Virus record (IMG/VR): IMGVR_UViG_3300046009_006217
Span: 1 to 30,765 of that record
From: a virus
Direction: 5' to 3' (one strand)
DNA length: 30,765 nucleotides
The notes under the pieces: model-generated
Database searches by the model: none
The model's input: only the letters and a program-made list of their open reading frames with translations
Told to the model about the DNA's origin: nothing
Made by a program: the position numbers and the translations under genes
Shown: in pieces, positions 1-30,765 of the stretch
Numbering within the stretch: position 1 is the first letter of the stretch
How the letters are laid out: each line of letters opens with the position of its first letter

Positions 1-40
1 CGCCAGCAACTGTGATGGTCTTAAAGTTAGGAGCAAGCAT
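1..40 (-). CDS. 5' end of an unidentified gene downstream of the capsid gene (partial)
   Basis: An ATG at 38-40 (minus strand) follows a good Shine-Dalgarno sequence, GAAGGAGG, about ten bases upstream. It lies 20 bases after the major capsid stop codon. Only 13 codons (MLAPNFKTITVAG) are inside the window. Its place right after the capsid gene suggests a head or neck protein, but the fragment is too short to assign. It shows that the head operon continues past the left edge. Confidence 0.6.
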   Translation of the reverse strand, partial: MLAPNFKTITVAG

Positions 41-60
41 GAATGAGATCCTCCTTCGGA

Positions 61-1419
61 TCAGAGGGTGAACTTGACCATCGCGCCTGCGGCCGAAGAA
101 CTGCCGACGTTGGCGCACACGATATCGACGCGCTGAGTGCCACGAACGACGCGCTCGTCTTGCTCGAACGCATTGAGCGCCGAGTCAGAGAACGCGATCG
201 AGGTCGCTCGGCGGTCTCCGAGGTAGCATCCCTGCTGAAGATCTCCGACATAGAAGGCGACGTTTCCGTTGTCATCTGCCGGATGCGGAATCGCCTGCGA
301 GAACTCGACTGGATATCCGAGATATCGCGGCGCGAGTCCGTTCGAGAGTTCCGCCATAGTCGTTCCGCCAACGCCTTGCGCGAGGCGCTCGAAGATCGCG
401 TGGAAGGTCGACTTGTTGCAGAAGAACTTGACGTTGTTGCGTTGGAAGGCCCACTGCGGAAGGATCGCGAGCGCGCTCGAGATTTCGTCGCGAGTCACGC
501 CTGCCTTTGTGTTCGTGCTTGAAGTCGCGACCTGATAGGTTGCGTTCGTAAGAGCATTCTTGAGGCCCACGATGCCGCCGTAAGAAGAGGTGCCGTCGCC
601 GTTAAAGCCTGCGTCATCTTCCTTGAAGGCGAATTGGTACGCGATTTCGTTCGCAACATCGCTTGCAAGATCGATCACGCTGTCCTCGAGCAGTTCGTTC
701 GAGACGGTCGTGAGCGCCGTCAACTTGTGGGCGACAAGCTGGATCGAGTCGAAGCCCATGGTCGACTCGGTGCCTGCGATGGCTTCGCCAACCCAGTACG
801 CGGTCAATCCGGTGTTCTTGCGTGGGATGCGGAGCGTGTCGGATGCCATGCGGTAGATTTTCGCGTTGCGACGGAACACGCCGTACTGCTCACGAAGCGT
901 GACAAGTTCAGCAGCCATCTCGTCAGGAACAAGGAAGCCACCTTGCGAGTTCACGCCTTCGGTGTGTGCCTTGATCTGAATTCCGTGGTTGCGGCAGTTG
1001 TCGAGCGACTTCTTGTGACCCATGGTCGCAAGACACCATGTGCCGAACTTCCATGCCATCTCCTTCGATGAAAAGCTCTTGACCTTGTTCGAGTAGGTCG
1101 CGACCTTTTCCCAAGGCTTCTCATCGACGTTGCCAACGACCGAGAGACCGCGAGGCATCGAATCCAAACGCGAAGCGACTTCGCGACGGATGCTCTTGGT
1201 CATCTCTTCTTTCTCTTCTTCCTTCATCGCGTCAGTCTCAGGCGCGGCGGCCTTGATGACGACATCGAGGCTCTCAGGATCAACCATCATGCCTTCGGCA
1301 TCGGTGACCATGTAGCCTTCGAGAATCAACTTCTTCTGGTGCGCGACGCCTTCAGCGCCTTTGATCTTGGCGGCGCGATCGAGCGCGGCCTTGAACTGAT
1401 CGAGATTCATCGTCTTCAT
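61..1419 (-). CDS. Major capsid protein, HK97 fold
   Basis: This 452-aa protein has the layout of HK97-type capsid proteins. A charged, helical N-terminal part of about 140 residues is rich in Lys and Glu and probably acts as the scaffolding or delta domain removed by the protease. A long shell domain follows, with typical pieces such as GGFLVPDEM, a YWVGEA strand, KLTALTTVSNELLEDS, and a C-terminal part ending in a beta strand. It is encoded directly after the prohead protease, the usual order. I chose the ATG at 1419 because CGGAG stands 9-10 bases upstream. The in-frame ATG at 1440 would add seven residues but has a poorer ribosome site, and the ATG at 1410 is also possible. The family call is firm; the cleavage site is not visible. 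Confidence 0.93.
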   Translation of the reverse strand: MKTMNLDQFKAALDRAAKIKGAEGVAHQKKLILEGYMVTDAEGMMVDPESLDVVIKAAAPETDAMKEEEKEEMTKSIRREVASRLDSMPRGLSVVGNVDEKPWEKVATYSNKVKSFSSKEMAWKFGTWCLATMGHKKSLDNCRNHGIQIKAHTEGVNSQGGFLVPDEMAAELVTLREQYGVFRRNAKIYRMASDTLRIPRKNTGLTAYWVGEAIAGTESTMGFDSIQLVAHKLTALTTVSNELLEDSVIDLASDVANEIAYQFAFKEDDAGFNGDGTSSYGGIVGLKNALTNATYQVATSSTNTKAGVTRDEISSALAILPQWAFQRNNVKFFCNKSTFHAIFERLAQGVGGTTMAELSNGLAPRYLGYPVEFSQAIPHPADDNGNVAFYVGDLQQGCYLGDRRATSIAFSDSALNAFEQDERVVRGTQRVDIVCANVGSSSAAGAMVKFTL

Positions 1420-1499
1420 TTGAAAAACTCCGTGTGACATCTACTTCTTTTCCCGTTAGGAAGCGTTTCAAGCGAAGTGCCGTGAGCGCGACCGCGGTT

Positions 1500-2168
1500 T
1501 CAGAGATAGATGGAGCCGCGAGCGCGAGCGATCTCGCGAGCGACGGCCTCTTGAATAATCGGCTTGGCTTTCTGCGCGAATGAGGGCGCAGGAATCGAAA
1601 TCGAAACGACGGTGCGCTTCGGTGCTTCGATACCGAACCAACGCTTCGCGCCTGCAGGCGACACGATGCCCTTCTTGACGGCTGTGATAAGCGCTTCTGG
1701 ATTCGCCTGCAAAGGTGCAAGCGAGATCTCGAGCAACTTCCAACGCGAGTAGATCGTCTTCACAGCATCGCCGTACTTCTTGCGGTCTGCATCTGTTGCG
1801 CGACGAATACCGCCGTCCTCTGGGACGTATCCAACAGACACGGCGCGAACGATGCCTTGACCCACGAGCGCCGCGGCGACCTCTGGGAAGAACTCCCCTG
1901 CGTAGCCATCTGGTCGCTTCGCGAAGACGAACTCTCCGAGGATGTCTCGCTCACGGCGCTTGAGTTGCGTCGTCGTGCCGACTGGCTCTGAGTAGTCGTG
2001 ATTCCAAAAGAGCGTTGGGTTCTGCTCAAACTCCTTGGAGTTCATGCCGCTCGGAATCAGAACTTCTCCGTCGCGATCGAGCGTCTCTGCCGTGATGACA
2101 GCAGAGAATCCCTTTGCGGTTTGCGATAGTTGCGCTCCGAGTGCTTTGCGCTTGAGTTCGATCGTCAT
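1500..2168 (-). CDS. HK97-family prohead protease
   Basis: A 222-aa serine protease of the U35 type that matures the capsid by cleaving scaffold and capsid N-termini. The likely catalytic triad is visible: His57 in FWNHDYS, Ser111 in AVSVGY, and Glu147 in KLLEISLAP, followed by the usual proline/asparagine turn (PLQAN). The ATG at 2168 overlaps the stop of the portal fusion gene as ATGA. An upstream in-frame ATG at 2180 lies inside the portal coding region and is less likely. The C-terminal 50 residues are rich in Lys, Arg and Ala and may bind the capsid scaffold. A gap of about 80 bases without a recognisable terminator separates it from the capsid gene. Confidence 0.93.
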   Translation of the reverse strand: MTIELKRKALGAQLSQTAKGFSAVITAETLDRDGEVLIPSGMNSKEFEQNPTLFWNHDYSEPVGTTTQLKRRERDILGEFVFAKRPDGYAGEFFPEVAAALVGQGIVRAVSVGYVPEDGGIRRATDADRKKYGDAVKTIYSRWKLLEISLAPLQANPEALITAVKKGIVSPAGAKRWFGIEAPKRTVVSISIPAPSFAQKAKPIIQEAVAREIARARGSIYL

Positions 2169-5100
2169 TCTCCGCTCCATGGTTGGTTCAGCGCCATCTC
2201 GGCTTCTTGCTCGGCCAATGCTTCATCCAGAATGCTTTGGTATTCGCCGTCGAGTTGCGGCATCAGCGAGCATCGGCAATTCGGATGCAAAGGAGGCCCG
2301 TCGATCGATTCGTAGTCCGCGACCATTGTGCCTCCATCCTTGCCTTGAATCTCCGAGCCTTGCTCGTAGAAAGAGCCGTCGATGTCGACTGCGTTGTTCG
2401 AGAACGCTTCCGACGCGGCCTCGCAGAACTCACACGGATCAGGCGCGAGAAGCCAAGTCTTTCCCGTCACGACTCCAGATGCCTTCCATGCTTCGACTTC
2501 AGCGCGTCGGCTTGCTCTCTGTGATTCCGTTCGAGCGATGGTCAAGGCGCGTCGCTTCGTCTGGCGCTCTGCGTCGCCTTCGGCCTTGGCCCACTCTTTG
2601 ACGCGATCGGCCAACTGCGGAACTGTTTCACCGTTGGCGACACCTTCGCCAAGTATCTCTCGGAAGCGAACTGCCGTGTATCCGTTCACGGAGTTCGCGG
2701 CTCGATCCGCAAGGCGCACCGATTCGCTTCGCGCATAGGCTCGAAGATCGTCTCCGCGCTTCTCGAACGTCACGGGGAGCGCAGAGAGCTTCTCGAGCGT
2801 TTGTCGTCCGATGTCGAGACCGGCGAGCAAAGAATCCTCGAGATACGGTCGAAGCGCATCGATGAGCTGCTTGTTCCATCGCTTCGATGCGAGGATGCTT
2901 TCGATTTCCGTGACCAATTCTTGCGTCGGAGCCGATGCGCCTTCGATCTTCTCGAGCACGGCTTTGACTTGCCGATCGAAGATCTTCGAGACGCTCGATC
3001 CGATCTCTTCTTCTTGCTTGGTGATCTTCTCGAACTCGCGCTTCGCGTCTCGCTCACTCGCCTTCGTGTGGATGAAGCGCGGCTCGACTTCATCGGCCTC
3101 GATGGCTTTCGTCCACAGCGATTCAAGAGAGATGCGCTCAGATGGCTTCGCCAGCGGATCGCCGCCGCCGTTCTTCGCGCAGCATCCGCATGACTTCTTC
3201 TTTCGCTCGGCGTTGCGCTCGCGCTCGCGATCAAACTCATCGCGCTTTCGCTTCGCCCACGCGAAGCCATCATCGCCGCCCCAACCGTTCCATGCTTGCC
3301 ATCCCTTGCCTTGATCGTCCCAAGTCGAGCCTTCCTTGTCGGATTCGTGGCGCTCGAAATACGCCACCATGCGTCGGATCGTGTCCTCGGAAAGCGCAAC
3401 GCGATTCGCGAGATCTCGAGCACGAGCGATGCCGACAGCAGTCATGCCTCGCTCGGATTCCGGCTTTCGTGCGCGAACCTCAAGCGCTCGCTTCGCATTG
3501 TCTGCAACCGACTGTGGAGGTCGAGTGTCGATGTCGCCGAGAGCCTTCGTGACCGTCGGCAGAGTCTCCATCAACTCATCGAGCACGAATGATGCGGCGT
3601 GTTCAAGGGACTTCCCTTCGCTGCACATTGAGTACGCGATCGCGACTGCTTGATCTTGCTCATAGCCTTCATCAAGAAGTTTGCGGATCTTGTCGGAGAC
3701 ACAATCAGAAAGCGCGTCCTTCTGTTGCGGCTCGTCCATCAACTCAAAGGTCAAGCCTGCGTTCTGCTGCGTAGCTTGTGGCGGATCGTCGAGATCCGGC
3801 GCTTGATCGAGAGGCCCGACAAGGCCATCGGGTTCGGCATTCGCGAGGCCGACTGGTGGCATCGGAGCAGGGCCGCCGAGCGGCTGTCCATTGACGAGCA
3901 GCGCATCGGCCATCGGATCTTCGATCGGCTCGAGACCTTCGCGCATGCGCGCTTCGTTCGCGGTCATGATTCCGCCAGCCACCATCGAGCGCAACTTCTC
4001 AAACGCGAAGCGCTCGTCCTCAGAGACGGGGTTGTCGTACGCGAGGAACGCATCCTCCTCGATTCCGAAGAGAGGAAGAAGATTCTGATTCAGCGTCTCT
4101 TCATCCATGCGAAGAAGAGGAAGAATCGTCGTTTGCTTCCATGATGCGAAGCCAACCGTCGCGCTTGCGAGGTTTGGATCGTTTGCCTTGAGCATCGAGA
4201 CCGGCACACCGAAGACGGCTGCGATCTCTTCCACGATCTCCGAGCGTCCCGCGAGATCCTTCGGTGGGAACGACAGCGGCTTGAGATCGATGTCCGCCGT
4301 CGTCGTGAGGAAGCGGCCAGTTCGCTTTGATCCGCGAAGCTTCTCGTCGATGGCAACCTCAAGACGCTCGATCTCGTCATCGTGCGCTGGCGACTTCACG
4401 ACGAGGAGATAGTCAGGTCGCGCCTTGTTCGCGAAGAATGCCGTATCCATTTCATGGACGGCTTCGTTTGCCATCGTCGCGCCCCACGCGGCTTCGACCT
4501 TACCGATGCCGTAGTAGATATCCGCAGGGTTCGGCCGCTTGAAGTGAATGACTTCGTCTGGCTCAAACGTGTTCGAACGCTTCTGCTCTTCAGTCGCACC
4601 GTATCGATAGCCTTTGATAAATGGCTCGCCTGCTTGCTGTCCTGGAATGATCTCAACATATTGAGAAGGCATCGTCCAGAGTTCCACGGGAATGCCGCGC
4701 TTCTCGTCGATGACCGGATGAAGGTAGGAGTTTCCAGTCAATTCTCCATACAACACACGAAGCACGGCGGCATCGAATCCGTTCTGATACGGATTCACTT
4801 TCGACAGCAGCGTAAGGATCGGATGCGAATCCTCGACGACCTCATAATCATCGCCGTACTCGGCGGCCTTCGTCATTGCATATCGAGATGGAATCTGCTC
4901 GAGCGATCCGCTCAGATACGCTTTCGTGCGACGCGATGCCTTGCGCGTGTTCCACAGCTTCGTTCCGGCGCTGCGATTCTTCACATACAACCGCAGAGGT
5001 TGAGACGCGACCGCGACTGCATTGAGATTCGCGGCCGCGTAGATCCAAGATCGATACGCAGCTACTGCGGCAGTCTGCGAAAAAGATGCTCGCTTCGCAT

Positions 5101-5182
5101 CCTCTCCGCGAAGGACTGTCATCGTCGAGCGCATCCATCGCTCGTTGGAAAATGCCGCTTTGAGTCGTGCGAGTAGATTCAT
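2165..5182 (-). CDS. Portal protein fused to a MuF/SPP1 gp7-like minor head protein
   Basis: This 1005-aa protein is about twice the size of an HK97-type portal. Residues 1 to about 455 look like a portal: helical N-terminus, YRSWIYAAANLNAVA, an EVIHFKRPNP strand, IAAVFGVPVSMLKAND, and MTANEARMREGLEPIED near the end. A Pro/Ala/Asp-rich linker leads to two small modules seen in other phage head proteins: one with CVSDKIRKLL...QAVAIAYSMC, and one with ARARDLANR...TIRRMVAYFERHE...WNGWGGDDGFAWA. After a charged stretch with KKKSCGCC, the C-terminal third matches Mu F-type minor head proteins: RRALTIARTESQRAS, a CEFC pair near residue 917, and PLHPNCRCSL near residue 970. The gene starts by TGATG overlap with the large terminase. 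The fused form suggests a portal that carries its own minor head or ejection protein. Nothing indicates a frameshift. Confidence 0.9.
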   Translation of the reverse strand: MNLLARLKAAFSNERWMRSTMTVLRGEDAKRASFSQTAAVAAYRSWIYAAANLNAVAVASQPLRLYVKNRSAGTKLWNTRKASRRTKAYLSGSLEQIPSRYAMTKAAEYGDDYEVVEDSHPILTLLSKVNPYQNGFDAAVLRVLYGELTGNSYLHPVIDEKRGIPVELWTMPSQYVEIIPGQQAGEPFIKGYRYGATEEQKRSNTFEPDEVIHFKRPNPADIYYGIGKVEAAWGATMANEAVHEMDTAFFANKARPDYLLVVKSPAHDDEIERLEVAIDEKLRGSKRTGRFLTTTADIDLKPLSFPPKDLAGRSEIVEEIAAVFGVPVSMLKANDPNLASATVGFASWKQTTILPLLRMDEETLNQNLLPLFGIEEDAFLAYDNPVSEDERFAFEKLRSMVAGGIMTANEARMREGLEPIEDPMADALLVNGQPLGGPAPMPPVGLANAEPDGLVGPLDQAPDLDDPPQATQQNAGLTFELMDEPQQKDALSDCVSDKIRKLLDEGYEQDQAVAIAYSMCSEGKSLEHAASFVLDELMETLPTVTKALGDIDTRPPQSVADNAKRALEVRARKPESERGMTAVGIARARDLANRVALSEDTIRRMVAYFERHESDKEGSTWDDQGKGWQAWNGWGGDDGFAWAKRKRDEFDRERERNAERKKKSCGCCAKNGGGDPLAKPSERISLESLWTKAIEADEVEPRFIHTKASERDAKREFEKITKQEEEIGSSVSKIFDRQVKAVLEKIEGASAPTQELVTEIESILASKRWNKQLIDALRPYLEDSLLAGLDIGRQTLEKLSALPVTFEKRGDDLRAYARSESVRLADRAANSVNGYTAVRFREILGEGVANGETVPQLADRVKEWAKAEGDAERQTKRRALTIARTESQRASRRAEVEAWKASGVVTGKTWLLAPDPCEFCEAASEAFSNNAVDIDGSFYEQGSEIQGKDGGTMVADYESIDGPPLHPNCRCSLMPQLDGEYQSILDEALAEQEAEMALNQPWSGE

Positions 5183-6360
5183 CAGATGACCTTCAGAACG
5201 AGCGGCCTTCTTGCGCGTCGAGCGAGAACGGCAAGCGCCAGAGCGCACACACCGTCATCGTGACCGACCGTAGCCTCATACGAGACGCTTCTTCCTGAGT
5301 ATCGGAAACCAAAGGATTCAAGTTCAGCGCGAAGCCAACCGTCGGGGAATCGTATCTCGGCCGTCGCGATCGCAATTTGCAAGCCCTCCATGAGTTGTTG
5401 CTTGCTCTGGCTTGTGAACTTGAACCCTTCGACGCGACGGCAAACCTTCCGAAGATCCTCGACGATCGGATCTCCCACGCCAGTCGAATCGATCTGCGCT
5501 GGCTTCTCTGAGATGAGTCTCGCGAGTCTCTCTCGCGTCACGTTCCATGGAGCTTGCCACCGATCGAGATGGCACACACGGCCCTCGGCATCGAGGCCAA
5601 CAACGACCGTCCAGTCCTGTGACTTCGCGAGGTCAACACCGAAGCATTCGACCTGCTTCGTTGAGATAGGAGCGATGCAAGCGCGAATCGCATCAAGGCC
5701 GAATGGGTTTCCTCCGTCCTCAGCCGGAATACCCTCGAACTCTTGAGCAAAGATTTCCGGCGGAAGCATCCTCTTCGCGTCTCGAATCTCGTCGGGATCG
5801 ATGAACGGATTCGCCACACTGCCAATGCGAAACGCTTTCCAAGCGCCTGACGTGTCGGATTCAGCCTCAAGAAATAGACGATGGAAATCGCCTGTACCCT
5901 TTGGAGTTCCGAGGAAGAGTGCGCTCCCTCTCCGATCGGCAAGGGTAGGTCTCATCGACGCTCGCCATGCCTCGAGGAGATTTGGAGCGAAGCCAGCTTC
6001 ATCGATGACGATTCGATCGTACGAGCGTCCGCGGCCTGAGTCGACATCCTCGAGCGTCCAGAAGTCAATCGATCCGCCGGTGGCGAATTCCATGCGCTTC
6101 TCGACGCGATCATGTCGCGTAAGAATCGGCTTAAGCGCTCGCTCGAACTCACGAACTGGATCGGCAAGGTACTTGTACGACGGAGCGAACCAACCACACT
6201 TCCTACCAAGTATGGCAGTTTCGATCCCAAGTTGCATACCGAAGGTTGTCTTTCCCCAGCGACGGCCAATCTCGAGCACAGAGAATCGAGCAAGGCTTCG
6301 GTATACCTCGCGCTGCGAAGCATGTAGGACAGATTCAATAGATGGAATCTTGATCTTCAC
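5182..6360 (-). CDS. Terminase large subunit (packaging ATPase and nuclease)
   Basis: A 392-aa DNA packaging motor protein. The N-terminal ATPase shows a Walker A GRRWGKTT at residues 32-39, Walker B with catalytic acid IVIDEAG at 117-123, and a coupling motif GTPKG at 151-155. The C-terminal RNase H-like nuclease shows its acidic residues in FGVDLAKS (Asp243), QIDSTGVGD (Asp291) and GHDDGVCA (Asp368/369). It is on the short side for the family but complete. It starts in an ATGA overlap with the small terminase and ends in TGATG with the portal gene, the classical packaging order. The headful or cos type cannot be told from the protein by eye. Confidence 0.96.
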   Translation of the reverse strand: MKIKIPSIESVLHASQREVYRSLARFSVLEIGRRWGKTTFGMQLGIETAILGRKCGWFAPSYKYLADPVREFERALKPILTRHDRVEKRMEFATGGSIDFWTLEDVDSGRGRSYDRIVIDEAGFAPNLLEAWRASMRPTLADRRGSALFLGTPKGTGDFHRLFLEAESDTSGAWKAFRIGSVANPFIDPDEIRDAKRMLPPEIFAQEFEGIPAEDGGNPFGLDAIRACIAPISTKQVECFGVDLAKSQDWTVVVGLDAEGRVCHLDRWQAPWNVTRERLARLISEKPAQIDSTGVGDPIVEDLRKVCRRVEGFKFTSQSKQQLMEGLQIAIATAEIRFPDGWLRAELESFGFRYSGRSVSYEATVGHDDGVCALALAVLARRARRPLVLKVI

Positions 6361-6695
6361 GCGGTATCCGCGAGCGCGATCTTCGGCGCGATACGCTCAA
6401 TCGTGACTACTTCCTCGCGCCTCGTCTCGTCGATCTTGTCACGCTGGCCGAGGTACTGCTTCCCAAGCCAGATGAGCATCGGCACGGAGCCTTCCTTCGC
6501 CTTCTCGTATTGCCACCGGCGAAGCGACATCCGCATCTCGTCGTGTCCCTTGTCGATCTCGGCGCGAGCGCGACGCTTGATCGTCATCTCCGAAACTCCG
6601 ACGATCTTTGCGATCTCGGGAATCGTGCATCCGATACGCGCGAGCGACTGGACGAGACGGAAGTCGATCTCGGCGCGAGGTCTACCGCGAGGCAT
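6357..6695 (-). CDS. Terminase small subunit
   Basis: A 112-aa DNA-recognition subunit of the terminase. Residues 10-45 form a helix-turn-helix (LVQSLARIGCTIPEIAKIVGVS...TIKRRA), followed by a helical oligomerisation region (WLGKQYLGQRDK), as in many phage TerS proteins. The ATG at 6695 is preceded by GAAGG at a good distance and overlaps the 3' end of the Mom-like gene by 14 bases. It is followed directly by the large subunit through ATGA, which supports the call strongly. Confidence 0.9.
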   Translation of the reverse strand: MPRGRPRAEIDFRLVQSLARIGCTIPEIAKIVGVSEMTIKRRARAEIDKGHDEMRMSLRRWQYEKAKEGSVPMLIWLGKQYLGQRDKIDETRREEVVTIERIAPKIALADTA

Positions 6696-7479
6696 TGGAC
6701 AATCCTTCTATGTGAGAAAGCGCCGGGGTCGGAGTTGCACCGCCCCCTTCCGACTGGAAGTCGGTCGTGCCGCTTGCAGCACTTCCGGCGCGTTTTGTGC
6801 CTTTATACATTCCCGCTCCCATCCTGTCGATCTCCGAAAAATTGATCGGAGCGCAGCAAAGATTTTTCTTCTCCTCTGGATGCAAGAAAAACAGATATCG
6901 AAGCTGGAATCCATCGAGAGGCTTCGCGCCTCTCGCCCTCCACCATGAAACTTTTTGGACTGGATTGTTATTCAAAGTCTTGTCCGCAACGACGCTCCCA
7001 TCAGGCATTCGAAGCATCGTCTTGTTTCTCTTTATTTGCGTGAGGATGAAACCGCTTGCGCGATAAATAGTTCCGTCACCGCATTGCGTGGCATCAGCAA
7101 ACGAAACAACCCATTTGAGATGAGGGTATTTTTTTCGAATCCATCTCATCGCATATCCGATGGCCCTCGACTCGGAGTTTCTTGGCAACCAGTCAGAGAA
7201 TGCCATGCGATTCAGTTCGATGAACTCGTTCCATTTCGTCCCTCTGACGATTCCGAGCATCTTTCTTTTGTCGATGCTAGGGCCGAACTGCATGGCTCCT
7301 CCGCATTTCCCATTCAGGAAAACTCCGAGATGCAGTTGGGAGTTTTGAACTGCTCGACCTGAATAGTGCAGCGAAGAGACGATCTTTGATGCGTCCTTTG
7401 CGGATATAGGCTCGACTCTAATTTCACGCGCCGAAGCCATCAAGCCATGCTTTGCAGATTGCGGCGATTGCGTTTCCAT
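6682..7479 (-). CDS. Mom-like DNA modification protein (GNAT-type fold)
   Basis: This protein resembles the Mom family, which modifies adenine in phage DNA to protect it from host restriction. Recognisable family pieces are SSLHYSGRAVQNSQLHLGVF, CGGAMQFGPS, NEFIELNRMAFSDWLPRNSESRAIGYAMRW and SFADATQCGDGTIYRASGF, the acyltransferase-like core. The last 45 residues are a low-complexity Gly/Ser/Ala/Thr tail that runs into the terminase gene. Two starts are possible: the ATG at 7479 (265 aa, overlapping the ParB-like gene by 56 bases, weak GAG ribosome site) and the ATG at 7440 (252 aa, no clear ribosome site). Its place after the ParB-like gene and before the terminase fits a late modification step before packaging. 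The family call comes from memory of conserved motifs, without a search. Confidence 0.78.
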   Translation of the reverse strand: METQSPQSAKHGLMASAREIRVEPISAKDASKIVSSLHYSGRAVQNSQLHLGVFLNGKCGGAMQFGPSIDKRKMLGIVRGTKWNEFIELNRMAFSDWLPRNSESRAIGYAMRWIRKKYPHLKWVVSFADATQCGDGTIYRASGFILTQIKRNKTMLRMPDGSVVADKTLNNNPVQKVSWWRARGAKPLDGFQLRYLFFLHPEEKKNLCCAPINFSEIDRMGAGMYKGTKRAGSAASGTTDFQSEGGGATPTPALSHIEGLSNASR

Positions 7480-8041
7480 TCGAGTTCTCGTTTTCTTCGT
7501 GCTTTGCTATGCCTGCACTCTTCGCTCGATCAATCGCGCGATGCACTTCTTCGACCTGTGAATCGTGCAGGATGAAAGCCATTTGCTGAAACGGCTCACG
7601 GTCTGCGCTTTCAAGTAAGGGGGCCGAAGAGGGATCGACGCTGAATGCGCCAGTCATCTTCTCAAGTTCATCGGTTGAGTATCCCGTGGACGCGGCTAGT
7701 TCCTCGTCCTCGATCTGAAGTGCCGCAAGCGTCTGCGAGAGGACATCATCGTCCCACTCGGCAAGCTCGGAGGTCCGGTTGTCCGCGATCGCGTAGGCCG
7801 TAGCTTCGCTTCCGGAGAGAGGAGAGCGCACGATGCGAATCTCTTTCCATCCGAGCGCTTTCGCTGCGGCGAGCGTTCCGTTTCCGGCGCGGACGACACC
7901 GCTCGCGTCGACGACGATCGGCTTCTGCTGGCCGAAGCGATTGAGGCTCGCCTTGATCGCCGCGAGATTCTTCTCGTCGTGCTTTCGCACGTTCGCAGGA
8001 TCGAAAGTCAAAGACTCGATGGCGACTGTTTCCACTTTCAC
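7424..8041 (-). CDS. ParB-like nuclease/CTPase domain protein
   Basis: A 205-aa protein with a ParB/sulfiredoxin-type N-terminal domain: ANVRKHDEKNLAAIKASLNRFG at residues 16-37, PIVVDASGVVRAGNGTLAAAKALGW at 41-65, and IADNRTSELAEWDD. The last 90 residues are unlike plasmid ParB proteins and have no clear DNA-binding domain. In phages such stand-alone domains often sit near DNA methylases or modification genes, and here the next gene is Mom-like. A role in DNA modification or nicking is therefore more likely than partition, but this is inferred from context. It starts at GTG in a GTGA overlap with the methyltransferase-like gene. Confidence 0.85.
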   Translation of the reverse strand: MKVETVAIESLTFDPANVRKHDEKNLAAIKASLNRFGQQKPIVVDASGVVRAGNGTLAAAKALGWKEIRIVRSPLSGSEATAYAIADNRTSELAEWDDDVLSQTLAALQIEDEELAASTGYSTDELEKMTGAFSVDPSSAPLLESADREPFQQMAFILHDSQVEEVHRAIDRAKSAGIAKHEENENSNGNAIAAICKAWLDGFGA

Positions 8042-8730
8042 GCGACATCCTCCTCGAGATCCGTTTCTGGCTGTGCCTTTGCACGCTCGAGAAACTCGAT
8101 TTGCTCGACGCACTCGGCTTCGTACCCTTGAATCAGCGCCTTCGCGATCTGCCTCGCGTTGCGAGCGTTCACGAAATCAGGATGAATCCACCAGTCCTCG
8201 ACCGGAACGAGATTCACAAGGCTTGCCGTGTAGCCAAGCATATGCACATCGTGCGCGACGCATAAATATCCACGGCTCTCCATGATGCCGCGCATCGCTG
8301 CTCGGATGTGCTCGTTGCCTCGATACAGATCGTGCTCGACGCATGCGACGGCGAACTTCACGCGATCGAGAGGGAGCGTCACAAGCCTTTGAAGCGTGAG
8401 CGTTGGAGGCTCAAGATCAAGAGAAAGAAAGTCGATCTTGCCTGAGCTCTTGCTAGCCATCTCGAGCAAAGTCACATCAAGATCCGAATCGAATGCATCT
8501 CCGAAGATCTCGTTGTCTTCGCTGCGCTCTTTGACCAGTTGATCGAATGTCGCGATGTCCGCGAGGATTCCGCGCCACCCCACCTCCTCAAGAAACTTCG
8601 TGTTGCTTCCATTGACTGGATGGCCTGCTCCGAGATCGACGAAGGATCCGCTCTTCGATTGTCCGCGACAAAGCCACGCGAAAAGATCTTGCCTTGCTTG
8701 CGAATAGCTTCTCAGTTCCTCTAGTTCCAT
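8038..8730 (-). CDS. FkbM-like SAM-dependent methyltransferase
   Basis: A 230-aa protein with a Rossmann-type SAM site: the glycine-rich loop FVDLGAGHP is at residues 30-38, the following strand is WRGILADI, and the post-II acidic motif DFLSLDLEPP is at 100-109. This order and spacing fit the FkbM family, which usually methylates sugars or small glycans. The substrate is unknown. Because it lies next to fibre-type genes and the phage also encodes a glycosyltransferase, it may decorate a virion or host glycan, which is an inference. The ATG at 8730 has a clear TAGGAGAC ribosome site. Confidence 0.82.
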   Translation of the reverse strand: MELEELRSYSQARQDLFAWLCRGQSKSGSFVDLGAGHPVNGSNTKFLEEVGWRGILADIATFDQLVKERSEDNEIFGDAFDSDLDVTLLEMASKSSGKIDFLSLDLEPPTLTLQRLVTLPLDRVKFAVACVEHDLYRGNEHIRAAMRGIMESRGYLCVAHDVHMLGYTASLVNLVPVEDWWIHPDFVNARNARQIAKALIQGYEAECVEQIEFLERAKAQPETDLEEDVA

Positions 8731-8738
8731 GATGTCTC

Positions 8739-9101
8739 CTATGCGACCATGATTTCATCTCGCCGCGCACTCGTCAAGAGAGCGATCGTAACGAGGTAGT
8801 CCATCCCCGCGATCGTCATCGGGTCGCCTGTATCCACTTCCTGCGCCGCCTGAGCAAGCGTCAGGAAGCGCCAGCACGTCGCGTCAATCGCGGCCCGAGA
8901 TCGCACAAGTTCCAACTCTGCATCGGTGAACCGTTGCAGGAACTCAAACGCCGTGAATCGCTGCGGAGCGAAATCCCAGCCAGTCCATTGAAGGCCAACG
9001 CGACACGGCAGATCGTCGATGCGAACGGCCGACGCTGGCTTGATGTCGGCCTCGACGATTTCGATAACGACGTTCTTCTCATTCACGACGGCCCATTTCA
9101 T
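8739..9101 (-). CDS. Tail fibre assembly-like protein
   Basis: A 120-aa protein. Its N-terminus (MKWAVVNEKNVVIEIVEAD) resembles the first strand of tail-fibre accessory proteins. The second half, FLQRFTDAELELVRSRAA...TIAGMDYLVTIALLT, matches a small helical unit often found in phage fibre or baseplate accessory proteins. It starts as ATGA with the upstream lectin-like fibre gene, with AGGAGG about nine bases before the start. A fibre chaperone role is inferred from position and these motifs. It could also be a structural component of the tail tip. Confidence 0.5.
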   Translation of the reverse strand: MKWAVVNEKNVVIEIVEADIKPASAVRIDDLPCRVGLQWTGWDFAPQRFTAFEFLQRFTDAELELVRSRAAIDATCWRFLTLAQAAQEVDTGDPMTIAGMDYLVTIALLTSARRDEIMVA

Positions 9102-9793
9102 CGCGACACCTCCTGCTCAAACGTGAGGAAATCACCGTACATAATTCGAGCTGTTGTTCCGAGCGACTTGACGGTGCCACAGAAGATGCCGAGCGGATTC
9201 GCTGTGCCAGTCGGCACCGTCGCTCCGCTGATCGTTCCAACGTGAGATCCGTTGATATAGAACTGAACTGGCCCTCCGCTCCTCGCGAGGCGAATCTCAA
9301 GCGTATACCAAGTGTTCGCGGCGACGGTGATTCCCGTATCGGCCGAGGAGTTCCCCGCTGTGTTCTCTGAGCAGTAGATATCCCACTTGCCAGAGTTGTT
9401 GTTGTCGCGATATCGAAATGTCGCAGCGATGCTCGGAACAAAGGCCGTGAACGAATTCGAGAAACCGACTTGAATCGAGTATCGATTTGTGCCGTCGCTC
9501 AAGCTCGTCGGTGTTTTGATCGCTGCTCGAAGCGTCGCCGTGCCATTGTTGAAGATGATCGAGTCAGCATTCACGGTGCCGATACTCGCTCTTCCTGTTG
9601 TCGTTGTGCCTTGCGTGAATGTCGCGTATCCGAAACGGTTCAACTCTGAAATCGCTGCGGTCACGAAACCGACCGCTGCTCCAGAACCAGATACCGCCGT
9701 TGAGAATGGCGCTGCGACGGCGAAATCCGAATGCATGAAGACAGTCGTCTTCGGATTGAAACGATCGCGCTCGACGGGGTAGGTTTGAATCAT
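9098..9793 (-). CDS. Putative tail fibre or receptor-binding protein, lectin-like
   Basis: A 231-aa protein rich in Thr, Ser, Gly and Asn with alternating beta strands. Segments such as SIQVGFSNSF, SGKWDIYCSENTAG, NTWYTLEIRLARSGGPVQFYINGSHVGT and PLGIFCGTVKSLG resemble the concanavalin/LamG-type jelly roll used in surface binding. No collagen-like repeat or coiled coil is visible. The gene is followed by a fibre-assembly-like gene, which supports a fibre or adhesin role. It starts at 9793 in an ATGA overlap with the small helix-turn-helix gene. The exact ligand cannot be inferred. Confidence 0.55.
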   Translation of the reverse strand: MIQTYPVERDRFNPKTTVFMHSDFAVAAPFSTAVSGSGAAVGFVTAAISELNRFGYATFTQGTTTTGRASIGTVNADSIIFNNGTATLRAAIKTPTSLSDGTNRYSIQVGFSNSFTAFVPSIAATFRYRDNNNSGKWDIYCSENTAGNSSADTGITVAANTWYTLEIRLARSGGPVQFYINGSHVGTISGATVPTGTANPLGIFCGTVKSLGTTARIMYGDFLTFEQEVSR

Positions 9794-10011
9794 TCGCCTC
9801 TCGCTCGCTTGTAGCCTTTGGTACGCTCGAACTCCGCAAGCACGTCTGGATGAACGCGACGATGCAGGGACTCGGGGATGCGGACTCCCAAGATGATGCC
9901 TTGATCGATGAGCCGTGCCGCGTGATTCTTGCTGATTCCGAGCCTCGCTGCGACCTCTCCGGTCGTGAGCCATTTCGCGATGCGATCGCACGGCACGTCG
10001 AGAGGATGCAT
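9790..10011 (-). CDS. Small excisionase-like helix-turn-helix protein
   Basis: A 73-aa protein with a MerR/excisionase-type DNA-binding motif, LTTGEVAARLGISKNHAARLIDQG, at about residues 16-39, followed by a positively charged wing and a short tail (VLAEFERTKGYKRARGE). It probably binds DNA as a small regulator. No integrase was found, so a true excisionase role is not supported here. The start at 10011 has no strong ribosome site. An in-frame ATG at 10056 would add 15 residues but would overlap the spanin gene. Confidence 0.65.
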   Translation of the reverse strand: MHPLDVPCDRIAKWLTTGEVAARLGISKNHAARLIDQGIILGVRIPESLHRRVHPDVLAEFERTKGYKRARGE

Positions 10012-10021
10012 CAGTCGGCTT

Positions 10022-10270
10022 CTAGCCTTCACGATCGGCCTCTTCCTCGAGCGCATCAACGAATGACGGAGGTACGAGATACCAACCCTCTGGGATCTCA
10101 ACGCGATTCCCGCTGAGAACCCATTGTGATCCTTCCGACGTGTAGACGAACGCCTTCACATCTGGGCCGACGCGCATCGGAGCAGATTCAGGGACGAGGA
10201 CGGTTCTTGGTGCGCATCCTGCGAAGACGAATTGCAGCGCGAGTAAGAAGAGCGCGATCTGATTTTGCAT
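10022..10270 (-). CDS. Putative outer-membrane spanin lipoprotein (Rz1-like)
   Basis: An 82-aa protein with a lipoprotein signal: a hydrophobic stretch IALFLLALQFVFAGC whose last four residues (FAGC) form a lipobox with the acceptor Cys at position 19. The mature part (PRTVLVPESAPMRVGPDVKAFVY...IPEGWYLVP) resembles small lipoproteins common in phage lysis regions. Its 5' part overlaps the gene for a small membrane protein in another frame by 83 bases, as Rz/Rz1 spanin genes do. It would complete lysis by joining the inner and outer membranes. The spanin role is inferred; the lipoprotein signal is seen directly. A good AAAGG ribosome site precedes the ATG. Confidence 0.65.
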   Translation of the reverse strand: MQNQIALFLLALQFVFAGCAPRTVLVPESAPMRVGPDVKAFVYTSEGSQWVLSGNRVEIPEGWYLVPPSFVDALEEEADREG

Positions 10271-10355
10271 CTGTAGCCTTTGTGCTTTGCTCGGCGCGTC
10301 GCTCAAGGAAGCCGATGATGGCCGTCGCGAAAGCGAGAAGAATTCTTTCAAGCAT
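10188..10355 (-). CDS. Small membrane protein, possible inner-membrane spanin partner
   Basis: A 55-aa protein with one N-terminal hydrophobic helix (LERILLAFATAIIGFLE) followed by a basic tail ending in RLRRMRTKNRPRP. It starts at ATG 10355, overlapping the stop of the coiled-coil gene by eight bases, and its end overlaps the lipoprotein gene in a different frame. Small proteins with a FLERR-type sequence next to such lipoproteins are frequent in phage lysis cassettes. An i-spanin role is possible, but the periplasmic part is far shorter than in lambda Rz, so the assignment is uncertain. Confidence 0.5.
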   Translation of the reverse strand: MLERILLAFATAIIGFLERRAEQSTKATDAKSDRALLTRAAIRLRRMRTKNRPRP

Positions 10356-10560
10356 CTTCGCCCTCGAGCGCTCGGATTCGTGCTTCAAGTCGCTCGATGG
10401 TATCTGCGGCTTGCTTGAGTTCGTCTTTGACTTCAGTCCAGAACGAATACATCGGAGCATCCGAGATCACTCGTATCCTCTCGGATACAGATTCGGCCCG
10501 AGCCATGCGAGCGCGTAGTTCGAGATTCGCGGCAAGCAGGTTCTCGAGCTTCTGCGTCAT
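10348..10560 (-). CDS. Small coiled-coil protein in the lysis cluster
   Basis: A 70-aa protein, helical throughout, with heptad-like patterns at both ends: KLENLLAANLELRARMARAE at the N-terminus and ELKQAADTIERLEARIRALEGE at the C-terminus. It has no membrane helix or signal peptide. It starts in an ATGA overlap with the holin candidate and lies upstream of the spanin-like pair. It may bridge lysis proteins or be unrelated to lysis; the function is not known. Confidence 0.6.
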   Translation of the reverse strand: MTQKLENLLAANLELRARMARAESVSERIRVISDAPMYSFWTEVKDELKQAADTIERLEARIRALEGEDA

Positions 10561-10763
10561 CGGATGCCTTCTTGCTGCGAGGAGACCTTCGCGTCTCGAG
10601 CGAAGATCAGGCCAACTCCGGCCATGACTGCCGCCGCCACTGCGCCCCAGTCTGCGACCGTCACAGGGTCGCCGTCGAGTTCTGCTTTGAGTGCGCCAGA
10701 GAGCGCGACAACAATCGCGAGGATGCCGGTTGTCGTAGTCTTCCAAGATGCCTTCGAGATCAT
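10557..10763 (-). CDS. Putative holin with two membrane helices
   Basis: A 68-aa protein with two hydrophobic segments, about residues 12-27 (TGILAIVVALSGALKA) and 42-58 (DWGAVAAAVMAGVGLIFA), joined by a short acidic loop, with a charged C-terminus beginning with ARDAK. This size and layout match class II phage holins and small phage membrane proteins that end in GLIFARD. It is followed by a coiled-coil gene and a spanin-like pair, which supports a lysis role. The ATG at 10763 has an AAAGGGAA ribosome site. A TTG at 10778 in the same frame would add five residues. Confidence 0.65.
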   Translation of the reverse strand: MISKASWKTTTTGILAIVVALSGALKAELDGDPVTVADWGAVAAAVMAGVGLIFARDAKVSSQQEGIR

Positions 10764-10774
10764 GTGATTCCCTT

Positions 10775-11023
10775 TCAATCGATGATGATTTCTATGGTGT
10801 CGATACTCGCCGACGCGATGAAGAAAGACGAGATGTCAACTTCGCCGAGATCCTTCCACGCTCCGGCGGGGACTTCGATTCGAGGACTGTGCGCGACGTT
10901 GAGTCCGACATATGCGTTCGCCGACTGCGGATACACCTTCACGCGGCGAAGATCTCCGGTGCGACTTCCGCTCAAAGCGAGAGCGGGAGCCGGAGTCGCG
11001 AATACGTTGAGGATCGTCTTCAT
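10775..11023 (-). CDS. Small beta-rich protein, paralogue of the upstream gene
   Basis: An 82-aa protein (84 aa if the TTG at 11029 is used). Its body aligns with the preceding gene's product: GDLRRVKVYPQSANAYVGL against GDLRRIIAVTGGTAVTIGL, then SPRIEVPAGAWKDLGEVDIS against SPVVTVPANTALDIGETDLS, and both end in a short hydrophobic strand followed by Asp. The two genes form a tandem duplication. Alternating hydrophobic residues suggest a small beta sandwich, perhaps a virion decoration or tail-tip part. No catalytic residues stand out. Confidence 0.65.
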   Translation of the reverse strand: MKTILNVFATPAPALALSGSRTGDLRRVKVYPQSANAYVGLNVAHSPRIEVPAGAWKDLGEVDISSFFIASASIDTIEIIID

Positions 11024-11025
11024 GT

Positions 11026-11274
11026 TCAATCCACGATGAGTGCGATGGTGACTCCTGCGCCAGACGCGGTCACATGCAACTTTGAGAGATCAGTTTCACC
11101 GATGTCGAGCGCGGTATTCGCAGGAACGGTCACGACTGGCGACATTCCGCTCTCAAGTCCGATTGTGACGGCCGTGCCGCCAGTGACGGCGATGATCCGT
11201 CGAAGATCTCCGAGTTGAGCATTCGCGTCGACTCGCTGTGCCGTCACGTTCGTATACGTAATGATCCGTTTCAC
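11026..11274 (-). CDS. Small beta-rich protein, first copy of a tandem pair
   Basis: An 82-aa protein that begins at GTG in a GTGA overlap with the upstream membrane protein gene. It shares a GDLRR motif, an SP.(V/I).VPA strand, a DIGE/DLGE turn and the C-terminal strand with the next gene downstream. The composition (Thr, Val, Ala, Gly) is that of a small beta protein. It is probably a virion or surface protein, but the family is not recognised. Confidence 0.65.
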   Translation of the reverse strand: MKRIITYTNVTAQRVDANAQLGDLRRIIAVTGGTAVTIGLESGMSPVVTVPANTALDIGETDLSKLHVTASGAGVTIALIVD

Positions 11275-11540
11275 TTGAACCTCCGCTCGATCATTTCGAG
11301 CCGTCGTTGAATGTCCTCGAGAGTCTTCGCGTGTGTCGCGTCGGTGACTGCTGCGCTTGCTTGCGCTCTTGCAAGATCATTGACCGTCGATGCGAGCTTG
11401 TCGATGTCCGTTCTCGCCTCGTCGATCGCTGCGGATTTCAACCCGAGCGAATACACAAGCGTCGAGAACCCGACGATCATGGTCGCGATCTGCCCGATAC
11501 CGATGGCCGTTGTGAGGCCACTGCGCTTTTCATCTGCCAT
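11271..11540 (-). CDS. Membrane-anchored coiled-coil protein, possible holin-like
   Basis: An 89-aa protein with one membrane helix, IGIGQIATMIVGFSTLVYSLG, at residues 12-32, followed by a coiled coil (DEARTDIDKLASTVNDLARA...LEDIQRRLEMIERRFK). Small phage proteins of this layout occur in lysis or superinfection regions, but the role is open. The ATG at 11540 has no clear ribosome site. A longer form starting at a TTG near 11598 is conceivable, but it would begin inside the U-tract of the upstream terminator. This gene is the first after that terminator. Confidence 0.6.
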   Translation of the reverse strand: MADEKRSGLTTAIGIGQIATMIVGFSTLVYSLGLKSAAIDEARTDIDKLASTVNDLARAQASAAVTDATHAKTLEDIQRRLEMIERRFK

Positions 11541-11598
11541 GCGAAGTAAATCGGCTTGTCGATTTGATCTCTCGCGTTCTCTTTTTATATGGCGGATC

Positions 11599-11638
11599 AA
11601 AAAGGCCGCCGCGAGAGAGGAGGCAACTCGCGACGGCC
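11599..11638 (-). terminator. Rho-independent terminator after the small membrane protein gene
   Basis: On the minus strand, a 12-bp stem (arms at 11627-11638 and 11604-11615, one G-U pair, 11-base loop) is followed at once by five T residues at 11603-11599. It begins about 11 bases after the stop codon of the 49-aa membrane protein gene. This is a canonical intrinsic terminator and should end the long early transcript. No convincing promoter for the next gene was seen, so some readthrough is likely. Confidence 0.85.
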
Positions 11639-11649
11639 CACGCGAAAGC

Positions 11650-11799
11650 TTAGTTGAGGAGCCAGAGAACAAACCACAGAAGCGCCACCGATCCCGAGAT
11701 GATGCAGGATGCACCGACGAGGATCGCGATCGTTTCTCGACGCGCCTCCTCGATTGTAGGCTCCTCCCAAGGATTCTCAATCCAGTCGTCGTCATTCAT
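11650..11799 (-). CDS. 49-aa membrane protein, holin candidate
   Basis: A 49-aa protein with an acidic, Trp-containing N-terminus (MNDDDWIENPWEEP) and a C-terminal membrane helix (IAILVGASCIISGSVALLWFVLWLL) that ends one residue before the stop. The start at 11799 overlaps the stop of the acidic-tail gene by eight bases. An in-frame ATG at 11808 would add MKT. Tail-anchored proteins of this size can act as small holins or holin regulators, but nothing in the sequence proves this. It is the last gene before the terminator. Confidence 0.6.
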   Translation of the reverse strand: MNDDDWIENPWEEPTIEEARRETIAILVGASCIISGSVALLWFVLWLLN

Positions 11800-12076
11800 C
11801 GTCTTCATCGTCTTCGTCTTCCTCGACCTCTGGCTCTTCGATGTCGTTGATTTTGTCTCGCACATATCGCATCAAGCCATGCACGGTGAGCATGTTTCCG
11901 ATGGCCGTCGACTTGATTTCCGTCTTCCGTTTCCGCTGCTTCGTCCACACGACGATGATAGCGTCGGCCCCGACTGTCTCGATCGCTTCCCTCGCGAGCT
12001 GATCCATCGTGGCGGCTTCGATGTCGCTCGCCTTGAGCGGCTTTGGTGGCTCCGGCTTTGGATCGTCGCTCGTCAT
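11792..12076 (-). CDS. Hypothetical protein with an acidic C-terminal tail
   Basis: A 94-aa protein. The first half is Pro/Lys-rich then helical (LKASDIEAATMDQLAREAIETV), the middle has a hydrophobic strand ADAIIVVWTKQRKR, and the end is a strongly acidic run of Glu and Asp (EEPEVEEDEDDEDDE). The acidic tail is encoded by a short repeat of GAAGACGAT-like units that also supplies the ATG codons of the next gene in another frame. It starts by ATGA overlap after the phosphoesterase. Acidic tails occur in DNA mimics and chaperones, but no function can be assigned. Confidence 0.7.
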   Translation of the reverse strand: MTSDDPKPEPPKPLKASDIEAATMDQLAREAIETVGADAIIVVWTKQRKRKTEIKSTAIGNMLTVHGLMRYVRDKINDIEEPEVEEDEDDEDDE

Positions 12077-12948
12077 TTCGCAGGCTCCAGTCCGAATCGA
12101 ATTCGCTTCCGATCCGTGTATCCCTCGATCACGATCTTGAGCCACCATGCCCCAAGACTCTGCGGCATGAAACCCTTCTCGACGGCCCAGCCTTCGCCCT
12201 TGAGCGTGTCTTCCTTGTAGCCTGGCGACTTGATGTGTATCTGCTCGTCTCGAGTGACTACGTCTTCGGAGTTGAGCCGTATACGAGCGAGGGAAAGATA
12301 GAACTCCGTGTGTGTGTGTCCGCTCCACACAATCTCCGCGTCAGGATAGGAGATCGCCATCCGGTTCGATTGAATAACGCCGCGAGTGACGGGAGCCGAT
12401 CCGCCGAACCCATGATGGTATGCAATCGTGACGCTTCCTCTCCTGACCTTCTGTCTTCGCACTCGGATCCGCACGAACCCTTGATACGTTCCCATCTGGA
12501 GGAGCGGCGCGTGTGGCTTGAGGCGAGCGTATAGACGCTCGGTCAAGTTGGTGTCGTTGTGCTTCGCGACCGATGTTTCGTGGTTTCCAGGAGACATGAG
12601 AAGCCATCGATCCGCGTAGGGTAGATACCGCTCATACGCGACATCGACGAGCCGGTCGAGATACGGCCCGTGCTGATACTCCTCGCGCAGGGCGGAGCGA
12701 TCCGCTCGCTTGTCGTACCGACCTTGCATACAGTCGAACATGTCGCCGATGTCGAGTATGTACGCACCGAGCGCTTTGGCTTGCTTGAGGTGGCGATCCT
12801 CGAGCTCTCGATCTGCTCCCACAGCATCATGGTGCGCGTCGGATCTGAGGAGAAACCAGATCGGGTCTTTGTTGTTTTCTTCGTCGTGATCCACATCTAA
12901 CACGACGACATTCGGGCGTTGAAGTCGACTTGCGGCCTTGCGAGTCAA
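12073..12948 (-). CDS. Calcineurin-like metallophosphoesterase
   Basis: A 291-aa protein with the full metal-binding set of this superfamily: RSDAHHD at residues 35-41 in place of DxH, DIGDMFD at 66-72, GNHE at 121-124, HHG at 178-180 and GHTH at 210-213. Such phage enzymes may act as nucleases (SbcD/Mre11 type) or small phosphodiesterases; the substrate is not shown here. It starts with TTG at 12948, supported by a strong AGGAGG site six bases upstream. It follows the PD-(D/E)XK nuclease gene, which suggests a role in DNA processing or recombination. Confidence 0.88.
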   Translation of the reverse strand: MTRKAASRLQRPNVVVLDVDHDEENNKDPIWFLLRSDAHHDAVGADRELEDRHLKQAKALGAYILDIGDMFDCMQGRYDKRADRSALREEYQHGPYLDRLVDVAYERYLPYADRWLLMSPGNHETSVAKHNDTNLTERLYARLKPHAPLLQMGTYQGFVRIRVRRQKVRRGSVTIAYHHGFGGSAPVTRGVIQSNRMAISYPDAEIVWSGHTHTEFYLSLARIRLNSEDVVTRDEQIHIKSPGYKEDTLKGEGWAVEKGFMPQSLGAWWLKIVIEGYTDRKRIRFGLEPAK

Positions 12949-12957
12949 ACCAGCCTC

Positions 12958-13302
12958 CTAGGGTAGTTCCCCTATTCGTGCGATCTTTGCGGCCAGAGTG
13001 CGGATGTGTGTGAGCTCGACGAGCACGAAAAATCTCGTGTCGCCGTCTTCACGGAGCAGCACTACGGGAATCTCGCCTTCCTTAGCGTCTTCCTCGGCTT
13101 GTTCCATGAATCGGAGGGTCGAATGTGCGGCCCTCGCTTTCACCTCGAAGTGAACACCTTCAAGAGTCGTTTGCAGGTCTGCGTCTCCGGCCCTCCCGCA
13201 GAACTGCACAGATCGTCGCGCCTCAATTGAAAGCGCCGAGGAGACGGCCTTCGCGGCCTCTCGCTCGACGCGCTTCCCTTTCTGTCGCGATAGTGAACCC
13301 AT
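12958..13302 (-). CDS. PD-(D/E)XK nuclease, Holliday junction resolvase-like
   Basis: A 114-aa protein with the nuclease core in the expected order: Glu14 in KGKRVEREAAK, Asp40/42 in GRAGDADLQ, and the E-x-K at 53-55 in VHFEVKARA. This is the pattern of small archaeal Hjc-type and phage resolvases that cut branched DNA before packaging. The N-terminal KGKRVERE helix supports that subfamily. The ATG at 13302 lacks a Shine-Dalgarno site. Instead a five-base-pair hairpin ends directly at the start codon. Confidence 0.75.
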   Translation of the reverse strand: MGSLSRQKGKRVEREAAKAVSSALSIEARRSVQFCGRAGDADLQTTLEGVHFEVKARAAHSTLRFMEQAEEDAKEGEIPVVLLREDGDTRFFVLVELTHIRTLAAKIARIGELP

Positions 13303-13317
13303 GCCGACTCTATCGGC
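13303..13317 (-). promoter_or_regulatory. Hairpin covering the ribosome site of the nuclease gene
   Basis: On the minus strand, GCCGA (13317-13313), loop TAGAG, then TCGGC (13307-13303) end immediately before the ATG at 13302. The stem is perfect and no Shine-Dalgarno sequence exists outside it. The geometry (5-bp stem, 5-base loop with G at position 3 and A at 4) matches the leader hairpins at 17699-17713, 18091-18105, 18934-18950 and 20487-20503, although the loop differs at its ends. Confidence 0.5.
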
Positions 13318-13322
13318 AAGAA

Positions 13323-13499
13323 TCAGCTTGAAATCTCGTCGCGTTCCTCGCGCAACTTTCCGGCTTCGCCGGATAGTTCGCGTAGCCGCTCGATTTCGTC
13401 GGCGGCGTCGCTCAACAGCAAACCTAGCACCATTGATCTTGTTTGCTTCTGCGACTCGGCGTACAGGCGCAGCCGCGCCACGATGTCGTGGTCATTCAT
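13323..13499 (-). CDS. Small helical protein, paralogue of the upstream gene
   Basis: A 58-aa protein (MNDHDIVARLRLYAESQKQ...) with a coiled-coil-like end containing DAADEIERLRE. The upstream gene's product has the same plan (DIVNRLRLWADWL...DAADEIERLRAERDE), so the two are probably tandem paralogues. Short proteins with this signature are frequent in phage early regions, but their role is unknown. The start at 13499 overlaps the previous stop by eight bases (ATGAATGA). Confidence 0.65.
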   Translation of the reverse strand: MNDHDIVARLRLYAESQKQTRSMVLGLLLSDAADEIERLRELSGEAGKLREERDEISS

Positions 13500-13743
13500 C
13501 GGTGTTCTGCTTGAAGCAGTCCCATCCCATGAGGATTGCGTATTTCTGCGGACTGCGTGGCGGATCGCAAATTGCTTCCGATTCAATCTTGCAGATTTTT
13601 CTCCTCGCCTCGTCGCGCTCGGCGCGCAACCGCTCGATCTCGTCGGCGGCGTCGCGAAGATCGCTCATCACTGCGGTATCAGGGCAGCGGTCGTGAAGCC
13701 AGTCAGCCCACAAGCGAAGCCGATTCACGATGTCACGGCTCAT
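13492..13743 (-). CDS. Small helical protein with DAADEIERLRAERDE motif
   Basis: An 83-aa protein starting by ATGA overlap after the 159-aa coiled-coil gene. The N-terminus (RDIVNRLRLWADWLHDRCPD) and the coiled-coil segment are shared with the next gene. Its last 30 residues (AICDPPRSPQKYAILMGWDCFKQNTDE) are extra. The function is not known. The repeated motif points to duplication and divergence of a small phage gene. Confidence 0.65.
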   Translation of the reverse strand: MSRDIVNRLRLWADWLHDRCPDTAVMSDLRDAADEIERLRAERDEARRKICKIESEAICDPPRSPQKYAILMGWDCFKQNTDE

Positions 13744-14219
13744 GCGTTTTTTCCCATGTGTTCGAGATACTTGAGGAAGATGGCTCTCTGGCATTCGGTG
13801 ATGATCTCAAAGTCTTTCTTGCTTTTCGCATCGCTGAAAGTCTCGTACAACAAGCCGAGCATCGATCGCATCTCACGAAGAAGCGGACTCGCCTCTTCCC
13901 ATTCCTTGAGAAGCTTTTGCTTTTCCTCTGTTGCCTTCTTGTATCGATCACGCTCAAGAGCGGCTTCCTCAGACATGCGAGTGTGATTGTCTTTCAACTT
14001 CGCAATGATTTCGACTGCTTCGTTTTGCACCTGTACCTTGTACTCGTCTTTGAACGCGACCCATTTCGGATCGACTGCAAGAATCGATACCAATTTATCC
14101 AGGAGCGCGACTTCTCTGTCCGTGCTTTGAAACTTGTATGCCACGCGCACAGCGCTACCAAGCGCCTCGCGAAGGATCACGTCCATACGATCATCAACTT
14201 CCAGATTCTTCTTGCTCAT
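13740..14219 (-). CDS. Hypothetical helical coiled-coil protein
   Basis: A 159-aa protein, largely helical and rich in Lys and Glu, with a probable coiled coil between about residues 75 and 115 (TRMSEEAALERDRYKKATEEKQKLLKEWEEA). No signal peptide, membrane helix or catalytic motif is visible. It starts in an ATGA overlap with the upstream 59-aa gene and ends in ATGA with the next. It is not recognised as a known family. Confidence 0.65.
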   Translation of the reverse strand: MSKKNLEVDDRMDVILREALGSAVRVAYKFQSTDREVALLDKLVSILAVDPKWVAFKDEYKVQVQNEAVEIIAKLKDNHTRMSEEAALERDRYKKATEEKQKLLKEWEEASPLLREMRSMLGLLYETFSDAKSKKDFEIITECQRAIFLKYLEHMGKNA

Positions 14220-14395
14220 CGCTGTTCCTCTTTCTTTCGCATGAATTCCAACTTCGTCGCCGCCTTGTTCAAAGCATCGATACAGAACGAATGCTCGGAG
14301 TCTGGATCACGATCGTCTTCGTGAAAGCGCATGTCTTTGACGACCTCGCGAACGGCACACACCAGACGCATGACTTCCTCAAGTTCCTCTTTCAT
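14216..14395 (-). CDS. Small hypothetical helical protein
   Basis: A 59-aa protein (MKEELEEVMRLVCAVREVV...) predicted all helical, ending in KLEFMRKKEEQR. The ATG at 14395 overlaps the previous stop as ATGA and has GGAGG seven bases upstream. It is part of the uninterrupted early operon. No function can be suggested. Confidence 0.6.
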   Translation of the reverse strand: MKEELEEVMRLVCAVREVVKDMRFHEDDRDPDSEHSFCIDALNKAATKLEFMRKKEEQR

Positions 14396-14727
14396 AGTGC
14401 CTCCTTGATGCACATCACACGTTGCGCTCGGCCCGATCGAGCCGTTCGCGTTCTTCCTGTTGGGACGATCACTCCGAGCCGGAGAAGATCTGAGCAGCGC
14501 TTCCAAGCGCCGTCGAATCCTGCACGGTCTCCAGCCTCTTCAGCTGTCAATCCCTGAGAACCGGCTTCGCGGAAGATCGCGGTGAGCGCCTCGAGATGTC
14601 CGTTCGCGTCGAGAGATCTCGCGGCCCTCTTGGATGTCTCTGGATCGCTGGTGCGAGCGAGAGGAGAGAAGAGAGAGTTCGGTGGCGGCGGCTCGAGATC
14701 GCGACGTCGGTATGCCTTGTCGCTCAT
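14392..14727 (-). CDS. Winged-helix-like early protein
   Basis: A 111-aa protein. The middle part, ARTSDPETSKRAARSLDANGHLEALTAIFREAGSQGLTAEEAGDRAG, followed by KRCSDLLRLGVIVPTGRTR, has the look of a winged helix: two helices, a recognition helix and a beta wing. Phages often carry similar proteins that begin with a Pro-rich stretch and a DPETS motif. DNA binding is likely, but the target is unknown. It starts as ATGA after the 191-aa gene. Confidence 0.65.
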   Translation of the reverse strand: MSDKAYRRRDLEPPPPNSLFSPLARTSDPETSKRAARSLDANGHLEALTAIFREAGSQGLTAEEAGDRAGFDGAWKRCSDLLRLGVIVPTGRTRTARSGRAQRVMCIKEAL

Positions 14728-15299
14728 CGCTCCTCCCTCTCTCGATCATCGGTCGCTCGGTTGAGGAGTTCGACGATCTCGTTCGCGACGTCGTGCTCGA
14801 ACTGGTGCGGGAATGGGAAGTGGGTCCGGTTCTTTCCGGGGTCGCAGGCCTCCTCGACGAAAACACCGTCGTCTCGCATGGGATTCGGTCGCGTCTTCCA
14901 TCGCGCGCCGGACGAGTAGAGATCCTTGCAGCATGATCGCGCATAGGCTCGCTTGTATGTCGCGAGTTTGGCCTCGGCGCACAAGCAGCGATGCTTCCAG
15001 TCAATGCCGTCTCCGTTCTCGCGCATGGCGTCGCGGCGTTCCGCTCGGTCGCGCCAGAAGGTGTTGTGCGCGTCCTTCCATTTCTGGAGTTCTTCGCGCT
15101 CAGCGCGAAGGCGAATGATCTCGACCGCGGCTCGCTCGAACACCGTACCTTCAACCTGCTCGATCGCCGCTCGTACCTTGAGTTCCTCTGCGATGTCCTC
15201 CGGCATCGTGTATCTCTTCCCTCCGCAATGTGGCATCGGGAAACCGTCGCGGATGAACGACTTTCGGCGCTCCCATTCCGACTTATATTCATCGCTCAT
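14724..15299 (-). CDS. Hypothetical Cys/His-containing early protein
   Basis: A 191-aa protein. The first third carries PMPHCGGKRYTMPEDIAEEL; the middle carries FERAAVEIIRLRAEREELQKWKDA, reminiscent of the ERLRAERDE motif in two smaller genes downstream; later come HRCLCAEAKL, ARSCCKDLY and the C-terminal FEHDVANEIVELLNRA helix. Cys and His are scattered and do not form an obvious zinc finger. It starts by ATGA at 15299. The function is not known. Confidence 0.65.
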   Translation of the reverse strand: MSDEYKSEWERRKSFIRDGFPMPHCGGKRYTMPEDIAEELKVRAAIEQVEGTVFERAAVEIIRLRAEREELQKWKDAHNTFWRDRAERRDAMRENGDGIDWKHRCLCAEAKLATYKRAYARSCCKDLYSSGARWKTRPNPMRDDGVFVEEACDPGKNRTHFPFPHQFEHDVANEIVELLNRATDDREREER

Positions 15300-15520
15300 C
15301 GCTCCTCCTTTTGCGCGGCGAGTTCTCGAATCTCTCGAGCGATACCGACTGCGATGGTCGCAGTGACTCGAATCATTTCCGATTCGCTCGTGAGTGGATG
15401 CGTTTGCTTCGCGATCTCCCACGCCGTTGGAGTGACGAGCGATGCGATGCGTTGCGTCCTCTCGATCATCTCATTGTGTGCGCTGGCGTTCGCCGCTCGC
15501 ATCATTGCCGCGCCTAGCAT
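15296..15520 (-). CDS. Small hypothetical helical protein
   Basis: A 74-aa, Ala/Glu-rich helical protein (IASLVTPTAWEIAKQTHPLTS...IAVGIAREIRELAAQKEER). A strong AAGGAGGCGGAG ribosome site precedes the ATG at 15520, which overlaps the end of the CsrA-like gene by seven bases. No known domain was recognised. Confidence 0.6.
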   Translation of the reverse strand: MLGAAMMRAANASAHNEMIERTQRIASLVTPTAWEIAKQTHPLTSESEMIRVTATIAVGIAREIRELAAQKEER

Positions 15521-15714
15521 GACTCCGCCTCCTTCCGTGCGATGCGAATATCGCGATCGAACTCGAACGCGATTCGACAGTCGGTATTGTTGATTTCGAT
15601 CACTCGAACCGAGCCGAGTGTGACTCCGTCACGCTCGATATAGATGCGATCAGCGTCGTCGGCCTTCATCTCGCGGATCAGTCGGCCTCTTCGTGGGTGT
15701 CGTTGCTGTTTCAT
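15514..15714 (-). CDS. CsrA-like RNA-binding protein (putative)
   Basis: A 66-aa protein whose core resembles CsrA, a translational regulator that binds GGA motifs in hairpin loops and ribosome sites. The segment RIYIERDGVTLGSVRVIEI...CRIAFEFDRDIRIARKEAE lines up with the CsrA strands. In particular CRIAFEFDRDIRIARKE matches the spacing of VRIGVNAPKEVSVHREE, including the conserved Arg before the final Glu. The usual Ala-Pro of CsrA is absent and the N-terminus has a 20-residue basic extension (MKQQRHPRRGRLIREMKADD). The match was made by eye and needs a profile search. Other genes here carry hairpins at their ribosome sites that could be its targets, which is inference only. The start has GGAGG eight bases upstream. 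Confidence 0.5.
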   Translation of the reverse strand: MKQQRHPRRGRLIREMKADDADRIYIERDGVTLGSVRVIEINNTDCRIAFEFDRDIRIARKEAESC

Positions 15715-16007
15715 TGTGCCTCCTCCCCAAGAGAGGAGAGAGACTGGCTCTCTCCTCCCTCGGAGCGCTGCGGAGACGGCGCGTCCTGCGCGGACAGCTT
15801 GGACATCCTATCCTCGAGCGTGTCGCGAAGCCATTTCATCGCGTGAAATTCATCCTCGGTCTCTGCTGTGACGCGCTGAAGAATCGATTCCATTCCTCGA
15901 GCGACACATTTCGAGAGATATTTCTTGCGATTGACTTTGACGATCGCCGCTCTCTCTTTGCGCTTAGCTCGCATCATGGCCGTGTGTGCGTGATGATCTC
16001 TGCTCAC
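15711..16007 (-). CDS. Hypothetical early protein with basic helical N-terminus
   Basis: A 98-aa protein starting at GTG in a GTGA overlap with the Gp157-like gene. An ATG ten codons further in (MMRAKRKERAA) is an alternative. The first half is basic (RAKRKERAAIVKVNRKKYLSK), the middle is helical (DEFHAMKWLRDTLEDRMSKL), and the end is a flexible Ser/Gln/Glu-rich tail. It may bind nucleic acid, but this is a guess from charge alone. Confidence 0.6.
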   Translation of the reverse strand: MSRDHHAHTAMMRAKRKERAAIVKVNRKKYLSKCVARGMESILQRVTAETEDEFHAMKWLRDTLEDRMSKLSAQDAPSPQRSEGGESQSLSSLGEEAQ

Positions 16008-16525
16008 TTGATGACGAGGCGTGAGCCTCGCTCCATAAGGTTTGCGAATGGGAGCGTCTCGCCAGCCTCGAGCCGAGCGCGGATCGCGTCCTTGTCCGTC
16101 TCGACGACCGTCTTCCGCTTGACGGCCCACGCGGGGAGCTCGTCTGGCCCGACGCGAATGTCGAGAGGAGCTTTGCCGCCGTTCCGAGCCAGAGAGACGC
16201 GGAAGCGCTCGGTCTGCATGGTTGGAAGCGATCGTGACTCGAAGACGAATTTGAGCCGCTCGCGGAGCGCGAGCGCGGCACGATCGTCGATCTTCGCAAG
16301 CTCGCGGAGCCGTTCGGCCTCGGCGGTGCGAGCGGCAGCGCGGACCTCGATCTCTGAGATGAGCGAGCAGTATCGGTCGACCTTCTCTGCGAGATTCGTC
16401 GATAGTTCCTGCTCCCAAGCCGCGATCGCTTCGGCCGCTTGCGGCGACGAGATATCGCCATCTGCTTCGACGAGCAGCGCCTCGAGCGCTCGGAGATCAT
16501 CCGAGATTTCATAGAGCGTACTCAT
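16004..16525 (-). CDS. Siphovirus Gp157-like protein
   Basis: A 173-aa protein matching the Gp157 family in length and layout. It has an N-terminal MSTLYEISDDLRALEALL segment, a long coiled helical middle (EKVDRYCSLISEIEVRAAARTAEAERLRELA), and a beta-rich C-terminal part with LPTMQTERFRVSLARNGGKAPLDI and AWAVKRKTVVETDKDAIRARLEAGE. The family is found in early regions of many phages, often near recombination genes, and has been linked to phage resistance. A biochemical role is not established. It starts in ATGA overlap with the Xre-like gene. A truncated copy of its N-terminus lies 350 bases upstream. Confidence 0.85.
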   Translation of the reverse strand: MSTLYEISDDLRALEALLVEADGDISSPQAAEAIAAWEQELSTNLAEKVDRYCSLISEIEVRAAARTAEAERLRELAKIDDRAALALRERLKFVFESRSLPTMQTERFRVSLARNGGKAPLDIRVGPDELPAWAVKRKTVVETDKDAIRARLEAGETLPFANLMERGSRLVIK

Positions 16526-16875
16526 CGCGATCCTCCATTCATCTCGAAGAGCAGTTTTACAAGATGAACGAACGATTCCGGAGAGATCGTCTTCTCGCGT
16601 CTTTGGATGAGAGAGAGATAGGTCGGGGAAAGTCCGGATCGACGCGCGAGGTCGCGGAGCGATCCGTTCGCCTTTGTTCGCTCGACGAGATCCGGACCGA
16701 GTTCCGCGAGCGCGACTTCCTGATACGCGAGCGCGGAGACGATTCGACGAGACGCGGTCGCGAACGGGGAGAGCGTCTTCCACTTCTCGCGATCGGATTC
16801 CGTCTCCGGTCTCGGCATGAAGACCGGATCTTTCATCATCCGGTCGAGCTTCTTCGAGTTCTTTCGTCGCTTCAT
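16522..16875 (-). CDS. Xre-family helix-turn-helix regulator
   Basis: A 117-aa protein with a basic N-terminus (MKRRKNSKKLDRMMKD) and a C-terminal helix-turn-helix: GSLRDLARRSGLSPTYLSLIQRREKTISPESFVHLVKLLF, the standard Xre five-helix pattern. It probably binds an operator in the phage genome. No partner repressor or divergent promoter was found beside it, so a role in lysogeny is not indicated. It starts as ATGA after the 45-aa gene and ends as ATGA with the Gp157-like gene. Confidence 0.82.
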   Translation of the reverse strand: MKRRKNSKKLDRMMKDPVFMPRPETESDREKWKTLSPFATASRRIVSALAYQEVALAELGPDLVERTKANGSLRDLARRSGLSPTYLSLIQRREKTISPESFVHLVKLLFEMNGGSR

Positions 16876-17009
16876 CGCGAGCCTCCGATCGAGCTCCGGC
16901 GGATGATCTCTGGACGGCCGGACTTCGCGAAGTGTGCCGGGATCTCGATCATCCCGTCCTGCTCGAGCGCACGGAGATCGTCTGCGATCTGGTAGAGCGT
17001 CTGTGTCAT
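16872..17009 (-). CDS. 45-aa protein, truncated copy of the Gp157 N-terminus
   Basis: A short gene with a GGAGG ribosome site, overlapping its neighbours as ATGA at both ends. The first 15 residues (MTQTLYQIADDLRAL) match the start of the nearby Gp157-like protein (MSTLYEISDDLRAL), and the DNA is also similar there. The remainder, ending in SIGGSR, does not match. It looks like a partial duplication of the Gp157 gene kept as an in-frame small gene. Whether the peptide has a function is unknown. Confidence 0.6.
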   Translation of the reverse strand: MTQTLYQIADDLRALEQDGMIEIPAHFAKSGRPEIIRRSSIGGSR

Positions 17010-17410
17010 CGTGCCTCCTTCGCGGCCTTCGCGACTTTCGCGGCGTATGCCTTGGTGCTGTTTCTGAGATGGCCTTTCGGGCCTCCGTTATGGATTCGAG
17101 CGACGGTGTCGAGTTTCCAGTTGGGCGCGTATCGCGTGAGATATGCGATGACGACGCGCTCGGCGACGGCGCGATCCGTCACCGACTCGTATCCGAGCGC
17201 ACGGAGCGCCGGATCTTTCTCCGTAGCGTCGAGCCAATAGGCGCGATGGATCTGGTACGCGCCGAGCGCATCTCCGCCGTCGCCGACGGCGTTGTCCGGA
17301 TCACGCTCGCCGCCAGTCTCGACCGTGCGGATCGCATCGAGGATCGCGCGAGTATCGGTTCCCGCCGGTGGCGCGATCGCGAGGAGAGATGAGAGGATGA
17401 GGATCGTCAT
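17006..17410 (-). CDS. Putative endolysin, invertebrate-type lysozyme-like, with signal sequence
   Basis: A 134-aa protein. Residues 1-18 (MTILILSSLLAIAPPAGT) look like a signal or signal-anchor sequence. The rest resembles invertebrate-type (destabilase) lysozymes: a glutamate in AIRTVETGG (Glu31), aspartates in NAVGDGGDALGAYQIHRAYWLDA (Asp44/47, then the YQI strand), and ARIHNGGPKG at 104-113, a hallmark of that family. It should cleave peptidoglycan, and export by the signal would make it partly holin-independent. The cysteines typical of animal i-type lysozymes are missing, as expected for a bacterial or phage form. It sits in the early operon, away from the holin and spanin genes at 10-12 kb. 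Confidence 0.75.
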   Translation of the reverse strand: MTILILSSLLAIAPPAGTDTRAILDAIRTVETGGERDPDNAVGDGGDALGAYQIHRAYWLDATEKDPALRALGYESVTDRAVAERVVIAYLTRYAPNWKLDTVARIHNGGPKGHLRNSTKAYAAKVAKAAKEAR

Positions 17411-17682
17411 TGCTCCACCTTCGCGATCTCGACGTTGATTGTCGGAAGCGTGAACGAGTATCGAGCCTTCTGAAGATCAAGCCAGCGCTCGCGCACGATT
17501 CCGCCGTGCACGTTGAGCCGCGGGTGCATCTTGATGAGATCCATGACGCGATCGCTAAAGAGTCGGGCTTGCTCGCGACCGAGCGCGGTTTCCTGCTCGA
17601 GCGCCTCGAAAGCGTTCGCGATGAAGCGAAGCGCGGTCGCCTCGTAGTCGGCGAGAGTTACGATGTCGGTTCGATTGTTCAC
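17407..17682 (-). CDS. Hypothetical early protein
   Basis: A 91-aa helical protein (NRTDIVTLADYEATALRFIANAFEALEQETALGREQARLF...) starting at GTG. A GGAGAC ribosome site lies about eight bases before the GTG, and a hairpin of the leader family lies directly upstream of that. The product ends in a beta-like stretch (SFTLPTINVEIAKVEQ). No family was recognised. It is the first gene of the long early operon that includes the lysozyme. Confidence 0.65.
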   Translation of the reverse strand: MNNRTDIVTLADYEATALRFIANAFEALEQETALGREQARLFSDRVMDLIKMHPRLNVHGGIVRERWLDLQKARYSFTLPTINVEIAKVEQ

Positions 17683-17698
17683 AGGTGTCTCCAGTTCT

Positions 17699-17713
17699 GC
17701 GGCATCTTGCCGC
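17699..17713 (-). promoter_or_regulatory. Leader hairpin (AAGAT loop) before the 91-aa gene
   Basis: On the minus strand GCGGC-AAGAT-GCCGC forms a 5-bp stem with a 5-base loop, followed by AGAACTGGAGACACCT and the GTG start. The stem-loop, short A-rich spacer and GGAGAC site repeat the layout seen before three other early genes. Confidence 0.6.
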
Positions 17714-17740
17714 GGTTGAATTCCGCAACGGCGCGGAGTC

Positions 17741-17764
17741 GGGGAGCCTCTCGCGAGGCTCCCC
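17741..17764 (-). other. GC-rich hairpin after the 99-aa gene, without a U tract
   Basis: A perfect 10-bp stem (GGGGAGCCTC against GAGGCTCCCC) closes a GCGA tetraloop on the minus strand. It starts 12 bases after the stop of the 99-aa gene. The stable GNRA-type loop suggests a structured mRNA 3' end or partial terminator. No run of T follows, so classical intrinsic termination is not supported. Confidence 0.7.
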
Positions 17765-17776
17765 CGTTCCGAGCCG

Positions 17777-18076
17777 TCACTTGAGATACTTCATAACGTC
17801 GTGCCAGAAGTCGACGTAGTTCATTCGCTTGGCGTACTCGCCTGATTCAACATCGGCCTCCATCTGCTTCCGACCTTCATCGCTGCAAGCGAGCCAGACT
17901 TGGTAAAGTTCCTCGTTTCGCTTGGTTGTATTTCGGCAAGCAAGTTCGGCGATCTCACGAGCCTCGCGATACGCATCTCGGTCGAGGTTGTCACCCATTG
18001 AACCGAGCGCGACTCGATCGCGGCTCATCGCGACGTACTTCTGAACGGCATCCACTTCGGTTTGAGTCATGAACAT
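17777..18076 (-). CDS. Hypothetical early protein in its own transcription unit
   Basis: A 99-aa, mostly helical protein with a conspicuous aromatic C-terminus (NYVDFWHDVMKYLK) and central ELACRNTTKRNEELYQVWLAC. It starts at ATG 18076 with AAGGAGAC eight bases upstream. A promoter at 18119-18146, a leader hairpin before and a GC hairpin after make it a self-contained unit, suggesting strong or timed expression. No family was recognised. It could be a host-takeover protein, but that is speculation. Confidence 0.65.
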   Translation of the reverse strand: MFMTQTEVDAVQKYVAMSRDRVALGSMGDNLDRDAYREAREIAELACRNTTKRNEELYQVWLACSDEGRKQMEADVESGEYAKRMNYVDFWHDVMKYLK

Positions 18077-18090
18077 GGCTGTCTCCTTCT

Positions 18091-18105
18091 GAGGCTTCTT
18101 GCCTC
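18091..18105 (-). promoter_or_regulatory. Leader hairpin (AAGAA loop) before the 99-aa gene
   Basis: GAGGC-AAGAA-GCCTC on the minus strand, followed by AGAAGGAGACAGCC and the ATG. The hairpin starts about 13 bases after the promoter -10 box, so it would be close to the 5' end of the transcript. Confidence 0.65.
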
Positions 18106-18118
18106 GGGTGATACACAG

Positions 18119-18146
18119 AAGATAGCAACATGATCGGCGGAATCAA
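18119..18146 (-). promoter_or_regulatory. Sigma70-type promoter for the 99-aa gene
   Basis: On the minus strand a -35 box TTGATT (18146-18141), a 16-base spacer and a -10 box TATCTT (18124-18119). Transcription would start about seven bases later, just before the leader hairpin. The boxes match the consensus at four positions each. The predicted short leader agrees with the gene layout. Confidence 0.55.
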
Positions 18147-18227
18147 GCGATGTCTTTGATATTCCGCGAATATTGTTGAGATTCCTGTTATCAGTACCTT
18201 ACGGATACCGAACACGCTAGAAATGCC

Positions 18228-18259
18228 CGTACGGCCCCTCCCCCACGGGGGGCCGTACG
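18228..18259 (-). other. Long GC hairpin after the 216-aa gene, without a U tract
   Basis: A perfect 11-bp inverted repeat (CGTACGGCCCC against GGGGCCGTACG) with a ten-base C/G-rich loop, eight bases after the stop codon at 18268. The palindrome is among the strongest in the window. The bases after it on the minus strand (GGCATTTCTAG) contain only a short T run, so it may be a weak terminator or an mRNA-protecting 3' structure. Confidence 0.65.
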
Positions 18260-18267
18260 AGCCATCC

Positions 18268-18918
18268 TCAGCGCTCGAGCGTCCCCAAAGCGATCGGCGC
18301 GGCCTTTCCGGCCCTTCGGTAGAACTCACGCGGAGAGACTGGATTCAGCATGCGACCGGCTCGGAACGAGCCGCCGTCGCCAACGTTCGCGACGAATGAT
18401 CCCGTCTCTGGATCGAGGGCCGGACAATCGCGACCTGTCACCAGATCGCTCACGGCCAAGATCCACGCTTTACTCCACGCGGCGAAATCTTGGGGAGGAT
18501 TTCCCCAACCCACCGAGCGCAGGAAATCGATGGCTTCGCCGACATGCAGCGGATTCGCGATCTCGATCTCTCGACGGCGCTCAAGCCAGTCAGCCTCGAC
18601 GGCTCTCGCGTTCTCGTCGAGTGCCATCATGCGAGCTGTTGAGTCTGCGATTCGACGCTCAGCAGATCGAGCGCCTTCCATCTGATCTCGAACCTGCGCG
18701 AGGATCTGAAAGAACTTCGAGGGAATAAATCGCGCTCGAGGGCCGCTCCATTGAAGAGCGTATTCGTCGAGCGCTCTCATCGCGATCTCGCGAGGCTCCG
18801 CAGCGATACGCGGAAGCGCAAGCTTCCAAAGGGCATCATCCCAGTCTCCGCGGAAATGGCGCTTCGCCATGATCGCAAAGTTCGCGAGGTCGCTCTTCAT
18901 CATCGGATCAAGATTCAT
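18268..18918 (-). CDS. Putative replication accessory (helicase-loader-like) protein
   Basis: A 216-aa protein. The N-terminal 70 residues (LANFAIMAKRHFRG...DDALWKLALPRIAAEPREIAMRALDEYA...PRARFIPSKFFQILAQVRDQM) recall the helical domain of phage helicase loaders such as G39P, with a W...L..E....AL..Y....F.PS pattern. A charged helical linker with WLERRREIEIAN and a C-terminal half (FLRSVGWGNPPQDFAAWSKAWILAV...) follow. This resemblance is faint and found by eye. It lies just downstream of the RecT-like operon, where replication genes are common. The ribosome site (AAAGAGAC) is weaker than those of its neighbours. Confidence 0.5.
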   Translation of the reverse strand: MNLDPMMKSDLANFAIMAKRHFRGDWDDALWKLALPRIAAEPREIAMRALDEYALQWSGPRARFIPSKFFQILAQVRDQMEGARSAERRIADSTARMMALDENARAVEADWLERRREIEIANPLHVGEAIDFLRSVGWGNPPQDFAAWSKAWILAVSDLVTGRDCPALDPETGSFVANVGDGGSFRAGRMLNPVSPREFYRRAGKAAPIALGTLER

Positions 18919-18933
18919 ACGGTGTCTCTTTCT

Positions 18934-18950
18934 CGCGACTTCATGTCGCG
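18934..18950 (-). promoter_or_regulatory. Leader hairpin (ATGAA loop) before the 216-aa gene
   Basis: CGCGAC-ATGAA-GTCGCG on the minus strand (6-bp stem, 5-base loop), followed by AGAAAGAGACACCGT and ATG. The loop also contains the TGA that would end a small upstream reading frame at 18941-18967. Confidence 0.65.
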
Positions 18951-18967
18951 GAACATTCGCAATTCAT
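18941..18967 (-). CDS. Possible eight-codon leader peptide
   Basis: ATG at 18967, preceded by GGAGAGAGAGAAG, opens a tiny frame MNCECSAT whose TGA lies in the loop of the leader hairpin of the 216-aa gene. Translation of it would melt or be blocked by the hairpin, a layout that could couple leader translation to the gene. The short length makes chance likely. Confidence 0.2.
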   Translation of the reverse strand: MNCECSAT

Positions 18968-19100
18968 CTTCTCTCTCTCCGAACTGAGTCCGTCGTGTCT
19001 TCTCAAACCTGCGAACCACGAAGGAGAAGAGAGAAGGAGTTACATGTAGGGAGTCAGCCACACAGCACACCAAACGCAGTTCTGAGGGCCGATCAGATAG

Positions 19101-19149
19101 GGGGGTTTTAGGGGGGAAAGATCAACTTGTAAAGAGGGAAAAACTTGGG
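19101..19149 (+). repeat. G-run segment with paired G6 tracts
   Basis: Two runs of six G separated by TTTTA (19101-19117) are followed by two GGG runs at 19137-19139 and 19147-19149. The plus strand could form a G-quadruplex. It lies in the 300-base stretch between the terminator at 19158 and the gene starting at 18918. That stretch holds no reading frame with a ribosome site except the tiny one at 18941-18967, and no clear promoter was seen in it. Confidence 0.4.
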
Positions 19150-19157
19150 AATTCAGA

Positions 19158-19198
19158 AAAAGAAAAACGGCCGCTGAGTTTTCCAACCCGACGGCCGC
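19158..19198 (-). terminator. Rho-independent terminator of the RecT-like operon
   Basis: On the minus strand CGGCCG (19197-19192) and CGGCCG (19173-19168) pair around an 18-base loop, extended by G-U pairs, and are followed by TTTTTCTTTTT. It begins about 20 bases after the stop of the 123-aa gene, as expected for the end of this two-gene operon. Confidence 0.85.
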
Positions 19199-19218
19199 GA
19201 GGCAAAGATTCACCGTCG

Positions 19219-19590
19219 CTAGTTTCCGATCCATGCTTTCCGCGCTCGTCCCGTGATGACAACGCGAAGCGCGTTCCTCACCAGATCGAATCGCTGAAGC
19301 GGATCGAGAAGTTCCCAGTCTAACTCTCGACGACGAACCGTACGCGCAGAGATATTCATCGCTCTCGCGATCCTCTCTTTTCTCGGAGTGAGGTGCGCTG
19401 GCATGAGATCAAGGATGATTCCGATCTCGATGCAGGGTCGGAGATCATCATCGATGGTAGTGTCGGCGGCGACGACCTTCGCGGCCTCCATCGATTCCTC
19501 GAGCGTGATCGGCTTGAAGATCTTCGGATCTTCCTGCTCGATGCCGAGTTGCTCGCGAAGGCTCACAGATCCTGGAATCTCGGCGCTCAT
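19219..19590 (-). CDS. Helix-turn-helix-like partner of the RecT-like gene
   Basis: A 123-aa protein. Its middle, LTPRKERIARAMNISARTVRRRELDWELL, has the spacing of a helix-turn-helix, suggesting DNA binding. The N-terminal half is acidic (EESMEAAKVVAADTTIDDDLRPCIEIGIIL) and the end is basic (GRARKAWIGN). It starts as ATGA with the RecT-like gene and is followed directly by a strong terminator, so the two are co-transcribed. It could be a recombination partner or a regulator; the family was not recognised. Confidence 0.6.
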   Translation of the reverse strand: MSAEIPGSVSLREQLGIEQEDPKIFKPITLEESMEAAKVVAADTTIDDDLRPCIEIGIILDLMPAHLTPRKERIARAMNISARTVRRRELDWELLDPLQRFDLVRNALRVVITGRARKAWIGN

Positions 19591-20474
19591 TGCTCCTCCA
19601 AGATCTCAACGATGATGGCCTTCGATCCGACTGTCTCGATTCGCACACGCGATGCCAGACCGAACGCCTGATTCGCCTCGAGGCCAGATGCCACCCGCTC
19701 GTCGAGAATGGCAAACGGCTTATCGCATCCCTTCTGGTCGACCCGCCAGACGCGGCCGCGCTTGTTCTCGAGAGTCGCGATCTTCGCGTCTGGGTCAATC
19801 GTGACGACTTCCAAGGCGGCAGGGATCGTTTCTGCGGCCTTCGAGCGCTCTGATTGCGGAACAGGCGAGAGAAGTTCTTCGGTGTCTCTGCGGCGATCCT
19901 GACGGGATTTGGATGTATTTGGCTGTTCCGCTCGGTGGAACTCCTCCACCGTGATCGGCTTCGCTCCGGCGATCGAGTCGATCTCCGTCTCGTCGAGCAT
20001 CGCGAGTCCGCAGATCGAGAGCGTTGCTCGGCGCTTGGATTTCGTCTCGCACTTCATGTAAGCGTTGGCGAGCGCCTCGCCCGCGAGGCCCTTGAGGTTG
20101 ACGGCACCAGTTGCGATGTCTTCGCGGCCTGAGCGGTCACGAACTCGAGCCGTCATGCAGAGGATGTCTCCTCTCATTTCCTGCTCGAGCGCGAGAACCG
20201 AAACGCCGTGGATCTGGCGAAGTTGCTCGGTCGCAGACTTCTTCGCATAGAGTTGGACGCCGCCGGAGAGGCGGAGATACTCAAACGGTTGAGTCAACGG
20301 ATTCAGGCCGAGCGAATCGCAAACGGCCTTGTACAAGGCGATGCGCTGGCCCGCGTCAAGTTTGCCGATGTCGCCTGCTGCGATGTAGGCTTCGAGCGCC
20401 TTCGTGCCGGCTTGAGCCAACGAGATCGCGGATGATTCACTCGCAGACGATGCGAGTACGATATTCTGTGTCAT
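19587..20474 (-). CDS. RecT-like single-strand annealing protein
   Basis: A 295-aa protein. The central part has the phage RecT-type signature: LNPLTQPFEYLRLSGGVQLYAKKSATEQLRQIHG, RVRDRSGREDIATGAVNLKGLAGEALANAYMKCETKSKRRATLSICGLAMLDETEI. Such proteins anneal single-stranded DNA in phage recombination and replication. No exonuclease partner is present in the window. The last 100 residues are a variable tail. The ATG at 20474 has AAAAGGAGAC seven bases upstream, a leader hairpin and a promoter at 20514-20542. A GTG at 20513 in frame would give 308 aa but would lie at or before the predicted transcript start. Confidence 0.82.
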   Translation of the reverse strand: MTQNIVLASSASESSAISLAQAGTKALEAYIAAGDIGKLDAGQRIALYKAVCDSLGLNPLTQPFEYLRLSGGVQLYAKKSATEQLRQIHGVSVLALEQEMRGDILCMTARVRDRSGREDIATGAVNLKGLAGEALANAYMKCETKSKRRATLSICGLAMLDETEIDSIAGAKPITVEEFHRAEQPNTSKSRQDRRRDTEELLSPVPQSERSKAAETIPAALEVVTIDPDAKIATLENKRGRVWRVDQKGCDKPFAILDERVASGLEANQAFGLASRVRIETVGSKAIIVEILEEQ

Positions 20475-20486
20475 ATGGTCTCCTTT

Positions 20487-20503
20487 TCGGACTTCGTGTC
20501 CGA
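20487..20503 (-). promoter_or_regulatory. Leader hairpin (ACGAA loop) before the RecT-like gene
   Basis: TCGGAC-ACGAA-GTCCGA on the minus strand (6-bp stem, 5-base loop), followed directly by AAAGGAGACCAT and ATG. Its position next to the ribosome site matches the hairpins of three other early genes. Confidence 0.7.
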
Positions 20504-20513
20504 TTTCAGACAC
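20496..20513. promoter_or_regulatory. Inverted repeat, possible operator
   Basis: GTGTC and GACAC face each other across eight bases, just downstream of the -10 box of the RecT-gene promoter. The site overlaps one arm of the leader hairpin. It could be a repressor site or chance; no second copy was found in the window. Confidence 0.35.
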
Positions 20514-20542
20514 ACTATATCGACCGATCGTCGAGATGGCAG
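20514..20542 (-). promoter_or_regulatory. Promoter of the RecT-like operon
   Basis: On the minus strand a -35 box CTGCCA (20542-20537), a 17-base spacer and a -10 box TATAGT (20519-20514). Each matches the sigma70 consensus at four or five positions. Transcription would begin near 20507, close to the leader hairpin, as for the promoter at 18119-18146. Confidence 0.6.
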
Positions 20543-20835
20543 CAGAATTTTCTGAAATTCCGCAGAAACTCGCAGCGAAGCGCGTTCGCGCTCATGTCGC
20601 GGAAATCTTGCATACTCTGAGATTGCATGAGTCTCGACGCGATGCCGCGAGAGCCGTGCACATCCTCGAGATCTCTTGGATGTCGTTCGATCTGTACACG
20701 CTGGCGTTTGATCTTTGCGAGGAGGACGATCTTCGCTTTCTCGTCGGTCAAGCGCGAGGAGCCATCCTCGCTGCGCTCATCAAGCGATCAGCGAATCGGA
20801 AATCGTTTCGGCCGAGACATAATTTGCAGGGATAG
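20536..20835 (+). CDS. Possible plus-strand gene, helical small protein
   Basis: A 99-aa frame on the opposite strand to all other genes, divergent from the RecT-like operon and overlapping the last 56 bases of the tail gene antisense. The product is helical (FSEIPQKLAAKRVRAHVAEILHTLRLHESRRDAARAVHILEISWMSFDLYTLAFDL...) with codon use like the rest of the phage. There is no good Shine-Dalgarno site, and its first codons overlap the RecT-gene promoter. A minus-strand frame at 20515-20751 (78 aa, TTG start, no ribosome site) is the competitor. If neither is real, 20475-20779 is a control region. Confidence 0.38.
   Translation: MAAEFSEIPQKLAAKRVRAHVAEILHTLRLHESRRDAARAVHILEISWMSFDLYTLAFDLCEEDDLRFLVGQARGAILAALIKRSANRKSFRPRHNLQG
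20754..20771 (-). other. Hairpin after the 461-aa tail gene, without a U tract
   Basis: GCGAGGA-TGGC-TCCTCGC on the minus strand: a perfect 7-bp stem and 4-base loop, beginning eight bases after the stop codon at 20780. It lacks a T run. Position and strength resemble the hairpins at 18228-18259 and 17741-17764. Confidence 0.55.
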
Positions 20836-22165
20836 ACAAACCCTTGCCGTACATGTCAAAGAAGCGATCGAATGCTTCTGCAAACTTTCCTTCATTGTTG
20901 TTCGTGAAGTTGTACCTCGCGAAATCATCCGCGGCCCAGTCGCTCGAGCCTGCGACGATCGCGATGGCCGGCCCACCTGGTGCGATGGGTGTCATCTCGC
21001 TGAATGTGATCTCGTCAATGTAGACGGCGTCGGTAGCGATGGCGCTTGTTGTCTCGATCACAAAATACAACTCGCTCGGCACGACGCGAGGAGATCGCAG
21101 AGTCGCGCTGTACTGCACGAATGAAGTTGTGGTCGATGCAATCGATTGCGAGAAAACAAAGTTTCCGCCGTCGATGATGTTGTTCGAGGCATCTTGCACT
21201 GAGAGCCGGAGTGTTCCAGTTGCCGTCGTGTCTTTCTTGATCGCGACTGTGATGAGGTACGGTCGATCCGGCGTAATGCGTCCGAGCGTTCCAGCAAACG
21301 CGCCGAGTTGCTGCTTGATCTTGAATGTAGACCCAGTCACGGCGAGCTTCAGGCTCTTCGCACCACGATAAAGATTCGCTGCCGTCGTTTCGGTGAGAAA
21401 CTCAGTACCAGCCGTTCCGCTCACGAGTGTCCAGTTGTCGGGAAGATTGGATGTCTGGTCTTCGAGATCAGAGTTGAACAAGATGTTCTGTCCTGGTGCT
21501 CCGTTGTCGATCGAAGCACAGGTAGTCGCGAGCATCATGCGCGTACCACTTCCGGCAGGGAATCGGTAATCGAGATTCGCATATGCCGGCTGTCCGCGGA
21601 TCTCGAAGATTTCCGCGCCTCGAGAGATCGCGCCGTTCGTTCCATCTTGAACGCATCGCGCTTCGAGTTGCTCTGTGCGGATGTTCGGCCAGTCCGCCGT
21701 ACTTGAAAGAAGGATGTTCGGCGCTTCAAACAGATAATAAAACTTGCCGTTGCCATTGTTCGAGCCACCGACAACAAGGCTCGACTTCGTGATTGTTGTA
21801 CCGTCGATGGACTCTACATCTGTATCCATCTGCCGGATCAACCAAATGAGCGCATCGTTGATGTCCTTGCGGATCATCGTATTGGTTGCACCCGAGGTAT
21901 TCGCTTCAGCAAAGCACATCTCGATGACAGTCTTCTGTGCTGCTGCTTGTACATCAAAGAGGATGTTTCCGGCTTCCGCAATGCGTGACTCAATGCCACC
22001 CGAAAGGACATCGATCATCCACGCATCAGTCGAGGAATATTCCGCTTGCACATTCGCGAGCAGCGTCTTCAGATTCGCTTGATGTGTACGCACTTGATCC
22101 ATCATGTAGATCAGCGCACCGAGACGCGTGAAGAGACCACCTGATCCGTCGTAGGTAAGTGCCAT
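20780..22165 (-). CDS. Virion protein with lectin-like region, probable tail tip or fibre
   Basis: A 461-aa protein, last of the tail module. The N-terminal 210 residues are helical (GLFTRLGALIYMMDQVRTHQANLKTLLANVQAEY...) and resemble proteins that other phages carry at the end of the tail or head genes. Residues from about 225 to 390 (NILFNSDLEDQTSNLPDNWTLVSGTAG...SLKLAVTGSTFKIKQQL...SVQDASNNIIDGGNF...AVYIDEITFSEM) have the look of a carbohydrate-binding jelly roll of the CBM4/9 kind, suggesting glycan binding. The C-terminus is helical. It has a CAGGAG ribosome site. The structural role is inferred from position and composition. Confidence 0.6.
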   Translation of the reverse strand: MALTYDGSGGLFTRLGALIYMMDQVRTHQANLKTLLANVQAEYSSTDAWMIDVLSGGIESRIAEAGNILFDVQAAAQKTVIEMCFAEANTSGATNTMIRKDINDALIWLIRQMDTDVESIDGTTITKSSLVVGGSNNGNGKFYYLFEAPNILLSSTADWPNIRTEQLEARCVQDGTNGAISRGAEIFEIRGQPAYANLDYRFPAGSGTRMMLATTCASIDNGAPGQNILFNSDLEDQTSNLPDNWTLVSGTAGTEFLTETTAANLYRGAKSLKLAVTGSTFKIKQQLGAFAGTLGRITPDRPYLITVAIKKDTTATGTLRLSVQDASNNIIDGGNFVFSQSIASTTTSFVQYSATLRSPRVVPSELYFVIETTSAIATDAVYIDEITFSEMTPIAPGGPAIAIVAGSSDWAADDFARYNFTNNNEGKFAEAFDRFFDMYGKGLSIPANYVSAETISDSLIA

Positions 22166-22167
22166 CG

Positions 22168-22443
22168 TTACTCCTGCTGTGTCTTATCGGTGAACGGAAG
22201 AGCCTCGTTCAACGCGGCGCGACGCTTGGCACATCCGCAATCTTTCCCTGTGGCATCAGAAACGAATTTCACAACTGTTGAAATCCCCGTCTTCTCTGCG
22301 ATGTTGTGAATCGTGTCTCCGATACCTCGGCTCGGCCCTGAGTATTCAGAGCAAGCAGCACACTTCTCCGGCGTTGTGTCGCCGTGAATCCTCGGATGCA
22401 TACACGCACCATCGATGAGAAGGATGCATTTAGAGATCTGCAA
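22168..22443 (-). CDS. Small Cys-rich protein with CGC-RR-LN motif
   Basis: A 91-aa protein with six cysteines: KCILLIDGACMHPRIHG, KCAACSEYSG and GKDCGCAKRRAALNEALPF. The last motif (CxC, two basic residues, then LN..LP) recurs in short phage structural-module proteins. The Cys/His pattern suggests metal binding or disulfides. It starts at TTG 22443 with AGGAGATAAGCG as ribosome site, overlapping the preceding 20-Cys gene by 14 bases, so the two are probably expressed together. The function is unknown. Confidence 0.65.
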   Translation of the reverse strand: MQISKCILLIDGACMHPRIHGDTTPEKCAACSEYSGPSRGIGDTIHNIAEKTGISTVVKFVSDATGKDCGCAKRRAALNEALPFTDKTQQE

Positions 22444-23386
22444 CGCTTATCTCCTGACTCACTGTGATTTGATATTGATACAGACCGTCAGAATTATTGC
22501 CGGAATATGGAAGACAGTCACATGTGTATATCACTGAGATCGGTGGCGTTGTGGAAGAGTTGCAGATGTATCTGGCGCATTCGTCAATAGAGTTTCCACT
22601 CAGATTGAATCCAGATGTCAAAGGCTGATTCGGAAGATCACACCTGACAAGTGGTGCGCTCACCTGTCCTCCGCTCCATTCCGCGCATGGTGGATCGATT
22701 TCAAATGGTGGAGTTAGAGCAAGCAACGGAGGAAGATTGTTGTTCACTTGAAATGCTTCAAGTGATTGTGCTTGGTATCCAATGTTTGAAAACGAGCCTT
22801 GAGATAAGCAACTAGAAGCAGATGTGTAGACATTCGCTGCTCTTGTGTAGGTGGCAGAAAAATTGTGCGAAACTCCATTGTGAGTTCCTGCAACTGTTGT
22901 ACTGGCATTCATAGTGACACCCAGATTCCAGTAGTAGTTGCTACTCAATACATATGGACATGTACACAAAAGATTTTCGCAACCCATATTCAAAGCGATC
23001 GTTCCGCCGCTGCTAGATTTCGTGATGTCAGATCTCAGTTGCGGCGTGAGGCATGGCCGGCAAGAAGGCTGATATCCGATTTCAGCATTGTTGAAATTTC
23101 CAGTTCCAAATCTCCACGCTCGATATCGCTGCACAAATGAAAATGATGAACCAAGATCAAGCAGTGTCGTCGTTCCAAATCCGGCAGCACAACTCGCAGA
23201 TGTCTTCCTCGCCAGAACATTCAAGATGAGGCTGTCTGTCCAATCAAGGAGCGGTATTGATCCGTTGGCTGTCACTAATCGTCTTTGAACGATCGTGAAT
23301 CTTTTACGGAATTCCGCACCCTGACACGCACAGCATGGAGTCGTTGGTAAGCAGCAACATCCAGTACATGCCGCATCAATACTCAT
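22430..23386 (-). CDS. Cysteine-rich virion or surface protein
   Basis: A 318-aa protein with about 20 cysteines, six of them in the first 20 residues (CTGCCCLPTTPCCAC) and others in pairs such as PSCRPC, LLCTC and YTCDC. The rest is rich in Ser, Thr, Asn and Gly and beta-like, as in adhesins. By eye the DNA is richer in A and T than its neighbours, hinting at separate origin. It starts as ATGA with the upstream small protein. It may be a disulfide-stabilised or metal-binding tail-tip protein. No family was recognised. Confidence 0.6.
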   Translation of the reverse strand: MSIDAACTGCCCLPTTPCCACQGAEFRKRFTIVQRRLVTANGSIPLLDWTDSLILNVLARKTSASCAAGFGTTTLLDLGSSFSFVQRYRAWRFGTGNFNNAEIGYQPSCRPCLTPQLRSDITKSSSGGTIALNMGCENLLCTCPYVLSSNYYWNLGVTMNASTTVAGTHNGVSHNFSATYTRAANVYTSASSCLSQGSFSNIGYQAQSLEAFQVNNNLPPLLALTPPFEIDPPCAEWSGGQVSAPLVRCDLPNQPLTSGFNLSGNSIDECARYICNSSTTPPISVIYTCDCLPYSGNNSDGLYQYQITVSQEISVADL

Positions 23387-23745
23387 ATCTCTTCACCGTA
23401 CACAATGAAAGATACAACGCTTGCCGTCGATGCCTGCGCGAAGATCTTGTCACCCGCATTGAAGAAGCGAAGCGAGTCATCTGAGATCGTCGTGTTGCCT
23501 TGCATCTCGAGATCGTAGAAGAGCGCGTTGCCCACATTCGCAGTCTCACCTGCTCCGACATGATGCAAGCGAATCGTCACGCGACTGCTACTGGTGTTGC
23601 AGATCGTGATGTTCGTCATGCGAAGCGATCGATCCCGAGGAATCTCATAGACGGCAGAGGCAGTAGCCTTCGCAGTCGTAGCAACAATTCGACGCGAGAT
23701 GCGACCGTAGATCGATGTGGGGTTGTATGTAGCGATCTGCGTCAT
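23383..23745 (-). CDS. Small beta-rich tail protein
   Basis: A 120-aa protein with a pattern common in phage tail-module proteins: RSLRMTNITICNTSSSRVTIRLHHVGAGE, followed by strands ending in ISDDSLRFFNAGDKIFAQAS and SFIVYGEEI. This resembles a small jelly roll that could form part of a virion or fibre. The start at 23745 (ATGA overlap) was preferred over the ATG at 23751, which would add two residues. Confidence 0.65.
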   Translation of the reverse strand: MTQIATYNPTSIYGRISRRIVATTAKATASAVYEIPRDRSLRMTNITICNTSSSRVTIRLHHVGAGETANVGNALFYDLEMQGNTTISDDSLRFFNAGDKIFAQASTASVVSFIVYGEEI

Positions 23746-24449
23746 ATGCATCCAAACGAGTAGCCGTTCGGGATTGAGAATGTATATGTGTTGCCGTACT
23801 TGATCGCGGCTCCAACAATCGTGCCGGTCTTGATCGGATTTCGCGTTGCAGTCGATCCGGAAACATGCACCGTACCGACACCGATATTTCGAGATGCTGT
23901 GTTGTCAATCGCTGATTCTGCGCCGTTTCGTGCTGTCACATCTTGTCCGGTTGTTTCGACGAATCCGTTGTTCCATTCCACGACTCTTGCGGTGTATGTC
24001 CACGCAGTCGGTCCACCAGCAGCAGACAGAATTTTTAGCATGACCACACTTGGATCTTTGACCGTGCCAATCTCTCGAAAGCAAAGCGCACCATTCGCTG
24101 CTCTATGTGCGAGCAGCGTGACTATCGTGTCCACAGCAGATACAGGCGACACGATCGGAGCAGCGAAGGCGTTTGTCCCATCAGTGGATTTTACGCCGCC
24201 TTCAACAGTCGCATAAACGCCACTCGTTGGAGTCGTGAGCGAGACTTCCTCGAACGATCCAACCTCCGCGGCTCCAGTACCAGACTTGGCAAGCACCTTG
24301 GCGACGATCAGCCGTGACGCTACGCGATTCTTTGCGGCCTGCACCAATTCAGGTGAACCTGTCAAAGACTCAAGCAGATCAAACGCTTCGTTCAAATGCG
24401 CGAAGGTCAGATTACCGATTGAGCCAGATGTGAAGCGTGGTAGCGTCAT
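23742..24449 (-). CDS. Tail-module structural protein
   Basis: A 235-aa protein. The first 60 residues are helical (TFAHLNEAFDLLESLTG...LVQAAKNRVASRLIVAKVL), and the rest is rich in Thr, Ala, Val and Ser in beta-like stretches (SGVYATVEGGV, WTYTARVVEWNNGFVET, NIGVGTVHVSGST). It starts as TGATG with the upstream gene. A baseplate or fibre-like role is plausible from position; no family match is claimed. Confidence 0.6.
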   Translation of the reverse strand: MTLPRFTSGSIGNLTFAHLNEAFDLLESLTGSPELVQAAKNRVASRLIVAKVLAKSGTGAAEVGSFEEVSLTTPTSGVYATVEGGVKSTDGTNAFAAPIVSPVSAVDTIVTLLAHRAANGALCFREIGTVKDPSVVMLKILSAAGGPTAWTYTARVVEWNNGFVETTGQDVTARNGAESAIDNTASRNIGVGTVHVSGSTATRNPIKTGTIVGAAIKYGNTYTFSIPNGYSFGCI

Positions 24450-24814
24450 CAGTCAGCCAAGATGTAGTATTGGAGTTGAACGCTTGCCGTGTTTGCTCGA
24501 GCAGTCGGAGCGCTTGTTGAAAGCCGGCAGATCGCGGCTTCGCCTGCCTTCAATTTCAAGAATGCAACGAATGAACCGCCAGTTCCCGTACCGATCTCAA
24601 CGAAGTTCGTCGGTCCTGTGTTTCGGAAATACGCATAGCCCGCGGATGTGACGCTACCCATGGCAAGTGCCGCAGCCGTCGTTGTAACAGTTGCAGCGCC
24701 ACCGATTGCCGTGAGTCCTGTCAGATCAACCGACAGCGTTCCAGGATTCTCGGTGTGGTTGAGGCTTCCCTTCAACGCAGATATCTTGAGGTTGAGTGTG
24801 ATTTCGTTTGCCAT
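24449..24814 (-). CDS. Small beta-rich tail-module protein
   Basis: A 121-aa protein made of strand-like segments (EITLNLKISALKGSL, TLSVDLTGLTAIGG, GYAYFRNTGPTNFVEIGTG, SFVAFLKLKAGEAAICRL, SVQLQYYILAD). The layout resembles small jelly-roll proteins of phage tails. It starts in TGATG overlap. The function is inferred from position only. Confidence 0.6.
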   Translation of the reverse strand: MANEITLNLKISALKGSLNHTENPGTLSVDLTGLTAIGGAATVTTTAAALAMGSVTSAGYAYFRNTGPTNFVEIGTGTGGSFVAFLKLKAGEAAICRLSTSAPTARANTASVQLQYYILAD

Positions 24815-25617
24815 CAGAAGTTCTCGCTGAGAAGGTTGAAGTCTGCGAAGCCTGGGAACGGTTGAATGAGGGTGACCACAGTTGCTCTCTGATTCCCTTG
24901 TGCGTCTGGCCCGTAGATCACCTCACCTGTCTGATTTCTCTTCGGGCTTTGCAGCATGTGAGAGAATTCATCCTGAGCGAACTTGTGCGTGATCGAGAAC
25001 TTTTCAAGGCCGACACGCGAAGCGTTCGCACCTTGATATAGCACCTGCCCGATCGGCGCTCCCTGAAACACCGTCAGATTTCGTCTGCCTCGAGCAGCAC
25101 GAATCGCAAGGCTTCGAGCAGGGAATGACGCTGCGCTTACCGTCTCTGTGATTGTGATATCGCTCATCCGAACAAGTACAGAAAGAGGAACGCCAGCGCT
25201 GTCAATTGAAGTTCCGCCGCAGTCGTTGTTGCTCTGCGTTCCATTCGAGGGAATGGTTGGACTCAGTCTCCACTGGTCGCGAAACTCTGATCGGTAATCG
25301 ATCGTGATTTGCACATATCCTTCCTCTTGCGGAAGTTTTCCGCCAGGCTCTGTGTTCTCGTAGTTGAATGTGACTTCCCAAACATTTCGCGACTCAGGGA
25401 CGAAACGAATCGAATACGAGATGGCATAGACCACAGTCTCATCGGGAAAAAGATCACCTATATCCGGCAGCGAAGATCCGAATGTCGCTCGAACTCCACT
25501 CGGCGAAGTGATCGCAGAAGCATCATCCCAAACATGGAATGTGCGCGAGGCGCTCTTCTTTCCGCCGTTGTCGGAGAATCCGCGAGTCTCTTGAAGTTCG
25601 ATGTATTCGACAGCCAT
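24814..25617 (-). CDS. Probable distal tail or baseplate protein
   Basis: A 267-aa protein directly after the tape measure gene, the usual site of a distal tail or baseplate hub protein. It is beta-rich (AVEYIELQETRGF, YAISYSIRFVPESRNVWEVTFNYEN, VQITIDYRSEFRDQW) with a small Ser/Gly/Thr-rich central loop containing one Cys (SNNDCGGTSID). It starts as TGATG with the tape measure gene. The role is inferred from the gene order; no sequence family was recognised. Confidence 0.5.
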   Translation of the reverse strand: MAVEYIELQETRGFSDNGGKKSASRTFHVWDDASAITSPSGVRATFGSSLPDIGDLFPDETVVYAISYSIRFVPESRNVWEVTFNYENTEPGGKLPQEEGYVQITIDYRSEFRDQWRLSPTIPSNGTQSNNDCGGTSIDSAGVPLSVLVRMSDITITETVSAASFPARSLAIRAARGRRNLTVFQGAPIGQVLYQGANASRVGLEKFSITHKFAQDEFSHMLQSPKRNQTGEVIYGPDAQGNQRATVVTLIQPFPGFADFNLLSENF

Positions 25618-26657
25618 CAGGTGAGTCCTAGGTTTGTCATCGCTCGATTAATTTCACGCAACTGGCGAAGCGAATCTTGATCGTTCCTCTTCTTGTCGGC
25701 GTCGGAATACGCATCGAATGTGAAAGTCCCGAGCGCCGTATTCGCACTTGTAACGCCAGCTGTGAAAGCGTCTGCTCTCTTCTGCTCGATCTCTTCTTGC
25801 TGGTCTCGCAATTCACCGAGACGCTTCACGGCTTCTTCAGCAAGCTTGTCCGCGATCTCCTGCTCCTCTTTGGCTTTCTTCGCGGCGAGATCTTCAGCGG
25901 CTTTCAACTGCTGTTGCTGCTCTCGATCTATGGCGGATCGACGATCGCGCATCTCGATATCGAGCGCCTCGAGGGCGATCTGCTTTCGCTTCTCATAGAT
26001 TTCATAGGTAAGAGAAGCTTCTTCCTCAGATCGCGTCTCATACAGAGCCTTAGTTCTCTCGCGCTCGTTTTTCGCGATGATGTCGTTGCGCTTGCGCTGA
26101 AAGATTTCTTCAAGATCGGCCGCGGTATCGATGCGCTTCTCGACGAATTCAATCTCGCCGCGCCTAAATTCTTCCGCATAGGTCTGACGCAACTCCGCGA
26201 CGCGCTTTTCGTTTTCGACATCTTCCTTTGCAGATTGCTCGAATGCGGCGATTTGCTCGGCATATGCCGCCTCTGCGAGTCGAGCCTGTTGTCTCGCCGC
26301 GGCCTCTGCTGCTCCGATCGTGTTCTCATACACAGAGTCGAAGATGGCTTGTCCAAGATCGACGAACGCTCCTGCGAACGGAACGCTCTTGAGGGACTCT
26401 ACGAGCGCTTCCGCGATCGACTTGTCAGATCGAAGAAACGAAGCCATCGATCTCGCCAAGCCTTCAGCGGCTTTGATTCCTTGGAACTTTCCCAAGATCG
26501 ACTCGGCCTGCATCTGGCTCTTCAGCGAAAACTCTTCCTTGAAACTGCGTCCGGCTCTGCTTCCTGCTTCTTCTGCGCGCTGCTCAACATGCTTGAGATC
26601 CTTCTCAATCTGTTGGTAGTTCGCGAGGATGTTGATTTCGATGTCGCCGGCTTTCAT
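25617..26657 (-). CDS. Tape measure protein (short)
   Basis: A 346-aa protein. The N-terminus (MKAGDIEINILANYQQIEKDLKHVEQRAEEAGSRAG) is like those of tape measure proteins. The middle has one hydrophobic patch (VPFAGAFVDLGQAIFDSVYENTIGAAEAAA), and from residue 130 there is almost continuous coiled coil rich in Glu, Arg, Lys and Ala (FEQSAKEDVENEKRVAELRQ...EEEASLTYEIYEKRKQIALEAL...). It follows the G/GT-like chaperone pair as ATGA. At roughly 0.15 nm per residue the tail would be only about 50 nm long. This is an estimate, not a measurement. Confidence 0.75.
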   Translation of the reverse strand: MKAGDIEINILANYQQIEKDLKHVEQRAEEAGSRAGRSFKEEFSLKSQMQAESILGKFQGIKAAEGLARSMASFLRSDKSIAEALVESLKSVPFAGAFVDLGQAIFDSVYENTIGAAEAAARQQARLAEAAYAEQIAAFEQSAKEDVENEKRVAELRQTYAEEFRRGEIEFVEKRIDTAADLEEIFQRKRNDIIAKNERERTKALYETRSEEEASLTYEIYEKRKQIALEALDIEMRDRRSAIDREQQQQLKAAEDLAAKKAKEEQEIADKLAEEAVKRLGELRDQQEEIEQKRADAFTAGVTSANTALGTFTFDAYSDADKKRNDQDSLRQLREINRAMTNLGLT

Positions 26658-26863
26658 CGGAGTTGATCCTCAACGTAGCGCTGGTGCCACGGTCTTCTAT
26701 CGACCTCTCCGCCTTTGCAAGCGAGAGCGAGATGAGCATCGAATTCCGCGATTGTGAGATCGAGAGGGTTCCCCAAGCCTGGAGCGGTTCTCGCGATCAA
26801 GTGCGCTTCGCTCAGGAAGTCCCGCGGCCGCGGCTTCACCGGCGAAGCGCTCACTCGTTTCCC
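26654..26863 (-). CDS. Tail chaperone extension read by -1 frameshift (GT-like)
   Basis: This frame follows the G-like chaperone in the -1 frame. The ribosome slips at GGGAAAC (26863-26857) and continues as RVSASPVKPRPRDFLSEAHLIARTAPGLGNPLDLTIAEFDAHLALACKGG... to 26654, adding 67 residues for a fusion of about 194 aa. The extension ends at the tape measure start (ATGA). It is helical with a Pro-rich joint. An ATG-initiated form from 26899 is possible but has no good ribosome site. The layout is that of lambda G and GT, which assist tail assembly by binding the tape measure protein. Confidence 0.75.
   Translation of the reverse strand, partial: GKRVSASPVKPRPRDFLSEAHLIARTAPGLGNPLDLTIAEFDAHLALACKGGEVDRRPWHQRYVEDQLR
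26803..26863 (-). promoter_or_regulatory. -1 frameshift signal in the tail chaperone gene
   Basis: GGGAAAC lies in the correct phase (G GGA AAC) three codons upstream of the G-like stop. A six-base spacer is followed by a 9-bp stem, GCGCTTCGC at 26850-26842 pairing with GCGAAGCGC at 26811-26803, with a palindromic CCGCGGCCGCGG in the loop. Lambda uses GGGAAAG at the same point in its tail genes, which supports the reading. Confidence 0.85.
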
Positions 26864-27237
26864 GCGTCTCGATTCTCGTCGGTGTTGACGTTCAAGCATT
26901 TCGCAGCAAGCACGGAAAGCCTTCCCGGCTCGACACTCGCAGCAAGCATCTCGAGATCCGTCTCAGACTCGAGCGCCACACGAAGCACAGCCATCGCACC
27001 TCGGAGCGTGAAGCAGTCCATCACAATCGCGGAGACGCGCTCTGCCTTGTCGACTGCGTCGCCAACAAAAGCGAGCGCATCTCGCGCAGGAAGACCAGAA
27101 GCCTTGACGATCGCAAGCGCCTTCTCTCGCTCGTATGCCACATGCGCCTCGACGAGCGCCATACGCTCGCGCACGGTCAAAGGTCGCAGTCGATACACGC
27201 GACCGCCATCTTCAATCTGAAACGGTGCCACACTCAT
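26851..27237 (-). CDS. Tail assembly chaperone, G-like
   Basis: A 128-aa helical protein (FQIEDGGRVYRLRPLTVRERMALVEAHVAYEREKALAIVKASG...) that ends in NRDAGNE just after a slippery heptamer. Its position before a -1 extension and the tape measure gene is typical of lambda G-like tail chaperones, which cover the tape measure protein during tail assembly. A minority of ribosomes should produce the longer fusion. It starts as ATGA with the upstream small gene. Confidence 0.78.
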   Translation of the reverse strand: MSVAPFQIEDGGRVYRLRPLTVRERMALVEAHVAYEREKALAIVKASGLPARDALAFVGDAVDKAERVSAIVMDCFTLRGAMAVLRVALESETDLEMLAASVEPGRLSVLAAKCLNVNTDENRDAGNE

Positions 27238-27506
27238 CTCTTCCTCTTTCTGAGTTCCGCGAGGAACTCATCTCCGTTGGTAACCAAAGATCGATCAGCA
27301 GCGCGACGCACAGAGTACGAGTCCAGATCCTTGAGGAAGATCTCGCTCGCGTTCATCGCCGCTCGAACTGCCGTCTCTTCATCGATCCTTCCTGGCGCGA
27401 TCCTTCGATTCACAACGCGACCGTCGACCGTCACAAGCGTAACGATCCAGTCGGTATCCGAAGGGCCGAAGAGGCCCATCACTTCCTCTGGTCTCGCGAT
27501 GTTCAT
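27234..27506 (-). CDS. Small tail-module protein
   Basis: A 90-aa protein between the tail tube and chaperone genes (TDWIVTLVTVDGRVVNRRIAPG, then a helical half ending in DEFLAELRKRKR). The beta-to-helix layout is plausible for a small tail component. The ATG at 27506 has no strong ribosome site, so it may rely on coupled translation from the tube gene three bases upstream. The family is unknown. Confidence 0.6.
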   Translation of the reverse strand: MNIARPEEVMGLFGPSDTDWIVTLVTVDGRVVNRRIAPGRIDEETAVRAAMNASEIFLKDLDSYSVRRAADRSLVTNGDEFLAELRKRKR

Positions 27507-27509
27507 AGA

Positions 27510-27965
27510 TCAGACAAGCCAAGTCACGACAGGCGCGGTGCCGTCTGCATTCTCAAAGTTCACGGTGACGGTCGAGTCGCCGTTTCGATCGCTGTTGAAT
27601 GCGAAAGACGAGAACACACAGTTTCCGGTGATCTTTGCGTCATTCGTCGATGCCGCATCGTAAAGCGTGAGAGTCACAGCAGGTCGCGTCGATGTCGTGT
27701 CCTGCGAACTCATCATTATGTTTGCTGTCGAGGTTGTGGTCGTGCCAGCGGTCGAATCCACACCGATCGTCGCGTTCAGCGTTCCGGTAAGATCGAGCAT
27801 ACCGAGGCGCTTGCGCTTGCCGGTGTCACCGAAGCCAGTCTGATCTGTCACGACGCGATTGATGTTCGCTGCGTAAGAGCGCACCTTGAACAGAGTTTGC
27901 GCCACGCTGTTGACCGTATACGAGAAGTTTCCGTCGTTGCCTGTGATGTATGTATCGATTGGCAT
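27510..27965 (-). CDS. Major tail tube protein
   Basis: A 151-aa protein, rich in Thr, Ser, Asn and Gly, with strands such as DGNFSYTVNSVAQTLFKVRSY, RKRLGMLDLTGTLNATIGV, PAVTLTLYDAAST, CVFSSFAFNSDRNGDSTVTVNFENADG. This is the general look of small siphovirus tail tube proteins, and the gene sits between the tail completion gene and the chaperones, as expected. It has a clear AGGGAG ribosome site, in keeping with high expression. Confidence 0.75.
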   Translation of the reverse strand: MPIDTYITGNDGNFSYTVNSVAQTLFKVRSYAANINRVVTDQTGFGDTGKRKRLGMLDLTGTLNATIGVDSTAGTTTTSTANIMMSSQDTTSTRPAVTLTLYDAASTNDAKITGNCVFSSFAFNSDRNGDSTVTVNFENADGTAPVVTWLV

Positions 27966-27974
27966 GATGCTCCC

Positions 27975-28373
27975 TTATGTGTCGTGCGCGATCGCTCTGT
28001 ACCTCTCAACAATCGACCAAGAATCATCCTCGAATGAGGGTACGCCGCTCTCAACCTGCGTGAATCGCACTCGGTCGTATCCAGTCACGGATGTCAGCGG
28101 AGTTGAAAGCGCGGTCGCAAGCGCTGCTGCTGCTGTGTAGCCTGTCGCCGTGCCGACGTTGCCGAGATGAAAGATGAAATCAAGATCGATTTCGACTCGC
28201 GTGACGGCTCCGAAATATGGTGTCGTTCGTACCGCCGTTGCCTTGTATACGAGGAGAGGCGGATTGACATCGGTCGGCCCCTCTTGCAAGTAGATCTTCG
28301 ATCCGACGATCGTCGCGAGAGTGGCCGAGGCATCGAGTCGAGAGTTGAGAGCGTCGAGGATGGCTTTGCTCAC
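27975..28373 (-). CDS. Tail completion (terminator-like) protein
   Basis: A 132-aa protein resembling small tail completion or terminator proteins of HK97-like phages: ILDALNSRLDASATLATIVGSKIYLQEGP, PPLLVYKATAVRT, EIDLDFIFHLGN, then a helical ATGYTAAAALATALSTPLTS and a final strand containing RVRFTQVESGVPSFEDDSWSIVERY. It would cap the tail tube where it meets the neck. It starts as ATGA after the gp10-like gene, with the tube gene next. Confidence 0.72.
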   Translation of the reverse strand: MSKAILDALNSRLDASATLATIVGSKIYLQEGPTDVNPPLLVYKATAVRTTPYFGAVTRVEIDLDFIFHLGNVGTATGYTAAAALATALSTPLTSVTGYDRVRFTQVESGVPSFEDDSWSIVERYRAIAHDT

Positions 28374-28876
28374 GTCGAGAACCTCCGCTTGATAGCCTCA
28401 GAGAAGATCCTTGGAACGATCTTCGCGATGAACGGGAGCGTCGGCCGAATGTATGGACGCGCTTGGATCTTGGTTCTCCGGCCGCGTCCAGTCATTCCGC
28501 CGTACTCGAGGATCCGAGCGTATGGCACCGACGATCCGAGCCGCAGGATTGTCTTGTTCGTGTCCTGCTTCACGCTCGCGAAAGAATCCTGTTTTACGCC
28601 GAGACGCTCCGTCGACCATGATGATCGAAGTCGATTCGTGTTCACGGCTGGCGGATGACCCGCGGCGGAGGCGCGATGGTATCCCGTTTCTCGAAGATTC
28701 CTGCCGTTCTTCTTGCCTTTGCCGATTCGATAGATGCGACCAGTTCCAGGCTTTGAAAGTCGCTTCCGAAGCAGCGCAGACGCAGAGATCATCGAGACAG
28801 CCATTGCAGAAAGCGCGGCCTCTTGAAGCTTGGCCTTGATCTTCAGCTTCTCGATGCGAACCTTCGCGTCGCTCAC
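28370..28876 (-). CDS. HK97 gp10-like neck protein
   Basis: A 168-aa protein of the gp10 family found between head closure and tail completion genes. Recognisable parts are the helical N-terminus with RIEKLKIKAKLQEAALSAMAVSM, LRSSWSTERLG, and SSVPYARILEYGG...ARPYIRPTLPFIAKIVPRIFSEAIKRRF, the family's end motif. It starts at GTG 28876 in a GTGA overlap. The ATG-initiated longer frame upstream lies inside the preceding gene and is rejected. Confidence 0.85.
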   Translation of the reverse strand: MSDAKVRIEKLKIKAKLQEAALSAMAVSMISASALLRKRLSKPGTGRIYRIGKGKKNGRNLRETGYHRASAAGHPPAVNTNRLRSSWSTERLGVKQDSFASVKQDTNKTILRLGSSVPYARILEYGGMTGRGRRTKIQARPYIRPTLPFIAKIVPRIFSEAIKRRFST

Positions 28877-29253
28877 AGTGAATCCTCCTGCGTGACCTCG
28901 ATGCAGTCGACGACAACCATATCTAGATCTGGTCGCGCTCCTGTTTGATAGAGGATCGCTGGATTCGTCACACCAATCACAAGCCATCGACGAGCGCCAC
29001 CGAAAACATCGTCTTTGATTTCGTAATCGACTCCTACGCCAGTTCCGCTCTTGAAGTAGATCACAGCCGTTGTACGGCCCTCGAGCCGATCTTGTGCCAC
29101 GATCTGCGTCATCGATGTCGGCTGTACGAAACCTACAGCCGATGTATAGGTGTCGTAGGTTCTGCTTTGCGATCCATCGGAAGCGTCGGTATATCGCGGC
29201 GCATATATGTACAACGTCTTTCCGAATGTATCGATGAGGCTTTCTATACTCAT
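28873..29253 (-). CDS. Head closure/head-tail adaptor protein
   Basis: A 126-aa protein with the small beta-barrel pattern of head closure proteins: DTFGKTLYIYAPRYTDAS, SAVGFVQPTSMTQIVAQDRLEGRTTAVIYFKSGTGVGVDYEI, RRWLVIGVTNPAILYQTGARPDLDMVVVDCIEV. It joins the connector to the tail in the neck. It starts as ATGA with the gp6-like gene. Its end is fixed by a GTGA overlap with the gp10-like gene. Confidence 0.78.
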   Translation of the reverse strand: MSIESLIDTFGKTLYIYAPRYTDASDGSQSRTYDTYTSAVGFVQPTSMTQIVAQDRLEGRTTAVIYFKSGTGVGVDYEIKDDVFGGARRWLVIGVTNPAILYQTGARPDLDMVVVDCIEVTQEDSL

Positions 29254-30065
29254 CGGAGCCTCCGATATCCGTCGAGAATCATCTTCGTCGACGCATCGAC
29301 TTCCGAAACAGATCGCGTCGAGTACGAGTAGCCACCGAGGCTTTCGCTCGCGAGGCCTGGATCTCGCTTGCGACCTCGGTAAAGGCGCGTTGCCATCTCG
29401 ATCGTCGCCTGCTGAATGTCGTATGGCACCGCATCGAAACCGCCTGTGTAATCCACAAGGATTCCCTGATACCTCGAGAGCGTCGGGCCGTAAATGATGC
29501 CGCGATCGTAGTCGACCGTATAGTCGGTGAGACCTTCCGTCGGTGCCTCGAGCAAGCATGTCTGCTGCTTGAGATCGCGACCAGCCAACTTGCGAAGGTA
29601 GTGCGTCTTTACATTCAGCAGCGCGGATGCCGTGAATCCAGTCGTAGCCGAGATCTGCGCGGCCAGCTCGTTCGTCGTATCCTGAGATGAGAAGTTGATA
29701 GTTGTCGTGTGCTCTTGTCCGTTTGAATCCACACGGAATAGATGCACATGCACGTCGTTGACCGAGATCGTTGCCGCAGCATCGCTCGAGATTGTCGAGT
29801 TGACGCTCATCACGTTGTCGCCACCAACACCAACGAATCGGACGTTCGTCACAGGATTGTGGCGGAGTGAAATGCGATTCGCGCCGTATGTGTCTTTCCA
29901 CTCGTAGTACCGAGCAGAGACAAAGTTCCGAGCGCAGTATCGACGAATGTAGTCACTCGACCGATCGATCGTCGCTTCGAGAATCGCGTCGTCCGTCGTC
30001 GTTGTGATTCCGAGAAACGCTTTGAGCGTCGTGAGCGTGACCAGACTGTTCGTCGAGATTGCCAT
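29250..30065 (-). CDS. Head-tail connector protein, gp6-like
   Basis: A 271-aa protein. The N-terminus (LVTLTTLKAFLGITTTTDDAILEATIDRSSDYIRRYCARNFVS) and the C-terminal helix with GGFDAVPYDIQQATIEMATRLYRGRKRDPGLASESLGGYSYS are the classical gp6-type neck signatures. Most gp6 proteins are about 100-200 residues; the extra middle part (beta-rich, SVNSTISSDAAATISVNDVHVHLFRV...) is an inserted domain. A strong AAGGAG ribosome site precedes the ATG, which lies 113 bases inside the upstream gene. Confidence 0.85.
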   Translation of the reverse strand: MAISTNSLVTLTTLKAFLGITTTTDDAILEATIDRSSDYIRRYCARNFVSARYYEWKDTYGANRISLRHNPVTNVRFVGVGGDNVMSVNSTISSDAAATISVNDVHVHLFRVDSNGQEHTTTINFSSQDTTNELAAQISATTGFTASALLNVKTHYLRKLAGRDLKQQTCLLEAPTEGLTDYTVDYDRGIIYGPTLSRYQGILVDYTGGFDAVPYDIQQATIEMATRLYRGRKRDPGLASESLGGYSYSTRSVSEVDASTKMILDGYRRLR

Positions 30066-30279
30066 CGGCTCTCCTTGCTGTCTTCTTCGGCTTCTTCGGC
30101 GGATCGGTAGAGTTCACGAAGAGCGGCGCTGGTGGCACGGCATGTCGAGCGTAACCCTTCGAGATGAGATTCTCTGCGACGCTCGGAGGAACATTCACAA
30201 GCGCTCCAGGCCGAAGGTCCATTCGGCCGGAATCTATTTGTATTGAGCAGTTCCTCAAGATCATCAGAAGGTCATGCAT
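29953..30279 (-). CDS. Small protein overlapping the connector gene
   Basis: A 108-aa protein starting at ATG 30279 with GGGAGG upstream, inside the end of the glycosyltransferase gene. The body is MDLRPGALVNVPPSVAENLISKGYARHAVPP followed by a Lys/Pro-rich linker. The last 37 codons lie inside the connector gene in another frame and give a Ser/Asp/Arg-rich tail. Such proteins occur just before connector genes in other phages. The long 3' overlap is unusual, and the tail may not be functional. Confidence 0.55.
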   Translation of the reverse strand: MHDLLMILRNCSIQIDSGRMDLRPGALVNVPPSVAENLISKGYARHAVPPAPLFVNSTDPPKKPKKTARRADGNLDEQSGHAHDAQSVSRNHNDDGRRDSRSDDRSVE

Positions 30280-30765
30280 TGTCGAGGCCTCCCGTTGTCG
30301 TGATAGTCGGTGAGATATTGCGTGATCGCTCGACAGTCTTCCCCAGGCCATGTCACGACATTTTGAAGATGGCCGATGCGAACGCGAGGACAAAGGCAGA
30401 TGCGCTTTCCTGCTTCTCGCAAGCGATTCCAGAAGAAGATGTCATCATCGACGCGGCCCTCTCCCCAGTCACCGTTCGGACTTGGAATGCCTTGGAAGAA
30501 TGGCCGCTTCATCTCTCGAATTGCATCAGTACGAATTAGCGTGAGTCCGAAGTGTCCGGTGTTCATATCGAGAGCATCTGTGAAGAGATGATCTTCTCCC
30601 ATTTCTTTGAGGAGAGATCCATCTTCGCCACGGACAGAAAACAGAGGTGTTTCTTTATCCCTTCCGATTTGCAAAGGGCAAAGCGCGGCGACATCTGGAT
30701 TCGATTCCATGACTTGCCACAATCGAATGATGTCCTCTGCATCAAAGATCGAGTCATAGTCCACC
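30264..30765 (-). CDS. Glycosyltransferase family 2-like protein (partial)
   Basis: The C-terminal 166 residues of a protein whose start lies beyond the right edge. VDYDSIF near the window end looks like the metal-binding DxD of GT-A glycosyltransferases, followed by DVAALCPLQIGR, FGLTLIRTDAIREMKRPFF, and GEGRVDDDIFFWNRLREAGKRICLCPRVRIGHL, the usual acceptor-site (ED-like) and His motif. It may decorate a virion protein or a host glycan; the substrate is unknown. Its placement among head and neck genes suggests a virion target, but this is inferred. Confidence 0.75.
   Translation of the reverse strand, partial: VDYDSIFDAEDIIRLWQVMESNPDVAALCPLQIGRDKETPLFSVRGEDGSLLKEMGEDHLFTDALDMNTGHFGLTLIRTDAIREMKRPFFQGIPSPNGDWGEGRVDDDIFFWNRLREAGKRICLCPRVRIGHLQNVVTWPGEDCRAITQYLTDYHDNGRPRQCMTF

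Follow-up and report, generated by a model that had tools for sequence, protein, structure and literature searches.

In the window, a stretch of viral DNA of 30,765 nucleotides (positions 1 to 30,765 of the record IMGVR_UViG_3300046009_006217), the small gene in front of a predicted tape measure gene very probably carries a programmed −1 ribosomal frameshift site (we put the probability at about 0.95). Judged from its sequence and from the sequences of its relatives, the site would allow a predicted tail assembly chaperone to be made in two forms, the protein G and a G-T fusion.

Anatomy of the site

All elements of the site are found on the minus strand. The G-like gene, which encodes a predicted tail assembly chaperone of 128 aa (26851..27237, minus, zero frame), ends with the codons GCG GGA AAC GAG TGA, the stop codon being TGA 26853-26851. 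The original prediction placed a GGGAAAC in phase with this gene just before its stop, and the heptamer G_GGA_AAC is indeed located at 26857..26863 in the X_XXY_YYZ register relative to G (26863-26857). The six-base spacer and the 9-bp stem proposed to follow it were found as well. The spacer GAGTGA (26851..26856, minus), which contains the zero-frame stop TGA and has the same length of 6 nt in relatives of the same clade, leads to a putative stimulatory stem-loop (26803..26850, minus), which was revealed by folding. In its outer stem, GCGCTTCGC / GCGAAGCGC, positions 26850-26842 pair with 26811-26803, and all 9 bp are paired. The minimum free energy of the stem-loop is −30.5 kcal/mol (z −3.3), and equal folding was reached in one of 200 shuffles. 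A palindromic inner hairpin had also been described. There is additional pairing around CCGCGGCCGCGG inside the 9-bp stem in the window, but it is not kept in the close relatives L069, L070 and L071, in which the outer stem is kept.

The −1 frame extension, referred to here as the T domain (26654..26857, minus), comprises 67 codons and a TGA, and the translation across the junction would be ...DAGN-RVSASP..., continuing in the T frame as RVSASPVKP.... As stated in the original prediction, this frame ends at the start of the next gene: its TGA (26656-26654) overlaps the ATG (26657-26655) of an ORF which encodes a protein of 346 aa (25617..26657, minus). The name tape measure protein for this product is predicted, and the position of the ORF in relatives agrees with that name.

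Within the window alone the heptamer is unremarkable, since GGGAAAC occurs there at chance frequency (2 observed, 2.4 expected). In-phase XXXYYYZ heptamers arise at a rate of 0.0019 per codon, i.e. about 0.02 per gene end of ten codons, and two further ORF ends in the window contain one (13740-14219 and 18268-18918, both minus). These numbers favour a heptamer that came to lie at a gene overlap by chance, and the window sequence by itself could be read in that way. It is the comparison with the relatives that settles the question at the sequence level. What stands out is that 44 of 45 distinct relatives have kept the heptamer; combined with the structure downstream of it, this comparison refutes chance, which retains a negligible probability.

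The heptamer in related phages

Relatives were collected by three scans of viral contigs and one scan of genome contigs, which gave 45 distinct junctions (below 95% nucleotide identity). These form 15 groups at an identity of about 60%, and between the most distant pair of relatives the fusion is 31% identical. Two of them sit in metagenome-assembled genomes labelled Rhodobacteraceae and Proteobacteria, labels that hint at possible hosts.

An in-phase heptamer in slippery register, from which the T frame is open, is present in 44 of the 45 distinct relatives. GGGAAAC is the most frequent variant (29), followed by GGGAAAA (10), GGGAAAG (2), AAACCCT (2) and GGGAAAT (1), so the last base of the GGGAAAN heptamers can be C, A, G or T. 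The glycine codon is GGA in 42 of 42 GGGAAAN cases, compared with 78 of 246 glycine codons in the body of G. The codon before it has a G at its third position in all 42 cases, though the encoded residue varies among six (A, S, Q, P, E, T). The constraint therefore follows the nucleotide heptamer and not the protein. Elsewhere, the end of G differs between the relatives both in length and in residues. The distance from the heptamer to the conserved T block is nearly constant (36 nt in most relatives), and the zero-frame stop is located anywhere from 7 to 61 nt downstream of the heptamer.

The heptamer might instead be a purine-rich, Shine-Dalgarno-like element that serves the next start, its register being incidental, and in the window GGGA does lie 5 nt before a GTG. 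However, in a large group of relatives, in which the stop is found 7 nt on, an NTG follows directly after GGGAAA, which leaves no spacing for ribosome binding. The slippery register in 44 of 44 heptamer-bearing relatives also speaks against a ribosome binding site, and contrary to this reading the AAACCCT variants are not purine-rich. We consider such a role extremely improbable. Transcriptional slippage is not favoured either, as a long homopolymer run is absent.

Comparison of the slippery site between relatives bears out the original prediction: heptamer, register, spacer and downstream stem are kept across deep divergence, and the starts in the second frame are not. Loss of the heptamer with continued independent use of the second frame had been named there as the pattern that would argue against a fusion. 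Only one distinct relative, L050, shows it (1 of 45), as a single exception: an in-phase heptamer is lacking there, and the G stop is overlapped by a GTG (around 3050-3130). A GGGAGAT in slippery register is found further upstream in L050. The missing heptamer may be a real loss or a sequence error.

The relatives L041-L048 and L144 contain AAACCCT in place of GGGAAAN, again in slippery register (e.g. L041:3378-3384). These sequences represent two lineages, which group together in the tree, and the distance from AAACCCT to the conserved T block is 36 nt, the same as in the GGGAAAN relatives. We see even odds that the heptamer was exchanged within the family and that these phages use A_AAC_CCT for G_GGA_AAN, in which case tRNAs for Asn and Pro would slip. 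AAACCCU has been predicted as a site in an insect toti-like virus (PMC7150801); our literature search for this heptamer revealed only that prediction and none in a bacterial virus.

The T frame and its possible starts

The T frame is open and conserved, and it is under protein-coding constraint, as is the zero frame. Close relatives show 0 to 4 residue changes in T against 5 to 28 nucleotide changes, and the differences cluster at third positions of the T frame.

Two possible starts for T exist in the window, GTG 26854, which overlaps the TGA of G, and ATG 26899, from which the ORF finder reports an ORF of 81 aa (26654..26899, minus). The original prediction was silent on them as well as on the minus strand. 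Because both are present, it had to be tested if T is a separate protein, made either by re-initiation at GTGA 26854-26851 or from ATG 26899. NTGA overlaps are also common in relatives, and the GGGAAAATGA clade has an ATG at this place. Overlapping starts are, however, expected by chance, since a TGA stop always yields an NTG in the −1 frame, and in relatives whose stop is TAA or TAG (L014, L037, L041, L051, L059) no start overlaps it. Close to the junction, the T frame of nine among the 44 distinct relatives contains neither ATG nor GTG. L128 and L022 have a T frame that is closed 12 nt ahead of the heptamer and that contains neither of these codons up to the conserved block; L120 and L061 have their zero-frame stop within T, 61 nt beyond the heptamer. 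The ATG at 26899 corresponds to GTG in L006/L071 and is absent in many relatives. Independent initiation would moreover not predict a strictly phased heptamer. It fails to explain the overall pattern, because the distance from heptamer to T is nearly constant while neither the T-frame starts nor the position of the first stop is, and we regard a separately initiated T as very unlikely. Programmed frameshifting is preferred since it alone, among the readings considered, predicts the heptamer, start, stop, spacing and third-position patterns together.

RNA structure downstream of the heptamer

For the 54 nt that follow the heptamer, folding was set against that of shuffles preserving the T protein and the codon use of the family. 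The mean z value for the 44 relatives is −2.1, versus −0.2 in control windows located 60 and 90 nt further on. Some single relatives have no excess structure (L132, z 0.07; L076, z −0.2). From clade to clade, the stems are unrelated in sequence (GCGCTTCGC, GTCCCTCGG, GGCCTCCGCG, CCCGCGG and others). When pairs were counted in two clades, 89% and 100% of cells were paired with the arms in register, and 29-60% with the arms slid against each other. Each of the two clades contains one two-sided change, which is not above shuffles, and strict covariation is for that reason not claimed. A putative stimulatory structure a few nucleotides past the heptamer is thus present both in the window, as the 9-bp stem behind the 6-nt spacer, and in the family, as an excess of structure.

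Identity of G and genomic context

It is likely that G is a tail assembly chaperone and that the downstream gene encodes the tape measure protein, as far as profile matches of relatives and gene order can tell. Hits to phrog_344 'tail assembly chaperone' were obtained with six of 15 members of the G family (best E 0.0011), and a hit to phrog_24 'tail length tape measure protein' (E 0.0012) with the downstream gene of one relative. In nearly all relatives this downstream ORF occupies the same position and overlaps T. To this extent both names given in the original prediction hold; they do so through weak matches of relatives, as the window's own proteins have no direct match. G and T of the window gave no significant Pfam or PHROG match, the Pfam search with G and T of 15 members revealed nothing useful, and tblastn against reference phages with G, T and a distant G found no match. 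The fold of G is predicted with confidence (mean pLDDT 87). A fold search of the PDB with this model gave no significant match, and in a search of viral models two matches with E <0.001 were obtained, both to uncharacterised Caudovirales proteins; annotated chaperones appeared only among the weak hits.

G and T are located between tail genes and the predicted tape measure gene, for which the weak profile match suggests the name. On the other side of G, gene order points to a protein of 151 aa (27510..27965, minus) as the major tail protein; its match to phrog_290 'minor tail protein' is weak (E 0.013). A tail completion protein is encoded at 27975..28373 (minus; PF11367, gp17-like, Pfam E 3.9e-07, above the gathering score), and the upstream neck protein matches phrog_5 (E 5.6e-08). 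The predicted tape measure protein comprises 346 aa in the window and mostly about 320 to 380 aa in relatives. By the usual helix rule, a tape measure of 346 aa would mean a tail of near 50 nm.

The neck and tail genes form the right end of the contig (24449-30065, minus) and are encoded on the same strand as the head genes. The latter form the left end (61-6360, minus) and include the terminase, a 1027-aa fusion of the portal with a head morphogenesis domain, the protease and the capsid. The contig appears to be circularly permuted, and a search of its ends for exact repeats of 12-399 bases gave none. Further proteins assigned on the minus strand are a Mom-like DNA modification protein (6682-7479, E 5e-49), a ParB-like/methyltransferase-related protein (7424-8113) and a Mu Gam-like end protection protein (16004-16783).

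Proposed mechanism and known systems

Most ribosomes would read GCG GGA AAC GAG TGA and stop, yielding the 128-aa G protein. A ribosome with GGA and AAC in its decoding sites would be held back by the stem, which starts 6 nt downstream, and in some of the passages the two tRNAs may shift back by one base to pair with GGG and AAA. The ribosome would then go on to read CGA GTG AGC..., adding the 67-residue T domain to give a fusion of about 194 aa. That slippage takes place with some efficiency is what we infer from the features described above. By analogy with lambda, excess G would coat the tape measure protein and the rarer G-T would recruit the major tail protein. One point counts against the heptamer of the window: in E. 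coli, AAC as second codon shifts less readily than AAG, as demonstrated for A_AAA_AAC versus A_AAA_AAG (reviewed in PMC5009743).

The well known example of such a shift is the G / GT tail assembly chaperone of phage lambda (Levin 1993; Xu 2004, 2013, as cited in PMC5009743). Lambda and the window have in common a small gene just before the tape measure gene, a −1 shift (predicted for the window) at GGGAAAN near its stop, a C-terminal T extension and adjacent tail genes. They differ in the heptamer, which is GGGAAAG in lambda and GGGAAAC in the window, in the strong stem-loop following the site in the window, and in the predicted tape measure of only 346 aa; sequence similarity between lambda and the window proteins is not detectable. 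GGGAAAC itself was predicted as the slippery site of the tail chaperone in Burkholderia phage KL1 (gp18/gp19; PMC3483164). As in the window, the KL1 heptamer is found directly before a TGA stop with a predicted −1 tail chaperone fusion, but in KL1 the fusion is separated from the tape measure gene by an additional gene, and G and T of the window match no reference phage. The same heptamer was predicted as tail chaperone slippery site in Caulobacter phage Colossus (PMC3556154) and is given as such for the haloarchaeal virus HCTV-1 (PMC5009743). These are different phages, for which no sequence relation to the window was detected.

The site very likely represents a −1 frameshift of the lambda G/GT type, with a known mechanism, in a phage family without a match in the reference collection. 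What is new is limited to the AAACCCT subclade and to this unannotated family, whose heptamers form a deep natural series, and the understanding of tail assembly is unchanged by the finding. Standard annotation would miss the fusion or split it into two genes across a whole family of uncultured phages. The range of heptamers in this natural series (GGGAAAC, -A, -G, -T and AAACCCT), combined with unrelated stems in one geometry, would be useful for measuring the sites and the structures that bacterial ribosomes accept.
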